From assembly GCF_000261365.1 (NCBI RefSeq), contig NZ_AJVC01000006.1, positions 372,001 through 436,000 of the forward strand: 64,000 nt of DNA, written 5' to 3'. The notes under the pieces were generated by a model. It saw only the letters and a list, made by a program, of their open reading frames with translations. It searched no databases and was not told the DNA's origin. Both the position numbers and the translations under genes were made by a program. Numbering within the stretch: position 1 is the first letter of the stretch; every line of letters begins with the position of its first letter. Of this stretch, positions 1-64,000 are shown in pieces. Source of the stretch: Herbaspirillum sp. GW103 (GTDB taxonomy: Bacteria > Pseudomonadota > Gammaproteobacteria > Burkholderiales > Burkholderiaceae_D).

Positions 1-1313
1 AGGCGATACTCGGCGCGGCTGGTGAACATGCGGTACGGTTCCTGCACGCCCTGGGTCACCAGATCGTCGACCAGCACACCGAGGTAGGCTTCATCACGAC
101 GCGGGGTCCAGGCTTCACGGCCCTGGGTCTGCAGCGCGGCGTTGATGCCGGCCAGCATGCCCTGGGCGGCGGCTTCTTCATATCCGGTGGTGCCGTTGAT
201 CTGGCCGGCGAAGAACAGACCCTGCACCTGGCGTGTTTCCAGCGAGGACTTCAGGCCGCGCGGGTCGTAGTAGTCATATTCGATGGCATAGCCCGGACGC
301 AGGATGTGGGCGTTTTCCATGCCCTTCATCGAGCGCACCAGTTCCAGTTGCACATCGAAAGGCAGGCTGGTGGAAATGCCGTTGGGATAGAACTCGTGGG
401 TGGTCAGGCCCTCGGGTTCCAGGTAGATCTGGTGCGAATCCTTGCCGGCGAAACGATGGATCTTGTCCTCGATGGAAGGGCAGTAACGCGGGCCCACGCC
501 TTCGATGACGCCGGTGTACATGGGGCTGCGATCCAGTCCGCCGCGGATGATGTCGTGGGTGCGGCTGTTGGTATGGGTGATCCAGCACGGCATCTGACGC
601 GGGTGCATGGCGGCATCGCCCATGACGGAGAACACCGGTACCGGGTCCAGGTCGCCGGGCTGTTCTTCCAGGATCGCCAGGTTGATGGTACGGCCATCGA
701 TGCGCGGCGGCGTACCCGTCTTCAGCCGGCCTTGCGGCAGCTTCAATTCCTTCAGGCGCGCCGACAGCGACACCGCAGGCGGATCACCGGCACGGCCACC
801 GGAATAATTGTTCAGGCCCACGTGGATCTTCCCGTCCAGGAAGGTCCCGGCAGTCAGCACCACGGCACGGCCGGCAAAGCGGATACCTGCCTGGGTGATG
901 GCGCCCACGACGCGGTCGCCTTCCAGCATCAGGTCATCCACGGCCTGCTGGAACAGCCACAGGTTCGGCTGGTTCTCCAGGCGCGAGCGGATCGCCGCCT
1001 TGTACAGGATGCGGTCGGCCTGGGCACGGGTCGCGCGCACGGCCGGGCCCTTGGAGGAATTGAGGATACGGAACTGGATGCCCGCCTCGTCGGTGGCAAT
1101 GGCCATCGCCCCACCCATGGCATCGACTTCCTTGACCAGGTGGCCCTTGCCGATCCCGCCGATGGAGGGATTGCAGGACATCTGGCCCAGGGTTTCGATG
1201 TTGTGCGTCAGGAGCAGGGTTTTCTGGCCCATGCGTGCTGCGGCCAGTGCAGCTTCGGTGCCGGCGTGACCGCCGCCAACGACGATGACGTCAAATTGTG
1301 TGGGGAATAGCAT
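1..1313 (-). CDS. mnmG: tRNA uridine-5-carboxymethylaminomethyl modification enzyme MnmG (GidA), 3' end outside window
   Basis: The frame opens at ATG 1313 and runs without a stop to the window edge, so about 437 N-terminal residues of a roughly 630-650 residue protein are visible. The start [20 protein letters not shown] is the FAD-binding Rossmann motif, and [13 protein letters not shown] is a characteristic MnmG segment. MnmG works with MnmE to put the cmnm5 group on U34 of certain tRNAs. In many bacteria mnmG is followed by rsmG and parA-parB; those would lie off the left edge, which fits the parS sites just upstream here. Positive-strand open frames over this region are antisense shadows. 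Confidence 0.97.
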
Positions 1314-1486
1314 GATGCGGGCCTCGCGTAGAGGTGAGAACAGAGGCGAGATTATAAGACCTTTTATCTGACGGGGTCGGGGGTGAGGTCCTTGGCTGTT
1401 GGTTTACCGCACTTCCCTGCCCCGCTGGACACTATCGCCGGGCCAGATTGATAGCAGGAGCTGATCAATGAAACATCCACGTGAAC

Positions 1487-1502
1487 TGTTTCACGTGAAA
1501 CA
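1487..1502. other. parS: parS site 1 (ParB-binding centromere)
   Basis: This is the perfect 16-bp palindrome TGTTTCACGTGAAACA, the widely conserved chromosomal parS sequence. ParB loads here as a CTP-dependent clamp and, with ParA, segregates new origins. It lies upstream of mnmG and about 11 kb from the oriC candidate, a normal origin-proximal position. Confidence 0.95.
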
Positions 1503-1540
1503 GTGAGGCTGGATTTTGCCCACGAGGGCGTTATATGAAT

Positions 1541-1565
1541 AAAAAAACGGAGCAGCGCGCTCCGT
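1541..1565 (-). terminator. Rho-independent terminator of the TSUP gene
   Basis: Read on the minus strand, a 7-bp stem (ACGGAGC with GCTCCGT) at 1547-1565 is followed by seven T. It lies 56 bases beyond the stop of the TSUP gene, and parS site 2 sits between stop and hairpin. Confidence 0.8.
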
Positions 1566-1585
1566 CTCTCTGGTCGGGGGCCGGT

Positions 1586-1601
1586 TGTTTCACGTGAAAC
1601 A
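1586..1601. other. parS: parS site 2 inside a 26-bp perfect palindrome
   Basis: This is a second perfect TGTTTCACGTGAAACA, 99 bp from the first. Five more matching bases on each side (CCGGT and ACCGG) extend it to a palindrome over 1581-1606. It lies in the 3' untranslated part of the TSUP transcript, so it could also fold as an RNA hairpin. Confidence 0.95.
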
Positions 1602-1620
1602 ACCGGTGAAGTTTTCTCCC

Positions 1621-2382
1621 TTATTTAAGGAAGGCGTCATAGCCCGACTTGAGGATCAATGCACCCACCACCACCAGAAACAACTTGCGGACAAAAACGC
1701 TGCCATGTTTCATCGCCAGGCGGGTCCCCACCAGCGAGCCCCCAATATTGAATACCGCCATCAACAAACCCAATTGCCAGATCACATGCCCGCTATAGCC
1801 GAACCAGCACAAAGCCGCCAGATTGGTAGCAATGTTGACGAACTTGGAGACGGCAGACGCCGAAAGAAAGTCGTAGCTGAATACACGGACAAAGAGAAAG
1901 ACCAGGAAACTCCCCGTCCCCGGACCGAACACCCCATCGTAGAAACCCACCGCCGCACCGATCAAGGCCGCGAACACCATTTCACGACTCCCCGTCAGGG
2001 TCGGCGCGTGGGTCGTCCCGAAATCCTTCTTCTTCAGCGTGTACAGGGCGACCGCCATCAAGATGAAGGGCAATGCCTTGCGAATGAGATCGGTCGGAAT
2101 ATGGGTAACGACATAAGCACCGAAAAAGGAGAAGGCAAAGGCTGCCATCGCAGCCGGTGTCACGGTACTCCAGCGCACGGCCACCTTGCGCGCAAAGTTG
2201 ATCGCGGCGGCACTGGTGCCCATCACGCCGGCGACCTTGTTCGTCCCCAGCAAGGTCGCCGGGGGGGTATTGGGAAAGACCGAGAACAAGGTCGGCACCA
2301 ACACCAGTCCACCTCCGCCCACCACGGCATCGATCAAGCCGGCCACGAAGGCTGCGCAGCACAACACCACATAATCGACCAT
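1621..2382 (-). CDS. TSUP-family (TauE/SafE) membrane permease
   Basis: The protein is 253 residues. I chose ATG 2382 because GGAGGG lies about six bases upstream; the longer open frame to 2601 adds a non-homologous leader. The sequence is hydrophobic throughout, with about eight predicted membrane segments and the family's glycine-rich start AFVAGLIDAVVGGGGLVLVP. TSUP proteins move sulfite, sulfoacetate or other organosulfur anions, but the substrate cannot be read from this sequence. The gene appears to be transcribed alone and ends at the hairpin at 1541-1565. Confidence 0.88.
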   Translation of the reverse strand: MVDYVVLCCAAFVAGLIDAVVGGGGLVLVPTLFSVFPNTPPATLLGTNKVAGVMGTSAAAINFARKVAVRWSTVTPAAMAAFAFSFFGAYVVTHIPTDLIRKALPFILMAVALYTLKKKDFGTTHAPTLTGSREMVFAALIGAAVGFYDGVFGPGTGSFLVFLFVRVFSYDFLSASAVSKFVNIATNLAALCWFGYSGHVIWQLGLLMAVFNIGGSLVGTRLAMKHGSVFVRKLFLVVVGALILKSGYDAFLK

Positions 2383-2607
2383 CACTTGCCCTCCGCTGAC
2401 GAAGTGAAGAAACAATCGGAAAAATCGGCAAAGGATGAAACAGGGCTGAACATGGGATGAGGGGGAATGGATGGACGGTGAAATGAAGAATGGAGCAGGC
2501 CGGCCACATTCTACCGCCCTGCCCCGGCTGGCATCAGCCACAGAGATGACGCTTCGCGCACTGTTGCGAAACACCTGGCTGCTGTTCTGGTTCGCCGACA
2601 ATGAAGA

Positions 2608-2653
2608 TAAAAAATTACCGCCGGGAAATCACCCCAAGGTGACTTGCCGGCGG
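2608..2653 (-). terminator. Terminator of the liv operon
   Basis: Read on the minus strand, a long nearly perfect stem (CCGCCGG paired with CCGGCGG at the outer ends, 2618-2653) is followed by TAATTTTTTAT. It sits 31 bases after the livM stop codon and closes the five-gene operon. Confidence 0.85.
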
Positions 2654-2683
2654 CAGATGAAGCGTTGAAGTTCAGCGCAAGAA

Positions 2684-3664
2684 CTAGTGCGATCCCTTGG
2701 CCTGCCCCTTGCCCATGAATGCCAGGATCTCGCCCACGATGCCCTTGCGGAAAGCCAGCACGCAAACGATGAAGATGAAGCCGGTCACAATCGTCACCGA
2801 ATCTCCCAGGGTATTGAACCAGTCGATGTGGGTGACGCTGGCCAGCCAGTTGCCGATATCCCCCAGCTTGTTCTCCAACATGATGATGATGACCGCACCG
2901 ACGATGGGACCGAGGATGGTGCCCAGCCCCCCCACCAGGGTCATCAGCACCACCAGGCCGGACATGCTCCAGTGCACGTCGGTCAGGGTCTCGAAGCCCA
3001 GCACCAGGGTCTTGGTGGCCCCCGCCAGCCCGGACAGGCCAGCCGAGAGCACAAAGGCCAGCAGCTTGTAGCGGGCCACGTCATAGCCCAGCGAGACGGC
3101 ACGCGGCTCGTTCTCCTTGATCGCCTTCAAGACCTGACCGAAGGGCGAATGGATGGTCCGCACGATCAGCGCAAAGCCCGCCACGGCGATAACCAGCACG
3201 ACGTAGTACAGGGTCATGTCGTTTTCCAGGTTCAGGAAACCCAGCAGCTTGCCGCGCGGCACGCCCTGCAAGCCATCCTCACCGCCCGTAAACGGCAGCT
3301 GCAAGGCCACGAAGAACAGCATCTGCGCCAGCGCCAGGGTAATCATGGTGAAGTAGATGCCCTGACGACGGATCGCCAGCAAGCCCATGACCAGGCCGAT
3401 CAAGGCACCGGTCAGGGTACCGATGATCAGACCCAGTTCGGTCGGCAAACCCCACACCTTCAGCGCCTGGCCGCACAGGTAGCCGGCCCAGCCCAGGAAG
3501 GCAGCATGACCGAAAGACAACAGGCCGGTATAACCGATGAGCAGGTTAAAGGCGCAGGCGAACAGCGCAAAGCACAGCATCTTCATCAGGAACACCGGGT
3601 AGATGCCGAACGGTGCCGCCAACAACAATATTAGTAAAACAGCAATTCCGATTTTCTTGTTCAT
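2684..3664 (-). CDS. livM: Branched-chain amino acid ABC transporter, permease LivM
   Basis: This is a 326-residue inner-membrane permease of the LivM type. It begins MNKKIGIAVLLILLLAAP and contains the family stretch NLLIGYTGLLSFGHAAFLG near residue 42. The cytoplasmic coupling region IKENEPRAVSLGYDVARYK lies near residue 200, where the ATPases dock. It pairs with LivH, starts 12 bases after livH stops, and is the last gene of the operon. The length is usual for the family. The substrate could be leucine, isoleucine and valine, or a related compound such as an amide or urea, since the family is broad. Confidence 0.93.
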   Translation of the reverse strand: MNKKIGIAVLLILLLAAPFGIYPVFLMKMLCFALFACAFNLLIGYTGLLSFGHAAFLGWAGYLCGQALKVWGLPTELGLIIGTLTGALIGLVMGLLAIRRQGIYFTMITLALAQMLFFVALQLPFTGGEDGLQGVPRGKLLGFLNLENDMTLYYVVLVIAVAGFALIVRTIHSPFGQVLKAIKENEPRAVSLGYDVARYKLLAFVLSAGLSGLAGATKTLVLGFETLTDVHWSMSGLVVLMTLVGGLGTILGPIVGAVIIIMLENKLGDIGNWLASVTHIDWFNTLGDSVTIVTGFIFIVCVLAFRKGIVGEILAFMGKGQAKGSH

Positions 3665-3676
3665 GCCGGTCTCCGA

Positions 3677-4561
3677 TTATTTCTCTTTGCCGAACAGGCC
3701 GGCCGGACGGACCATCAGGACGATGGCCATGATGATGAAGACCACGGTGGCCGACAGCTCCGGGTAGAACACCCGGGTCAGGCCCTCGACCAGGCCCAGC
3801 ATCAGGCCCGTGATGATGGAACCGAGGATGGAGCCCATGCCGCCGATCACCACCACCGCGAAGACGGTAATGATGAGGTTGGAACCCATCAGCGGCGAAA
3901 CCTGGATCACGGGTGCGGCCAGCACGCCGGCAAAGGCGGCCAGCGCCACGCCGAAGCCGTAAGTCAGGGTCACCATGAGCGGCACGTTGATGCCGAAGGC
4001 TTCCACCAGCTTGGGGTTCTCGGTGCCGGCGCGCAGATAGGCGCCCAGGCGGGTCTTCTCGATCACGAACCAGGTAGCGAAGCAGATCACCAGCGAGGCC
4101 ACCACGACCCAGGCGCGATAGTTGGGCAGCACCATGAAGCCGAGATTGGTCGCCCCCTGCAGCAGGTCAGGCACCGAATAAGGCTGGCCCGAGACGCCAT
4201 AGATGGAGCGGAAGATACCCTCGACCATCAGCGTGATGCCGAAGGTCAGCAAGAGGCCATAGAGGTGATCCAGCTTGTAGAGCCAGCGCAGCATGGTCTT
4301 TTCGATGACGATGCCGAAGGCGCCCACCAGGATCGGTGCGAGGATGAGCATGACCCAGTAGTTGAGCCCGAAATAGCTCATGCCCATCCAGGCCAGGAAA
4401 GCGCCCAGCATGTAGAGCGTGCCGTGCGCGAAGTTGATCACGTTGAGCAAGCCGAAGATCACCGCCAGACCCAGCGAGAGCATGGCGTAGAAGGAGCCGT
4501 TGACCAGGCCCAGCAGCAGCTGGCTCAACAAGGCTTGCAGGGGTATGCCGAATAGTTCCAT
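3677..4561 (-). CDS. livH: Branched-chain amino acid ABC transporter, permease LivH
   Basis: This is a 294-residue permease partner of LivM. It contains GLVNGSFYAMLSLGLAVIFG and NVINFAHGTLYMLGAFLAW, typical LivH segments, and the coupling helix region GAYLRAGTENPKLVEAFGIN. I take ATG 4561 (MELFGIPLQALL), which matches the usual start of relatives; an in-frame ATG at 4597 would add 12 residues. Neither has a strong ribosome site. It lies 131 bases after livK. Confidence 0.92.
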   Translation of the reverse strand: MELFGIPLQALLSQLLLGLVNGSFYAMLSLGLAVIFGLLNVINFAHGTLYMLGAFLAWMGMSYFGLNYWVMLILAPILVGAFGIVIEKTMLRWLYKLDHLYGLLLTFGITLMVEGIFRSIYGVSGQPYSVPDLLQGATNLGFMVLPNYRAWVVVASLVICFATWFVIEKTRLGAYLRAGTENPKLVEAFGINVPLMVTLTYGFGVALAAFAGVLAAPVIQVSPLMGSNLIITVFAVVVIGGMGSILGSIITGLMLGLVEGLTRVFYPELSATVVFIIMAIVLMVRPAGLFGKEK

Positions 4562-4692
4562 AAAAACCCGTTCATCCAGATGGGTAAAAAACGCCATCGC
4601 TTACAGCAAAAATCTGCCATCCCCGCGTGAACAGAAATGACAGATTTTGCTGGGCTGTGCGATGGCCTTACTGCTACGGTGCTACGCCTTGC

Positions 4693-5901
4693 TTACTTCC
4701 AGGCCGCGCACTTGGACTCGGCCTTGGTGGTCCAGGCCTGCTCGGCAGGGATGGTCTGCACCAGCTTGTAGTAGTCCCACGGATACTTCGATTCCGACGG
4801 TGCCTTGACCTGATACAGGTACATGTCGTGGACCACGCGGCCATCGGCACGCAGGTAGCCGTTCTTCTGGTACATGTCGTTGAACTTGGTCTTGCGCATG
4901 GCCGCCAGCACCTTGTCGGAGTCATCGCTGCCGATTTCCTTGACGATCTTCAGGTACTGCAGCGCAGCCGAATAGTCAGCCGCTTGCAGGGAGGACGGCA
5001 TCTTCTTGCGCTCGGCAAAGTAACGCTTGGCGAAGGCGCGGGTCTCGTCGTTGGTGTCCCAGTACCAGCTGTCGGTCAGGTACAGACCTTCGGTGTTCTT
5101 CAGGGTCAGCGAATGCACGTCGTTGATGAACACCAGCAGGCCGGCCAGCTTGGCGGTCTTGGTGATGCCGAACTCGTTGGCGGCCTTCACCGAGTTGATG
5201 AAGTCGCCACCGGCGTTGGCCAGGCCGATGATCTGGGCCTTGGAGCTCTGTGCCTGCAGCAGGAAGGAGGAGAAGTCCGACGCGCCCAGCGGGTGCTTGA
5301 CCGAACCCACCACGGTGCCGCCGGAAGCCTTCACGACGTTGGCGGTATCGGATTCCAGCGAGTGGCCGAAGGCATAGTCGGCTGTCAGGAAGAACCAGCT
5401 CTTGCCGCCCTGCTTGACCACGGCCGAACCGGTACCCTTGGCCAGGGCCACGGTGTCATAGGCGTAGTGCACGGTGTAGGGCGAGCATTCTTCGTTGGTC
5501 AGACGGGCCGAGCCGGCACCGACCTGCATGTAGACCTTCTTCTTTTCGGCGGCGACCTTGGCGCTGGCCAAGGCAGTGCCGGAGTTGGTACCACCGATGA
5601 GCATATCCACGCCCTGCTGGTCGAACCATTCACGGGCCTTGCTGGCGGCCACGTCGGCCTTGTTCTGGTGATCGGCGACCAGCAGTTCGATCTTCTTGCC
5701 GTTGATCGCACCGCCCATGTCGGCGATGGCCATCTTGATGGCTTCCGCACCACCCTGGCCGTCGATGTCCGAATACACACCCGAGATATCGGTGATGAAA
5801 CCGATCTTGATCACATCACCCGAGATCTGTGCCGAAGCCGGCGCGGTCGCGAATGCCGCAGCGGCTGCGGTGACGGCCAGTGCCATTGCCTTGAGTTTCA
5901 T
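4693..5901 (-). CDS. livK: Branched-chain amino acid ABC transporter, periplasmic substrate-binding protein
   Basis: This is a 402-residue type I periplasmic binding protein. Residues 1-24 form a clear signal peptide (MKLKAMALAVTAAAAAFATA, cut after ASA). The mature part has the family features DVIKIGFITDISGVYSDIDG and a central Rossmann-like core with GSARLTNEECSPYTVHYAYD. It delivers the amino acid or related ligand to LivHM. It sits between the ATPase genes and the permease genes; a strong hairpin precedes it in the transcript, which often accompanies unequal expression of binding proteins. Ligand specificity is not certain. Confidence 0.93.
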   Translation of the reverse strand: MKLKAMALAVTAAAAAFATAPASAQISGDVIKIGFITDISGVYSDIDGQGGAEAIKMAIADMGGAINGKKIELLVADHQNKADVAASKAREWFDQQGVDMLIGGTNSGTALASAKVAAEKKKVYMQVGAGSARLTNEECSPYTVHYAYDTVALAKGTGSAVVKQGGKSWFFLTADYAFGHSLESDTANVVKASGGTVVGSVKHPLGASDFSSFLLQAQSSKAQIIGLANAGGDFINSVKAANEFGITKTAKLAGLLVFINDVHSLTLKNTEGLYLTDSWYWDTNDETRAFAKRYFAERKKMPSSLQAADYSAALQYLKIVKEIGSDDSDKVLAAMRKTKFNDMYQKNGYLRADGRVVHDMYLYQVKAPSESKYPWDYYKLVQTIPAEQAWTTKAESKCAAWK

Positions 5902-6053
5902 TTTTCATCTCCTCTGTTTTGAAGCCCGCTTGATGATTTCGATGCGAGACAACTTGGTGGAACGGGGAGAGGGTCGCTCACCCCCGCGGACGTACTTGTT
6001 GCCAGTACTTCTTCTAGTCGTGAAGCTGGTGATACCGGAAAAATCGGGACAGT

Positions 6054-6084
6054 CGCTCGGGCAGCAACACAGGCTGCCCGGGCG
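6054..6084 (-). other. Intercistronic stem-loop between livF and livK
   Basis: Read on the minus strand, CGCCCGGGCAGC pairs with GCTGCCCGAGCG around a seven-base loop, in the 189-base gap after livF. The following run is only GATTTTTCC, some ten bases away. It may be an RNA-processing or partial termination structure that sets livK apart from livGF. This role is inferred. Confidence 0.55.
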
Positions 6085-6090
6085 CGATGC

Positions 6091-6849
6091 TCATACGCCG
6101 AGCAGTTCGTTCAAGGTCTGCATCTTTGCTTCCAGCTGCGAGGAAGCGAAGGACTCGACGATCTGGCCGTGTTCCATCACATAGAAACGATCGGCCAGGG
6201 GAGCGGCGAAGCGGAAGTTCTGCTCGACCATGACGATGGTGTAGCCCTTGGCCTTGAGCGTGGTGATCATGCGCGCCAGAGCCTGCACGATGACCGGGGC
6301 CAGGCCTTCGGAAATCTCATCGAGCAACAGCAGGCGCGCACCCGTACGCAGGATGCGGGCCACCGCCAGCATCTGCTGTTCACCACCGGACAGACGCGTG
6401 CCCTGGCTGTTGCGACGCTCCTTCAGGTTGGGGAACATCTCGTAGATCTCGTCGATGGACATGCCTTTGTCCGTCTTTGAAACAAAGGGCGGCAGCATCA
6501 GGTTTTCTTCGGCCGAGAGCGAGGAGAAGATGCCCCGCTCTTCCGGGCAGTAGCCCACGCCGTGGTGGGCGATCTTGTGCGTGGCCAGGTTGATGGTTTC
6601 CTGGCCGTTGATCTTGATCGATCCCTTGCGGGTACCGACCAGTCCCATGATGGAACGCATCGTGGTGGTACGACCGGCGCCATTGCGGCCCAACAGCGTC
6701 ACCACCTCGCCCTGGTGGACGTTGAGGTTGACGTTGTGCAGGATGTGCGATTCACCGTACCAGGATTGCAGATCGCTGATCTGCAGCACCAGCGGTGCGG
6801 AAGAAGAAGACGTGGTCATGGCATCAGCATTCAGGGTGGCGGTGCTCAT
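6091..6849 (-). CDS. livF: Branched-chain amino acid ABC transporter, ATP-binding protein LivF
   Basis: This is a 252-residue ABC ATPase. The ABC signature (LSGGEQQ), Walker B (RLLLLDEISEGLAP) and H-loop region (MVEQNFRFA) are intact. The Walker A motif reads GRNGAGRTT: the usual lysine that contacts the ATP phosphates is arginine. I checked this codon (CGT) in the DNA. The start ATG overlaps the last base of the livG stop, which implies translational coupling. It forms the nucleotide-binding pair with LivG. Confidence 0.93.
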   Translation of the reverse strand: MSTATLNADAMTTSSSSAPLVLQISDLQSWYGESHILHNVNLNVHQGEVVTLLGRNGAGRTTTMRSIMGLVGTRKGSIKINGQETINLATHKIAHHGVGYCPEERGIFSSLSAEENLMLPPFVSKTDKGMSIDEIYEMFPNLKERRNSQGTRLSGGEQQMLAVARILRTGARLLLLDEISEGLAPVIVQALARMITTLKAKGYTIVMVEQNFRFAAPLADRFYVMEHGQIVESFASSQLEAKMQTLNELLGV

Positions 6850-7619
6850 CAGTGGGCCCCTTGCAGTTCGACCGAGGTGCTGCCCATGTAGGCTTCCATC
6901 ACCTGCGGATTGCGCGAGACTTCTTCGTAGCTGCCTTCAGCCAGCAGCGCACCCCGTTGCAGCACGCTGATGCGGTCGCAGATGCCGGAGATCACGCTCA
7001 TGTTGTGCTCCACCATGAGGATGGTGCGACCGGCCGAGACCTTCTTGATCAGGGCGGTGACACGGTCCACGTCTTCATGGCCCATGCCCTGGGTCGGTTC
7101 GTCCAGCAACATCAGTTCCGGTTCCATGGCCAGCGTCGTGGCAATCTCCAGCGCACGCTTGCGACCGTAGGGCAAGTCCACCGTGGTGGTGCGGGCAAAA
7201 CTGGTCAGGTCCACTTCGTCGAGCAACTGCATGGCGCGCTCGTCGAGCTGCTTCAGGCTCTCGCCGTTCTTCCAGAAATGAAACGAAGTACCGAGCTTGC
7301 GTTGCAGGCCGATGCGCACGTTTTCCAGCACGCTCATGTGCGGGAAGACAGCGGAAATCTGGAAGGAACGAATGATACCCTGACGCGCAATCTGCGCGGG
7401 TGCATCCATGGTGATGTCTTTGCCGTTGAACAGGATCTGGCCCGAAGTCGGTACCAGGAACTTGGTCAGCAAGTTGAAGCACGTGGTCTTGCCGGCACCG
7501 TTGGGGCCGATCAAGGCATGAATGTGACCGCGCTCAATTTGCAGGTTGACCGCGCTTACTGCCGTGAAACCCTTGAATTCCTTCGTCAGGTTTCGTGTCT
7601 CCAGAATGACGTCTGTCAT
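6849..7619 (-). CDS. livG: Branched-chain amino acid ABC transporter, ATP-binding protein LivG
   Basis: This is a 256-residue ABC ATPase with a normal Walker A (GPNGAGKTT), Walker B (LMLLDEPTQGM) and H-loop (MVEHNMSV). I chose ATG 7619 (MTDVILETRNLTKEF), preceded by a purine-rich AAAGAAGAGA; the open frame to 7688 adds a leader with no homology. The usual LSGG signature is replaced by LPYGRKRALEIA, which is normal for LivG. It is the first gene of the operon, and its stop overlaps the livF start. Confidence 0.93.
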   Translation of the reverse strand: MTDVILETRNLTKEFKGFTAVSAVNLQIERGHIHALIGPNGAGKTTCFNLLTKFLVPTSGQILFNGKDITMDAPAQIARQGIIRSFQISAVFPHMSVLENVRIGLQRKLGTSFHFWKNGESLKQLDERAMQLLDEVDLTSFARTTTVDLPYGRKRALEIATTLAMEPELMLLDEPTQGMGHEDVDRVTALIKKVSAGRTILMVEHNMSVISGICDRISVLQRGALLAEGSYEEVSRNPQVMEAYMGSTSVELQGAH

Positions 7620-7759
7620 GGTCTCTTCTTTCCCTTTGATGCCCGCGCCGGTGGGTCCGGTCGTCAAGGCCTGCCTGCTGCGGATCATCTGAATCTTTTG
7701 GATTCAGGAACCGCCCTTAATGACTGGCGAATCGAGAAGCTCGTTTTAATATTTGGCGC

Positions 7760-7788
7760 ATAGTAGCCGGTTCGTACCATTCATACAA
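7760..7788 (-). promoter_or_regulatory. Predicted sigma-70 promoter of the liv operon
   Basis: On the minus strand there is TTGTAT at 7788-7783, a 17-base spacer, and TACTAT at 7765-7760, about 140 bases before livG. The -35 hexamer overlaps an imperfect inverted repeat (CATACGGTAC against GTATTGTATG, about 7782-7807) that could be an operator. This is prediction only. Confidence 0.5.
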
Positions 7789-7831
7789 TACGTATAAGTA
7801 CCGTATGGTTCAGCACCTGAGAATTGCCGTT

Positions 7832-9451
7832 TTATGCCCGGGAAAGCAGGCTGGAAGCGACTTTCTCGGCGATCATGACGGTCGGCGAATTGGTGTTGCC
7901 GGAGGTGATGGAGGGCATCACGGAGGCATCGGCCACGCTCAGTCCTGACACGCCGCGCACCCGGCATTGGGCGTCGACCACGGCCATCGCGTCATCGCTG
8001 CGCCCCATGCGACAGGTGCCCACCGGATGGAAGATGGTGGTGCCCACATCGCCGGCAGCGCGATACAAATCCGCTTCACTTTCATACTGCGTACCGGGCT
8101 TGTATTCCTCGGGCCGATAGCGCGCCAGTGCAGGCGAGGCCGCGATGCGACGGGTCAGGCGCAACGCATTGGCGGCGACCTGGAGATCTTCTTCGGTGGA
8201 GAGATAGTTGGTGGTGATGCGGGGCGCCAGTGCGTGATCAGTCGAGGCCAGGCGCACATGACCGCGCGAGGTCGGACGCAAATTGCACACGCTGGCGGTG
8301 AAGGCCGGGAAGGCATGCAGCGGATCACCGAATTTTTCCAGTGACAACGGCTGCACGTGGTACTGCAGATTGGCGCTGCTCTGCCGGGCGTCGGACTTGG
8401 CGAAGGCGCCCAGCTGCGAAGGCGCCATCGACATCGGACCGCTTTGCATGAGCAGGTATTCCAGCCCTATCCTCATCTTGCCGACCAGGGTCGAGGCCAT
8501 GGCGTTGAGCGTCTTGACGCCATCGACCTTGAAGACCATGCGCATCTGCAGGTGATCCTGCAGGTTCTCGCCTACGCCCGGCAACGCATGCTGCACGGGA
8601 ATCTGGTGCTGCTGCAACAGGACCGGATCGGCGATACCCGACATCTGCAGGATGTGCGGCGAACCAATGGCACCGGCGCACAGGATGGTCTCCTTGGCCT
8701 CGGCAAACCAGGCACTGCCGCCCCCGGTGAATTCGACACCGGTGCACACCGGTCCCTGCTCGCCCTGCTCCATGCGCAGGCGGCTCACGTGGGAGCCGGT
8801 CATGATGGTGAGGTTGCCATCCTTCATGGCAGGCCGCAGGAAGGCTTTGGACGCGTTCCAGCGCACGCCGCGCTTCTGGTTGACGTCGAAGTAGCCAGAG
8901 CCCTCGTTGTCGCCGCAGTTGAAGTCCTCGACCTTGGGAATGCCATTCTCGGCGGCCGCATCGCGGAAGGCATCGAGGATGTCCCAGCGCAGGCGCTGTT
9001 TCTCCACGCGCCATTCACCGCCGGCACCGTGGAACTGGCTGGCACCGAGATGGTAGTCCTCACTCTTCTTGAACAGCGGCAGGACGTTCTGCCAGCGCCA
9101 GCTGTCGTCGCCCGTGACCTCGGCCCAGTGATCGTAATCACGCGCCTGACCACGCATGTAGATCATGCCGTTGATGGAGGAGCAGCCCCCCAACACCTTG
9201 CCGCGCGGGTAGATCAGGCTGCGGCCGTTGAGACCAGGATCGGCCTCGGTGCGAAACATCCAGTCGGTACGCGGATTGTTGATGCAGTAGAGATAGCCCA
9301 CCGGAATATGGATCCAGATGTAGTCGTCCTTGGCCCCCGCTTCGATGAGCAGCACCTTCTTGCCGGTCTGGCGCGAGAGCCGGTTGGCCATGACGCAACC
9401 GGCGGTGCCGGCGCCAATGATGATGTAGTCGTATTGCCCTGCCGATTGCAT
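7832..9451 (-). CDS. GMC-family FAD oxidoreductase (choline dehydrogenase / alcohol dehydrogenase type)
   Basis: The protein is 539 residues. Residues 8-30 hold the FAD Rossmann motif (IIIGAGTAGCVMANRLS). PRGKVLGGCSSINGMIYMRG is the first GMC signature, and GAIGSPHILQMSGI is the second. The C-terminus has the catalytic histidine region (GTCRMG, then SGNTNSPTVMIAEK). Members oxidise choline or other primary alcohols with FAD. The neighbour is mmsA, 81 bases upstream on the same strand, which suggests an alcohol-to-aldehyde-to-acyl-CoA route. It is not clearly BetA, because no betaine aldehyde dehydrogenase or BetI lies next to it. Confidence 0.88.
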   Translation of the reverse strand: MQSAGQYDYIIIGAGTAGCVMANRLSRQTGKKVLLIEAGAKDDYIWIHIPVGYLYCINNPRTDWMFRTEADPGLNGRSLIYPRGKVLGGCSSINGMIYMRGQARDYDHWAEVTGDDSWRWQNVLPLFKKSEDYHLGASQFHGAGGEWRVEKQRLRWDILDAFRDAAAENGIPKVEDFNCGDNEGSGYFDVNQKRGVRWNASKAFLRPAMKDGNLTIMTGSHVSRLRMEQGEQGPVCTGVEFTGGGSAWFAEAKETILCAGAIGSPHILQMSGIADPVLLQQHQIPVQHALPGVGENLQDHLQMRMVFKVDGVKTLNAMASTLVGKMRIGLEYLLMQSGPMSMAPSQLGAFAKSDARQSSANLQYHVQPLSLEKFGDPLHAFPAFTASVCNLRPTSRGHVRLASTDHALAPRITTNYLSTEEDLQVAANALRLTRRIAASPALARYRPEEYKPGTQYESEADLYRAAGDVGTTIFHPVGTCRMGRSDDAMAVVDAQCRVRGVSGLSVADASVMPSITSGNTNSPTVMIAEKVASSLLSRA

Positions 9452-9532
9452 GGTGTCTCCGCTTGCTTGTTCTTGTGGTCTTGTGGTCTGCTGCCGCCCC
9501 CTGCCCCGGAGAGGAAGCGGCCAGCGCCCTGC

Positions 9533-11044
9533 TTACTTCGCCACCGGCATGGTGAACTCCGCCCCCTTGCCGATGGTGGCCGACCAGCGCTGCATGATGG
9601 ACTTGTAGCGCGTATAGAAGCGGATGCCCTCTTCGCCATAGGCATGGGTATCACCGAAGAGCGAACGCTTCCAGCCACCGAAGGAATGCCAGGCCATCGG
9701 CACCGGAATGGGCACGTTGATGCCGACCATACCGACCTGGATGCGGCGCGAGAACTCATGCGCCGTATTGCCGTCGGCGGTGAAGAGCGAGACGCCATTG
9801 CCGTATTCATGAGCATTGATCAGTTGCACGGCCGAGGCGAAGTCCGGCACGCGCACCACACACAGCACGGGACCGAAGATTTCTTCCTGGTAGATCTTCA
9901 TGTCGGTCGTGACATTGTCAAACAGCGTGCCGCCAATGAAGAATCCTTCCTCGTGGCCCGGCACCTTCAGGCCACGGCCATCGACCAGCAGCCTGGCACC
10001 GGCGTCCACCCCGCTCTGGATGTAGCCTTCGACCTTGGCCTTGTGGGCAGCAGTGACCAGCGGCCCCATCTCGGCATCGTCTTCCATGCCGTTCTTGACC
10101 TTGAGCGCTTTGACGCGCGGGATCAGGGCATCGACCAGCTTGTCGGCCACGCTGCCCACGGCCACCGCCACCGAGATCGCCATGCAGCGCTCGCCGGCCG
10201 ATCCGTAGGCCGCACCGATGAGAGCATCGACGGCCTGGTCCAGATTGGCGTCCGGCATCACCACCAGGTGGTTCTTGGCACCGCCCAGGGCCTGGGCACG
10301 CAGCGGGAAGGTCCCGGCGCGCTCGGTGGCCTTGCGGTAAATGTATTCGGCAATCGGGGTGGACCCCACGAAGGACACCGCCTGCACGTCCGGATGTTCC
10401 AGCAGTGCATCCACGGCCACCTTGTCCCCCTGGACCACGTTGAAGACGCCATCGGGCAGGCCGGCGCGCTTGAACAGTTCGGCCAGCATCAGCGAGGGCG
10501 AAGGATCGCGCTCGGAGGGCTTCAACACGAAGCTGTTGCCGGTGGCGATGGCCACGGGCGCCATCCACAGCGGCACCATCACCGGGAAGTTGAACGGGGT
10601 GATGCCGGCCGTCACGCCCAGGGGCTGACGCAGGTTCCAGTTGTCGATGCCGCCGCCGATGTTGTCGGTGAACTGGGTCTTCAACAGTTGCGGGATGCCG
10701 GTGGCAAATTCGACGATCTCCAGACCGCGCGTGACCTCCCCTTTCGCATCCGAAAACACCTTGCCATGTTCCAGCGTGATGGCCTTGGCCAGGGCATCGT
10801 GGTTCTGCTCGATCAGTTCCTTGAACTTGAACAGCACCCGCGCACGCTTCAAGGGCGCCGTCTCGGCCCAGGCCGGGGCGGCAGCACTGGCGGCGGCCAC
10901 CGCCGCATTGACCTCCTGCACCGAAGCCAGCGCGACCTTGGCCGTAACCGCGCCCGTGGCCGGGTTGAAGACGTCCTGGCTGCGACCGCTCTCGGAGCGG
11001 GAAATCTGGCCATTGATGAAGTGATCGATGTGCGGGCGGCTCAT
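9533..11044 (-). CDS. mmsA: Methylmalonate-semialdehyde dehydrogenase (CoA-acylating)
   Basis: The protein is 503 residues, the usual family length. I chose ATG 11044 ([13 protein letters not shown]) with AAAGGAAA just upstream; the frame to 11200 is only an extension. The aldehyde dehydrogenase fold is clear: [18 protein letters not shown] for NAD binding and [16 protein letters not shown] around the catalytic cysteine. The short GERCMA form is typical of the CoA-dependent enzyme that makes propionyl-CoA or acetyl-CoA in valine and inositol breakdown. A LysR regulator is read away from it. No mmsB is present nearby. Confidence 0.92.
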
Positions 11045-11337
11045 AAGGTTTCCTTTGGTGTTTTGGAGAATGGTGGACGGCGCTGTCTCCTGCGCCCTCC
11101 TGCAAGCGGGCCAGTCCGTCATCATGACGGGTCCATGGCGTGGAAGAGCAAGAATAGTCGTCTGCCCGCAGCACATCCAATGAGGAATTATCAAGAGCAA
11201 TATAAAGATTGCTTATAATCTGGACTTTCTTGTACACACGCTACCCACAAGATCCTCACAAGCTGTACACCGGGATATCCACCGGTTTATCCACATCCAG
11301 CAAGGACAAGAAGAGGGATCAAAGGCGGGAGAAGACG

Positions 11338-12222
11338 ATGGATCTCACCCAGTTACGCGCATTTATTGCAGTTGCCCATGAAGGTAACCTGACCCGGGCA
11401 GCCGAGAAGCTGCATCTGACTCAACCGGCCGTGAGCCTGCAGATCAAGGCCTTGCAGGAAAGTCTGGGCATTGCCTTGTTCAATCGGAGTGCATCCGGCA
11501 TGGTCCTCACCGGCGAGGGCAATGCCCTGCTGCCGCTGGCCGAGCGCGTGCTGGCCGATGTCCAGGCATTGCGGCGCCAGGCGACCGACCTGCGTTCGAA
11601 CGACAACATTGTTTCCGGCACCCTGGCCATCGGGACCATTCTGGATCCGGAATTCATTCGCCTCGGCGCCTTTCTGAAATTGCTGGTGGAACGCCATCCA
11701 CAATTGTCGACCCAGCTGTCCCACCACATGTCGGGTTCGGTGCTCAACGAAGTCAGGGCTGGCCGTCTGGACGTGGGCTTTTTCCTGGGCGACCCCGGCA
11801 AGGGGTTTCATGCCATGACGCTGACCTCCTTCAGCTACAACGTCATTGCACCAGCCGGTTGGAAGAACCGCGTATCGGGCAAGGGCTGGAAGGAACTGGC
11901 GCGCCTGCCATGGATATGGACTCCGGCAGAATCCGCACATCATCGTCTATTAAGCAAGATCTTCGCGCAACATCAGGTAAAGCCGCAGACTGTTGCCCTC
12001 GTCGACCAGGAGTCGTCGATGCTAGATCTGGTCAAATCAGGGGTGGGCCTGTCACTGGCGCGCGAGTCGATCGCACTCAACCAGGCACACGCCCACGGGC
12101 TGGTGATCGCCGATGCAGTCGATCTGTCGACTGAACTGAGCTTCATTACATTAGAAAAAAGACAACATGAGGCTGCCATCAGGGCGGTTTTCCAGCTGTT
12201 GCAGCAAGTCTGGCAATCGTAA
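11338..12222 (+). CDS. LysR-family transcriptional regulator, divergent from mmsA
   Basis: The protein is 294 residues. ATG 11338 (MDLTQLRAFIAVAHEGNLTR) follows GGGAGAAG. The N-terminal helix-turn-helix (AAEKLHLTQPAVSLQIKALQ) is a standard LysR reader head, and the rest is a periplasmic-binding-like inducer domain. It shares a 293-base divergent promoter region with mmsA, so it probably controls mmsA and the GMC oxidoreductase; the inducer is unknown. A perfect DnaA box (TTATCCACA, 11287-11295) lies in that promoter region. Confidence 0.9.
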   Translation: MDLTQLRAFIAVAHEGNLTRAAEKLHLTQPAVSLQIKALQESLGIALFNRSASGMVLTGEGNALLPLAERVLADVQALRRQATDLRSNDNIVSGTLAIGTILDPEFIRLGAFLKLLVERHPQLSTQLSHHMSGSVLNEVRAGRLDVGFFLGDPGKGFHAMTLTSFSYNVIAPAGWKNRVSGKGWKELARLPWIWTPAESAHHRLLSKIFAQHQVKPQTVALVDQESSMLDLVKSGVGLSLARESIALNQAHAHGLVIADAVDLSTELSFITLEKRQHEAAIRAVFQLLQQVWQS

Positions 12223-12419
12223 GTCTGCCAATAACTTGCCGAAAAGATATTGAATTGGCGTGAATACAGGCAACAAGGACTTGAGATCCTCGTTTTCCTG
12301 CTGAACCCAAAGGACTTTTCTCTCGCTTAATCGGTTTGCCAAGGGCTTTTCTGCTGGTTTTGGTGCTTGAAAGTCAACTTTTTGGAAAGATGTCCACTGC
12401 GCACGCGCTTTCGGTTCTT

Positions 12420-12640
12420 TAATTTAGCTGTGGATATATATAAATAGTAGTAGTAGTTAACGTCGCCAAAAACTGTGGATAAGTCGGTTTACACGAAAAA
12501 AATCAAGACTTTAGCTTTCTGATAAACGCTTGGTAAGCTTCTGCATTGTCCAGGCACAGATTCTGGACAAAATTTCGTCCGTGGATAAAACGGCGAGATA
12601 TACCCAAAACGCCCAGCGGATATGCAGAGACTTATCCACA
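12420..12640. other. oriC: Candidate oriC module 1: DnaA boxes, AT-rich element and DnaA-trio
   Basis: From left to right there is a one-mismatch DnaA box TGTGGATAT (12429-12437), an AT-rich stretch, four TAG triplets (12445-12456), TTAAC, a 12-base GC-richer spacer, and the perfect box TGTGGATAA (12474-12482). Read on the minus strand this is box, GC-rich spacer, CTA repeats and AT-rich DNA, the basal unwinding layout described for bacterial origins. CGTGGATAA (12580-12588) and a perfect inverted box TTATCCACA (12632-12640) follow. The wider gap 12223-12670 holds no other gene that I can see. Confidence 0.82.
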
Positions 12641-12670
12641 GGGCGCCTTCAAACCCGCGAAAAACAAGGT

Positions 12671-12973
12671 ATGGATAACCCAAAACCGTTCCGCGTCGCC
12701 ATTTCACCCTCGGGTTTGCAATTTGAACAAGTTCCTGGACTGTCGATTTTGCAATCTGGGTTGCGTGCCGGTATCCGACTGCCCAACTCTTGTCGGAATG
12801 GCACTTGCCGGACCTGCATGTGCAAATTGTCCACAGGCGACATCGCGTACCAGATCGAATGGCCAGGATTGACCCGCGAAGAGAAGGCTGAAGGCTGGAT
12901 CCTGCCCTGCGTGGCCCAGGCGTCTAGCGACCTGGTGCTGGAAGTCCCTGGAGCGCTCGACCTCAGCGCTTGA
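12671..12973 (+). CDS. 2Fe-2S ferredoxin (plant type), small
   Basis: The protein is 100 residues. I start at ATG 12671 (MDNPKPFRVAISPSGLQFEQ) because homology begins there; a longer frame from 12530 reads through origin sequence. The cluster-binding motif is CRNGTCRTC (C-x4-C-x2-C) near residue 40, with the fourth cysteine in ILPCVAQ near residue 79. It is a one-electron carrier, and the partner cannot be read from context. It lies between the two origin modules and may be read through during initiation. The ribosome site is weak (AAGG two bases before ATG). Confidence 0.87.
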   Translation: MDNPKPFRVAISPSGLQFEQVPGLSILQSGLRAGIRLPNSCRNGTCRTCMCKLSTGDIAYQIEWPGLTREEKAEGWILPCVAQASSDLVLEVPGALDLSA

Positions 12974-13020
12974 TGTCTTGTCCACCGCTGCTGGCCAGCG
13001 CAGACCATTTCAGGCCGCCC

Positions 13021-13029
13021 TGTGGATAA
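13021..13029 (+). other. Perfect DnaA box between the two origin modules
   Basis: TGTGGATAA lies 48 bases after the ferredoxin stop codon. It adds to the cluster of DnaA boxes of modules 1 and 2. A near match, TTTTCCACA, occurs about 43 bases to the right. Confidence 0.7.
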
Positions 13030-13279
13030 AAAAAGGCAACAGAGCCCCGGCAGCGGTCGCAGGCGCTCTTTGTTTTCCACAGCAGCATGCCCCCTGCCTG
13101 TCTTATCCCCTTGTGCCTTGGCGAGCCCACCAGTGCCTCCGAGACCAGCGCCCCGTGTTTTCTCTTTTCTTGCTGCATTGAGCTTGCCTCTACGCACAGG
13201 CTGTGACAGTGGTCGCTGACCGACTGCAGGCCAAGCCGCGTCGCGGGCGAAAGCTCGCGCGCTTAGGCTTTAAATCCAA

Positions 13280-13490
13280 GCTGTTTATAAAATTAGTAGT
13301 GATAGTTAACGCCCTGCGTCTGCTGTGGATAACCTCGTTTACGCGAGAAAAATCAGCTGTTTACAGCAAGGACAAGGCCTTGGGCAAGCTCTGTATGACG
13401 CGATCACCGATCTTGGATAAAAATCCGCCTTTGGATAACTTTTTGACTTTTCCCCAATCGGTGAAAAAGTTATTCAGAACTTTATCCACA
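13280..13490. other. oriC: Candidate oriC module 2: diverged copy of module 1
   Basis: The same order as module 1 is seen: AT-rich TTTATAAAATTA, triplets TAG TAG TGA TAG (13294-13305), TTAAC, a GC-rich spacer, then the perfect box TGTGGATAA (13324-13332). The spacing from trio to box is 18 bases here and 17 in module 1. Right of the box, CTCGTTTACGCGAGAAAAAT resembles module 1. Further boxes are CTTGGATAA (13412-13420), TTTGGATAA (13430-13438) and an inverted perfect TTATCCACA (13482-13490). The whole gap 12974-13745 has no convincing gene. Confidence 0.8.
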
Positions 13491-13682
13491 GGCAACTCCG
13501 AAATTGATGGATTCGTGTCGATCCGGGGTGGAATTTCAGGAAGTCACCGATTTCGGGCATTTGGTCCCCGATTTCGCACCTTGGCAGGGGAGAAACAGGG
13601 GCCGCCAGGCATGATTTCATGCAATTTCCCCACAGGCGGAAAAAGCAAACGGCTGCCATCGTACGCAGACGAGGCCCTGAAA

Positions 13683-13720
13683 GCCGCCGGGCCAGGGAAG
13701 TTATCCCCTGGCCCGGCGGC
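13683..13720. terminator. Long hairpin terminator after the AsmA gene
   Basis: GCCGCCGGGCCAGGG pairs with CCCTGGCCCGGCGGC around a short loop, 26 bases beyond the asmA stop. The U-run is short on both strands (AATTTTC to the right, TTTC to the left), so termination may be partial or bidirectional. It also separates asmA transcription from the origin. Confidence 0.65.
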
Positions 13721-13745
13721 AATTTTCTTCCTGTTTTGCGGCTGC

Positions 13746-15782
13746 CTATTTTTTAGGCGCGGCTTGATGCGGACGGGATTTGCCCGCCGGCGGGGCCTGC
13801 GGCGTTTTCTTCACTTCCTCCAGCAGGCGGCCACACTCGGCCTTCTGGTCTGCGTCGATATTGATGAGGGGCAGGATGGCCGCCACCGGTGCCAGCAGGC
13901 CGAGCGCCACGGCACCGCCTGCACGCAATGCCAGCACGCCCTTGTTCACGCCGACGTCGGGATCCTTGAAACTGCCCTTGACGTATAGCGGCGAGCGCAA
14001 GGAGATGATGCGCAAGCCCTTGCTGTGCGGGTGTACGTTCAGGTCCAGCCGTTCGTGTTTCATGTCGATGCTGCCATCGACCACGATGAGCGCGTCTTCC
14101 GTATCCAGCAGCAGGGTCTTGACGGTCATGACGCCGTCGCGCACGGGCAGGTCGCCGGCCAGGCAATTGAGCTTGACCTCCTTGTCGCCGAACAGCTTGC
14201 TGATGACCACATTGCCCACATTCAAGCCTGCCGCCTCCAGCAGGAATTTGCTGATGGCGCCCTGGCTGACCAAAGTCTTCACTTCGCCATTGGCCGACCC
14301 CAGCATGGCGGCCACCGAATTGCCGCTTGCGCTCAAGCGCGCATCGCCGTTGATCTCGCCGAAGCTGGTACGTGACGCATCGAGCTCCGGATAGAGTTTC
14401 TGGATCTTCAGCTTGCGCGCAGAAAGCGTCATATCGGACTTCATCCGGGCGGCCTGGCCGTCCAGTCGGATGGTGGAGGTGAGATTGCCGCCGGCCACCC
14501 CGAAGTTGAGCGGGTCCAGCGTGAGAACTTTGTCCTTGAGCATCAGATGCGCCTGCAGATCGCTGATGGGCAAGCCCTTCTGGCGCGTGATGCGCTTGCC
14601 CGTGAAGCGTACATCGGCATCCAGTGCACCCCAGGCCTCGGTGCTGAAGGTCTTGACCGGCAGCACCTTGTTGCCGGGCTGGCGTTCTTCGGCGCCGCGT
14701 TGCGCCTTCTCGGCATTGGAATCGGCGCCGATGAGCGGCGCCAGGTCGTCAAGCCGCAGGACATTCGAGCTCAGTGTCCCGGTCAGCTGCGGGCGGACCC
14801 CGCCGGTGAGGTAATTCAGGCTGCCGTTGAGATCGCTGTCACCGACCTTGCCGCTGAAGTCCTGGTACTGCCACTGACTGCGGTCCGGGGCAATCGTGCC
14901 GATCAGGCGACCCTCGGTCGCAAAGGGCGGCGTTTCCGGCAGCAGCACCCCGGTCAGCGGATACAGGTTGCCCATGCTGGCACCGGCGACCGACAGCCGC
15001 AGATCCAGTGCCGCCAGCTCGGCCGGCTTGGTCAGGGTGCCGCGCACGCCGACGGTGGTTTTGCCGACCTTGACCAAAGCCTGCAGCGGATAGGGTTGCT
15101 GCTGGTCCTGCAGCGAGAGCACCCCGCCCGCCTTGCCTTGACCCGACACCGGCGCCCCGTTGAAGCTGCCGGTCAGTTTCCAGCCCAGTCCGTAGACTTT
15201 GTCCTTGTCCGGATCGAGGGTATCGATATCGGCCTTGATGTCGATCTTCTGCACCGCATCGTTGAGCGCCAGCTTGCCCTGGCGCAGGCTGATCCGCCCC
15301 AGCTGCATCTGCCAGGTAGAAGGACTGCCGCTGTCGGTCTTGAATGTCCAGTTGTTCACACCCTCACGGTCGCGCAGCAGTGACACGGCCGGCTCCTGTA
15401 TCTCCAGCGCAGGCAAGGAGATCTTGTGCACAAGCAGCGGTAAGGGATTCAGGGTAAACGTGACCTGCCGCACCGTGACCATCTGGCCGGAGCTGGCCAG
15501 GGCTGCCGGATTGCCCAACCGCAGCTTCTCGGCCTGCAAACGCGGCCAGGGTACCCAGCGCGCCCAGAAGCCGGCGGGCGGCGTGCTCGGCTGCGGGCGC
15601 TGCCAGTGCAGCGACAGATTGCCGTCGATGGCGAACGCGCGCCCGGTGGTCGCAGAGACGCGCGCGTTGATCCAGGGCTTGGCCCGGTTCCAGTCGAAGG
15701 TGAGGAGGAAGATGACCGCGGCGGCGATCACAAGCAACAGGCTGGCGAGCAGCCAAAGGAGGAGTCTGGTCAGGCGCGGCAT
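13746..15782 (-). CDS. AsmA-family envelope protein
   Basis: The protein is 678 residues from ATG 15782 (MPRLTRLLLWLLASLLLVIA), 15 bases after GGGA. One N-terminal membrane helix (about residues 7-28) is followed by a long periplasmic beta-rich region. Family features include the early DWNRAKPWINARVSATTGRA and, near the C-terminus, SRDVxx-type repeats ending in HPHSKGLRIISLRSPLYVKG. AsmA/TamB-like proteins form grooved bridges thought to carry phospholipids between inner and outer membranes. The C-terminal tail is lysine- and proline-rich. An in-frame upstream start at 15833 is less likely. Confidence 0.87.
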   Translation of the reverse strand: MPRLTRLLLWLLASLLLVIAAAVIFLLTFDWNRAKPWINARVSATTGRAFAIDGNLSLHWQRPQPSTPPAGFWARWVPWPRLQAEKLRLGNPAALASSGQMVTVRQVTFTLNPLPLLVHKISLPALEIQEPAVSLLRDREGVNNWTFKTDSGSPSTWQMQLGRISLRQGKLALNDAVQKIDIKADIDTLDPDKDKVYGLGWKLTGSFNGAPVSGQGKAGGVLSLQDQQQPYPLQALVKVGKTTVGVRGTLTKPAELAALDLRLSVAGASMGNLYPLTGVLLPETPPFATEGRLIGTIAPDRSQWQYQDFSGKVGDSDLNGSLNYLTGGVRPQLTGTLSSNVLRLDDLAPLIGADSNAEKAQRGAEERQPGNKVLPVKTFSTEAWGALDADVRFTGKRITRQKGLPISDLQAHLMLKDKVLTLDPLNFGVAGGNLTSTIRLDGQAARMKSDMTLSARKLKIQKLYPELDASRTSFGEINGDARLSASGNSVAAMLGSANGEVKTLVSQGAISKFLLEAAGLNVGNVVISKLFGDKEVKLNCLAGDLPVRDGVMTVKTLLLDTEDALIVVDGSIDMKHERLDLNVHPHSKGLRIISLRSPLYVKGSFKDPDVGVNKGVLALRAGGAVALGLLAPVAAILPLINIDADQKAECGRLLEEVKKTPQAPPAGKSRPHQAAPKK

Positions 15783-15909
15783 CGGATCGGCTTCCCTGGT
15801 TGGGGTTATCAACAGGCGCCGATGCGCGAACACGGGGGGCTTTCCGGGCGCCTGTCTCCCGCACGCCCGTGGATGAGTCAGATCGGGAAAGCCTCGTGTA
15901 CGCGCTGCC

Positions 15910-16869
15910 TCAGCGCTTCATGTTGATACGACCGAATTCGTCATGGGTTGTTGCAGACAAGTGCGCACGCAGCCACTTGTGGGCGGGATTGCGGGCATCG
16001 CGTTCATGCCAGAGCATGTCGACGTGTTCTTCCGGGGTCTGGAAGGGCAGTTCCTTGACCACCAGCACCTCGGCCATGCCGGTGGCGGCTACCAGATGGC
16101 GCGGCAGCACGGTGATCAGTTCCGAACTGGCCACAATGCGCCCGGCCGTGAAGAACTGGTTCACCGTCAACAGGATCTTGCGCTCGCGGTTCATGCCCGC
16201 CAGCACGTCATCGATGACCGCATGGGGTTTGCCCGACAGGCTCACCAACAAGTGATCGGCGCTGCAGTAGCTGTCCAGCGTCAGCGGCTGGGTGGCCAGC
16301 GGATGGTTCTTGTGCATCACGCAGACGTATTGCCCCGTATAGAGCCGGGCGTGGCTGATCTGGCTCTTGGCCATGCCCTGGCCGTCGGCCAGTTGCGCGG
16401 TCACGCCGGGGAAGAAGCCCACGGCCAGGTCGATGTCACCGCGCAGCAGCATGGCGCGCGGATCGCGGGTGGTCAGCGGCATCATGCGGATCTTGATGCG
16501 CGGGGCATCGCGCATGATGGTGCGCACCAGCGAGGGCAGCCACAGCGCGGCCGTGGCATCGACCATGGCCATGCGGAAGGTGTTCTGGGCGCGCGAGATG
16601 TCGAAGCTTTCCGGGGCAATCACCGCTTCCAGCTCGGAAAGCGCCCGGCGCACCGTCGGCCAGAGCTCTTCGGCGCGCGGAGTGGGCTTCACACCGTGGG
16701 CGGTGCGAATGACCAGGTCATCGTTGAGCGTGTCACGCAGGCGGCGTAGCGCATTGGAGACAGCCGGCTGCGTCATGGCCAGCAGATTGGCCGCGCGCGT
16801 GAGGTTCTGCTCGGTCATGACGGCGTCGAATACGCGCAACAGGTTCAGGTCCAGGGTGAGAAAGCTCAT
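15910..16869 (-). CDS. LysR-family transcriptional regulator
   Basis: The protein is 319 residues, MSFLTLDLNLLRVFDAVMTE. The helix-turn-helix is NLTRAANLLAMTQPAVSNAL, and an effector domain follows. The conserved N-terminus (DLNLLRVFDAV) and PTPRAEELWPTVRRAL link it to the NodD/LinR/PcpR branch of LysR proteins. No metabolic gene is divergent from it; the next gene to the right is the first small-protein gene at 17038, 168 bases away, so it could regulate that gene or act on itself. The target is unknown. Confidence 0.9.
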   Translation of the reverse strand: MSFLTLDLNLLRVFDAVMTEQNLTRAANLLAMTQPAVSNALRRLRDTLNDDLVIRTAHGVKPTPRAEELWPTVRRALSELEAVIAPESFDISRAQNTFRMAMVDATAALWLPSLVRTIMRDAPRIKIRMMPLTTRDPRAMLLRGDIDLAVGFFPGVTAQLADGQGMAKSQISHARLYTGQYVCVMHKNHPLATQPLTLDSYCSADHLLVSLSGKPHAVIDDVLAGMNRERKILLTVNQFFTAGRIVASSELITVLPRHLVAATGMAEVLVVKELPFQTPEEHVDMLWHERDARNPAHKWLRAHLSATTHDEFGRINMKR

Positions 16870-16930
16870 AGGGCGGGCCTTTGCGGCGGTAAGGAGAGGC
16901 AGTATGGACGCCGGTCATCGCCGGCAGAAA

Positions 16931-16979
16931 TATTATTCACAGATTATATAACTGATATCCGAAACGGAAAGTGGTCAAA
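16931..16979 (+). promoter_or_regulatory. Promoter module of small-protein gene 1 (duplicated at 17774-17820)
   Basis: Three blocks, TATTCACA, TATAACTGATAT and AAAGTGGTCAA, occur in the same order and similar spacing before both small-protein genes. The second copy has AAAGTAGTCAA. The conservation over non-coding DNA suggests a shared promoter or operator. The sigma factor is not identifiable by eye. Confidence 0.6.
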
Positions 16980-17037
16980 CAAATGTGAGTTCACTACACT
17001 GCAATGCAACATAACACACAACGTCAAGGATCGAATC

Positions 17038-17271
17038 ATGGCAACCATCGCACAAAGCACCAACAGCACCTTCAAGAGCAAGTTCGCCGCCGTCATGCGC
17101 AACATCTTCGTGCACTTCGTGAAGGCCCACGAACTGCAAGCCGTTGCTCTGGTCGCCGCCGAACAGGATCGCGCCACCGGCAGCCGCCAGCTCAACCGCA
17201 TGGCTGACAAGTTCGAAGCCACCCAGCCGAACCTGGCTGCTGAACTGCGCTTCATCGCTTCGCGCGGTTAA
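17038..17271 (+). CDS. Small basic protein of unknown function, paralogue 1
   Basis: The protein is 77 residues; ATG 17038 follows AAGGA by seven bases. It is basic and alpha-helical with no membrane segment. The C-terminal half LNRMADKFEATQPNLAAELR matches LNRMANEYSLSQPSFAAELR of the gene at 17914, so the two are paralogues. Promoter blocks before it and a 30-base element after it are also shared with that gene. I do not recognise a Pfam family. In position and architecture it recalls the small DUF1127 proteins that precede CUCCUCCC-type RNAs in Rhodobacter, but the sequence is not obviously DUF1127. Confidence 0.75.
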   Translation: MATIAQSTNSTFKSKFAAVMRNIFVHFVKAHELQAVALVAAEQDRATGSRQLNRMADKFEATQPNLAAELRFIASRG

Positions 17272-17443
17272 TCGAAGGTTTCTGCTTCACCAGATTCCAG
17301 TTTTACCGGTCCGCATGACTTCTGCGTGACCTTGGCATCAGCCCAAGAGCTTGATGCCGGTAGTGAAGGATTTCGGTAGTTCCCGGCGCTTACGGCGCTT
17401 ATGTTGACGCTGATTCGATCAACGCGTCAGGACACCGATCCGT

Positions 17444-17506
17444 TGTCTCCTCCTCCCTCTTTAGGAAGGATTAACCCCGCAGGCACAGCCTGCGGGGTTT
17501 TTTTTT
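17444..17506 (+). ncRNA. Candidate 3' UTR-derived small RNA with CUCCUCCC motif and terminator, copy 1
   Basis: A 30-base stretch (17444-17473) is identical to 18307-18336. It includes CTCCTCCC (17450-17457), an anti-Shine-Dalgarno-like motif, and AGGAAGGA. It runs straight into a strong terminator: CCCCGCAGGC and GCCTGCGGGG around ACA, then nine T (17475-17506). This resembles the cuckoo RNA family (CUCCUCCC-motif stress RNAs, often 3' of small ORFs). The 5' end of any processed RNA cannot be fixed; it may begin earlier in 17272-17443. Confidence 0.55.
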
Positions 17507-17773
17507 GTGGACTGCCCGCAAAGCCGCGCCGGGTGGGCCTGTTGTCCTCGGCGCCTTCATTTCTCCGGGCTCCGACGTGAGCCTTTTTGCCAATTTCCGC
17601 AAGTCAGATATTCACCGCCGCGCTCCTTGCCGTCAAATGGCGTTGCAAAACCACATCAGTGCGATCAGACAACAGGGGCTCATGCAGCCATGTTGCCGAC
17701 AAAGGACGCGCCAGCATCGCTCAGGAAGCCGGTTTTACGCGGGATTGAGAGTGAACCGGCATGCCGGAGCCTT

Positions 17774-17820
17774 CTTATTCACAAACGCTATAACTGATAT
17801 GAGAACTCTAAAGTAGTCAA
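17774..17820 (+). promoter_or_regulatory. Promoter module of small-protein gene 2
   Basis: This is the second copy of the blocks TATTCACA, TATAACTGATAT and AAAGTAGTCAA found at 16931-16979. It sits about 95 bases before the start codon of the second paralogue. The gap 17507-17773 before it shows no gene. Confidence 0.6.
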
Positions 17821-17913
17821 TCCAGAGGCCAAGATTCATACTGCGACGCAACAACAGTGAACTTGAACGCCGCGCAATCGTGTCGCGGCCTGATTATCAG
17901 AGGTAGAAATATC

Positions 17914-18231
17914 ATGTCCTTCCTGAATCTTGCCTTTCCCGCAGAAGCCGCCCTGCCTTTCGCGCAGTCCTTCCTGGGTTTGATGGCGGCCTATGTCCGT
18001 CCGGCGCTGGGTCTGGGAGCACTGGTGACCCTGATGATGGTGTTCAAGCCGCTGATCCTGGGACTGGCGCAAGCCGCCGTGCTGCTGATCAAGCCGCGCA
18101 AGTCGCTGGAGCAACGCATCCTGGCGCACAAGTTCAGCGGCAAGATGATGTTGAACCGCATGGCCAACGAATACAGCCTGTCCCAACCGAGTTTTGCCGC
18201 CGAACTGCGCAACATGGCCGCGCGTGATTGA
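17914..18231 (+). CDS. Small membrane protein of unknown function, paralogue 2
   Basis: The protein is 105 residues; ATG 17914 (MSFLNLAFPAEAALPFAQSF) follows AGAGGTAG. Residues about 20-55 are strongly hydrophobic (one or two membrane helices), then a basic tail with LNRMANEYSLSQPSFAAELR shared with the 77-residue protein upstream. It is thus a fusion-like paralogue: the same C-terminal module with a membrane anchor added. It is followed by the second CUCCUCCC element. The function is unknown. Confidence 0.72.
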   Translation: MSFLNLAFPAEAALPFAQSFLGLMAAYVRPALGLGALVTLMMVFKPLILGLAQAAVLLIKPRKSLEQRILAHKFSGKMMLNRMANEYSLSQPSFAAELRNMAARD

Positions 18232-18306
18232 TCCAGTCCCCGCCTGACCGTAGTTCGAGGCCCACCGGCTTCTGGTCGTGTAGTTGAAGTTTTGTAGTAC
18301 GTACTG

Positions 18307-18369
18307 TGTCTCCTCCTCCCTCTTTAGGAAGGATTAGCCCCGCCAGCGCAAGCTCGCGGGGCTTTTTTT
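18307..18369 (+). ncRNA. Candidate 3' UTR-derived small RNA with CUCCUCCC motif and terminator, copy 2
   Basis: Bases 18307-18336 are identical to those of copy 1, including CTCCTCCC (18313-18320). A terminator stem GCCCCGC/GCGGGGC (18337-18362) and seven T follow. The stem sequence differs from copy 1 but has compensating bases, so the structure is kept while the primary sequence drifts. Confidence 0.55.
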
Positions 18370-18450
18370 GTCCACAGCCCGCGTCATGGGCGGCGGCAAT
18401 CGTGATAACTTGTCCAGCTGACTATCATCACAGCCTCACCGCAAGACATC

Positions 18451-19218
18451 ATGTGCCAGCTTCTCGGGATGAACTGCAACACCCCCACCGATATCGTCTT
18501 CAGCTTCACCGGCTTTGCCACCCGTGGCGGGCTGACCGACCATCATCGCGATGGCTGGGGGATCGCCTTCTTCGAAGGCTCCGGGGTGCGCACCTTCGTC
18601 GATCACCAGGCCGCCGTGGATTCCCCGGTGGCCGAGCTGATCAAGCGCTATCCGATCAAGTCGCAGCATGTCATCGCCCATATCCGCAAGGCGACACAAG
18701 GGCGTGTCACACTGGCCAACTGCCATCCTTTCGTGCGCGAGCTGTGGGGACGCTACTGGGTATTTGCCCACAATGGTGACCTGAAAAACTTCACCCCCAC
18801 ACTGGACGGGCCTTTCCGCCCGGTCGGCACCACCGATAGTGAACTGGCCTTCTGCTTCATCCTCCAGGAGCTGCGCAAGCGCTTCGGCGATACCCTGCCC
18901 TTGCTGGCGGACCTGCGTACTGCACTGCGCGGGATCGTGGAGGGCATCGCCAGCCATGGCACCTTCAACATGCTGCTCTCGGACGGCTCGGCGCTTTATA
19001 CCCACTGCTCCACCCACCTCTATTACATCGTCCGCCAGCATCCCTTCACGAAGGCCAAGCTGTCCGACGAGGATCTGTCGGTGGACTTTGCCGAAGTCAC
19101 CACCACCAATGACCGGGTGGCCGTGATCGTCACCCAGCCGCTGACCAACAATGAAGTCTGGACGCAATACCAGGCCGGTGAAATGAAGGTCTTTGTCGAT
19201 GGGGCCGTGGTCGACTGA
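18451..19218 (+). CDS. Class II glutamine amidotransferase (YafJ-like)
   Basis: The protein is 255 residues. It starts MCQLLGMNCN, so removal of Met exposes Cys2 as the N-terminal nucleophile of Ntn-type glutaminases. Supporting motifs are DGWGIAFFEG, IAHIRKATQG and FAHNGDL, which bind glutamine and shape the oxyanion hole. No synthetase domain is fused, so the acceptor of the released ammonia is unknown. It lies alone between the small-protein genes and dnaA, on the leading strand. YafJ and Egt-type proteins are the nearest named relatives. Confidence 0.88.
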   Translation: MCQLLGMNCNTPTDIVFSFTGFATRGGLTDHHRDGWGIAFFEGSGVRTFVDHQAAVDSPVAELIKRYPIKSQHVIAHIRKATQGRVTLANCHPFVRELWGRYWVFAHNGDLKNFTPTLDGPFRPVGTTDSELAFCFILQELRKRFGDTLPLLADLRTALRGIVEGIASHGTFNMLLSDGSALYTHCSTHLYYIVRQHPFTKAKLSDEDLSVDFAEVTTTNDRVAVIVTQPLTNNEVWTQYQAGEMKVFVDGAVVD

Positions 19219-19613
19219 CGGCGGTTATTTATCTTATCCACAGCCGGAATGTCACATCATTTCATTTGCCCACAGGGGAAATCGGGGACAGGATCCGTCC
19301 CTCTCTCAGGTTTTGCACAGGCTGTTACAAAAAACCGCGTCCCCAAGGATGAGCTTGTGTTTTCCACAAGATCGTTACTCTGTCCCCCTATCACCCGCCC
19401 CTCAAGCGCCTTTGCGTGAACACGACGAAGATGCCTGCTGCGCAGCCTGTGGATAGATGAAGTTTTTCAGGGTTTTTTGCCGGATCGCCTGTGGATAACT
19501 TCAGTTTACCGGAGTAAAATGCGTCCCTCGTTTCGCGCCCGGACGACATCGTCCACAGGCCCGTCCCCTGGACGCGGCGGTCGGGCGCCGCAATCATCCG
19601 ACAAGAAAGCTTC
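19219..19613 (+). promoter_or_regulatory. dnaA upstream region with DnaA boxes
   Basis: This 395-base gap has no gene. It holds an inverted perfect box TTATCCACA (19234-19242), TGTGGATAG (19448-19456) and a perfect TGTGGATAA (19490-19498). Just right of the last box, CAGTTTACCGGAGTAAAATG resembles the sequence next to the boxes of the two origin modules. No TAG/CTA trio is seen here, so I read it as the autoregulated dnaA promoter region rather than the unwinding site. Confidence 0.65.
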
Positions 19614-21014
19614 ATGGAAAACTTCTGGCAGGCCTGCTCCCACAAACTTGAGCAGGAGCTGACGCCTCAGCAATACAGCGCCTGGATCAAGCCGCTGGTC
19701 CCGCTCGACTTCGAGGACGGGCTGCTGCGCATTGCCGCGCCCAATCGCTTCAAGCTGGACTGGGTCAAGACGCAGTTCGCCAACCGCATCACCGCGCTGG
19801 CCTGCGAATACTGGGACGCGCCCACCGAAGTGCAGTTCGTGCTGGACCCGCGCGGCAACCAGGGCCGCCGCCCGGCCGCCAACGCGCAAGCCAATGGCGG
19901 TGGCGCCAGCGGCCTGGGTCTGCCCAACCACGAGCAACTGCACCTCGATCCGGAACCGGCCCAGCCGGTGCGCGCGGTAGCCCCGCGCCAGGAACAGTCG
20001 CGCATCAACCCGGTGCTGACCTTCGACAACCTGGTGACCGGTAAAGCCAACCAGCTGGCCCGCGCAGCAGCCACCCAGGTGGCCAACAATCCCGGCACGT
20101 CCTACAACCCGCTGTTCCTGTACGGCGGTGTGGGTCTGGGTAAAACCCACATCATCCACGCCATCGGCAATCAGGTGCTTGTGGATAACCCGGGCGCCAA
20201 GATCCGCTACATCCACGCCGAGCAATACGTACGCGATGTGGTGACGGCTTACCAGCGCAAGGGCTTTGACGATTTCAAGCGCTATTACCATTCGCTGGAC
20301 CTGCTGCTGATCGACGATATTCAATTCTTCGGCGGCAAGAGCCGCACCCAGGAAGAATTCTTCTACGCCTTCGAAGCCCTGATCGCGGCCAAGAAGCAGA
20401 TCATCATCACCAGTGATACCTATCCCAAGGAAATCAGCGGCATGGATGACCGCCTGATCTCCCGCTTCGACTCCGGCCTGACGGTGGCCATCGAGCCGCC
20501 CGAGCTGGAGATGCGGGTGGCGATCCTGATGAAGAAAGCTTCCGCCGAAGACGTGGTGCTGTCCGACGACGTCGCCTTCTTCGTGGCCAAGCACCTGCGC
20601 TCCAACGTGCGCGAGCTCGAAGGCGCCCTGCGCAAGATCCTGGCCTACTCCCGTTTCCACGGCAAGGACATCACCATCGACGTGGTCAAAGAAGCCCTGA
20701 AGGACCTGCTGTCGGTACAGAATCGCCAGATCTCGGTGGAAAACATCCAGAAGACCGTGGCCGATTTCTTCAACATCAAGGTCGCGGATATGTATTCCAA
20801 GAAGCGCCCGGCCAACATCGCCCGACCGCGCCAGATCGCCATGTACCTGGCCAAGGAGCTGACCCAGAAGAGCCTGCCGGAAATCGGCGACCTCTTCGGC
20901 GGGCGCGACCACACCACCGTGCTGCACGCCGTGCGCAAGATCGCGGCCGACCGTGCCAAGAGCCCGGAGTGTAACCATGAACTGCACGTGCTGGAGCAAA
21001 CCCTGAAGGGTTGA
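19614..21014 (+). CDS. dnaA: Chromosomal replication initiator DnaA
   Basis: The protein is 466 residues. Domain I begins [20 protein letters not shown], followed by a short linker (about residues 85-130). The AAA+ domain has Walker [10 protein letters not shown] near residue 173 and Walker [11 protein letters not shown]. The C-terminal helix-turn-helix carries the signature [15 protein letters not shown], which reads the DnaA box. It assembles on the boxes listed in this window and opens oriC. A perfect DnaA box lies inside the gene (20180-20188). rpmH and rnpA, often next to dnaA in other bacteria, are absent. Confidence 0.99.
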
Positions 21015-21668
21015 TCCGCTCACTCCCGGCGAAAACGCCTGTGGATAAATCGACATGCCGCCCGCTTCCAGCGTGAACCGGGCGGCATTTCTTTTGCACA
21101 GGGCATTGCCGCAGAACAATGGCGAATTTCGTCAAAACCGCCTGTGGATAATTGAAAAATCCCGCTTTCGGCGGCATATGAAAGAAAAGACAACACAGCA
21201 GCTTCGCCGTCCATTTTTTCCCTCCCAAAGCCCTTGCCGGACCCCCGCCGCACTACTCCGAAGAGGGGATGATTGGTACAATGGAAGGCGTTATTTCGCA
21301 GGCGGACGCAAGGGCCGGCCATGGAGCAGGAAATCCGCGAAGTAGCACGGAAAATTCGAATAACTACCCGGCAAGATCCGGCAAAAGTATTCAAATGTTC
21401 CAAAAGTATAGCCAAGTGGTTCTGGCTACCCGGGCTTGTCAAGCGCAGATGGACAATGCCGGGTCGCTGTATCACCAGCTTTTCGGGAACGGGTTTTCGG
21501 ACCGGCAGCGGCCGGTCATGCACGAGCAGGAGCGTTGCGTATTTCAGGCAGGTTGCAGTGCAGAGAGCAGCTGTTTTTCACCCAGAGGAGGAACACGCGC
21601 GACATGGGCATGACTGAACGCCGGCCGACGGCGCCCTTTAAACCACTACTAGCAAGGACAAACTGACT
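21015..21668 (+). promoter_or_regulatory. dnaA-dnaN intergenic region with two DnaA boxes and long dnaN leader
   Basis: The gap is 654 bases. There are two perfect boxes TGTGGATAA (21040-21048 and 21143-21151). GGTACAATGG near 21275 could be a -10 element, which would give dnaN a long 5' leader. Short open frames here have no start signals or homology that I recognise. No AT-rich stretch or DnaA-trio is visible, so it is a weak origin candidate. Confidence 0.5.
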
Positions 21669-22775
21669 ATGCAATTGGTTAAAACCCAACGAGACACGCT
21701 CCTGCGTCCTCTGCAGATCGTGAGTGGTATTGTCGAGCGTCGGCACACATTGCCGATTCTGGCCAATATTCTCATTCGCAAGGACGGCGAGAAGGTGTCT
21801 TTCCTGTCCACCGACATCGAAGTGCAGATCACCACGCACGCCGACGTCGGTTCCGGCAGCGAAGCGACCGCCACCACCGTGGCGGCGCGCAAGCTGCTCG
21901 ACATCCTGCGCGCCCTGCCTGACTCCGGCGAAGTGGCGATTTCGCTCTCCAACAAGCGTCTGACCGTGCAATCGGGCAAGTCCCGCTTCGCCCTGCAGAC
22001 ACTGGCCGCCGAGGAGTTCCCCACGGTGGCACAGGCCGAGCAGTACAACGCCCAGGTCAACCTGCCGCAGAAGACCCTCAAGCATCTCTTCAACATGGTC
22101 CATTTCGCCATGGCCCAGCAGGATATCCGTTACTACCTCAACGGCCTGCTGCTGGTGGTGGAAGGCAAGAACGTCATCGCAGTGGCTACCGATGGCCACC
22201 GCCTGGCCTTCTGCCAGGTTGAGACCGAAGAAGACTTCCCGCGTCAGGAAGTCATCATCCCGCGCAAGACCATCATCGAGCTGCAACGTCTGCTCGACGA
22301 CAGCGACGAGGAAGTCCAGCTGCAGATCGCCAACAACCAGGTCAAGCTGACCTTCGCCGACATCGAGCTGATTTCCAAGCTGGTCGAAGGCAAGTTCCCC
22401 GATTACACCCGCGTGGTGCCCAAGGGTTACAAGAACAGCTTCACCATCAGCCGCGACCAGCTGCTGCGCTCGCTGCAACGCGCGGCCATCATGACCAGCG
22501 ACAAGTTCAAGGGCGTACGCTGGGTGATCGCACCGGGCAGCCTGAAGATCAGCTCCACCAATGCCGACCAGGAAGAAGCGGTCGAAGAACTGGAAATCGA
22601 CTACGGCGGCGACACCGTGGACATCGGTTTCAACGTCAGCTACCTGCTCGACGTGCTCAACAACCTCAAGAACGACTACGTCAACATCGCCCTGGGCGAT
22701 GCCAACTCGTCGGCCCTGATCACCATCCCTGACAACGCCGACTTCAAGTACGTCGTCATGCCGATGCGGATCTGA
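21669..22775 (+). CDS. dnaN: DNA polymerase III beta subunit (sliding clamp)
   Basis: The protein is 368 residues, the standard length, with three repeated clamp domains. It begins MQLVKTQRDTLLRPLQIVSG and ends in the conserved YVVMPMRI, part of the groove that binds clamp-binding motifs. It forms the ring that holds polymerase III on DNA. It follows dnaA in the usual order and ends at a strong terminator. Confidence 0.98.
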   Translation: MQLVKTQRDTLLRPLQIVSGIVERRHTLPILANILIRKDGEKVSFLSTDIEVQITTHADVGSGSEATATTVAARKLLDILRALPDSGEVAISLSNKRLTVQSGKSRFALQTLAAEEFPTVAQAEQYNAQVNLPQKTLKHLFNMVHFAMAQQDIRYYLNGLLLVVEGKNVIAVATDGHRLAFCQVETEEDFPRQEVIIPRKTIIELQRLLDDSDEEVQLQIANNQVKLTFADIELISKLVEGKFPDYTRVVPKGYKNSFTISRDQLLRSLQRAAIMTSDKFKGVRWVIAPGSLKISSTNADQEEAVEELEIDYGGDTVDIGFNVSYLLDVLNNLKNDYVNIALGDANSSALITIPDNADFKYVVMPMRI

Positions 22776-22795
22776 GCAAACCCGCTCCACGCGCC

Positions 22796-22831
22796 CGAGG
22801 GGCCGTCCCAGACGGCCCCTCGGTTGCTTTT
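22796..22831 (+). terminator. Terminator of dnaN
   Basis: A perfect 12-bp stem (CGAGGGGCCGTC and GACGGCCCCTCG) around CCA is followed by GTTGCTTTT, 20 bases after the dnaN stop. Confidence 0.85.
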
Positions 22832-22893
22832 AAGAATTCCAAAGATTCGTCCCCAGAATTCCGTTTTTTGCAGCTCCCTAGTCGTTTGGCTAG

Positions 22894-25410
<2,517 letters not shown>

Positions 25411-25416
25411 TCTCAA

Positions 25417-25468
25417 TGTAGCGGGAGCCATAACCTGAGATTTTGAGAAGCATCCGTTGAGATTTTTA
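25417..25468 (+). repeat. Repeat copy A (possible insertion-sequence end remnant)
   Basis: It begins TGTAGCGGGAGCCATAACCT and contains TGAGATTTT twice. A longer diverged copy is at 26458-26542 in the same orientation. The two flank the YgjP-like gene. Repeated TGAGATTTT units near a TGTAGC end resemble termini of IS21-type elements; this identification is from memory and uncertain. Confidence 0.6.
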
Positions 25469-25525
25469 TCAAACGGTGCCGCTCGATAGCTCAGTTCGAT
25501 GCTTCACTTTTCAAAGTTGCTTCGA

Positions 25526-25565
25526 AAAACAAACGGCCACTTCCAAGAAGTGGCCGTTTGTTTTT
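25526..25565. terminator. Bidirectional terminator between gyrB and the YgjP-like gene
   Basis: AAACGGCCACTTC and GAAGTGGCCGTTT form a perfect stem around CAA, with A-runs on the left and T-runs on the right. It can stop transcripts from both sides. Confidence 0.85.
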
Positions 25566-25582
25566 ACGATTAAGCAAAGCAG

Positions 25583-26131
25583 CTATATTGCATTTCCAAA
25601 TGCCGCTTGCTCCAGTACCTCGTGTTCTTGCCGCCACCCCAGCATGACCTGACCGACTAGGCTCCAGAAGGCTTTGGTGTGATTCTTCTCGATGGTATGG
25701 CATAGCTCATGGACTATGATGTAGTCCTGCACACTGCCGGCCAGTTCCATTACTCTTGGGTGAAACTGCAAGACGTTCCCGGCGTCGCAGCTTGCCCATC
25801 GACTTTGAAAAAGTCGGATATTGGCCCCTGCCGCTTTCAGCCCTGTTTTGCGCTCCCAATGTCGAACCCGTGGAAGCAGTTTCTCTTCCGCGCGCTTACG
25901 GTAGAAATCCTCCAACAGGGGGGCCATGGCCTGAGATGTGATTGTGGCCCCCCACGGACTTTCCACAATAAAGCGTGACGCTGTAAAAGTCAGCCGTGGC
26001 GCTGTCAGAGCAGACACGTGCCGAACCTCCGTGAAATAGCTGCGCCCGCAATACTTGAGCCGGCTGCCGGTCACGATGACATCTTCAGCATATGGCTTGT
26101 TAACCAGCGCCAGCTTCTCGCGTACTCTCAC
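25583..26131 (-). CDS. YgjP/M48-like zinc metallopeptidase domain, N-terminally short
   Basis: The protein is 182 residues if it starts at GTG 26131. The catalytic domain is intact: SRWASCDAGNVLQFHPRVME, then HELCH (HExxH) and a downstream NHTKAFW with the third zinc ligand. Full-length YgjP-like proteins usually have about 80 more N-terminal residues with a basic strand region; here the frame runs upstream only to a TAA with no ATG and no ribosome site. I think it is 5'-truncated and may be a pseudogene. Repeats A and B flank it, and its base composition is lower in GC than gyrB. Confidence 0.65.
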   Translation of the reverse strand: MRVREKLALVNKPYAEDVIVTGSRLKYCGRSYFTEVRHVSALTAPRLTFTASRFIVESPWGATITSQAMAPLLEDFYRKRAEEKLLPRVRHWERKTGLKAAGANIRLFQSRWASCDAGNVLQFHPRVMELAGSVQDYIIVHELCHTIEKNHTKAFWSLVGQVMLGWRQEHEVLEQAAFGNAI

Positions 26132-26389
26132 ATTTGGAGAACTTAGAGCAACGAATGATGGAAGATCTGATTCAAAAAGGCAGAGCCATTATGAATCTGA
26201 AACAAAGCGGACTCCCCCCCGAAAACTGCAATTTTAGTCTCATCCCCGGAGAGCCTTTATCCAACCACGTCAAAGTCTATTGAAGGCAATCTAGAACTCC
26301 AGAGAACTGGAATATGATGGGTGTGCAGCCAGGGGGCTAGGTTCATCAACACTACGCTTTATCTGCGAGGTCATGACGCCCCTAAATGC

Positions 26390-26428
26390 AAAAGGGTCCA
26401 TATGTTTATCACTTATGGACCCTTTTTT
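26390..26428. terminator. Bidirectional hairpin terminator, no clear gene
   Basis: AAAAGGGTCCATA pairs with TATGGACCCTTTT and six T follow. No gene that it would serve is visible in 26132-26829; it may be left from a lost gene. The rest of that 700-base gap contains only repeat B and unassigned lower-GC sequence. Confidence 0.7.
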
Positions 26429-26457
26429 CTCGGGTTATGTGGCTATCTACAATTGAG

Positions 26458-26542
26458 TGTAGCAGGCACCATAAAGTGAGATTTTCCAACCCCACCGGGT
26501 CTGGCTTTGCGCGTCTTCGATAAGCATCTCTTGAGATTTTTA
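26458..26542 (+). repeat. Repeat copy B, diverged and longer than copy A
   Basis: It begins TGTAGCAGGCACCATAAAGT and has two TGAGATTTT units about 50 bases apart. It matches copy A at both ends, with about 35 extra bases in the middle. Same orientation as copy A. Confidence 0.6.
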
Positions 26543-26829
26543 GAAGCAAAACGTGCGACTCATCTCTGCATCGCATCGCGCACTAGGCTCATGCATGTGC
26601 TTCGTAACAACCGTCACCCATCAGGTCCAACTATATGGGAATCACAAAATACATCTTCCGATAGAGCAATTTTTTGCAGATTTCTTGCTGTCGCATTTCG
26701 TAATTGCACTTAGCTAGAGCTTAGTCTGTACAAGCCAAAAGCCTGATGTTCGACAGCTGCACAGCAGCGTCCCATATTATCTGGCTTGGCGTGAAACTCT
26801 GCGTGGCCTGTCACACCAATAGTCTAGGC

Positions 26830-29187
26830 TCACTCCTTGTCAGAGGATTTCTGCATTTCTCCACCTAACGCCGAAGTAATCGCACCTGGTAGCTTTGCTT
26901 GGTTGGTCTGCACCCAGTTCTGATACAGCGCCGATGCAGTTTCTTTGACAAGCAATAGCGCGCAAACACCGACGATACCCAGCGCTGCAATACAGTACCG
27001 AACCTTAGGAAACGGCGCGAGCGATGCATGCTGTCGTCCGACATGCCAAAGCAGGCCAAAACACACAAGGAAGCCAACTACAGCAGCGACAACGAATGGG
27101 AATTTCACTTTGAAGAACCACACTAGCAATGCTCCAACAACTCCAAAAGCAAGAATCCCGGGAAGCACTCCGCAAAGTAGAATAAATCGCAAGGCCGCCT
27201 GACGGGCAGCTCTCTGCTGTTCTATTTTTTGCTCTTTTTCTTTGTAAAGCTGAAGCTGCCGGTCTATATTTGATTTTTCCGCATTTACAACGGCAAGCTG
27301 GCTTTCCAGTTCCGTGAGTTTTTTATCGGCATTTTGGACCTGTCCAAGGGCGAAATCTCTTTCTTCTGAGACCTCATTTTTTTGAGATTCAATATTGTTT
27401 TTTTGGTCAAGCAGTAATGCTGCTTCTTTTGTTCGACGGTCGACGAGAGCGTCCTTGTCCTGAGCCTCCGCCTCCAACTGCTTCACTCTTTGAACAGTGC
27501 TTTCGTGGACAGCGAGCAGCTCGTCACGAATGATGGCCACCTCTTCTTCTGAAGTTTTGGCATCCTTAAACCTAGAACGAACAGCCTGGTTCAAAAGGAT
27601 TGTTTGGAGTTCCGAGGTCGAGAACGTGTGCACATCCTCGAAGTTGGCCATCTTCCGAAGAATAGATAATGTGACATCTTCCGTATCGCTATCGAAATCA
27701 CGGAAGAGAAGCGGGAGTCGCAAACTGCCAAAAAGTGCCTTTTCAAAATCGGCGGAACGCGGGGTCCAGAATTGGGCGTACTGGATGAAACTACTCGGGT
27801 CAATACATACGGGAACGGAATTCGGATTTCGTCCACGTTTAAACGCATCGAATCCAAGGAGCCTCTTGTCCAGCGTTACAAACCAATCTGTCGCATCCAG
27901 TGGCGAGGCGAGGCCTAATGGGCGAGCTCGCTGTACGCAATGCCAGACATAAACGTCATGTTTGATAGCTTCATGGTTCTTCCGACGGTCCTCTGGCTTC
28001 TTGGACTCACGCTCCTCCATGGTCAATACGTCGTCGAGGAAGTCTTGGTCTAGCGTAGAAAGCAACAATGAGCGGTCAATAATCTCAATATTTCGGCCCC
28101 TCAAAATACCCGCTAGGCCAGAAATATATGGCTCAAAGTATTCACTAGGAGTCAGTCCAGTTTTCGACTGACTCGCGGCCTGAAAATACCGGACATAAAC
28201 TCCCGACAGGTTGGAATACATACCCACACGGGCAACATTCGATGGCATCGGGTTAGAACCGAGATGAAGCATGGCCGCATTAAGGACCCGCGTTGCTTCG
28301 TCAATGGTCTCTGGAAAGACGAAAAGCTTCAGCTGTACAGGTGAATTTGGATTTCGGTTCAAAGCCATCAGGCTCTGGACGCTATCGTCCTGGTCATGGT
28401 CACGCAGCGACAACACCGAAAAAAGTGCGTTGGTATCTAGGAATAACTTTACGGAGCTCTTACGAGTGCGCTTTCTATCAAGTGCTTCAATCGTGGAGTT
28501 ATCTAAACTTACAGCGCTTACGAAGAAAGTCGCCGCAACGCGCTTGAGAATGAACTGACACGTTTGTTGGTTACTAGGGTCAAGAAACTTTATGATGGCG
28601 TGGGTTACCGCTTCCCGCACCTCGGCGGGTAACTGCTCAATCACCGGGCCGAGTCCTTCCGTGGGGAGCTCAGTATTCCCGCCCGAGATGAGGTTGAGCG
28701 TGTTGGCACCTGACTTGGCAATAAGCGGATACAAATAATCGTTCTCGAAACTAATCCAAAGCGTCGACGCATCCACATTTGGAGCGGCTTCTTGAATCAA
28801 TGCCTCGAAACGAGCACGAGACGCAGCCTCTTCTGCAGAAGTGGCTGCCATCGCCTCGTCAATTTCGCGAATCGCCTCTTGCCGGAGCCGATAGCAGGCT
28901 TTAGGGTTCTCTAAAAGTTTCTTGTCCGACGACAGCTGAGCAATCGCTTTCTCAATTGCCCCAGAACCAAAGTCATGAGTCGTCGCCCTTTTAACTTCTT
29001 CACGTAGTTCCTGCTTGGTTATGGCGCCCCCTTTGCGCGCACGTAAAACAGCAAGAATAATTTTGACAAGAGTTTTTTGAACCCATCCACTTTCATTCAG
29101 CTCCACATAGTGGACGAGCGATACCAATTCTTTGGTTAGTTTTACTTGTTCTGTCATCTTATAAAAATCTCTGTTGCGCAATTCCAT
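26830..29187 (-). CDS. Large PIN-like nuclease domain protein with coiled coil and C-terminal membrane helices
   Basis: The protein is 785 residues from ATG 29187 (MELRNRDFYKM), seven bases after GGAGGG; a start at 29259 lacks such a site. Residues 1-95 look helical and winged-helix-like. Around residue 245, VKLFLDTNALFSVL is a PIN-type strand with the first acidic residue; FPETIDEA and TDWFVTLDKRLLGFD supply later acidic positions. Residues about 550-655 form a heptad-rich coiled coil. The end has about three hydrophobic helices (from RFILLCGVLPGILAFGVVGA). The order sensor-nuclease-coil-membrane suggests a defence or toxin protein, but no family is recognised. Confidence 0.72.
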   Translation of the reverse strand: MELRNRDFYKMTEQVKLTKELVSLVHYVELNESGWVQKTLVKIILAVLRARKGGAITKQELREEVKRATTHDFGSGAIEKAIAQLSSDKKLLENPKACYRLRQEAIREIDEAMAATSAEEAASRARFEALIQEAAPNVDASTLWISFENDYLYPLIAKSGANTLNLISGGNTELPTEGLGPVIEQLPAEVREAVTHAIIKFLDPSNQQTCQFILKRVAATFFVSAVSLDNSTIEALDRKRTRKSSVKLFLDTNALFSVLSLRDHDQDDSVQSLMALNRNPNSPVQLKLFVFPETIDEATRVLNAAMLHLGSNPMPSNVARVGMYSNLSGVYVRYFQAASQSKTGLTPSEYFEPYISGLAGILRGRNIEIIDRSLLLSTLDQDFLDDVLTMEERESKKPEDRRKNHEAIKHDVYVWHCVQRARPLGLASPLDATDWFVTLDKRLLGFDAFKRGRNPNSVPVCIDPSSFIQYAQFWTPRSADFEKALFGSLRLPLLFRDFDSDTEDVTLSILRKMANFEDVHTFSTSELQTILLNQAVRSRFKDAKTSEEEVAIIRDELLAVHESTVQRVKQLEAEAQDKDALVDRRTKEAALLLDQKNNIESQKNEVSEERDFALGQVQNADKKLTELESQLAVVNAEKSNIDRQLQLYKEKEQKIEQQRAARQAALRFILLCGVLPGILAFGVVGALLVWFFKVKFPFVVAAVVGFLVCFGLLWHVGRQHASLAPFPKVRYCIAALGIVGVCALLLVKETASALYQNWVQTNQAKLPGAITSALGGEMQKSSDKE

Positions 29188-29269
29188 GGGCAGCCCTCCT
29201 CTTCCCACAAACAGCACCGGAATGTTGCTCACTAACGAGCAACGTGAAAGCAACTTCATAGAGCAGTAA

Positions 29270-29452
29270 TCAGGCGTTCGCTAAATTGCCTCGAAAAAAG
29301 CGGACATCAAGAACATATTTTACCGCCCTATAAGTTAAATCAGAATTAACTTCCATCGTGACTCTAATGCTAACAAAAAGTACCTGCGAAAGAGGATTAA
29401 CGACTGCGAGGTCGACTTGTATCACCACTTCCTCGGGAGCAATAGAAGTCAC
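29270..29452 (-). CDS. Short open frame of unknown function upstream of the PIN-like gene
   Basis: There are 60 residues from GTG 29452; the same frame is open back to a TGA near 29516, giving about 82 residues. The sequence PEEVVIQVDLAVVNPLSQVL and the rest look like beta-strand protein rather than random translation, but I cannot name it. It ends 10 bases before the longest possible start of the PIN-like gene. It may be a remnant or a small partner protein. No good ribosome site lies at a proper distance. Confidence 0.35.
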   Translation of the reverse strand: MTSIAPEEVVIQVDLAVVNPLSQVLFVSIRVTMEVNSDLTYRAVKYVLDVRFFRGNLANA

Positions 29453-29501
29453 GGTTGCGCAATGCGCTTCCGACTGCCCTCCACCCGAAAGAAAATTCTT
29501 T

Positions 29502-29804
29502 TCAGATAGGCTTCTCTTTCACGCGGATGGTATCCCGAATGTCCGCCGGCAGTGCTGCGGGCGTTCTAACAGTAACCTCTGTACCAATCAGGTCGCTAAC
29601 CATGCCCTAGATTCGCCCCAAGTCCCTTGGACGAATAGCTCCCTTTGGGTCCACCAGCAGGTACAGGCCGGTATAATCTGAGTCATACCCCTCGGCCGAA
29701 AACCTGTAGCGTTTAGGATTTTCAGCTCAGAACTTTTTGTCTATCTGGAGAACTTCACCTTCGGGCTCGAGAATGCGCTGTGCTGGTCGCGCCTTTTCCC
29801 TCAC
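29502..29804 (-). pseudogene. Degenerate MNT-type nucleotidyltransferase gene with two in-frame stops
   Basis: One frame of 101 codons starts at GTG 29804 after AAAGGG and ends at TGA 29504. It is broken by TGA (29729-29727) and TAG (29609-29607). Between and after the stops the translation LYLLVDPKGAIRPRDLGRI and LIGTEVTVRTPAALPADI resembles the second half of minimal nucleotidyltransferases (MntA type, DLLVD, then VDVVTP-x-LP). These are about 100 residues long, the same as this frame, and serve as antitoxins of HEPN toxins. The DxD metal site is not preserved. Both stops can arise by single C-to-T changes. Confidence 0.5.
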
Positions 29805-29861
29805 GTGGTCCCTTTCGAGCCTAGCGTTTTAGAATGGAGCAGTCTCGTGAATTGACCTCAG

Positions 29862-31208
29862 CTACTCCTTGCCGGGCGACTCGGACGCGACTTTCAACAA
29901 ATGTACCGCACGGCCCTCGATTGAGGTAGCAATCTTACGGAGCAATGTCCGCTCCTGCTGCGTGTAAACGTCGCTCTTTGCCAAAATTGGCGCATGTGCC
30001 CTCACGGCAGTAGCCAGGGCCTTCAGTTCTTCAACAAGCGTGTCGCGCGCAATACCTGCTTCTTCCGCAAAAATCGTTAGGTCATCAGCAACGACGTCCT
30101 CGACCAAGAAGGCATTACCGAACGCCATCGCCATTTCACTACCCATGTCATAGACGCGCGTGCAGACGAGGTCATAGGCCGGGGCCGGCATGATTCCGAG
30201 CCTATGCTGGAAGAACGAAAAGTTCTTTGCGTGCGCATCGCTATTTCCAATGAGCATGTTGAAAAGTGCCCATCTCACGATGGCCATCCTTCCTTCCAGG
30301 GACACCATGAAATGTCGGTCCAGTTCGAACATTTCACGGAAGCCGATACCGGTACGCCTCTCCCGATATCCGCCTCCATGCCCCTCTGGACACTCGTACT
30401 TGAAGAAGGGATGTTCTCCAAGCGCTTGGCACGCATCCAAGGTGTGTACACGCTCAACCATTTCCGGGTGCCGGACAATGTTTCTGGCACGGTCAAAGCG
30501 TTCCACCAGCAAGACGGGTTCTGGGACACGTCGGATTTCAACGTTGGCTACAGGTAAACCCACCGTTCTAGCGAGAGAAATGCAGAAGTGCTCGTTAGCG
30601 ACCATGCGCCGCGTGCTTTGTCCGTGGGGCTCGGGTTTCAGTATGTGGCTCGAATTTAAACATCCGCCGACGAACTGGAGGTCATCGCCTTCCAGGCGCA
30701 CCTGGAGCTTATCTTGTACACCGGCTAACGACTGGTAGAAAACATCATCCCAGAAAGCGAATGGGATGGTGCCCCGGTGTCGGATACGTTTGGACAATTC
30801 CGATGTTGACAGCTCACGGACGACTGGCGGTCTATCATCGGGAACGCCCAACTCCTCCACATCCAGGTCGAATCCCACGGCACCCGCCGGCTCTCGACAT
30901 AGATAGACGGCCATTGCGCAAGCATTCGCGTGACTGAGCTGATATCGGCGAGCGGCTTGTCCTCGCGCCTCCCCTTCTGGCAGAAGATTCAACAAATGGT
31001 CTCGAATCACCCTGTAGGGAGCTTGGCCCTCCTTGAGAGGAAGGTGAGGTGACAGTGGATAGGAATAGTCCCATGTTCTCCACACCCGGCTATAACTGAG
31101 GTTGCACTCCTCCTCTAAAGGGCTGTATTCGATGTCGGCGATAAGCTGGTTTGCTGTAGTCGCGCAGATACTAGGTCGACCTCTTGCCAGTAGCTTGGCT
31201 ATATCCAT
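29862..31208 (-). CDS. hipA: HipA-family serine/threonine kinase toxin, no HipB beside it
   Basis: The protein is 448 residues from ATG 31208 (MDIAKLLARGRPSICATTAN), preceded by GGAGG; the frame to 31346 is an extension. HipA features are SLAGVQDKL, the ATP lysine region NSSHILKPEP, NEHFCISLARTVGLPVA, LLVERFDR, the catalytic MLIGNSDAHAKNFSF and the metal-binding PAYDLVCT. HipA kinases phosphorylate glutamyl-tRNA synthetase or other targets and slow growth. The helix-turn-helix antitoxin HipB normally sits just upstream; here there is none. Instead a phosphatase-like gene is read away, 137 bases off. Confidence 0.88.
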   Translation of the reverse strand: MDIAKLLARGRPSICATTANQLIADIEYSPLEEECNLSYSRVWRTWDYSYPLSPHLPLKEGQAPYRVIRDHLLNLLPEGEARGQAARRYQLSHANACAMAVYLCREPAGAVGFDLDVEELGVPDDRPPVVRELSTSELSKRIRHRGTIPFAFWDDVFYQSLAGVQDKLQVRLEGDDLQFVGGCLNSSHILKPEPHGQSTRRMVANEHFCISLARTVGLPVANVEIRRVPEPVLLVERFDRARNIVRHPEMVERVHTLDACQALGEHPFFKYECPEGHGGGYRERRTGIGFREMFELDRHFMVSLEGRMAIVRWALFNMLIGNSDAHAKNFSFFQHRLGIMPAPAYDLVCTRVYDMGSEMAMAFGNAFLVEDVVADDLTIFAEEAGIARDTLVEELKALATAVRAHAPILAKSDVYTQQERTLLRKIATSIEGRAVHLLKVASESPGKE

Positions 31209-31345
31209 CACATCCTCCACTGCAAGAAAAAACTCATGCTTTAGACGGCACCTCCGGGGTATGCAAAGGAGAGGCCAACTAAAACAGTCATGCACGCCCG
31301 ACTGGACCTTGACATGGCGTCGCGCAGGAACGATAAATTCATGCA

Positions 31346-31846
31346 ATGAACACTCGAGTCAAAGACGTCGTTGCTAAACTGTACCGTCCGTCAGCGCAGG
31401 GCAGGCAGGTATTCGCCCTGTCCCGAGGCGACGCGGAACGCATCCCGCTGATTGACGGGGTGGCCATGATTTCCATCACTGCCCCTGAGAAACATCCTGC
31501 CCAGCTGCCTGAGTACAAGTATTTGCTGAGACTAAGCTTCGCAGACGTCGATTTCCTTGGCGAGCTCTCGGCACGCGCGGCGGAGAAACTACCTTCGGCA
31601 ATGACTAAAGACGATGCAGAAGACATATTGCGATTCACCCAAGCGCTTCCAGATACTATCCACACGTTGCTCGTCCACTGTGAGGGCGGATTCTCAAGGT
31701 CAGCCGGCGTGGTGACTGCTCTGAGGGACCTGTATGGCTACGCCGCCGAGAACGCAAGGCTCGTCCAGGCAAATCCTAGTGTCGTCAAAACTATCTTGGA
31801 GGCTGCACGACCGGAAACCACCAAGAAGCGAAAATCAAAAAGGTAG
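31346..31846 (+). CDS. Tyrosine/dual-specificity phosphatase-like protein
   Basis: The protein is 166 residues, MNTRVKDVVAKLYRPSAQGR. Near residue 112, LLVHCEGGFSRSAGVVTAL is the phosphatase P-loop (HC-x5-R-S) with catalytic cysteine and arginine in place. A possible general-acid aspartate lies in LRLSFADVDF, near residue 65. The tail is lysine-rich (KKRKSKR). It is divergent from the HipA kinase and shares its 137-base control region, so the two may be co-regulated opposites. I see no signal peptide. The nearest named group is atypical DSP/PTP-like proteins of phage and defence islands. Confidence 0.78.
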   Translation: MNTRVKDVVAKLYRPSAQGRQVFALSRGDAERIPLIDGVAMISITAPEKHPAQLPEYKYLLRLSFADVDFLGELSARAAEKLPSAMTKDDAEDILRFTQALPDTIHTLLVHCEGGFSRSAGVVTALRDLYGYAAENARLVQANPSVVKTILEAARPETTKKRKSKR

Positions 31847-31935
31847 AGAAAATCCGCACCTTGATGCATTGAGAGCCGAATCCCAAAAGGGCTGTGGATA
31901 ACTTGGGTTGTTGTTCAACGCTAGTCTTGAGAATG

Positions 31936-31962
31936 CAGAAGCCCCGACTAGCGGGGCTTCTG
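31936..31962 (+). terminator. Hairpin after the phosphatase gene
   Basis: CAGAAGCCCC and GGGGCTTCTG form a perfect stem without a U-run. It may be a Rho-associated or decayed terminator. The gap 31847-32064 also holds an isolated perfect DnaA box (31893-31901). Confidence 0.5.
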
Positions 31963-32064
31963 GTCCATCGGGTCCGATTCCCCTTACCTAGCGATTGCTA
32001 GACCAGATAGCACTTGGTGGGCGACCTCGCGAGTCGGCTCAAGAGGCCCTTTCATACAGCTTAG

Positions 32065-32466
32065 CAAGCAGGCGCACTTATTCCACCACTTCCCGAACAA
32101 CAAAAAATCGCCGCCATCCTCACGGCCGTGGACGACAAGCTGGACATTATCGCCCGCCAGATTGAAGCTACCCAGAACCCAAGCCACTACTATGTAGATT
32201 CAAGTTGTGGTGTTCGGGCCTTTCGTTCTCAAAATGTTCGAGAGAACAGCTAAATGAAACCAACTGGGCATACATATCTGCGGAAGGACACGCGAAAAAT
32301 CGGAAATCGATATTGCATGTCGGCGATGTTGTTGTAGTACGGACCGGATTCGCAGGGGTCGCATGCGTCGTCCCAGAGCACTTGGATGGGGTGAACTGTA
32401 TTGACGTGCTTTTCGCCCGTCCCAACAAGGCGTTGTTGCTTCCCGAATATCTCTGTGAGTTGAGCT
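32065..32466 (+). pseudogene. hsdS: Type I restriction specificity subunit remnant (hsdS)
   Basis: A first frame reads IPPLPEQQKIAAILTAVDDK, the conserved HsdS helix region, on through VRAFRSQNVRENS to a TAA at 32251. The next piece is in the following frame: LNETNWAYISAEG, then HVGDVVVVRTGFAGVACVVP and PNKALLLPEYLCEL, which is target-recognition-domain sequence. A one-base shift at about 32250 therefore splits it. There is no start codon and no 5' half. At about 32460 the sequence passes abruptly into hsdR. HsdS sets the DNA target of type I restriction; this copy cannot work. Confidence 0.82.
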
Positions 32467-33613
32467 GGCCAAGCGCATCGGCCAAGGTTCAGAGCGCATC
32501 ATCTTCACTCTGCTGCAGAAGTTCGCTACTGCCTCCAAGCTGCCCGAGTGCTACAACCCATCGGCAGACATGATCGTGCTGGTAGACGAAGGCCACCGCA
32601 GTCACGGTGGCGAAACCCACGAGCGCATGCGCAAGGCGCTGCCGCGTGCGGCCTATGTGGCTTTCACCGGCACGCCCTTGTTGAAGAAGGACAAGACGGC
32701 CAACAAGTTCGGCCCCATCGTCCATGCTTACACCATGCAGCGTGCCGTGGAAGACGGCACGGTGGCACCGCTGCTGTATGAAGAGCGTGTGCCGGAACTG
32801 ACCATCAATGAAGAGGCCGTCAACCGCTGGTTTGATCGCATCACGGCGGGGTTGAGCCCCGAGCAGGCCGCCGACCTCAAGCGCAAGTTCGCCAACAAGC
32901 AGGCCGTCTATGGGGCCGCCAACCGCATCGAACTCATCGCCTGGGACATCGCCCAACATTTCAACGAGAACATCAAGAAGCTCGGGCAAGGTCTCAAAGG
33001 TCAGGTGGCCACCGCCAGCAAGCTGGAAGCCATTCGCTACAAGCAATACCTTGATGACACGGGCCTGGTGAGCAGTGCCGTCATCATTTCCGCACCAGAC
33101 AGCCGTGAAGGCAATACCGAGGTGGATGAGAGCAAGCTGCCCGAAGTGCAGAAATGGTGGAACAGCCATGTCGGCAAGAATGCCGAAGGCTATGAGCAAC
33201 AGGTCTTGCAGGACTTTGGCAGCGATGGCGAGCCGGATCTGTTGATCGTGGTTGACCGGCTGTTGACGGGCTTTGATGAGCCGCGCAACACGGTGCTCTA
33301 CATCGACAAGCCCTTGAAGGAGCACAGCCTGATCCAGGCAGTGGCCCGCGTGAACCGCCTGCACGAAGCCAAACGCTACGGTGTACTGGTGGATTACCGC
33401 GGCATCCTGAAGGAGCTGGACACGGCCGTGCGTGCCTATCAAGACCTGGAGAACCGAACGCAAGGCGGCTACGAGCTGGCCGACATCGAGGGTCTCTATC
33501 AGCAGATGAGCACCGAGTACATCCGCATCAACGGCACCCTGGTCGGCGGATTGATCGGGGCCCTGCTGTTCGGCTTGTCGTGGCTGATGCAATGGCTGGT
33601 GCACGGGGTCTGA
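32462..33613 (+). pseudogene. hsdR: Type I restriction subunit HsdR fragment fused to a DUF445 C-terminus
   Basis: The open frame starts inside the helicase domain (ELAKRIGQGSERIIFTLLQK). It has motif II VDEGHRSHGG, motif III AFTGTPLLKK, motif V LLIVVDRLLTGFDEP and motif VI AVARVNRLHEAKRYGVLVDY. The N-terminal nuclease and motif I are missing, as is the HsdR C-terminus. From about 33518 the last residues YIRINGTLVGGLIGALLFGL are the typical tail of a DUF445 (YjiN-type) membrane protein. The chimera records two deletions: hsdS-hsdR on the left and hsdR-DUF445 on the right. A 347-residue product from ATG 32570 is possible but should lack restriction activity. Confidence 0.85.
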
Positions 33614-33623
33614 GCCCATCGCC

Positions 33624-35282
33624 TCAGGGGGCCCGCTCTGCGCTTTCCTTGAGCGCCTTGCGCATGATCTTGCCGGTGGCCGTAGTGGGCAGCGCATCGA
33701 CGAAGGCGATTTCGCGCGGATATTCATGCGCTGCCAGTTGCGAACGCACATGCTCCTGCAGGGCCTTCACCAGGGCGGCTTCTGGAGCATGTCCCTCCTT
33801 GAGGACGACAAAAGCCTTCACCACCTCCGTGCGCAGGGCATCCTTGACGCCCACCACCGCCGCAATGCGCACCGCCGGGTGACGCATGAGGCACTCCTCG
33901 ATGGGCGCCGGGCCGATGCGGTAGCCGGCACTGGTGATGACATCATCGTTGCGGCCCAGGTAGCGGATGTAGCCGTGCGAGTCCATGTTGCCCAGGTCCC
34001 CCGTGAGCAGGAAATCGCCTGCGAATTTTTCGCGCGTGGCCTCTTCATTGCGCCAGTAGCGCAGGAACATCACCGGATCCGGCGCGCCAATGGCGATGTT
34101 GCCCACTTCGCCGCGCGGCAGGACATGGCCCTCCTCATCCACGATCTGCACGTCATGTCCCGGCACCGCCCGCCCCATGCTGCCGGAGGCACCGGGATAG
34201 AGCTGCGCGCAGGACGATACCACCAGATTGCATTCGGTCTGACCGTAGAACTCATTGATGGTCAGGCCCAGTGCCGTCCGACCCCAGGCGATCAGATCGT
34301 CGCCCAGCGTCTCGCCGCCACTGGCCACGCTGCGCAGCGCGAAGTCCCATTGCGCGCGCGGATCGGGCGTGCTGCGCAGCATCTTCAGTGCGGTCGGCGG
34401 GAAGAACACGTTGCGTACCGCGTGCCGCGCCAGCAAGCCGAATACGGTCGCAGCGTCGAATTTCTCCAGCCGCCGCGCCACCACCGCCACGCCGTGATAC
34501 AGCGAGGGCAACAGCACATCGAGCAGGCCGCCGATCCAGGCCCAGTCGGCGGGTGTCCAGAAACGGTCGCCCGGCTGCGGGAAACTGTCGTGCGAGACTT
34601 CCACGCCCGGCAGGTGCCCCAGCAGCACCCGATGCGCATGCAGCGCACCCTTGGCCTTGCCGGTAGTGCCGGAGGTATAGATGATCATGGCCGGATCATC
34701 GGCCAGCGTGATGACCGGCTCGAACACGGTCGGGGCAGCGCGCAGACGGTCCCAGAAGTCGGTGGTCTGCGGCAGCACGATATCGGACTGCTCCACGCAG
34801 AACACTACCTTCAGCGCCGGCAGTTCGCCTGCGAGATGGACCTTGTCCATGCCGGAGGCATCGGTAACGAGGGCAGAAGCTTCGCTGTTGTCGAGCCGAT
34901 AGGCGATGGCTTCCGGCCCGAACAGGTAGAACAGCGGCACCGTCACCGCACCCAGCTTGTAGGCGGCGATGTGGGTGATGACGGTTTCGATGCGCTGGGA
35001 GAGATAAATGCCGATGCGGTCGCCGCGTTTGATGCCGGCCTCGCTCAGCACGTTGGCGAACTGGTCGCTCAGCCGCTTGAGCTGGTCGAAGCTCCAGGTC
35101 GTGACCGTGCCATCGGCGTCCTCGGCGATGATGGCCGGCCGGTCGCTACCATCGGCCCAGCGGTCGCAGGCGGCCAGGCCGATGTTGAAGTACTCGGGGA
35201 TCTGCCAGTCATAGGCAGCGGGGGCGTCGGCACGATAGTGGGCCGAGGTGATGGCGGGGCGTGGCGCGAGGTCTGGTGGCAC
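33624..35282 (-). CDS. AMP-dependent acyl-CoA synthetase
   Basis: The protein is 552 residues. I choose GTG 35282 because AGGAG lies seven bases before it; the frame to 35339 is unsupported. ANL-family motifs are YTSGTTGKAKGALHAH for ATP, EFYGQTECNLVVSS, DFLLTGDLG, the hinge YRIGPAPIEECL, and the C-terminal catalytic lysine in TTATGKIMRKAL. These enzymes activate acetate, propionate or medium-chain acids to acyl-CoA by way of acyl-AMP. The sequence is closer to medium-chain/acetoacetyl-type enzymes than to Acs. It is read toward the restriction remnant, ending 10 bases past the DUF445 tail. Confidence 0.9.
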   Translation of the reverse strand: MPPDLAPRPAITSAHYRADAPAAYDWQIPEYFNIGLAACDRWADGSDRPAIIAEDADGTVTTWSFDQLKRLSDQFANVLSEAGIKRGDRIGIYLSQRIETVITHIAAYKLGAVTVPLFYLFGPEAIAYRLDNSEASALVTDASGMDKVHLAGELPALKVVFCVEQSDIVLPQTTDFWDRLRAAPTVFEPVITLADDPAMIIYTSGTTGKAKGALHAHRVLLGHLPGVEVSHDSFPQPGDRFWTPADWAWIGGLLDVLLPSLYHGVAVVARRLEKFDAATVFGLLARHAVRNVFFPPTALKMLRSTPDPRAQWDFALRSVASGGETLGDDLIAWGRTALGLTINEFYGQTECNLVVSSCAQLYPGASGSMGRAVPGHDVQIVDEEGHVLPRGEVGNIAIGAPDPVMFLRYWRNEEATREKFAGDFLLTGDLGNMDSHGYIRYLGRNDDVITSAGYRIGPAPIEECLMRHPAVRIAAVVGVKDALRTEVVKAFVVLKEGHAPEAALVKALQEHVRSQLAAHEYPREIAFVDALPTTATGKIMRKALKESAERAP

Positions 35283-35589
35283 GTCTTGTCTCCTATGGGG
35301 GTTCGATGGGCCCTGCCTGCATGGGGCCGGGCTCCGCATGTGCCGGTCGGGCCGGCACGTCGCCTATCATAGCGCCCCCGCCGAGGATCGGCATGGCACA
35401 ACAAAATGACATCTGCGCAATGACCTTCGTCGAACTCTGACGAGTTTGCCGCGCAACCTCTGCCGCTTCTCCCCATGGTGCATCGGGCTCCTCTAGCATG
35501 ATCCCTCCTCTCGCCACCTCCCGTTCAGCCCGCGCATCGTCCGTGCTCCCGGATGCCGCCCGGACGGATTCTCCAGCAAGGATCTCCGC

Positions 35590-38331
35590 ATGCCTTACCG
35601 CACGCTCTCCGAGGCTTTCATCACCTGGACGCAACAGGCCCGCGCCATCCGGCTGCGCTTGCCGCAGTCGCACCAGTTCTTGCAGCAGGCGCTGCTGGTA
35701 CGGCAGGTGACAGGCCGCGAATCGGTCTGCGGTACCAGCGAGCATGAGTTGCTGTGCCTGTCGCCGCATGAAGACCTGCCGCTCAAGGACTTCATGGCGC
35801 TGCCGGCAGAGATCCGGCTGGTCACCGACCAGGGGCGACTGCGCACGGTGTGCGGTTTCATCGCCGAAGCTGATGCGGACCAGATCGATCACGAACTCAG
35901 CGGCTACCGTCTGGTGCTGCGCGATGCCTTGAGCCTGCTCGGGCAACGGATCAACACCCGAGTGTTCCTGCACGCCAGCGAGACGGACGTGACCCAGGTA
36001 CTCATCAACGAATGGCGCCAGCGCAGCTCGCTCCTGGCCAGCAGTTTCGAGGTCGACTGGTCGCTGCTGGCGGAGCAGTATCCGGCGCGTGAATTCATCA
36101 TGCAGCACAACGAATCCGACGCCGACTTCCTGCGGCGCCTGTGGAAGCGGCGAGGCATCGGCTGGTTCATCCGTCCGGGCGAGCCGTCCCCGCCCGGCCA
36201 GATCGGTAGTCCTCGGCATGTGCTGGTGCTGTTCAACGATCCCCTGCAGCTGCCGCGCAACGCGGCCGGCACCGTCCCTTACCGGCAGGATCACGCGCCC
36301 GGTGCGCAGGACGGCATCGTGCGCTGGCGCGCCATGCGTCGCCAGCGCGCGGGCAGTGTCAGCCGCCAGACCTGGGACCATGCCCGGAATGGGCCCCTAA
36401 ACAGGGAAGTGAACATCTCTGCCGAGCAGGGGGAACTGGGTGACCGTCTCGCCCTGCTGCTGGACGACTATCTCGTCGAGGCACCGCACATCGCCGATGA
36501 TGGTGAAGATTTTGACCAGATTTCGAAGACGCGCATGCAGCGGCTGGCACAGGAGACCAAGACCTTCCAGGCTGATTCCACCGTGCGGGCCTTGCGGGTG
36601 GGCGAATGGATCAGCGTGGAGGATCACCCCGAACTGGACGCACATCAGCCCCACGAGCGCGAATTCGTCATCACCCGGCTGGCCTTCCATGCCGAGAACA
36701 ATCTTCCGGCTTCGCTGGACCAGCGCCTGCAGCAAGCCACGCAGCATGAGCAAAGCGCGCTGACGGAGCTGGCGTACTTGCGCCAGCTTTGCCGCGAGCA
36801 GGGCCGGCGGTATCTGAATCGCTTCAGCTGCGTACGCCGTGGCATACCGCTGGTGCCGCCCTTTGACCCGCGGGTGGATCTGCCCCGGCCCTGTCTGCAG
36901 AGTGCCCATGTCGTCGGTCCGGCGGGCGAAGAGCTGTACTGCGATGCGCTGGGCCGCATCAAGCTGCGCTTTCCCGGCACCCGCATGCAGGATCACCAGC
37001 ATGCCCGTGGTGCCGGCGCCAGCGACAGCGAACGCGATTCCGCCTGGGTGCGCGTGGCCAGTCACTGGGCCGGGCGGCAATGGGGCGCGATCCATCTGCC
37101 GCGCGTGGGCGATGAGGTGCTGGTCGACTTCCTCGGCGGCGATCCTGACAAGCCCATCGTCATTGGCCGCCTCTTCAACGGCCAGTCGCTGCCACCGGCC
37201 TTCAGCCGTGTGGGCAGCCTGCCGGGCAATCGCTTCCTGGCCGGCATCAGGAGCAAGGAGATCCAGGGCCAGCGCTACAACCAGCTGCGCCTGGACGACA
37301 CCCGGCACCAGATCAGCGCCCAGCTTGCTTCGCAACATGGGCAAAGCGAACTGAATCTCGGCTGGCTCACCCATCCCCGTAGCGAGGGCTATGGCGAGGC
37401 CCGTGGCGAAGGCGCCGAGCTGCGCACGGACCAGGCCCTGGCACTGCGGGGTGGACAGGGTGTGCTCATCAGTGCGGCCGCGCGCGATCAGGCCGCTGGT
37501 ACGCAACTGGATCGCGCCGAGATGCTGGGACTGCTGCATGTACTGCAGGAGGTGCAGCAGCAACTGGCAGCGCTGGCCGAGACCCATCATGCCGATGGCA
37601 CCCGCCTGCAAAGCCTGAGCAGCCTGCGCGAGCGCCTCGATGCCTGGGAGGCTGGCAGCAATACGCAGCCAGAGGGCGGCGCTGGCGGCCAGCCAGTCGT
37701 AGCCGTGACTGCGCCGGCGGGCGTGGCCGTCACCAGCGAGGAAGGGGTGGCCATTGGCGCGCAGAAGGAGGTCGATCTCATCAGCGTGGGCAACACCCAG
37801 CTCTCCGTGGGCAGGAAGTTGCTGGCGCGCGTGGCCGAGGGCATCAGCCTGTTTGTGCAGCGGCTGGGTATCCGGCTGGTGGCCGCCAGCGGCCCGATGC
37901 AATTGCAGACCCATGGCGGGGACATCGAAGCGACATCAGCGCGTCGCATCGTCCTGACGGCTGCCGATGAAATCGTCCTGGAAGCCCCCAAGCTGCGCCT
38001 GTTGGCGGCAGGGGCGCAGATCGATCTGGGCGGCGGCGTCATCACCCAGCAGAGCCGTGGCGAGCACACCATCCGTTCGGCCGATTTCCATCACCTCAGC
38101 GGTGCCGACAGTGCGCCGCCTGGCGTGGAGCTACCGGCCAGCACGCTACGTACCGACGAGCGCTTCATCCTGGCCCGGCGTGGCAGTGGCCGGCCCCACG
38201 TGCGGCAGCGCTATCGCATCGAGCTGGAGGATGGCAGCGTCATTGAAGGTGTCACCGACGAACAGGGCCGTACCGCGCTGAGCAAGGACATGGCCATGCG
38301 CATCGCGCGCCTGCGCATTGTGAAGGAGTAG
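35590..38331 (+). CDS. vgrG: Type VI secretion tip protein VgrG with DUF2345 extension
   Basis: The protein is 913 residues, MPYRTLSEAFITWTQQARAI. The N-terminal part is gp27-like (EFIMQHNESDADFLRRLWKR), then the gp5 OB-fold (WVRVASHWAGRQWGAIHLPR, GDEVLVDFLGGDPDKPIVIG). The C-terminal beta-prism is of the DUF2345 type (TQLSVGRKLLARVAEGISLF and later repeats). VgrG trimers cap the Hcp tube and carry effectors. The next gene, 3 bases downstream, is its likely cargo lipase. No structural T6SS genes are in the window, so this is an orphan vgrG cassette that would use an apparatus encoded elsewhere. Confidence 0.95.
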   Translation: MPYRTLSEAFITWTQQARAIRLRLPQSHQFLQQALLVRQVTGRESVCGTSEHELLCLSPHEDLPLKDFMALPAEIRLVTDQGRLRTVCGFIAEADADQIDHELSGYRLVLRDALSLLGQRINTRVFLHASETDVTQVLINEWRQRSSLLASSFEVDWSLLAEQYPAREFIMQHNESDADFLRRLWKRRGIGWFIRPGEPSPPGQIGSPRHVLVLFNDPLQLPRNAAGTVPYRQDHAPGAQDGIVRWRAMRRQRAGSVSRQTWDHARNGPLNREVNISAEQGELGDRLALLLDDYLVEAPHIADDGEDFDQISKTRMQRLAQETKTFQADSTVRALRVGEWISVEDHPELDAHQPHEREFVITRLAFHAENNLPASLDQRLQQATQHEQSALTELAYLRQLCREQGRRYLNRFSCVRRGIPLVPPFDPRVDLPRPCLQSAHVVGPAGEELYCDALGRIKLRFPGTRMQDHQHARGAGASDSERDSAWVRVASHWAGRQWGAIHLPRVGDEVLVDFLGGDPDKPIVIGRLFNGQSLPPAFSRVGSLPGNRFLAGIRSKEIQGQRYNQLRLDDTRHQISAQLASQHGQSELNLGWLTHPRSEGYGEARGEGAELRTDQALALRGGQGVLISAAARDQAAGTQLDRAEMLGLLHVLQEVQQQLAALAETHHADGTRLQSLSSLRERLDAWEAGSNTQPEGGAGGQPVVAVTAPAGVAVTSEEGVAIGAQKEVDLISVGNTQLSVGRKLLARVAEGISLFVQRLGIRLVAASGPMQLQTHGGDIEATSARRIVLTAADEIVLEAPKLRLLAAGAQIDLGGGVITQQSRGEHTIRSADFHHLSGADSAPPGVELPASTLRTDERFILARRGSGRPHVRQRYRIELEDGSVIEGVTDEQGRTALSKDMAMRIARLRIVKE

Positions 38332-38334
38332 ACG

Positions 38335-40056
38335 ATGAGCGGATCCGAACCGATGCGGCTGGTCGGCACGAGCTGGGATGAAGACGGCAATGATGTGGCG
38401 CAATCGGTGCTGACGGGGGAGAACATGAAGGTGCGGGCCTTGTGCCTGACCACACCGGAGGTGGTGGTCCCGATCCTGTTCGTGCCGGGCATCATGGGGA
38501 CCAGGCTCAAGGTCATCGGACGTGACAAGGGAGCGGCATGGTTCCCGCCGGACAGTACCTGGGACGCCATCGTCTTGCTGCTCAAGCACCTGATCCGCAC
38601 CTCGGCCGACCGGCAGCGCTTGCTCAATCCCGATCTGACCGAAGTGGATGAAGACGGACCTGCCTCGCCAGACGAGACCAGCAAGACGCTGCTTGCGCTG
38701 GCGCCTGGTGCGACCGATGCCGAGCGCATCAAGTGGCGTGGCTGGGGGCAACTCCATGCGGACAGTTACTTGCCGATTCTTTCGCTGCTGGAGACGAGCA
38801 TGGCGCTGATCTTCGATCCTGCCAGCCAGGGGACCACGCTCACTTCTCACTGGAAAGAGTTGGTCATGGATCGCCAGGACGCGGCAAAACTGGGAGCGCA
38901 GAAGCCCTTCGTTCCGCTTGAGGAAGAGCAGTTGCGGGATGCGGCCGAGATGCTCTATCCGGTGCATGCGGTGGGCTACAACTGGCTGCAAAGCAACCGG
39001 GTGTCTGCCCAAAGATTGGCTGACGAGATCGAACGCATCACCGCGTATTACCGCAGCAAGGGCAAGCGTTGCGAGCAGGTGATTCTGGTCACGCACAGCA
39101 TGGGCGGGCTGGTTGCACGGGCTTGTGCCCTACTGCCCGGAATGAATGAACGCATTCTGGGCGTGGTGCATGGGGTGATGCCGGCCATTGGCGCACCCGC
39201 GACTTACAAGCGTATGCGCGCCGGGTTTGAAGGCGCGGCGCAGATCATCCTCGGGCGCAATGCCGCCGACTGCACGGCAGTGATGGCCAATGCGCCGGGT
39301 CCCTTGGAATTGCTGCCCACGGCGCAATACAAGACCTGGACCAACCGTGGCGAGCGGCATTGGCTGCGGGCCAGTTATCGGGCCATTGGACAGCGGGGCA
39401 TGCCTGAGGAGATGGATAGCTTTCTTGGAGAGGACGATCCCTACGCGAAGATCTATCTCAACAATTCCGCGGATTGGTGGAAATTGGTGCGGGAGGATTT
39501 GGTTGATCCGGCTGGGAGAGAAGATGAGGAGCGAGCGAGGAGGGAGGGGAAGGTGTTGATACGGGAGGACAGAGATTTACCGGATTTCCACAGGTTTAAA
39601 AAGAAAATGGACGTGGCGCAGACACTTCATCGACAGATTGAAGACAGCTATCACTCCAATACTTACGCGTATTACGCTGCCGACCCGCAACAGCCTGCGT
39701 GGAACGAGATTAACTGGAAATGCGCGCCAATGGTGCCCGGCGATCCCGCGAAAGCGCAACTGGCAGAAGATGATTTGAATGGGATGTTGGAGCTGCGCTT
39801 CGACGAGTATCACCTGCACTACTTCACATTACAGGGCGGCACCGGACCGGGGGACGGAACTGTGCCCGCCGAATCGGGGGGCGCCCCGAAGTCGCATGTC
39901 ATGCAGCTTTTCAAGCATGAAGGAAAGTTGAAATCTCACGAGAGCTATGACCATCAGTTTTCCTACAACGCCAAGATTGCTCAGGCGGTAACGCTCTATT
40001 CAATCATCAGGATCGTCAGCACGTCGGCGGATTTGAAAACACCCTCAGGAGAATAG
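38335..40056 (+). CDS. Type VI lipase effector, Tle4-like (alpha/beta hydrolase)
   Basis: The protein is 573 residues. Near residue 40, VVVPILFVPGIMGTRL is the oxyanion strand of LCAT/PGAP1-like lipases. VILVTHSMGGLVARACAL holds the nucleophile serine; the elbow reads THSMGG, with T in place of the first G. GPGDGTVPAESG holds the catalytic aspartate, and a histidine follows in SYDHQFSYN. There is no signal peptide, as expected for a cargo of VgrG. A Tli4-like immunity gene and a PAAR gene follow, which supports a Tle4 (TplE-type) phospholipase that attacks rival membranes. GC content falls after about 39480. Confidence 0.85.
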   Translation: MSGSEPMRLVGTSWDEDGNDVAQSVLTGENMKVRALCLTTPEVVVPILFVPGIMGTRLKVIGRDKGAAWFPPDSTWDAIVLLLKHLIRTSADRQRLLNPDLTEVDEDGPASPDETSKTLLALAPGATDAERIKWRGWGQLHADSYLPILSLLETSMALIFDPASQGTTLTSHWKELVMDRQDAAKLGAQKPFVPLEEEQLRDAAEMLYPVHAVGYNWLQSNRVSAQRLADEIERITAYYRSKGKRCEQVILVTHSMGGLVARACALLPGMNERILGVVHGVMPAIGAPATYKRMRAGFEGAAQIILGRNAADCTAVMANAPGPLELLPTAQYKTWTNRGERHWLRASYRAIGQRGMPEEMDSFLGEDDPYAKIYLNNSADWWKLVREDLVDPAGREDEERARREGKVLIREDRDLPDFHRFKKKMDVAQTLHRQIEDSYHSNTYAYYAADPQQPAWNEINWKCAPMVPGDPAKAQLAEDDLNGMLELRFDEYHLHYFTLQGGTGPGDGTVPAESGGAPKSHVMQLFKHEGKLKSHESYDHQFSYNAKIAQAVTLYSIIRIVSTSADLKTPSGE

Positions 40057-40061
40057 TGCTC

Positions 40062-40196
40062 GTGAAAAATTCGCTTCGTCTCATTGCCTTTTCGACCTTC
40101 ACGATCTGGCTGATTTTTTCTGGAAATATCTCACCTCAACTAGGATTGCACATCATGAACACTGCCCAGGCAAATGGTCCTACTCCTGCATCTTGA
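40062..40196 (+). pseudogene. Truncated duplicate of the Tli4-like immunity gene
   Basis: A 44-residue frame from GTG 40062 begins MKNSLRLIAFSTFTIWLIFS, a signal-peptide-like helix. It continues SPQLGLHIMNTAQANG and stops at TGA. The later part matches SPYQGLRIMNIAQASR at the start of the next gene, and the DNA around the two ATG codons (GGATTGCRCATCATGAA) is nearly identical. It is therefore the 5' remnant of a tandem duplication. It lies 5 bases after the effector gene. Confidence 0.6.
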
Positions 40197-40240
40197 TGTT
40201 CCTGTCTGGAGACCGTTCACCTTACCAAGGATTGCGCATC

Positions 40241-41221
40241 ATGAATATTGCCCAGGCAAGCCGAGCTGTTCCTTCTGTCTCAACGTTTTGTACCGGTCGT
40301 TTTATGTTGGATATGCCAGCAGGTTCGGTACTGAGTGGAGGCAATTATCAATATGACTTTGCCAGGCTGGAGCCGCCCCAGGCCATGAGCCTGGAAGAAT
40401 TTGGGGCAGAAATAGATGCCAAGGTAAACACGCTCAAATCAATCAAGCATGAAACCGACCCTAGTCTGTTGCGAATGCTGATCAAGCCTGATCAGCATTC
40501 GCGAATCTTGGTCTATTGGGAAGAGAGCTTTATTGATGAAATCGCGCAGGTAGAGGGATATCGCTGGATTGATGGCACGCGCTATCTATTCAAGACAGAG
40601 GCCGGCATGAGCCCGCCTCCTGTGGGCATGCCAAGTTATCAGGACGACGCGATAGAACGTATGCGTCTCACGCTTGCTGCCCTGCGTAAGCGAGCTACGC
40701 ATGATATTCCCCAAGACCCCGGCTACTGCTTCGAAGGCGGCTTCATCGCCAACCCTGATTGGGAAAACGAAGAAGCCGGCATCGATATCGACATCGCTGG
40801 CCACCCCGATGCCTTTGTCTCGGTCTGGTTCTACCCGCTGGCCATGAGCGAGCACGACCGACCGCTGCTGGATCGCATGAGCAGCGGCTTGCAGACACTC
40901 GGCCATCTCGCCACCGCGGTACGCACGCTGCGCAAAGGCGAGCGTCAGGTCGGCCCCTACCAGGGACAGGAATTCCTGGTCACCACGCCCAACAGCGGCG
41001 GCGGACGCAGTCACAGTTTCATCTGGGAGACCGAGGGCCAGGGCTCGCTCGATACGCCCGCCATCAAGATCGAACTGACGACCGGCCATCACGACAAGAA
41101 CAGCAATGCGCAACCGACCAGGATGACCGATGCACAAGCCCTGCAGTTATGGGATGAGGTGCTCAACAGCTTCCGCCTGCGCCCGACCCGGGGGCCGCAA
41201 GCCTCAAGCCCGTCGCCGTGA
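40241..41221 (+). CDS. Tli4-like immunity protein for the type VI lipase
   Basis: The protein is 326 residues from ATG 40241 (MNIAQASRAVPSVSTFCTGR), nine bases after AAGGA; the frame is open back to 40193. The C-terminal part, YCFEGGFIANPDWENEEAG to WDEVLNSFRLRP, matches the general layout of Tli4 proteins that block Tle4 lipases. A working immunity protein should reach the periplasm, yet this start has no convincing signal peptide, while the truncated copy before it has one. The first 500 bases are lower in GC than the rest. Confidence 0.75.
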   Translation: MNIAQASRAVPSVSTFCTGRFMLDMPAGSVLSGGNYQYDFARLEPPQAMSLEEFGAEIDAKVNTLKSIKHETDPSLLRMLIKPDQHSRILVYWEESFIDEIAQVEGYRWIDGTRYLFKTEAGMSPPPVGMPSYQDDAIERMRLTLAALRKRATHDIPQDPGYCFEGGFIANPDWENEEAGIDIDIAGHPDAFVSVWFYPLAMSEHDRPLLDRMSSGLQTLGHLATAVRTLRKGERQVGPYQGQEFLVTTPNSGGGRSHSFIWETEGQGSLDTPAIKIELTTGHHDKNSNAQPTRMTDAQALQLWDEVLNSFRLRPTRGPQASSPSP

Positions 41222-41252
41222 GGCGCACAAGCCCTCGCCCTCTCCGACCCTT

Positions 41253-41276
41253 CCACCTCCACCTCCACCTCCACCT
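41253..41276 (+). repeat. Short tandem repeat (CCACCT)4
   Basis: Four perfect CCACCT units lie in the 69-base gap between the immunity and PAAR genes, just before the PAAR ribosome site AAAGGA. Slippage could change spacing upstream of the PAAR gene, but the repeat is short. Confidence 0.7.
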
Positions 41277-41290
41277 CGAAAGGAATCCGC

Positions 41291-41557
41291 ATGCCCAACA
41301 TCATCCGTCTCGGCGACGCCACCTCCCATGGCGGCAAGGTCACGCAAGTCAGCGCCAGCCATTTCAAGGTCGGCGGATTGCCCGTGGCGCGGGTGGGCGA
41401 CGTCTGCAGCTGCCCGCAGAAAGGACACGACAACTGCACCATCACCGAAGGACATCCCCATCACAAGATCGATGGCCTCGCCGTCGCCTACGAAGGTCAC
41501 ATGACCAGCTGCGGTGCCACGCTCATTGCCAGTACCGGCAACTTCAGTGCGCAATAG
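41291..41557 (+). CDS. PAAR-domain protein (type VI spike tip)
   Basis: The protein is 88 residues, a complete PAAR domain: MPNIIRLGDATSHGGKVTQV, GLPVARVGDVCSCPQKGHDN and a final HMTSCGATLIASTGNFSAQ. The conserved histidines and cysteines bind zinc at the cone tip. It sharpens the VgrG spike and closes the effector cassette vgrG-Tle-Tli-PAAR. It has no toxin extension. Confidence 0.94.
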   Translation: MPNIIRLGDATSHGGKVTQVSASHFKVGGLPVARVGDVCSCPQKGHDNCTITEGHPHHKIDGLAVAYEGHMTSCGATLIASTGNFSAQ

Positions 41558-41626
41558 GGTGGCCCCGGAAGGCCGTCATGCTGCAGCGTCGCGCAATGGG
41601 AGGGCATCAGTTGCCCTGGCGGATTG

Positions 41627-42265
41627 TCAATCCCCCAGATCGATGGTCCCCGCCAGGCGCACTGCCTCGGGCGTCTCATACATGGCCACCACCCAAGCCT
41701 GATCGGCATCTGCGGCATGCGCGTTGAGCGTAGCCGCAACGAACTGGATGGAAGCGCGATCCAGGCTGGCATAGGGATCGTCCAGCAGCGTGAGCGTGGC
41801 GTGGGCGGCGAAGGCCGCTGCCAGGTAGACCTTGCGCTTGCTGCCGGTCGAGAGCATGAAGAGCTTCTTCTCCAGATGCGGCGTCAAGGACAAGCCTTCG
41901 GTCAGCGCCGGCAACTGCGCGTGATCGAAATGCGGATAGCGTTCGGCCAATGCGGCAAACACTTCCGGCGGCGTCATCTGGTCATAAGCCTCGGTGCGCG
42001 GATCGATGAAGAACACCTGGCGGCGATAATTCTCAGGCTCGCTGTCCAGCCGCAGGCCGTTCAACTCCAGCACCCCGTCGCGCGCGGGTATCAAGCCGGC
42101 CAGCAGGTTGAGCAGCGTGGTCTTGCCGCGGCCATCGCCCCCGCGCACCAGGGTCACGCCGGGCGCAATGCGGGCCGAAAAATCCTGGAACAGATCCAGT
42201 CCGGGATAGGAAAAATTCAGGCGCGATACCAGCAGCAGCGCTGCACGGTCGGAAGCTTGGGTCAT
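41627..42265 (-). CDS. ABC transporter ATP-binding protein, orphan
   Basis: The protein is 212 residues. Walker A is GGDGRGKTT, the signature is LSTGSKRKVYLA, and Walker B is LTLLDDPYASLD. The glutamate expected after Walker B is aspartate (LLDDP), and the switch-loop histidine is not obvious (AMYETPEA). It resembles short CcmA-type exporters. No permease gene is adjacent. A small membrane-protein gene lies 42 bases upstream on the same strand and could be co-transcribed. ATP hydrolysis may be slow or altered. Confidence 0.78.
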   Translation of the reverse strand: MTQASDRAALLLVSRLNFSYPGLDLFQDFSARIAPGVTLVRGGDGRGKTTLLNLLAGLIPARDGVLELNGLRLDSEPENYRRQVFFIDPRTEAYDQMTPPEVFAALAERYPHFDHAQLPALTEGLSLTPHLEKKLFMLSTGSKRKVYLAAAFAAHATLTLLDDPYASLDRASIQFVAATLNAHAADADQAWVVAMYETPEAVRLAGTIDLGD

Positions 42266-42307
42266 CGGTGGTGATCGTGGCGATGGGAAAGGGGAAGTCG
42301 ATTGTGC

Positions 42308-42559
42308 TCAGGACCGCTGGCGCCGCGCCGCCTGGCGCTTGGCTTGCTCGGCAGCCTGCTTTTCCTTCCTGGCATCGGCCAGCATCGCCAGCGCCAACGC
42401 CAGCGGCGGATACAGCAGGATCAGGCCGCTCCAGTCGTGGTCCGACAGAAACATCAGCGCGGCAATACACAGGTCGACCGCCATCAGGACCATCAATGGC
42501 CACCCCACGGGCGCACCCAGGAAGGTCTTGTGTCGCTTGTTCTTGAAATACAGTGCCAT
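42308..42559 (-). CDS. Small membrane protein of unknown function
   Basis: The protein is 83 residues from ATG 42559 (MALYFKNKRHKTFLGAPVGW), preceded by AGGGTG. There are two hydrophobic helices (about residues 18-38 and 45-62) with a basic loop before them and a basic coiled tail (KQAAEQAKRQAARRQRS). It is probably co-transcribed with the ATPase at 41627. I do not recognise the family. Confidence 0.62.
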   Translation of the reverse strand: MALYFKNKRHKTFLGAPVGWPLMVLMAVDLCIAALMFLSDHDWSGLILLYPPLALALAMLADARKEKQAAEQAKRQAARRQRS

Positions 42560-42745
42560 GCCATTCACCCTGCTTTGTCGTTCGCTGCATGGCTGCCTGG
42601 CCGCGCCGCAGGGGCGCATTGACGGGCGGGCAACATGCTGGCGATGGGTTGTCTCCTGCCCGGGATTATAGAAGATGTCGACCGCCAGGAGGACGCCCGG
42701 GGCACATCTTCCCATCCGGCAAAAATGGCCCAGCCTGTGGGAAAA

Positions 42746-42779
42746 CAAAAAAAACGGTCCCGGCAACTGCCGGGACCGT
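42746..42779 (-). terminator. Terminator of the MFS gene
   Basis: Read on the minus strand, ACGGTCCCGGCA pairs with GCCGGGACCGT around a short loop. Eight T follow. It lies 33 bases past the MFS stop. Confidence 0.88.
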
Positions 42780-42811
42780 CGTCCTTGGTCTTGCTACCGC
42801 AAGAAGGCAAA

Positions 42812-44053
42812 TCAACGCGCCCTGGCCGCCCCCGGCCACATGCGCACCACCAGCGCCAGCACGGCAGCCAGCACGGCCAGCGCCACCACCGCGATCCAGC
42901 CCCACTGCGCCAGGGCCAGGCTGCCCAGGGCGGCACCGGCGGCCATGCCGATGAACATGCCCACGAACAGCACCGCATTCAAACGGCTGCGGGCGCCCGG
43001 TTCGATGCTGTAGACGATGGTCTGATGCGCCACCAGCGTGGCCTGCACGCCCAGGTCAAAGCCGATGGCGGCCAGTGCCAGCAAGACCAGTTGACCCTGC
43101 GTCGAGAACCACGGCGACAAGGCCATCGAGGCAAAGGACAGCGCCGCCAGGCTCACGCCCAGACGAGTCACCAGCTCCGGACCCTTCTTGTCGGAGATGC
43201 GGCCCGCAAGAGGCGCCGCCAGCGCACCGGCAGCACCGGCCAGGCCGAAGGCACCGGCAGCGGCGCTACCCAGATGGAAGGGCGCGCCATGCAGCATCAC
43301 CGCCAGGGTCGACCAGAATGCCGAGAAACCGACCGACAGCAAGCCCTGGGCCAGCGCGGCACGACGCAGCGCGCCATGCTTCTTCACCAGGGTGCCGAGC
43401 GACCCCAGCAGCGCGCCATACGACAGGTGCGTAGTCGGATGGAAACGCGGCAGACCGCGCCAGGCGGCCAGACCGATGAGGGCGATACTGGCCGAGGCGC
43501 CGACGAACATGGCGCGCCAGCCGAAGTGTTCGGCCACGAAACCGCTCACCACCCGCGACAACAGGATGCCCAGCAGCAAACCGGTCATGACGGTGCCAAC
43601 GATGCGACCGCGATGCTGTTCCGGCGCCAGCGTGGCGGCGGCCGGGACGATGTCCTGGGCCAGCGTGGCCGTCAGGCCGATGGCCAGGCTGGCCGCCAGC
43701 AGTGCCCCGATGCCCGAGGCCGCACCAGCCAGCAGCAGGGCGACCGTCAGGATGGCCGCCTTGATGAGGATGATGCGACGGCGGTCATAGCGATCGCCCA
43801 GCGGCGCCAGCAGCAGGATGCCCAGCGCGTAGCCCAGCTGGGTCGACATCGGCACCATGCCCACGGCGCGCTCGGAGGCGCCGATGTCATCGGCCAGCAC
43901 GCCCAGCATGGGCTGCGAATAGTAGAGCGAGGCCACGGCCAGGCCGGCACCGGTGGCCAGCAGCCCGATCAGTCCGACCGACGGACCGTGGGCATGGGGA
44001 TGGGGAGAAGCCGCAGCGGCGGCGCCTGTATGCGTCTTGGGAATGCTGTTCAT
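42812..44053 (-). CDS. Major facilitator superfamily transporter
   Basis: The protein is 413 residues with twelve predicted helices. A histidine-rich N-terminus (ASPHPHAHGPS) precedes helix 1. The loop 2-3 motif is GDRYDRRRIILI, and the loop 8-9 counterpart is GRISDKKGPELV. The YnfM/AraJ-like drug-efflux branch fits best. The divergent LysR gene 134 bases away is a likely regulator. The substrate is unknown. Confidence 0.87.
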   Translation of the reverse strand: MNSIPKTHTGAAAAASPHPHAHGPSVGLIGLLATGAGLAVASLYYSQPMLGVLADDIGASERAVGMVPMSTQLGYALGILLLAPLGDRYDRRRIILIKAAILTVALLLAGAASGIGALLAASLAIGLTATLAQDIVPAAATLAPEQHRGRIVGTVMTGLLLGILLSRVVSGFVAEHFGWRAMFVGASASIALIGLAAWRGLPRFHPTTHLSYGALLGSLGTLVKKHGALRRAALAQGLLSVGFSAFWSTLAVMLHGAPFHLGSAAAGAFGLAGAAGALAAPLAGRISDKKGPELVTRLGVSLAALSFASMALSPWFSTQGQLVLLALAAIGFDLGVQATLVAHQTIVYSIEPGARSRLNAVLFVGMFIGMAAGAALGSLALAQWGWIAVVALAVLAAVLALVVRMWPGAARAR

Positions 44054-44187
44054 GATGGAACCTCGATAAGATGGGTCTGGCGGCCGGCCCGGGAAATCCC
44101 CCTCCTGCCAGCGTTGGAACGGATTGTCCGCCTCCCGGCTCGCATCTGGTAGTAGCGCCCACGGCAGAATTGTTATACGTTAGCCGT

Positions 44188-45177
44188 ATGACCAAGCCTC
44201 TCTCCCCTGCCCCGAGCTTTTCCGCCACCGGCCTGACGGACCGGATCGAACTGATCCAGACCTTCGTACGCATCGTCGAGGCCGGCAGCCTGTCGGCGGC
44301 GGCGGCCCAGCTCGCGACCACGCAACCCACCGTCAGCCGCCGTCTGCAGGCGCTGGAACGCTCGCTTGGGGTGCGCCTGCTGCAGCGCTCCACGCATGCC
44401 ATGAAGATGACCGAGGACGGCGAACGCTGCTACGAGCGTGCCAAGGAACTGCTGGCCGGCTGGGATGAGTTCGAAAGCGAATTGCGCGGGGCCCGCCAGC
44501 ATGCCGAAGGCACGCTGCGGGTGGTGGTGCCGCACGCCTTCGGTCAGAAGCAGCTGATCGCGCCCTTGTTGCAGTTCATGCAGCGCCATCCGCGCATCAC
44601 GGTGGAGTGGTTGCTGCATGACCGGGCGGCCGATTTCATCAGCCAGGGCATCGATTGCGCCATCCAGGTCGGGGAGGTCAACGATCCCTCGGTGGTCGCC
44701 ATCCACCTGGCCGAGGTCCCCCGCATGACGGTGGTAGCACCCTCCGTGCTGCAGGGGCGCGCCCTGCCCCGCCAGCCGGAAGACCTGGCCGGCTTCCCGT
44801 GGATCGCCATTCCCGCCTTCTACCGCCGCGAGATCACGCTGACCCACGCCACCAGCGGCGAGCAGCGCCAGGTGGGGTTTCGCCCGCAGCTGGTCACCGA
44901 CAGCCTGTATGCGCTGCGCAACATCGTCATCGAAGGCATGGGGGTGGCCGTGGGTTCATCCTGGGTGCTGGCCGAAGACGTGGCCGCCGGCCGCCTGGTG
45001 CAACTGCTGCCCGAATGGGAGCCGGCGCCGCTGCCGGTGTCGCTGATGTACCCGTATGCACGTTTCTACCCGGCGCGGCTGCGCCACTTCATCGACACCA
45101 TGAAGGAAGCCATGCCTGCCGTCGTGCACCAGGCCGTGGGACGGGGGGCGCCGGGCGTGGACCCGGGCGGGATATGA
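44188..45177 (+). CDS. LysR-family regulator, divergent from the MFS gene
   Basis: The protein is 329 residues from ATG 44188 (MTKPLSPAPSFSATGLTDRI). The helix-turn-helix is SLSAAAAQLATTQPTVSRRL. The N-terminus is about 20 residues longer than average. The inducer domain has the usual LRVVVPHAFGQKQLIAPLLQ strand. It shares a promoter region with the MFS exporter and probably controls it. It is convergent with the CoA-transferase gene, with only 4 bases between the stops. Confidence 0.9.
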   Translation: MTKPLSPAPSFSATGLTDRIELIQTFVRIVEAGSLSAAAAQLATTQPTVSRRLQALERSLGVRLLQRSTHAMKMTEDGERCYERAKELLAGWDEFESELRGARQHAEGTLRVVVPHAFGQKQLIAPLLQFMQRHPRITVEWLLHDRAADFISQGIDCAIQVGEVNDPSVVAIHLAEVPRMTVVAPSVLQGRALPRQPEDLAGFPWIAIPAFYRREITLTHATSGEQRQVGFRPQLVTDSLYALRNIVIEGMGVAVGSSWVLAEDVAAGRLVQLLPEWEPAPLPVSLMYPYARFYPARLRHFIDTMKEAMPAVVHQAVGRGAPGVDPGGI

Positions 45178-45181
45178 AGCT

Positions 45182-46672
45182 TCAGTCCAGTCGCATGGTC
45201 TTGTGGCTGGCGTAGTGCTGATGCCATGTGAAGGCTTCTGCCAAAAGATGGGGCGTATGTCCCCCGGCGCGGCAGGCGCGTTCGAAGTAATCGCGCAACT
45301 GCGGCCGGTAGTCCGGATGGCAGCACTGCTCGATCACCTTCACGGCGCGCTCGCGCGGCGCCAGGCCGCGCAGGTCGGCCAGGCCCCATTCGGTGACCAG
45401 CACATCGACGTCGTGTTCCGTGTGATCCACATGCGAGACCATGGGCACCACGCTGGAGATCGCCCCGTCCTTGGCCACCGACTTGGAGACGAAGATCGAG
45501 AGTTGCCCGTTGCGTGCGAAGTCGCCCGAGCCGCCGATGCCATTCATCATGTGCGTGCCGCCTACGTGGGTGGAATTGACGTTGCCGTAAATGTCGAATT
45601 CCAGCGCGGTATTGAGCCCGATGATGCCCAGCCTGCGCACCAGTTCCGGATGATTGCTGATTTCCTGCGGGCGCAATACCAGCTTGTCGCGATAGCGATC
45701 GAGATTGGCCAGGAAGTGCGCATACTTGGCCTGCGACAGGGTGATCGAGGAGGCCGAGGCAAAGGCCAGCTGGCCCGAGTCGAGCAGGTCGATGGCGCTG
45801 TCCTGCAGCACCTCCGAATACATCACCAGATCGCGGAAGGGGGACTCCACCAGCCCGTGCAGCACCGCATTGGCAATCGTGCCGATGCCGGCCTGCAGCG
45901 GCGCCAGCGTGTGCGGCAGGCGTCCGGCTTCCACTTCGCATTCGAGGAAGTGGATCACGTGGCGCGCGATGGCGCGGGTCTCGTCGTCCGGCGGCAGCAC
46001 CGAGGAAGGACTGTCGGGGGTCTCGGTGAGCACGATGGCCACCACCTTCTCGGGATCGAAGGGAATGGTCGGATGGCCGATGCGGTCACCAGCGGCCGTC
46101 AGCGGAATCGGCTTGCGCTCGGGGCGCGCGGCGGGCAGGTAGATGTCGTGCAGCCCTTCCAGCGCCAGCGGCATGCTGGTATTGAGCTCGATGACGATAT
46201 GGCGCGCCTGCTCCACGAAGCTGGCCGAATTGCCCACCGACATGGTCGGCACAATGCCTTCTTCGGTAATGGCGGCGGCCTCGATGACGGCGATGTCGAT
46301 GCGCGAGGGCGTGCCGCTGCGCAATTGCTCGGCGGTCTCCGAGAGGTGCTGGTCGATGAACATGACCTCGCCTGCATTGATCTTCCTGCGCAGCGTCGGG
46401 TCCACCTGGAACGGCAGACGCCGCGCCAGCAGGCCCGCTTCGGCCATCAGTCCGTCGCTGCCATTGCCCAGCGAGGCACCGGTGATGACGGTGAAATGCA
46501 GTTCCTCCTGCGCCGCCCGGTCAGCCAGCGCGCGCGGCATGGCCTTGGCGTCACCGGCGCGGGTAAAGCCGCTCAGGCCGATGGTCATGCCGTTGTGGAA
46601 GAAGGTGGCCGCCTGGGCGGCAGACATGAGCTTGCCGACCAGGGCGGGCTGGCCAATGCGCTGACTATCCAT
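45182..46672 (-). CDS. Acetyl-CoA hydrolase / succinate:acetate CoA-transferase family protein
   Basis: The protein is 496 residues from ATG 46672 (MDSQRIGQPALVGKLMSAAQ), with AGGAG ten bases upstream; a start at 46717 is less likely. The family motifs are GMTIGLSGFTRAGDAKAMP near the start, PTMSVGNSASFVEQA, and the glycine loop HMMNGIGGSGDFARNG that shapes the CoA site. Such enzymes move CoA between acetate, succinate and propionate or hydrolyse acetyl-CoA. The divergent LysR at 46857 is a candidate regulator. Confidence 0.9.
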   Translation of the reverse strand: MDSQRIGQPALVGKLMSAAQAATFFHNGMTIGLSGFTRAGDAKAMPRALADRAAQEELHFTVITGASLGNGSDGLMAEAGLLARRLPFQVDPTLRRKINAGEVMFIDQHLSETAEQLRSGTPSRIDIAVIEAAAITEEGIVPTMSVGNSASFVEQARHIVIELNTSMPLALEGLHDIYLPAARPERKPIPLTAAGDRIGHPTIPFDPEKVVAIVLTETPDSPSSVLPPDDETRAIARHVIHFLECEVEAGRLPHTLAPLQAGIGTIANAVLHGLVESPFRDLVMYSEVLQDSAIDLLDSGQLAFASASSITLSQAKYAHFLANLDRYRDKLVLRPQEISNHPELVRRLGIIGLNTALEFDIYGNVNSTHVGGTHMMNGIGGSGDFARNGQLSIFVSKSVAKDGAISSVVPMVSHVDHTEHDVDVLVTEWGLADLRGLAPRERAVKVIEQCCHPDYRPQLRDYFERACRAGGHTPHLLAEAFTWHQHYASHKTMRLD

Positions 46673-46856
46673 GAGAGTGTGCTCCTGCTCGGGTTCTTTA
46701 AGGGGGGACAGGGGCATCCTTGACGGACTTCCTGCATCTTGTTTGCTTCAAGTATAGGAGCCCGCAGGTATGCACTGTATGATTAAAATTCCGCCGTTCC
46801 AGTCGGAAAATGAATACTCCCCGCTCCCCCAAAATTGACTGCCGAAAGCTGCTGCC

Positions 46857-47753
46857 ATGGATATTCGCGCCCTGCGCTACTTCACCGAGACGGTTCGCCA
46901 GGCCAGCTTCAGTCGTGCCGCCGACGCCCTGCACGTGACCCAGTCCACCGTCAGCAAGATGGTGCGGCAGCTGGAGGATGAGGTCGATGCCCCGCTGCTG
47001 GTACGCGACGGCCGCCGCCTGCAGCTCACCGATACCGGACGCGTGGTCTACGAACAGGGCCAGCAGATCCTGGCGTCCATGCAGCGGCTGGACGCCGAGG
47101 TACGCGATACCAAGGCACTGCGCTGCGGCCGTCTGGAGATCGGTATCCCGCCCATGATCAACATCCTCTGCACCCCGGTATTGAAGGCTTTCCGCGAACG
47201 CCATCCCGAGATTGCCATCGTCCTCAAGGAAGACACCGGCCCGCAGATCGAGGAGCGCGTGGCCCATGGCGAACTGGAGATCGGCATGACCGTACTGCCC
47301 GCCGATCCCGAACTGGAACTCCAGACCCTGCCGGTGGCGCGTTACCCCATGTGGGCGGTGGCGCAGACCGGGCGCTTCCAGAAGCATCGCACCACCCTGC
47401 GCTGCGCCCAGCTCGATGGCATGCCGCTGGTGCTGCTCAACAACGAATTCGGCCTCACCCGCAGCCTGCGCGGCATGTTCGGCCAACTGGGCATCGAGCC
47501 CGAGATCGTGGCCCAGAGCGCCCAGTGGGACTGGCTGGTCGCCATGGCCCTGGCCGGCATGGGCGCAGCGCTCTTGCCCGAGCCCTTCATCCACCGCCTG
47601 GCCACCAACCAGTTGCAGGCAGTCCGACTGGTGGAGCCGGAAGTGCAGTGGCAGGTGGCCTACGTCACGCGCGGCGCTTATCTCTCCTACGCGGCACGCG
47701 CCTGGATGGCCTTGAGCGAGGAATTGTTTGCCGGTGGACGCGTGCGCAAGTGA
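46857..47753 (+). CDS. LysR-family regulator, divergent from the CoA-transferase gene
   Basis: The protein is 298 residues, MDIRALRYFTETVRQASFSR. The helix-turn-helix AADALHVTQSTVSKMVRQLE and a standard inducer domain (RLEIGIPPMINILCTPVLKA) are present. The first residues and DTGPQIEERVAHGELEIGM place it in the CidR/CynR-like branch that often responds to small organic acids, in keeping with the acetate-related neighbour. The intergenic region is 184 bases. Confidence 0.9.
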   Translation: MDIRALRYFTETVRQASFSRAADALHVTQSTVSKMVRQLEDEVDAPLLVRDGRRLQLTDTGRVVYEQGQQILASMQRLDAEVRDTKALRCGRLEIGIPPMINILCTPVLKAFRERHPEIAIVLKEDTGPQIEERVAHGELEIGMTVLPADPELELQTLPVARYPMWAVAQTGRFQKHRTTLRCAQLDGMPLVLLNNEFGLTRSLRGMFGQLGIEPEIVAQSAQWDWLVAMALAGMGAALLPEPFIHRLATNQLQAVRLVEPEVQWQVAYVTRGAYLSYAARAWMALSEELFAGGRVRK

Positions 47754-47794
47754 GCCCCGCGGGCAGCGCAGTGCAGAGGGACGCACAGCGCGGG

Positions 47795-47811
47795 CATTCC
47801 ATTTTGGAATG
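47795..47811. promoter_or_regulatory. Inverted repeat between LysR and FUSC genes
   Basis: CATTCCA TTT TGGAATG is a perfect palindrome 42 bases after the LysR stop and upstream of the FUSC gene. It could be an operator; there is no U-run, so it is not a terminator. Confidence 0.45.
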
Positions 47812-47998
47812 GAATCGGCGAATTTAAGTCATGCCGTGCATGGTTCGGTTTCCTATACTGAACTTGCCGAACCCTGCCGCCCCTCCTCACCCGTGAAGGC
47901 GGAACCGGAATGACGTCGTCACGCCAGTGAGTGCGCAGGGGTCGGCACTCTCCCTGCAGTGCCTGCCCTGCTCCCTCTGCCCGCTCGCCCGCTCCATC

Positions 47999-50161
47999 AT
48001 GCCGCCGCTTCCGTCGTCGCGTTTTTCCGCACGGTTTTTGCCGTACCGCTTTCTCCTGCTGCACTATTGCCGCCGCTGCCGCACCCGCGTGGAGCGCTGG
48101 CAGATGCAGTTCCCGCTGCGCCATGCCAACCTGTCCGAGGGCCTGCGTGCGGCCTGTGGCGCGGCGGCCATGCTGCTGCTGGGCGAGTGGCTGGGCAATC
48201 CGCTGTTCTCGTGGGCGGCCATCGGCGCCTTCCTCACCAGCCTGGCCGACAGCGCCGGTTCCAACCGGGCGCGCCTGGCCTCGATGGGCGGTTTCGCGCT
48301 GGTCTCGACGCTGGGTGGCATGATCGCCGCCAGCGCCGCCGGCTGGAGCGTGGAAGCGGGTTTGCTGACCATCATGGCCTGCGCCGGCGTGGCCGGCTTC
48401 TCGCGCATCTATGGTGCCGCTGCGGGCCTGGTCCTGATGCTGGCTGCGGGCGTCTCGGCCATCATGGCCGACGCCCCGGTGCTGCTGTGGCCGCTGGCGC
48501 AGAGCCACGTGCTGATTTATCTTGCGGGCTGTCTGTGGGCGCTGCTGCTGGGCCTGACGGTATGGCGCATCCATCCCTTCGCTCCCGCGCGCCAGGCCGT
48601 GGCACGCGCCTATGGCACGCTGGCCGAGCTGGCCGCCCTGGCCGCAGCCACGGATCTGGAAGACACCGCCTACGCCGTGCATGCGGCCGAACTGGCCGCC
48701 CACACCCGCCGCCATGCGCGCTTCGATCTGGCCGCCGCCCAGCGTACGCTGGATGCGGTGGCCGTCGAGCGCACCGAGTCACGCCGCCTCTACGAAAATC
48801 TGCTGGTACGCCTGGCCCGTGCCGACGCACTGCTCGATGGCATCACCGTCCTGGCCGATCTGCAACTGACGCATTACCAACCCCTGCACGCGCGGCGGCG
48901 CAGTGCCCGCGTGCTGGGCGCCATCGCCAGCCAGCTGCAGGCCATGCAGCGCGAGATGCAGCGTGGCCAGGCCATTGCCGCCGATGAAGACGCGCGCATC
49001 ATGCTGCGCCTGCGCCAGCTGGTGGCGCGCCTGCCCAGTGGCACGGGACGGCTGCTGCTGCAGCTCGATACACCGCTGGCGCCGGGTGCCGACGATCCTG
49101 CGCGCCTCAAGGAGGCCGCCCGCGCCGGACGTGAGCGGCGCTACGGTGTGGCTGCCCTGCTGCACCGCCTGCGCGCACTGGGCCGCAAGGCGGCGCTGCA
49201 CGTGCGTGCCGGTTCGGCCGAATGGCATCATGCCTGGCGTTGCGCTGCGGCCGCCGGACTCACCTACCTGATCGTGCATCTGCTGGCATTGCCCTTCGGT
49301 TACTGGGCCACCATGGCCACCATGCTGGTCATGCAGCCCAGCATTGCCGAGAGCTGGTCGCGCAGCATGGAGCGCGCCATCGGCAGCGTGGTCGGCGGCG
49401 CGCTGGCCGTGGCCGTCTGCCTGGTGGTGCATTCGCCGCTGGGGCTGGCGTTGCTGGTGTTTCCGCTCACGGTGCTGACCATGGCGCTGCGTCCGGTCAG
49501 CTATGGCCTCTATGCCACCTTCCTCACGCCCGTGTTCGTGCTGGTGGCCGATGTCGGCGGCGATCCTGCGCATGAGCTGACCAATGCCGCCTTGCGGGCC
49601 GGCAACAACGTCATCGGGGCGCTGGTGGCGCTGGCGGCCAGTTATCTGTTCTGGCCGCGTCGCCAGCAGGAAGATCCGCAAGGGCAGCTGCGCCAGATGG
49701 CCAGCCTCAACCTGAGCTATCTCATCGCCGCCCTGGCGGTGCGCGACCACGTCGCCGACAAGGCCGGCCTGGCCCCCCTGCATGCGCACCGGCGCGCGGC
49801 CTGTGTGGCCAATGTGGAGGCCGGGCTGCTGTTGCAGCGCCTGGCGCGCGAACGCGGCTGGCCGCCACGCGACCAGGGACGCGGCCGCATGGCGGTGGCC
49901 CTGTCGCGTCGGCTGGCCGCTGCCGCCAGCCACCTGTGGGCGCATCCGCAACCGGTCGAGTCCGCCGTGCCGGACTGGTTGCTTGCCGTGCAGCAAGCCC
50001 TGCAAGACCAGGACTTCTCTACCCTGCAGGCCCTGACGCGGCAGCGCCCGGCCCCGCTGCAACTGGCCCAGGCGGCTGCGGTGGAGACCGCCTGCCTGCT
50101 GGTCTCGGCGCTGACTGCGGGAGCGGCGGCAGAGGCCGCGGAGACAACGCAAGGAAATTAA
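47999..50161 (+). CDS. FUSC-family inner-membrane protein (YccS / aromatic-acid efflux type)
   Basis: The protein is 720 residues from ATG 47999; ATG 48104 (MQFPLRHANLSEGLRAACGA), with GGAG before it, is an equally good start, and a GTG at 47927 is also open. There are two blocks of about six helices (from residue 45 and again from HAWRCAAAAGLTYLIVHLLA), each followed by a soluble domain, the FUSC_2 layout. The second block contains GYWATMATMLVMQPSIAESW. Relatives export aromatic acids or fusaric acid. No HlyD-like partner gene is adjacent. Confidence 0.85.
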   Translation: MPPLPSSRFSARFLPYRFLLLHYCRRCRTRVERWQMQFPLRHANLSEGLRAACGAAAMLLLGEWLGNPLFSWAAIGAFLTSLADSAGSNRARLASMGGFALVSTLGGMIAASAAGWSVEAGLLTIMACAGVAGFSRIYGAAAGLVLMLAAGVSAIMADAPVLLWPLAQSHVLIYLAGCLWALLLGLTVWRIHPFAPARQAVARAYGTLAELAALAAATDLEDTAYAVHAAELAAHTRRHARFDLAAAQRTLDAVAVERTESRRLYENLLVRLARADALLDGITVLADLQLTHYQPLHARRRSARVLGAIASQLQAMQREMQRGQAIAADEDARIMLRLRQLVARLPSGTGRLLLQLDTPLAPGADDPARLKEAARAGRERRYGVAALLHRLRALGRKAALHVRAGSAEWHHAWRCAAAAGLTYLIVHLLALPFGYWATMATMLVMQPSIAESWSRSMERAIGSVVGGALAVAVCLVVHSPLGLALLVFPLTVLTMALRPVSYGLYATFLTPVFVLVADVGGDPAHELTNAALRAGNNVIGALVALAASYLFWPRRQQEDPQGQLRQMASLNLSYLIAALAVRDHVADKAGLAPLHAHRRAACVANVEAGLLLQRLARERGWPPRDQGRGRMAVALSRRLAAAASHLWAHPQPVESAVPDWLLAVQQALQDQDFSTLQALTRQRPAPLQLAQAAAVETACLLVSALTAGAAAEAAETTQGN

Positions 50162-50248
50162 CGGAAACAAATTCCCTCATCCCTGTTCGAACCGGAAAAA
50201 GCGCTGCGCGCGTATCACTTCAACAACACTCTGGATGGAAGGGAACGG

Positions 50249-51376
50249 ATGAACCTGGATCTTGATTTTCTGTACAACATGAACGAGGGGCCGCTGCGCT
50301 CCGGGCTGATCGTCCTCGGGGCGGCACTGGTGGCGGTCGTGGTGGCCATTGTTCTGCACCGCATGGGCATTGCCCTGGTGCAACGCCTGGCGCGCGGGCG
50401 GCCCTTCACCACGACGGCGACCACCGTCACCTTCAATGCCAGCCGGGCCTGCGTCATCCTCTTCATGCTGCGCCTGGTCCTGGCCGGCGCGCCGGACAAC
50501 ACGCCGGGCCTCACGCGCATCTCCTATCTCACCTCGATTGCATTCATCCTGGCGCTGACCTGGTTCTTCATGCGTTGCGTGAAGTCGGTCAGCCTGACCG
50601 TGATCAATCTCAATCCCTATGATGTGGCCGACAACCTCAAGGCGCGCCGCATCCTGACCCAGACCCGCGTGCTCTCGCGCAGCGCCTACTTCATCATCGC
50701 CCTCTTCGGCCTGGCTTTCGTCTTGCTGACCTTGCCCGGTGCACGGCAGTTCGGCGCCAGCCTGCTGGCCTCGGCGGGGGTGGCCGGTATCGTCGCCGGT
50801 ATTGCCGCCAAGCCGGTACTGGGCAACTTCTTTGCGGGTTTGCAGATCGCGTTCTCGCAACCGATCCGCATCGATGACGTGCTGATCGTCAAGGGGGAAT
50901 GGGGCCGCGTGGAAGAGATCACCGGGACCTTCGTCGTGGTCAGGATCTGGGACGAGCGACGCATGATCGTGCCGCTGCAATGGTTCATCGAGAATCCCTT
51001 CGAGAACTGGACCCACACCTCCTCCACCATCCTCGGTACGGTCTTCCTGTGGCTCGATTTCGCGGTGCCGACGGCCGCCATCCGTGCCGAGTTCGAGCGG
51101 GTCTGCCAGACCCTGCCGCTATGGGACAAGCGCGTCTGCGTGATGCACGTCACCGATACCAGCGAACGCAACATGCAGGTCCGCCTGCTGGTCTCGGCCA
51201 AGGATTCGGGGGCGGCCTTCGACCTGCGCTGCCAGATCCGCGAACACATGCTCGGCTTCATTGCCAACCACTATCCCGAGGCCCTGCCCCGCCTGCGCGC
51301 GGAGGTCTCGCCGCGCAACCGGCCGGAGGCGCTCGATACCATCATCGATGGTGCGCCCGGCGAAAAAAGTCCCTGA
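50249..51376 (+). CDS. MscS-family mechanosensitive channel
   Basis: The protein is 375 residues, MNLDLDFLYNMNEGPLRSGL. There are four to five N-terminal helices, then the MscS pore helix and beta domain: SAGVAGIVAGIAAKPVLGNF, LQIAFSQPIRIDDVLIVKGE and GTFVVVRIWDERRMIVPLQW. It releases solutes on hypo-osmotic shock or modulates sensitivity. It follows the FUSC gene by 87 bases, probably in one transcript, and ends at the terminator at 51427-51458. Confidence 0.92.
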   Translation: MNLDLDFLYNMNEGPLRSGLIVLGAALVAVVVAIVLHRMGIALVQRLARGRPFTTTATTVTFNASRACVILFMLRLVLAGAPDNTPGLTRISYLTSIAFILALTWFFMRCVKSVSLTVINLNPYDVADNLKARRILTQTRVLSRSAYFIIALFGLAFVLLTLPGARQFGASLLASAGVAGIVAGIAAKPVLGNFFAGLQIAFSQPIRIDDVLIVKGEWGRVEEITGTFVVVRIWDERRMIVPLQWFIENPFENWTHTSSTILGTVFLWLDFAVPTAAIRAEFERVCQTLPLWDKRVCVMHVTDTSERNMQVRLLVSAKDSGAAFDLRCQIREHMLGFIANHYPEALPRLRAEVSPRNRPEALDTIIDGAPGEKSP

Positions 51377-51426
51377 ACGAAATGAAGCGGGCCGCACTTG
51401 CGTGCGGCCCGCCTGGAGCCAACTCT

Positions 51427-51458
51427 GGCGCACCGGCTGGTCCGGAGCGCCTTTTTTT
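51427..51458 (+). terminator. Terminator of the mscS-like gene
   Basis: GGCGC-ACCGG and CCGGA-GCGCC pair around a short loop and are followed by seven T. A second GC-rich hairpin without T-run lies just before it (51387-51412). Confidence 0.75.
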
Positions 51459-51477
51459 CGGCCGCAAGGCAAGCGCC

Positions 51478-51768
51478 TTACTGGTTCGAGATGGCCAGTT
51501 CGCCATTGGCACGGGCTTGTGCCAGCTCGGCGCGGACTTCGTCACGGGTCCGGCTGGAGGCCACTGCCTTGACGTCCTGGTCGCGATCGCTCACCAGCAG
51601 CTGGCCAGCCGCACGGGCTTGCTGCAATTCGGCCACGACATCGGCGCGGGTCTTGGTGGAGACGAAGGTGGTGTCGGCAGGATACGGGGCTTCGGCCTTG
51701 GCAGCGCCCATGGCGGTGCTCAGCAGCAGGGTGGCAAACAGGGTGCGGGTGATGTTCTTGGTGTTCAT
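51478..51768 (-). CDS. DUF4148-family secreted small protein, two-repeat form
   Basis: The protein is 96 residues from ATG 51768 (MNTKNITRTLFATLLLSTAM). Residues 1-26 are a signal peptide (cut near AKA-EAP). Two repeats of the form SKTRADVVAELQQARAAGQL follow, the second as SRTRDEVRAELAQARANGEL. DUF4148 proteins are common and multi-copy in Burkholderiales; their role in the envelope is unknown. The upstream 130 bases are conserved with the paralogue at 53043. Confidence 0.87.
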   Translation of the reverse strand: MNTKNITRTLFATLLLSTAMGAAKAEAPYPADTTFVSTKTRADVVAELQQARAAGQLLVSDRDQDVKAVASSRTRDEVRAELAQARANGELAISNQ

Positions 51769-51896
51769 GGTGGTTTCCTTTTTCGTGAGAGAGGATGCGC
51801 ACGTCAATCCGTTCCGGGGTGGTGGATCAGTCATCGCGTGCTGTCATCTTGGTACCCAGTGTAGAGATTGACGGCACGGAGAAAAAGACGAAAAAC

Positions 51897-51913
51897 CGGA
51901 ATTCATTGTTCCG
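51897..51913 (-). promoter_or_regulatory. CGGAAT-N5-TTCCG-type inverted repeat, copy 1
   Basis: CGGAATTCATTGTTCCG lies 129 bases before the start codon of the first DUF4148 gene. Copies at 52216-52232 and 53171-53187 have the same layout, so it may be a shared operator or promoter part. Confidence 0.55.
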
Positions 51914-52060
51914 TAAAACACTAACAATTCCGGGGCGGTGCAGGTGGCGCCTGCAAGTCCTCCTTGAGGGAGGAAGAAACGGCTGCATTCGCTCTGGCCG
52001 TTCGCAGAGAAAACTTAGAAATGGAAGTTGATGTTTCTAAAGAAGCCGATCAGTAAAAAC

Positions 52061-52123
52061 TTAGAGAAATGCAAACAGAGCTTGCGCCGAAGCGGCCGGT
52101 GCAATGAGAGCTTGGTGCTTCAT
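52061..52123 (-). pseudogene. Decayed DUF4148 gene start
   Basis: On the minus strand, ATG 52123 opens a 20-residue frame, MKHQALIAPAASAQALFAFL, that stops at TAA. The flanking DNA, CTTGGTGcTTCATGGA on the plus strand, matches the start region of both intact paralogues, and the upstream conserved region with its inverted repeat (52216-52232) is present. Only the upstream region and the first codons remain. Confidence 0.45.
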
Positions 52124-52215
52124 GGATTGCTGGATGGTGGATGGTTCAGTCATTGTGTGACGTCATCTTGGAGTCGGGTGCAGGGATGGCGGGCGCGGGG
52201 CTGAAGATGCGAGAT

Positions 52216-52232
52216 CGGAATTCATCATTCCG
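52216..52232 (-). promoter_or_regulatory. Inverted repeat, copy 2 (orphan upstream region)
   Basis: CGGAATTCATCATTCCG lies upstream of the decayed DUF4148 start, and the preceding TCAGTCATTGTGTGACGTCA on the plus strand matches the other two upstream regions. Confidence 0.5.
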
Positions 52233-52638
52233 GAATGCCGAGCAAGATGCAGATAAAAAACTTATAAACGGAGTCCCATTAAACTTATAAATGTAAAATG
52301 CAAAATCTAAGTTTATTGAATCGACAAAATTCACTGAATATTGCTCTTCTACAGAGGAGAAATGTCTCGTAGCAAGGCGAGGTAGATCGTCCAAAAAACT
52401 TAGAAAATGGGAAGGTGAGGACGAGCCAGATTTGACGTTGCAAAATCGGGTCCCTGTGGCGGCGCGCCAGCATGTCGGGCGCAGAAAAGGTCAGGCGGAC
52501 CTCACTACCGGCGACCGAGGGGAGAGAACGTCGCTTTCATGAGGCCCGCCTGGGGAGAAACTGTCGCACCGGCTTCCCCGGTGCGTTTGCTGCGGCCCCG
52601 ACCGGACGCGTGTGCCGGTCAGGACGGGGTCTTGCCAG

Positions 52639-53043
52639 TTACAGCGAAGGCGCCTGGCTGTTGCTGATGGCGCTGCCGTCACGACGGGCCTGTTGCAGCT
52701 CCTGTTGCACCTGGGCGCGGGTGAGGGTCGAGTGGAAGGGCTTTTCCACCGGATACTGTTCGCTCACCAGCAGTTCGCCATCGGCACGGGCCTGCTTCAG
52801 TTCGGCGCGCACATCGGCGCGGGTCTTGGTGGAAACGAAAGGCTTTTCCACCGGATACTGGTCGCTGACCAGCGTGTCGCCGTTGGCGCGGGCCTGTTGC
52901 AGGTCGGCGATCACTTCGGCGCGGGTCTTGGTCGAGACGATGGGGCTTTCGGGCGGATACGGGGCCTCGGCCATGGCGGCGCCAACGGCGGAGGTGAGCA
53001 GCAGACCGGCAAACAGATTCCTGGCAATGTTCTTGGTGTTCAT
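52639..53043 (-). CDS. DUF4148-family secreted small protein, three-repeat form
   Basis: The protein is 134 residues, MNTKNIARNLFAGLLLTSAV, with a signal peptide to about residue 25. Three tandem units of about 35 residues follow, each with S-T-x-TRA-V-AELxQARxxG, separated by a VSDQYPVEKPF-type linker. It has one unit more than the paralogue at 51768, so the family grows or shrinks by whole repeats. Expression, if the upstream repeat is an operator, should match that of the paralogue. Confidence 0.87.
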   Translation of the reverse strand: MNTKNIARNLFAGLLLTSAVGAAMAEAPYPPESPIVSTKTRAEVIADLQQARANGDTLVSDQYPVEKPFVSTKTRADVRAELKQARADGELLVSEQYPVEKPFHSTLTRAQVQQELQQARRDGSAISNSQAPSL

Positions 53044-53170
53044 GATCGTTCCTTTGTGGGTGAGAGGATGAGCACGGCAACCTGTGACTACCCTTGTGGT
53101 TCAGTCGTTGTGTGCTGTCATCGTGGAACCCAGTTTAAGGATCCAGGCCACCGAGAAAAAGCCGACAAAG

Positions 53171-53187
53171 CGGAATACATCATTCCA
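53171..53187 (-). promoter_or_regulatory. Inverted repeat, copy 3
   Basis: CGGAATACATCATTCCA lies 128 bases before the start codon of the three-repeat DUF4148 gene, the same distance as copy 1 from its gene within one base. Confidence 0.55.
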
Positions 53188-53522
53188 GATACGCGAACAA
53201 TCAGTTTTTTCGACTCTGTGCTGCTTGTTTTGCACTGCATCTGCACATGGGATTTTGGCAATAAACTACATTTTTTCACTCTCGATATATCGCTCAAGCC
53301 ATTGATATAAAAGGACTTGTGCGAAATTATCTTCATATCGGCTATTTACCCACCCGGCTTTCTTTTGCGCCGCCGCAAAGATTTTTCTATCCGGCTCATA
53401 GAGAATACCAATGACTTGTTCAACTATTTTGAGCAAGTTTTTCAGGCAGTCGCTGTATACGATACGATATAGCGATGCACGACCCTCGCGTCATTTTCTT
53501 CACCTTTCACAGGACCCGCCCG

Positions 53523-54272
53523 ATGAAGACCGTCCTCGCCCTGCGTCATGTCGCCACCGAAGATCTGGGCCAGCTGGCACCGCTTTTGAGGGCCAGCGAT
53601 TATCAGATCCGTTATTTCGATGTCGGGGTCGATGCCTTCGTCGATGTCTCTCCGCTGGATGCAGATCTGGTCATTGTGCTGGGAGGGCCGGTGGCGGTGT
53701 ATGACAGCCAGTCCTACCCCTGGCTGCGCGCCGAAGTGGCGTGGTTGCGGGCACGGTTGTTGGAGGATCTGCCCACGCTGGGCATCTGCCTGGGGGCGCA
53801 GTTGATGGCGGCGGCGCTGCATGCGCGCGTCTACCCCGGCAGCTGCGGCAAGGAGATCGGCTGGTCCAGCCTGCGCGCCGGCGAGCATCTGGCCGACACG
53901 CCCTGGCTGCAGGAACTGGTGGAGCAGCAGACCCCGGTGCTGCACTGGCACGGCGACACCTTCGATCTGCCCCCGGGTGCGCGTCATCTGGCCTCCTCGG
54001 CGCAGTATCCCAACCAGGCTTTTGCCTGGGGCCGACATGGACTGGCACTGCAGTTTCATCCCGAGGTGGATATGCGCACGGTGGAGCACTGGCTGGTCAG
54101 CCATGCCCATGAGATTGCCCATACTCGCAACCTCAGCCTGGCCACCTTGCGCGCTGATGCGCAGCGTCATGGCCGCCAGTTCGAGCGGGCGGTACGACGC
54201 TTCTGGCAGGGCTGGCTGGACAGCCTGCCTGCACCGTCCTCGTACCAGGACGGGCGGCGCAGGCGTGCCTGA
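53523..54272 (+). CDS. Class I glutamine amidotransferase (GMP-synthase-like domain protein)
   Basis: The protein is 249 residues from ATG 53523 (MKTVLALRHVATEDLGQLAP); the frame to 53475 is open but has no homology. The triad is visible: cysteine in LGICLGAQLMAAAL near residue 85, histidine and glutamate in LQFHPEVDMRT. VLGGPVAVYD forms the oxyanion strand. This stand-alone GATase group resembles YfeJ/GuaA-like proteins; some act on gamma-glutamyl compounds. The acceptor is unknown. No synthetase is adjacent. Confidence 0.9.
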   Translation: MKTVLALRHVATEDLGQLAPLLRASDYQIRYFDVGVDAFVDVSPLDADLVIVLGGPVAVYDSQSYPWLRAEVAWLRARLLEDLPTLGICLGAQLMAAALHARVYPGSCGKEIGWSSLRAGEHLADTPWLQELVEQQTPVLHWHGDTFDLPPGARHLASSAQYPNQAFAWGRHGLALQFHPEVDMRTVEHWLVSHAHEIAHTRNLSLATLRADAQRHGRQFERAVRRFWQGWLDSLPAPSSYQDGRRRRA

Positions 54273-54577
54273 GCGACAGTTCCCGCTTGTTACGATTGTT
54301 TGCATCGCTCACCAACACTTGCACTTTCCGGCGAACCTGTGCGCACGGGCCGCGTTCAGACCTCAGGCATGACGCAAACAAGGAGTGGTCAGAAAACCGC
54401 TCATCCATTTGCGGCATCCGGGAGGCCGAGAAAGAGAGCTTGTCCGACATAGCGCAACAGCAGCCTTGCCTATAGTGGAGGACACGGATCACCGATCCAG
54501 CACCCCGCCATCACTGCGGGTTGCCGCCATGACTGAAGCCTCGGGCTTTTCGATAAACACAACGCAAGGAGGTAAGC

Positions 54578-54934
54578 ATGAAGACTCGTCACATCCTGAT
54601 CTCGTCCCTGTTCATGGCCCTGGCCGGTAGCGCCATGGCGCAAAATGCGCCGACCAGCGGCAATGCCATGGGGGCCGCACCGGCCGCGCCCATGAGTGCG
54701 GCGTCCGGCACTGCGTCGGCGGTGCCGTCCAATGACCCCTTCGTGCAGAAGCGCCAGGCTGACGCCGACGCCAAGGCCCAGTACAAGGCGCAGAAAAAGG
54801 CCGCCAAGGAAGAGTACAAGGCCGACAAGAAGGCTGCCAAGGCCCAGCTGAAGCAGGAAAAGAGGGAGTCCACCGCCCAGCGCAACGAAGCCCTGGCGGC
54901 ATCGCCTGCGACCAGGACGGACAAGACTCACTAG
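54578..54934 (+). CDS. Secreted lysine/alanine-rich small protein
   Basis: The protein is 118 residues, with ATG after AAGGAGG. The signal peptide MKTRHILISSLFMALAGSAM is cut near AMA-QNA. A low-complexity alanine-rich stretch follows, then a basic helix with repeated KAQYKAQKKAAKEEYKADKK-type units. The stop TAG is the first three bases of the MITE-like element that begins at 54932, so the original C-terminus may have been longer. The natural terminator is now at 55229-55256, beyond the element. The function is unknown. Confidence 0.75.
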   Translation: MKTRHILISSLFMALAGSAMAQNAPTSGNAMGAAPAAPMSAASGTASAVPSNDPFVQKRQADADAKAQYKAQKKAAKEEYKADKKAAKAQLKQEKRESTAQRNEALAASPATRTDKTH

Positions 54935-55202
54935 GGCCTGTTCACATTCAATCTGTGAGATGCCTTGCCCCCAGAAGGCGTGGTGGCAAGGCGCGCGTCA
55001 GGGCTGGTGGTGGTGCCACCAGCCCTGACGTGCAACGCGGCCAGCGCGCCTTCTGGGGGCAACCCTCCGGGAGAGGCCGCCAAGCGTCGCCTGCCGTTGT
55101 TGCAGCTCCTTGCCGTGGCACCACCACGGCGCGTCGCTGCGCCTAGGCAGACAACGCTTGGCGACCTCTCGCACTCACAGATTGAATGTGAACAGGCCCT
55201 AA
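54932..55202. mobile_element. MITE-like element with 28-bp perfect inverted ends
   Basis: The left end TAGGGCCTGTTCACATTCAA continues to 54959; the right end (55175-55202) is its exact reverse complement. TA at both edges may be the target duplication. There is no transposase frame. Inside are nested palindromes: GCCCCCAGAAGGCG (54967-54980) with 55047-55060, and a 15-bp stem at 54996-55030. A third, imperfect pair lies near 55073-55170. It sits between a gene and its terminator, which supports recent insertion. Confidence 0.85.
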
Positions 55203-55228
55203 GCTGACAGCCTGATTCTTGAGGATTA

Positions 55229-55256
55229 TCCCCGGCTGCGGTCGGGGATTTTTTTG
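55229..55256 (+). terminator. Terminator, probably of the lysine-rich protein gene
   Basis: ATCCCCG and CGGGGAT form the stem and seven T follow. It is the first terminator after the gene that ends at 54934; the MITE-like element now lies between. Confidence 0.75.
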
Positions 55257-55316
55257 TCTGCGCGTGTGAGCGTGTGCCCGGAGAAATTGGCCCGCGTGGT
55301 GTTCGCGCAGCGCACT

Positions 55317-56591
55317 TCAGTTCCGTCCCTGCCGCCACAAGCGCCGCGCCAGCCAGGCCGCCGTCACCACCTGCAGCAACATGAAGGCGGCGACCGCATT
55401 CCAGCCGGAGTGCTCCCAGAACCAGCCCCCCGCCGAACCAAGCACGCTGCCGCCCAGGTAGTAGGACAGCAGGTAGAGCGAGGCTGCGTGACCGCGGCCG
55501 GTGCTGGCCATACGTCCGACCCAGCTGCTGGCGGCCGAATGCGTGGTGAAGAAGCCAATGGTCAGCAGGACGATGCCCACAATCACCACGGACAGTGAGG
55601 CCGTGCAGGTCAGGAACAGGCCCGCGCAGGAGGTGGCGATGCCGGCTGCCACCAGCGGTGCGCGACCATAGCGGTCGGCCAGTGCGCCGGCCCACGAGGA
55701 GGACACGATGCCGAACAGATAGGCACTGAAGATCAGCCCGGTGAGGGTGGCCGAGAGCGAGAACGGTGGGCTCATCAGCCGAAAGCCCGCGTAGTTGTAG
55801 GAGGTGGCGAAGATGCCCATGTTCAGCGCGGCAATGCCGAAGGTCAGCGGCAATCGCGCATGGCGCAGATGACGTTGCCACAGGGCGACATGATCGCGCA
55901 GTTGCATCGACCCATTGCGCACGAAGTTGCGCGAGGCCGGCAGCATCAGTACGAAAGCGAGGGCCAGCGCCAGGTCCAGCGCACCGATGGCGAGCATCGC
56001 ATGACGCCAGCCGATGTGCTCGGAGAGCATGCTCATCGCCACCCGCCCCGCCATGCCGCCGAAGGCATTGCCACCCACGTAGAGGCCCATCGCATAACCC
56101 AGTCCCCCCGCATCGATCTCTTCGGCCAGATAGGCCATGGCCACTGCCGGTACACCGCCCAGCGCAAAGCCTTCGGCCGCACGTGCGGCCAGGATCAGTT
56201 CCCAGGTCGGTGCCACCCCGGCCAGCAGGTTGCAGCAGGCGGCCGTAGCCAGCGAGGCGAACATGAGCTCCTTGCGGCCATAACGCTCCGAGACCATGCC
56301 CGCCAACAGGATCGCCAGCGCCAGAAAACCGGTCGACAAGGACAGCGCCAGCGAGGCGCTGGCCGCGCCGATGCGGAATTCGCGCGCGAAGGCCGGTAGC
56401 AGCGGTTGCACGCAATACAGCAGCGAGAAAGTGGCAAAGCCGGAACAGAACAGCGCCAGCACGATGTTGCGATACGCCGCCGAGCCACGCACGGCACCAC
56501 GCGGCGGGGAAGCGGCAGGCTTGGCGGCGGAACCGGCCGGGCGCACACCGGCAGTGCTGCCGGCGGTGGTGGAATCGGAAAGGGACTGCAT
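55317..56591 (-). CDS. Major facilitator superfamily transporter (YnfM-like)
   Basis: The protein is 424 residues. A disordered alanine/proline-rich N-terminus (about 40 residues) precedes twelve helices. The loop 2-3 motif is SERYGRKELMFAS, and the second-half counterpart is GALADRYGRAPLVAAG. SLLYCVQPLLPAFAREF in helix 1 is typical of the YnfM/arabinose-efflux group. The divergent LysR gene at 56730 likely regulates it. The substrate is unknown. Confidence 0.87.
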   Translation of the reverse strand: MQSLSDSTTAGSTAGVRPAGSAAKPAASPPRGAVRGSAAYRNIVLALFCSGFATFSLLYCVQPLLPAFAREFRIGAASASLALSLSTGFLALAILLAGMVSERYGRKELMFASLATAACCNLLAGVAPTWELILAARAAEGFALGGVPAVAMAYLAEEIDAGGLGYAMGLYVGGNAFGGMAGRVAMSMLSEHIGWRHAMLAIGALDLALALAFVLMLPASRNFVRNGSMQLRDHVALWQRHLRHARLPLTFGIAALNMGIFATSYNYAGFRLMSPPFSLSATLTGLIFSAYLFGIVSSSWAGALADRYGRAPLVAAGIATSCAGLFLTCTASLSVVIVGIVLLTIGFFTTHSAASSWVGRMASTGRGHAASLYLLSYYLGGSVLGSAGGWFWEHSGWNAVAAFMLLQVVTAAWLARRLWRQGRN

Positions 56592-56729
56592 GGCATTGCG
56601 CGCGCAGGAGGTGGGGCCGGCGCACGGGGTGGGTTGTGGAGTGATGCAGTCTGGAATAAATCGGCTATATTGTCCAATATATGGGATCTACCCTAGCCAT
56701 CTATCAAACAGATATCACAAGGCTCAGAC

Positions 56730-57629
56730 ATGGAACTCCGACACCTCCGCTACTTCCTGGCCGTGGCCGAACAGCGCAGTTTCACCCGCGCTGCCGAGAA
56801 GGTCGGCATCGGCCAGCCGCCCTTGTCGATGCAGATCAAGGATCTGGAAGCCGAGATCGGGGGCGCCCTCTTTCTGCGCACTTCACATGGGGTGGAGCTC
56901 TCCGAGGTGGGCCGCGTGTTCCTGCCGCATGCCCAGAAGGCCATGGACGACGCCGAGCAGGCGCTGCGCGCGGCCCGGCAGGCGGCCAGCGGTGAAGCGG
57001 GTTTGCTGCGCATGGGTTTCACTTCCTCGGCGGTGTTTCATCCCGTGGTCTCGCACGCGCTGCAGCAGTTCCGTGAGCGCCACCGCAAGCTGGAGATCTC
57101 GTTGAGCGAGGGCATCACCGAACAGTTGCTGGCCGATATCGCCGCCTCCCAACTGGATGCGGCCTTCGTGCGCATCGTCACCGCACCGTCGGACGAGCTG
57201 GGGGTGGTGGAGCTGCCGGCAGAAAAACTGAAGGTGGCGTTGCCGCGCTCGCATCCGCTGGCGCGGCGCAAGTCGCTGCATCTGCAGGACCTGGCAGGGG
57301 AGAACTTCATCATGGTGCCGCGTGGCAAGGGATCGGCGCTCTATGACAACATCTTCAGCGCCTGTCAGGCCGCCGGATTTGATCCCCAGGTGATCCAGCT
57401 GGCGCCGCAACTGACCTCGGTCATCAATCTGGTGGCCGCCGGACTGGGCATTTCCATCGTGCCCGAGGCCATTGAACAGGTGCAGCTGGCGCAGGTGCGC
57501 TACATCGATATCCGCGCGCCGGCACCGCGCGCGCAACTGTCGCTGGCGTATCACCGCCAGTCGATTGCCGCCTCACGCTTTGCGGCGCACTTGCAGCGTT
57601 CGCTCAAGCGCGCAACCCATGACAAATGA
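56730..57629 (+). CDS. LysR-family regulator, divergent from the MFS gene
   Basis: The protein is 299 residues, MELRHLRYFLAVAEQRSFTR. The helix-turn-helix is AAEKVGIGQPPLSMQIKDLE. The GQPPLS variant is typical of the CatM/BenM-like branch that responds to aromatic acids and chlorinated catechols. The 138-base intergenic region is shared with the MFS exporter. Confidence 0.91.
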   Translation: MELRHLRYFLAVAEQRSFTRAAEKVGIGQPPLSMQIKDLEAEIGGALFLRTSHGVELSEVGRVFLPHAQKAMDDAEQALRAARQAASGEAGLLRMGFTSSAVFHPVVSHALQQFRERHRKLEISLSEGITEQLLADIAASQLDAAFVRIVTAPSDELGVVELPAEKLKVALPRSHPLARRKSLHLQDLAGENFIMVPRGKGSALYDNIFSACQAAGFDPQVIQLAPQLTSVINLVAAGLGISIVPEAIEQVQLAQVRYIDIRAPAPRAQLSLAYHRQSIAASRFAAHLQRSLKRATHDK

Positions 57630-57650
57630 AGTGAAGGAAAAGGAACGGCC

Positions 57651-58151
57651 CTAGTTGGACTTGAAGCGCCCCAGCACCGAGTTGGCCTGTCGCAGGAAGG
57701 CGCGCGGATGGACTTCCACCAGCCGTTCCAGCGCGGGCAGCATGCGCTCCAGGGCGATGGTCAGCGCAATGTCGCTGATCTCCTCACCCCACAGCACCTT
57801 CTGCACAAAGGCCGCCGGGCCGATCTCGCCGATGAGGCTCATGCTCATCTGGCGCTCCAGAGTGTCGGTGCGCGGGCCGAAGGTTTCATCGAAGATGCGC
57901 AGGATGGCCGCTTCCAGTTCCGCCGACTGCGCCTGCCGTTCGGCCTCGGCGTCCTGGTCGGTGACGTGACGGTTCTCCGGGGGGATGGGCGCGGGACGCT
58001 GGCCGTTCTCGATGAGCGCGCTGGCTTCCCCTGCCATGCGGCTCAGTTGCTGTACGTGCAGCGTCAGTGCGCTGATTTCGGCCAGCAACGCCCGCAGCGG
58101 CATCGGCTGTGGCATGTCGGATCCGGCGGGCCCTGCTGGATGTGGAATCAT
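57651..58151 (-). CDS. Hypothetical protein
   Basis: The protein is 166 residues if it starts at ATG 58151 (MIPHPAGPAGSDMPQPMPLR); the frame is open to 58298, and no start has a good ribosome site. It is mostly helical and acidic. A central piece, GPAAFVQKVLWGEEISDIAL, and the tail VEVHPRAFLRQANSVLGRF look like a real soluble protein. There are no membrane helices. I do not recognise the family. It lies convergent to the LysR gene, 21 bases apart. The gap 58152-58606 holds no other gene. Confidence 0.55.
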   Translation of the reverse strand: MIPHPAGPAGSDMPQPMPLRALLAEISALTLHVQQLSRMAGEASALIENGQRPAPIPPENRHVTDQDAEAERQAQSAELEAAILRIFDETFGPRTDTLERQMSMSLIGEIGPAAFVQKVLWGEEISDIALTIALERMLPALERLVEVHPRAFLRQANSVLGRFKSN

Positions 58152-58565
58152 CGTGTTGTCGTCAGCCAGGCGCTCAGGCCCGGTCCCGTGCATGCTGCTT
58201 GAATCAATCGCCCCGGCATGACCACCCCCGCGCGGCCCCGCCGGCTCCCGTTCATCCGGCCTGCGCAGCCGGTATGGCGTTTCTCTGTGGAAACACATGA
58301 AAGTATAGTGCGCTGCAAAAATTTACGCATGGAAATTTCAGAGGGACTCGGCGAAGAAGCAACAGCAGCGCCGTAATGATTGTTCAGATGATAATAGAAA
58401 ATCACAGAGTTGCGTTTTTTCATTGTCTGTCATTTAACACCCCGGTGAGAATTGCACTGCATGGGCTGCGGCATATCGTCGCAGCAAGGTCGCAGGCCCT
58501 TGGGGCGGGGCTTGCAGGGCGTTGGCGGGTCAGGGGCCGTCAGCCGTTCATCAGGTTCAGGCAAT

Positions 58566-58584
58566 ATAATGAGAATCGTTCCTG
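58566..58584 (+). promoter_or_regulatory. Fur-box-like site upstream of feoA
   Basis: ATAATGAGAATCGTTCCTG keeps most positions of the GATAATGATAATCATTATC consensus, strongest in its left half. It is 23-41 bases before the feoA start, so Fur-Fe2+ could block transcription. Confidence 0.65.
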
Positions 58585-58606
58585 AAATCCGATCAGAAGA
58601 AAAATC

Positions 58607-58852
58607 ATGCGTCTTACTGAACTTGCCAAGGGGGTCGGCGCCGTCGTCGACCAGGTGACTGACCAGCATGCCGCCGATGCGGTGGCCGCGCGCCTGCGCG
58701 ATCTCGGCTTCGTGCGCGGTGAACCGGTGCGGGTGGTGGCCAGCGCGCCCTTTGGAGGCGACCCCATCGTGGTCCAGATCGGTTCGACGCGCTTCGCCCT
58801 GCGCCGTGCTGAAGCCGAACGCGTCACGCTGGCCACGGGAGCGGCGGCATGA
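58607..58852 (+). CDS. feoA: Ferrous iron transport protein FeoA
   Basis: The protein is 81 residues, MRLTELAKGVGAVVDQVTDQ, an SH3-like domain with the usual LRDLGFVRGEPVRVVASAPF and PIVVQIGSTRFALRRAEAER. It binds and modulates FeoB at the cytoplasmic face. The last four bases overlap the feoB start, so the two genes are translationally coupled. Confidence 0.95.
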   Translation: MRLTELAKGVGAVVDQVTDQHAADAVAARLRDLGFVRGEPVRVVASAPFGGDPIVVQIGSTRFALRRAEAERVTLATGAAA

Positions 58853-60687
58853 GCGGCGGCATGAGCGGCGGCGCACTCAATATTGCCCTGGTCGGCAATC
58901 CCAATTGCGGCAAGACCGCCCTCTTCAACCAGCTGACCGGCGCGCGCCAGAAGGTGGCCAACTATGCCGGCGTGACGGTGGAGCGCAAATCCGGGGTCTT
59001 CACGGCGCCATCCGGACGGCAAGTGCGGGTGGTCGACCTGCCGGGCGCCTACAGCCTGCAATCGGTCAGCCCCGACGAACGCGTGACGCAGGCCGTGCTG
59101 GCCGGTCGCTACCCCGGTGAGGCGGTGCCTGACCTGATCGTCTGTGTGGCCGATGCCACCAACCTGCGCCTGCACCTGCGCTTCGTGCTGGAAGTGCGAC
59201 GCCTGGGGCGGCCCATGGTGCTGGCGCTGAACATGATGGACGCTGCCGCGCGGCGTGGCATGCGCATCGACGTGGGCGCGCTGTCGCAGCGACTGGGCAT
59301 GCCGGTCATCGAGACCATCGCCGTGCAGCGCGGCGGTACCCGCGCGCTGGTCGCGGCCATCGATGCGCGGGCGCCGGTCCCCTCCCCGACCACGCAGCAA
59401 CCCGATGACCTGCACGTCGAAGTACGCGCCCTGCTGGCCGATACCGTGGTGATGCCGGCCCCGACCGACCGCCGTGATGACGCGATCGATCGCATCGCGC
59501 TGCATCCGGTCTTTGGCGTGTTGTTGCTGGCGCTGACCATGTTCCTGGTGTTCCAGGCGGTCTATGCCATCGGCAAGCCCATGACCGACGCCATCGCCGA
59601 CGGCTTCGGCACGCTGGGTGAGATGGTCGGTGCATGGCTGCCGGAGGGCCCCCTGCGCGGTCTGGTGACCGATGGCCTGCTGGCCGGGCTGGGCACGGTG
59701 CTGGGCTTCCTGCCGCAGATCCTGGTGCTGTTCTTCTTCATCCTGCTGCTGGAGGAATCGGGCTACCTGCCACGGGCGGCCTTCGTGCTGGACAAGCTGA
59801 TGGTCTCGGTGGGGCTGTCGGGACGTTCCTTCATTCCCCTGCTCTCCAGCTTCGCCTGTGCCATTCCCGGCATCATGGGCGCGCGCAGCATCACCGATCC
59901 GCGTGACCGGCTTGCCACCATCCTGGTCGCCCCGCTGATGACCTGTTCTGCGCGCCTGCCGGTGTATGCCCTGCTGATCGGCGCTTTCATTCCGCATCGC
60001 CCGGTGCTGGGCATCTTCAACCTGCAGGGGCTGGCGCTGTTCTGCCTGTATGTGGCGGGGATTGCGGCCGCCATGCTGGTGGCCTGGGTGGCCAAGCGCA
60101 TCGGCCGCTCGCGCCAGGAGCGCGCGCTGTTGATGGAGCTGCCCTCCTATCGCCTGCCCAACGCCCGTGACATCGCGCTGGGGCTGTGGGAGCGCGGCGC
60201 CATCTTCCTCAAGCGCCTCACCGGCGTGATGCTGGCACTGACCGTGCTGATGTGGGCCATCTGTACCTTCCCCTCGGCACCCGAGGGCGCGACCCGCGCG
60301 GCCATCGATTATTCCCTTGCCGGTTATATCGGTCACAGCCTGCAAGCGATCTTCGCTCCGCTGGGCTTCAACTGGCAGATCAGCCTGTCGCTGATTCCGG
60401 CCTTTGCCGCCCGTGAGACTGCCGTGGCCACGCTGGCCACCGTCTATGCGGTCGGCGGCGAGGAAGGTGCGGCCCTGCAGAGCGCGCTGGCTGCGCATAT
60501 CTCGCTGGCCAGTGCCCTGTCGCTGATGGTGTGGTTCGCCTTCGCGCCGCAGTGCATGTCGACCCTGGCCATCATCCGCCGCGAGACGCAGTCCTGGCGT
60601 CTGGTGGCGCTGTCCTTCGGCTACATGTTCGTGCTGGCCTATGCGGCCTCTTTCCTGACCTACAACGTGACGAGGTGGCTGGCGTGA
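58849..60687 (+). CDS. feoB: Ferrous iron transporter FeoB
   Basis: The protein is 612 residues. The N-terminal G domain has G1 VGNPNCGKTALFNQLTG, G2 NYAGVTVE, G3 VDLPGAYSL and G4 NMMD. The membrane part has Gate motifs (PLLSSFACAIPGIMGARSIT and SLIPAFAARETAVATLATVY). It is shorter than the 770-residue E. coli protein because the cytoplasmic region between G domain and membrane is reduced, a form common in Betaproteobacteria. It imports Fe2+ under low oxygen or acid. Confidence 0.96.
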   Translation: MSGGMSGGALNIALVGNPNCGKTALFNQLTGARQKVANYAGVTVERKSGVFTAPSGRQVRVVDLPGAYSLQSVSPDERVTQAVLAGRYPGEAVPDLIVCVADATNLRLHLRFVLEVRRLGRPMVLALNMMDAAARRGMRIDVGALSQRLGMPVIETIAVQRGGTRALVAAIDARAPVPSPTTQQPDDLHVEVRALLADTVVMPAPTDRRDDAIDRIALHPVFGVLLLALTMFLVFQAVYAIGKPMTDAIADGFGTLGEMVGAWLPEGPLRGLVTDGLLAGLGTVLGFLPQILVLFFFILLLEESGYLPRAAFVLDKLMVSVGLSGRSFIPLLSSFACAIPGIMGARSITDPRDRLATILVAPLMTCSARLPVYALLIGAFIPHRPVLGIFNLQGLALFCLYVAGIAAAMLVAWVAKRIGRSRQERALLMELPSYRLPNARDIALGLWERGAIFLKRLTGVMLALTVLMWAICTFPSAPEGATRAAIDYSLAGYIGHSLQAIFAPLGFNWQISLSLIPAFAARETAVATLATVYAVGGEEGAALQSALAAHISLASALSLMVWFAFAPQCMSTLAIIRRETQSWRLVALSFGYMFVLAYAASFLTYNVTRWLA

Positions 60688-60971
60688 ATCACACCCTGTG
60701 GTGGCAATATGCGGTCATTGCCGCGCTGGTGACGGCCAGCGCCCTCTACATGCTGCGCAAGCTGGCGCCCTCGGTGAGCTGGCGCTGGCAGGCGCGCCTG
60801 GCCAGCTGGCTGTTGCGACGTCGGTCGGGCATGTGGCAGGCGCTGGGCCGGCGCTGGTTGCCGCCGGCCAAGGCGGGCGGCTGTGGCGGAGGCGCCTGTG
60901 ACGGCTGTGGCGACAGCAGCGAGGCGCTGCCACCGCTGGAACAGAAAATCCAGTTTCATCGCCGCCGCTGA
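60684..60971 (+). CDS. FeoB-associated cysteine-rich small membrane protein (DUF6587-like)
   Basis: The protein is 95 residues from GTG 60684, which overlaps the feoB stop (GTGA). One N-terminal helix (QYAVIAALVTASALYMLRKL) is followed by a basic stretch and a cysteine cluster, GGCGGGACDGCGDS (C-x4-C-x2-C). It takes the place of FeoC in the operon. The cysteines could bind iron or an Fe-S cluster as a sensor or chaperone; this is inference. Such proteins follow feoB in several Betaproteobacteria. Confidence 0.75.
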   Translation: MNHTLWWQYAVIAALVTASALYMLRKLAPSVSWRWQARLASWLLRRRSGMWQALGRRWLPPAKAGGCGGGACDGCGDSSEALPPLEQKIQFHRRR

Positions 60972-60996
60972 CGTCGCATGGCGGCGATGGTCCTGC

Positions 60997-62202
60997 TCAG
61001 TGCAATTCTTCGGCCTCGAAACCGGCGGCGCGCAAGGCTTGCAGCACCTGAGCCAGATGCGGTCGGCCGCGAGTCTGCAAGACCAGTTCGATATCCACGT
61101 TCTGCGCCGCCAACAGGGTGAAGGCGCGCTGGTGGTGCACTTCATCGATGTTGGCACCAGCCTCGGCCACGATGCCGGTGATGCGGGCCAGCGTACCGGG
61201 CACATCCCGTGAGCTGACCTTTACCCGCGCCAGGCGTCCGGCGCGCACCATGCCGCGTTCGATGATGGCCGTCAGCAACAGCGGGTCGATGTTGCCGCCC
61301 GACAGCACCAGCCCTACCCGCTTGCCGCGGAAGCGGTCCGGATAGCGCACCAGTGCGGCCAGGCCGGCGGCGCCCGCCCCTTCTACCAGCGTCTTTTCAA
61401 TCTCCAGCAGCATCAGCACGGCTTGTTCGATATCGCCCTCGTCGACCAGCAGCAGCTCATCGGCTTCACGCGCGATGATGGCGCGGGTGAGCGTACCGGG
61501 CGTTCCTACCGCGATACCCTCGGCAATGGTGCTGGCGCCCACCGGGTGCTCGGTGCCCTTGACCGCGTTGACCATGGTCGGGAAGCGCCGCGTCTGCACG
61601 CCCACGATCTCGATGTCCGGCCTGATCGCCCGCGCGGCCACGGCCATGCCGGCCAGCAGGCCGCCACCGCCGATGGAGACCACCAGGCAATCCAGGTCCG
61701 GTACCGCCTTCATCATCTCCAGCGCCACCGTGCCCTGGCCGGCGATGATGGCCTCGTCGTCATAGGGATGGACGAAGGTCAGCCCTTCCTTCTCGGCCAG
61801 TTCGTAGGCATGGGTGCGGGCCGCTTCGAGAGTATCGCCATGCAGTACCACGTTGGCGCCGAAGCCGCGCGTACGTTCTATCTTCACGCCCGGCGTGAAG
61901 CGTGGCATGACAATGGTGGCCGGCAAGCCCAGCCGTTGGGCGTGATAGGCCACGCCCTGCGCATGGTTGCCGGCTGACATGGCCACCACCCCGCGCGCCC
62001 CGCCTTGGCTGGCGGCAACGTCCACCATCTTGTTGCAGGCGCCGCGTTCCTTGAAGGAGGCGGTGAATTGCAGGTTCTCGAATTTGAGGAAGACCTGGGC
62101 GCCGACGATCTGGGACAGCGTGCGCGATTCCACGCAGGGTGTTTCCAGGATCTGGCCTTGCAGCCGGCGCGCGGCGGCTTCGATGTCGTTGAGCGTTGTC
62201 AT
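60997..62202 (-). CDS. Threonine ammonia-lyase (threonine dehydratase) with ACT domain
   Basis: The protein is 401 residues from ATG 62202 (MTTLNDIEAAARRLQGQILE); a GTG at 62226 is also in frame. The PLP lysine is in TASFKERGACNK, the phosphate-binding loop is SIGGGGLLAG, and LVLSGGNID follows. An ACT-like C-terminal domain (VKVSSRDVPGTLARITGIVA) can bind an effector. It makes 2-oxobutanoate and ammonia from threonine. The 400-residue form is of the catabolic/intermediate TdcB-ACT type rather than the 500-residue IlvA. Confidence 0.92.
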   Translation of the reverse strand: MTTLNDIEAAARRLQGQILETPCVESRTLSQIVGAQVFLKFENLQFTASFKERGACNKMVDVAASQGGARGVVAMSAGNHAQGVAYHAQRLGLPATIVMPRFTPGVKIERTRGFGANVVLHGDTLEAARTHAYELAEKEGLTFVHPYDDEAIIAGQGTVALEMMKAVPDLDCLVVSIGGGGLLAGMAVAARAIRPDIEIVGVQTRRFPTMVNAVKGTEHPVGASTIAEGIAVGTPGTLTRAIIAREADELLLVDEGDIEQAVLMLLEIEKTLVEGAGAAGLAALVRYPDRFRGKRVGLVLSGGNIDPLLLTAIIERGMVRAGRLARVKVSSRDVPGTLARITGIVAEAGANIDEVHHQRAFTLLAAQNVDIELVLQTRGRPHLAQVLQALRAAGFEAEELH

Positions 62203-62564
62203 GTTGAGATTGTAGAGCCAATGCACGGGTTTGTAGCAGTTCGATCAGGGATGGCGCAAGGATGGCGGTAAATCAAAGCCGAAGGCCCCGCCGCTTGCAG
62301 ATTCGAAAAAAGAAGCGGCCGATTTTTGCGCAGTCATTGATCGCCGGCCCCCGGAAAATTACCGTCCGAACAAAGCAAAATTTCTTTGCAAGTGGTCATT
62401 GAAGTCCGCCGCTGCGGCGACTAGAGTAAAGACTCGTCGCGCCGCCAGCTGCTTCTTCGAGCAGACGCCCGCCAGCCCGGTTGCGGCACCCGGAAGTGCC
62501 GTGTGCGGCCTTCCCTTCTACGCAGATCCGAACAGTCTCAGCAGTTCTCACCAAGGAGATACCC

Positions 62565-62921
62565 ATGAGCATGGCCACCCGGCACCCGGATGCCCGATCG
62601 TCCCCGCCCCTGCCCTTCAGTCCTCTTGTCCCGCCGCGCGAACGGATGCTCTACCAGCAGCGCACCACCCCGCTGCTGTTGAAACTGGTCGAGCTGGACC
62701 CGCGTGAAGTGATCGACGGCGTCATGACCCCCCATGGTTACCTGACGGCCGACGTCACCCCGGTCGGCCCCATGCGCGAGGCTTGCCCGCATTGCGATGG
62801 GGTGGCGCTGCAACTGGTGCTGCGGCATCACCATGTAAAACGCAGCCACCTGTTTTGCCGCGTGTGCACGCGGGTGTATGACGCGCTCAACGAGAGTGGG
62901 TATTCGGTATTGACGATTTGA
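62565..62921 (+). CDS. Hypothetical protein with zinc-ribbon-like cysteines
   Basis: The protein is 118 residues from ATG 62565, nine bases after AAGGAG. The centre reads REVIDGVMTPHGYLTADVTP. The end has two CxxC pairs, CPHC near residue 81 and CRVC near residue 103, with histidines between (LRHHHVKRSH), suggesting a zinc ribbon. I do not recognise the family. The 362-base gap before it shows no other gene. Confidence 0.65.
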   Translation: MSMATRHPDARSSPPLPFSPLVPPRERMLYQQRTTPLLLKLVELDPREVIDGVMTPHGYLTADVTPVGPMREACPHCDGVALQLVLRHHHVKRSHLFCRVCTRVYDALNESGYSVLTI

Positions 62922-62984
62922 TGCGGATCGGGACATCACGCGCAGGGCGCTGCTGAAAAGTGGCGCCCTGTTTTTTCGCCTGGA

Positions 62985-63130
62985 TTTTGTAGGGAACGCG
63001 CACACCAGGCTCGTTCGCCGGAAAATCTTTGGTATTGCGGGATACCAACAGCAAGGAGTATTCCTGTGCCGACGCCCAGATGATGGCATCGGGCAAGCGG
63101 ATACGACGTTGCTGCCGGATTTGCACTGTG
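62985..63130 (-). pseudogene. VapC-type PIN-domain C-terminal remnant
   Basis: In a minus-strand frame, IRLPDAIIWASAQEYSLLLV followed by SRNTKDF and PGVRVPYKI is the second half of a VapC toxin (conserved DAxIAATA and TRNxxDF). The first half with the other acidic residues is missing; upstream the frame runs into the ogt control region. No VapB antitoxin is visible. It is a relic and should be inactive. Confidence 0.7.
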
Positions 63131-63205
63131 TGTGTGGATTCCCTTGACCATCTTGCCTTCTTGCACAGTAGAATCAGCCCTCTCAATGCAACAAGAGAGA
63201 TGCCA

Positions 63206-63778
63206 ATGGAATACGCGTACAAGTTGATGGCCTCGCCGGCCGGTCTGCTCAAGCTGGTGGCCCGGGGCGATCATCTGGCGGCCATCCTGTGGGAAGACGA
63301 CGACGCCCTGCGAGTGCGCCTGGGCGAGATGGTGGAGGATGAAGACCGCGCGGTCTTGATCGAGACCGAACATCAGCTGCGCCAATACTTTGCCGGTGAA
63401 CGCGACAGCTTCGATATCCCGCTGCATTTCGAAGGCACCGAGTTCCAGCGCCAGGTGTGGTCGGCCCTGCTCGACATTCCTTATGGACAGACCCGCACCT
63501 ATCTCGATATCGCGCGCCAGCTCGGCAACGAAAAGGCGGTGCGCGCCGTGGGCGCGGCCAATGGTCGCAATCCCATTTCCATCATCGCGCCCTGTCATCG
63601 CGTCATCGGCGCCGGTGGCGAACTGACCGGCTTTGCCGGTGGATTGCACGTCAAGAAACTGCTGCTGGCCATCGAGGGCATCTCCACCGAAGGCCGCGAC
63701 ATCGGCCAGGTCATCGATCCGCGTCGCAAAGCCCAGTCACGTAGGCGGGAAGATCCCAATCAGCTGTCGCTGCTGTAA
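63206..63778 (+). CDS. ogt: Methylated-DNA--protein-cysteine methyltransferase
   Basis: The protein is 190 residues from ATG 63206 (MEYAYKLMASPAGLLKLVAR) after AAGAGAGA; the frame to 63029 is the antisense of the VapC remnant. The helix-turn-helix region is FQRQVWSALLDIPYGQTRTY, the active site is IIAPCHRVIGAGGELTGFAG, and the arginine finger is in NEKAVRAVGAANGRNP. It removes O6-methylguanine lesions and is used once. The tail (RRKAQSRRREDPNQLSLL) is longer than usual. Confidence 0.94.
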   Translation: MEYAYKLMASPAGLLKLVARGDHLAAILWEDDDALRVRLGEMVEDEDRAVLIETEHQLRQYFAGERDSFDIPLHFEGTEFQRQVWSALLDIPYGQTRTYLDIARQLGNEKAVRAVGAANGRNPISIIAPCHRVIGAGGELTGFAGGLHVKKLLLAIEGISTEGRDIGQVIDPRRKAQSRRREDPNQLSLL

Positions 63779-63873
63779 AGTACAAATGATATAAACGATA
63801 TAAATCATATAAATTATTGTTGCCTGGCCGCCTGCGCCTGCTTCCTCTCCATGTCGACATGGGCTTCGCGCTT

Positions 63874-63909
63874 AGAACCATCATGCTTGGAAATGATGGT
63901 TCTTTATTC
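63874..63909 (+). terminator. Terminator downstream of ogt
   Basis: AGAACCATCAT and ATGATGGTTCT form a perfect 11-bp stem, followed by TTATT. It lies 96 bases after the ogt stop. The rest of 63779-64000 has no gene that I can see. Confidence 0.7.
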
Positions 63910-64000
63910 TCCTGGGGTATATAGAGCGGGGATGAAAAACAATCCCCCGCTGCCCACCGAGTCAGCAGGGACCGGAGCCAGCATCGGAAACCCTTGTCCC

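Follow-up and report, generated by a model that had tools for sequence, protein, structure and literature searches.

A candidate chromosomal origin built from two complete E. coli-type oriC units in Herbaspirillum

Introduction

Bacterial chromosomes are taught as single-origin. The locus described here, in a window of 64,000 nucleotides (the whole stretch of DNA that was analysed) from Herbaspirillum sp. GW103, raises the question of whether replication starts at one origin split into two parts or at two origins lying side by side. The window is part of a 5.05-Mb genome in six contigs and holds two similar modules 850 bp apart, which an initial annotation had described as a duplicated or bipartite oriC. 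We propose that the region is probably the chromosomal origin with two complete, separately built E. coli-type oriC units, not two halves, and a candidate for a redundant, methylation-marked origin. The E. coli-type oriC, TAG triplets and the occurrence of GTWWAC near Burkholderia origins are already known. A literature search, mostly outside subscription journals, found no report of natural tandem complete origins as an Oxalobacteraceae trait and no report of GTWWAC fixed beside R1.

Results

Anatomy of the two modules

The initial annotation had given the same order of elements for both stretches (AT-rich DNA, triplets, TTAAC, a 12-13 base spacer and a perfect DnaA box), and all of these were present. 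The features are listed below, with offsets relative to the R1-like box of the same copy. The AT-rich parts were delimited from the sequence and from columns that are invariant in 12 Herbaspirillum genomes.

12420..12444, + strand: copy A, AT-rich part of the unwinding region
12445..12456, + strand: copy A, TAG triplets (DnaA-trio-like), TAGTAGTAGTAG
12456..12461, no strand: copy A, GTTAAC (GTWWAC), -18
12474..12482, - strand: copy A, perfect DnaA box, R1-like, TGTGGATAA
12487..12492, no strand: copy A, GTTTAC (GTWWAC), +13
12501..12513, + strand: copy A, IHF-like site WATCARNNNNTTR, +27
+88: copy A, further weak DnaA box with two mismatches
12580..12588, - strand: copy A, weak DnaA box, +106
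12632..12640, + strand: copy A, inverted perfect DnaA box, R4-like, +158
12671..12973, + strand: putative 2Fe-2S ferredoxin-like gene between copies A and B, named from its sequence
13271..13293, + strand: copy B, AT-rich part of the unwinding region
13294..13305, + strand: copy B, interrupted TAG triplets, TAGTAGTGATAG
13305..13310, no strand: copy B, GTTAAC (GTWWAC), -19
13324..13332, - strand: copy B, perfect DnaA box, R1-like
13337..13342, no strand: copy B, GTTTAC (GTWWAC), +13
13351..13363, + strand: copy B, IHF-like site, +27
13359..13364: copy B, third GTWWAC, +35, overlapping the IHF-like site
13430..13438, - strand: copy B, weak DnaA box TTATCCAAA, +106
13482..13490, + strand: copy B, inverted perfect DnaA box, R4-like, +158
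19614..21014, + strand: dnaA, followed by dnaN (21669) and gyrB (22912), all named from their translations

TAG triplets had been noted for both modules and were found in both, but the run in copy B is broken (TAG TAG TGA TAG). The IHF consensus that is matched at +27 in each copy was taken from general knowledge. The distance from the first box to the inverted perfect box was exactly 158 bp in copies A and B alike, and the 40 bp to the left of the spacer had an AT content of 75% in A and 72% in B. An ungapped comparison of 12430-12650 with 13280-13500 gave 114 identities in 221 positions (52%), compared to a mean of 53 (sd 6.4) over all offsets in the window and 78 for the best unrelated offset. 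The likeness noticed to the right of the boxes proved to be a 33-nt repeat with 82% identity. Beyond what the initial annotation had listed, inverted perfect boxes lie at 12632 and 13482. The stretch 12380-13520 as a whole held 11 DnaA boxes with at most one mismatch (9.6 per kb), whereas the remainder of the window had 0.25 per kb. The pattern TAGTTAAC-N8..16-TGTGGATAA had two matches in the 5.05-Mb genome, both of them modules A and B, and the backwards control had none. The locus appears to hold duplicated origin DNA, as the initial annotation had it, with two modules that each carry a full box set.

The modules are built like E. coli oriC, with an unwinding region, R1, an IHF-like site at +27 and an inverted R4 at the far end. 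In E. coli oriC the IHF-like sequence likewise lies at +27, whereas the inverted R4 lies at +180 from R1 and not at 158 bp. When the modules of the window and of 20 relative regions were measured, an inverted box was found at +156 to +159 in 40 of 43 (the 44th module, whose box reads TGTGGAAAA, was left out of the spacing count). An exact IHF consensus at +27 was present in about half of them (22/43), compared to 0.4% of shuffles. A profile built from the modules matched E. coli oriC weakly (14.9 bits, E 0.0012). Since the E. coli order is complete in both copies, "duplicated" was the right word for the locus and "bipartite" the wrong one.

The order and strand of the box, the GC-richer spacer, the TAG triplets and the AT-rich DNA are also those of the basal origin unwinding system of B. 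subtilis, and to this extent the DnaA-trio layout proposed earlier fits. The search rule given in the accessible part of PMC8287927 requires three or more NAN triplets no further than 16 bp from a DnaA box, however, and both copies fail it, as do all but 8 of 44 modules. The distance to the first run of three triplets is 17 bp in copy A and 24 bp in copy B. Unlike in the basal unwinding system, a GTWWAC site lies between the triplets and the box, and the last TAG is therefore separated from the box by 17 bases in A and 18 in B. The survey of unwinding modules, as described in that part of PMC8287927, keeps one candidate per origin, so that duplicates would not show.

Position of the replication start

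A GC-skew minimum at the modules, which the initial annotation had proposed as a check, was found in four relatives (G172, G054, G117 and G048), where the cumulative GC-skew minima lay within 9 kb of the modules. Depending on the binning, the minimum fell at 111 or 120 kb in G172 (modules at 110.6-111.7 kb), at 100 or 108 kb in G054 (100.3-101.3 kb), at 207 or 208 kb in G117 (199.9-200.4 kb) and at 199 or 198 kb in G048 (199.2-200.2 kb). In each of the four, 0 of 2000 block shuffles were as deep as the minimum. The distance from the modules to dnaA was 49 kb in G172, 61 kb in G054 and 60 kb in G117; in G048, where gyrB is near the contig start, it was more than 160 kb, with no dnaA within 200 kb.

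In the window's genome, a 304-kb stretch showed a weak skew with a minimum 24 kb from copy A that was not significant (505 of 2000 block shuffles were as deep). A second Herbaspirillum, G129, had its plain-skew minimum 68 kb off (18/2000) and its codon-position-3 minimum 14 kb off. Codon-position-3 skew placed the minimum of G048 at 202 kb, with modules at 199-200 kb, and that of G117 134 kb off; it was no help in the window's genome, G129 or G117. Herbaspirillum skew does not decide where replication starts. The KOPS-like motif GGGNAGGG showed no switch at the modules in any of four genomes tried. Its best switches lay 49-63 kb from the modules in the window's genome, about 185 kb in G117 and about 150 kb in G048, and there was no best switch anywhere inside the G129 stretch. 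We take the motif to be uninformative near origins, yet it counts against our reading of the locus.

The distance of about 6 kb to dnaA was confirmed, with the start of dnaA at 19614, about 6.3 kb from the first box of copy B. An origin beside dnaA was considered and rejected: perfect boxes occur there at 19234 and 19490, but the core pattern and the profile match only the two modules, and in the four relatives the skew minimum stays with the modules despite the distant dnaA. The box at 19490 (- strand), upstream of dnaA, is followed by GTTTAC at +14 (19490-19509), a box/GTWWAC spacing like that of the modules.

Modules across Oxalobacteraceae

Conservation in relatives was clear. A profile search of 195 Oxalobacteraceae genomes found the module in 178, with three copies in 29, two in 108 and one in 41, and none in 17; at least two modules were thus present in 137 of the 195. 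Stricter filters may lose weak copies from these counts, and the profile was built from 39 modules chosen by TAGTTAAC, so that origins lacking GTTAAC score lower and their copies are perhaps under-counted. Given the 41 one-module genomes and the 17 with none, two copies are not obligatory. The strict pattern was found in 76 of the 195 genomes and the backwards pattern in two. Among the matches listed, carriers of the pattern included Collimonas, Glaciimonas, Janthinobacterium, Massilia, Undibacterium, Oxalicibacterium and Herminiimonas, together with scattered matches in unrelated genomes such as Pedobacter.

Of 20 relative regions, 18 had two or three modules, whose starts were separated by 0.35 to 3.6 kb. 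At least one neighbour (GMC oxidoreductase, aldehyde dehydrogenase, LysR or AsmA-like) was common to the window and 19 of the regions; L095 shared none. Copies were direct and threefold in L084, L089, L090 and L091, divergent in L085, L086 and L100, and convergent in L087, around LysR and dehydrogenase genes. All 12 Herbaspirillum genomes had the order LysR, copy A, ferredoxin, copy B and AsmA-like, with both copies in the same direction. The ferredoxin-like gene was rejected as a part of the system: it stands between the copies in 12/12 Herbaspirillum genomes and in 0/19 regions of other genera, and among the 20 relative regions a gene of this kind is found there in the Herbaspirillum one alone. 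In one Herbaspirillum region (L227, genome G116, 1887-2172) the ferredoxin-like gene matches in two pieces, as if frameshifted. In the genera of G010, G020, G029, G034, G036 and G043, the one module present is found about 1.3-1.5 kb upstream of gyrB; these modules perhaps adjoin dnaN rather than the LysR/AsmA locus.

Across the 12 Herbaspirillum genomes, 99 of 235 bases were invariant in copy A and 96 of 235 in copy B, compared to 7/270 and 1/270 in the flanks, the right flank of copy A being partly coding. Both Herbaspirillum copies are equally constrained. This bears on whether the locus is a bipartite origin as in B. subtilis and H. pylori, in which one module would be opened, the other would gather DnaA and both would be essential. 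As in those origins, there are two clusters of boxes, about 850 bp apart here, with a gene between them, and all 12 Herbaspirillum genomes agree in order and direction. The published bipartite origins considered here unwind in one half only, whereas each cluster in Herbaspirillum keeps an unwinding region, R1, an IHF-like site and an R4-like box, and the two have equally many invariant bases. The number and direction of modules also vary among relatives, either orientation occurs and 41 genomes have one module, so that a bipartite origin appears unlikely.

The same conserved parts speak to a second module that would act as a DnaA-titrating or -resetting site (datA- or DARS-like), tuning the timing of initiation without being an origin. 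E. coli provides the precedent, since it uses box clusters near its origin for DnaA titration and resetting. Such sites, however, need neither an AT-rich triplet region nor a fixed spacing from R1 to the unwinding region, and both are conserved in copies A and B; we give this explanation only a very slim chance.

A tree of 44 modules, in which many forks were weak and the bootstrap had not settled, paired the Herbaspirillum copies by position across genomes (100/98 and 95/79), and the copies of a Massilia/Janthinobacterium group were also paired by position. In other genera, copies from the same genome paired with each other. The divergent pairs of L085 and L086 (g23) were near-identical within a genome, as if by gene conversion. 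One module could be the origin and the other a decaying duplicate, kept by repeated duplication and gene conversion, and it is in line with this that same-genome copies are nearest relatives in several genera (branches of 0 and 0.045 in G161). The pairing by position in Herbaspirillum and Massilia/Janthinobacterium, within the limits of that tree, and the equal constraint on the two Herbaspirillum copies, seen in one genus, argue against it and make it improbable.

The arrangements also touch on a possible division of labour, in which each module would load one helicase for one direction, and two modules would be needed for two forks. According to the accessible part of PMC10201434, unwinding modules are polar and a bidirectional start needs two helicases, which would favour such a scheme. 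Direct, divergent, convergent, three-copy and single-copy arrangements all occur, however, and we regard it as scarcely credible. Two complete origin units remain our preferred reading of the locus.

GTWWAC sites and the orphan methylase

The TTAAC that had been listed as a layout element is present in both modules, but a GTWWAC methylation site, of which it would form part, accounts for it better. In 400 kb of the contig there were 35 GTWWAC sites (0.087 per kb), five of them within the two modules. Among 44 modules, GTWWAC occurred at -19 to -17 in 42 (GTTAAC in 32, GTAAAC in 10) and at +13 (12 to 14) in 20, the latter with all four WW forms. It was the commonest of 16 like palindromes in the module cores, with 110 copies compared to 4 to 22 for the seven of equal composition, and these 110 were out of 233 copies in 417 kb. 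Methylation sites flank R1 in E. coli as well, where GATC lies at -13 and +13; here GTWWAC near -18 and +13 takes the place of GATC. Between -120 and +200, GATC was absent from copy A, occurred three times in copy B and 14 times in E. coli. SeqA was searched for in the window's genome and, unlike in E. coli, none was found.

The window's genome encodes a close homologue (410 bits) of PDB 8urk, which we take to be M.BceJIV. An orphan methylase of B. cenocepacia targets GTWWAC, which is also reported near the origins there (accessible part of PMC7364216), and an orphan methylase with this target is reported from Ralstonia as well (accessible part of PMC5390034). The present system resembles this BCAM0992/M.BceJIV system of Burkholderia and Ralstonia in having the methylase homologue and, as in the B. 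cenocepacia report, GTWWAC near origins. As far as its accessible part goes, the B. cenocepacia report places GTWWAC in the proximity of origins, whereas here its positions next to R1 and the triplets are fixed, and the origins of genomes without the enzyme lack it.

GTWWAC at the modules and the methylase go together across the family. The methylase was found in 158 of 195 family genomes, and the 37 outside this list were counted as lacking it. At least two modules were present in 134/158 genomes with the methylase and in 3/37 without (G137 and the incomplete G044 and G108). Twenty of the weakest-scoring modules, taken from 16 methylase-bearing genomes, were inspected, and 18 had GTWWAC beside the triplets (16 by the limits of the script and two by eye where the script found no box); G038 and G043, which like G024 carry the methylase and a single copy, have a GTWWAC-free module. 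In 26 methylase-lacking genomes with a module readable by nhmmer, GTWWAC stood beside the triplets in 0/26 and anywhere in the core in four, the box being hard to place in some. Relaxed searches gave few and weak extra matches, both in the 37 genomes that lack the methylase (E up to 1) and at 28 loci from these genomes. Nine g5 genomes, close to Herbaspirillum in the GyrB tree, had no GTWWAC beside the triplets and one module each at E 0.01. In a GyrB tree of 29 genomes, the presence of the methylase changes at least four times.

Outside the family, the methylase was found in seven sampled genomes of the order, five from f31 with GTWWAC-rich modules and two from f10 (G333 and G513) with no usable module. 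One f31 genome without the enzyme had no GTWWAC in its module. In the Burkholderia family f31, several GTWWAC-rich triplet-R1 modules were seen per contig (L314-L322, L358), with up to about 385 kb between them (G442); an E. coli-like inverted box at +180 to +182 was present in some and lacking in others. Paired weaker modules 245-610 bp apart were seen in other Burkholderiales (L323, L324, L325 and L327, from f49, f27 and f51); none of these had GTWWAC near the triplets, and no methylase was found in their genomes at E 1e-60.

Discussion

In the origin that we propose, DnaA would bind the R1-like box adjoining the unwinding region in each unit. A bend made by IHF at +27 would let DnaA on the inner and R4-like boxes fold back, and the helicase would be loaded where the AT-rich and TAG-triplet stretch opens. 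Each of the two units is probably able to start replication, and both may fire. A fork from one unit would copy the other within a second, and there would thus still be one start per cycle. The orphan adenine methylase of this genome probably acts on the GTWWAC sites that flank R1. Directly after replication, the two units would be in the hemimethylated state at the same time. A second start could be blocked by this, as happens through GATC and SeqA in E. coli, and methylation might in this way time initiation.

More tentatively, and with less confidence than in the two units themselves, we suggest that the family keeps two or three workable origins at one locus, with the orphan GTWWAC methylase in the role of Dam and a putative reader in that of SeqA. 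Where the methylase is lost, the marks would be lost and the array would shrink to one origin. This would offer a candidate function for the orphan GTWWAC methylase.

With two or three units in most sampled family genomes, in any direction, the family lends itself to a test of redundant adjacent origins with one start per cycle. Exact places are also suggested for Burkholderiales origins; the authors of PMC4948915 call the position of the B. cenocepacia chromosome 1 origin uncertain. Origin finders that keep one candidate, or that look beside dnaA, would miss such arrays.

Putative double origins, likewise with more than one oriC-like region per chromosome, are described in PMC4403523. The accessible part of its table lists Acidaminococcus, Dehalobacter, Ralstonia and Ochrobactrum, and no entry there describes a tandem array at a single locus shared across a family. 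E. coli oriC also differs from the family's two or three copies. In a collection of complete E. coli genomes, 5370 of 5426 matched a 62-base piece of oriC, at 5372 places and with at most two per genome, so natural doubling of oriC is rare there.
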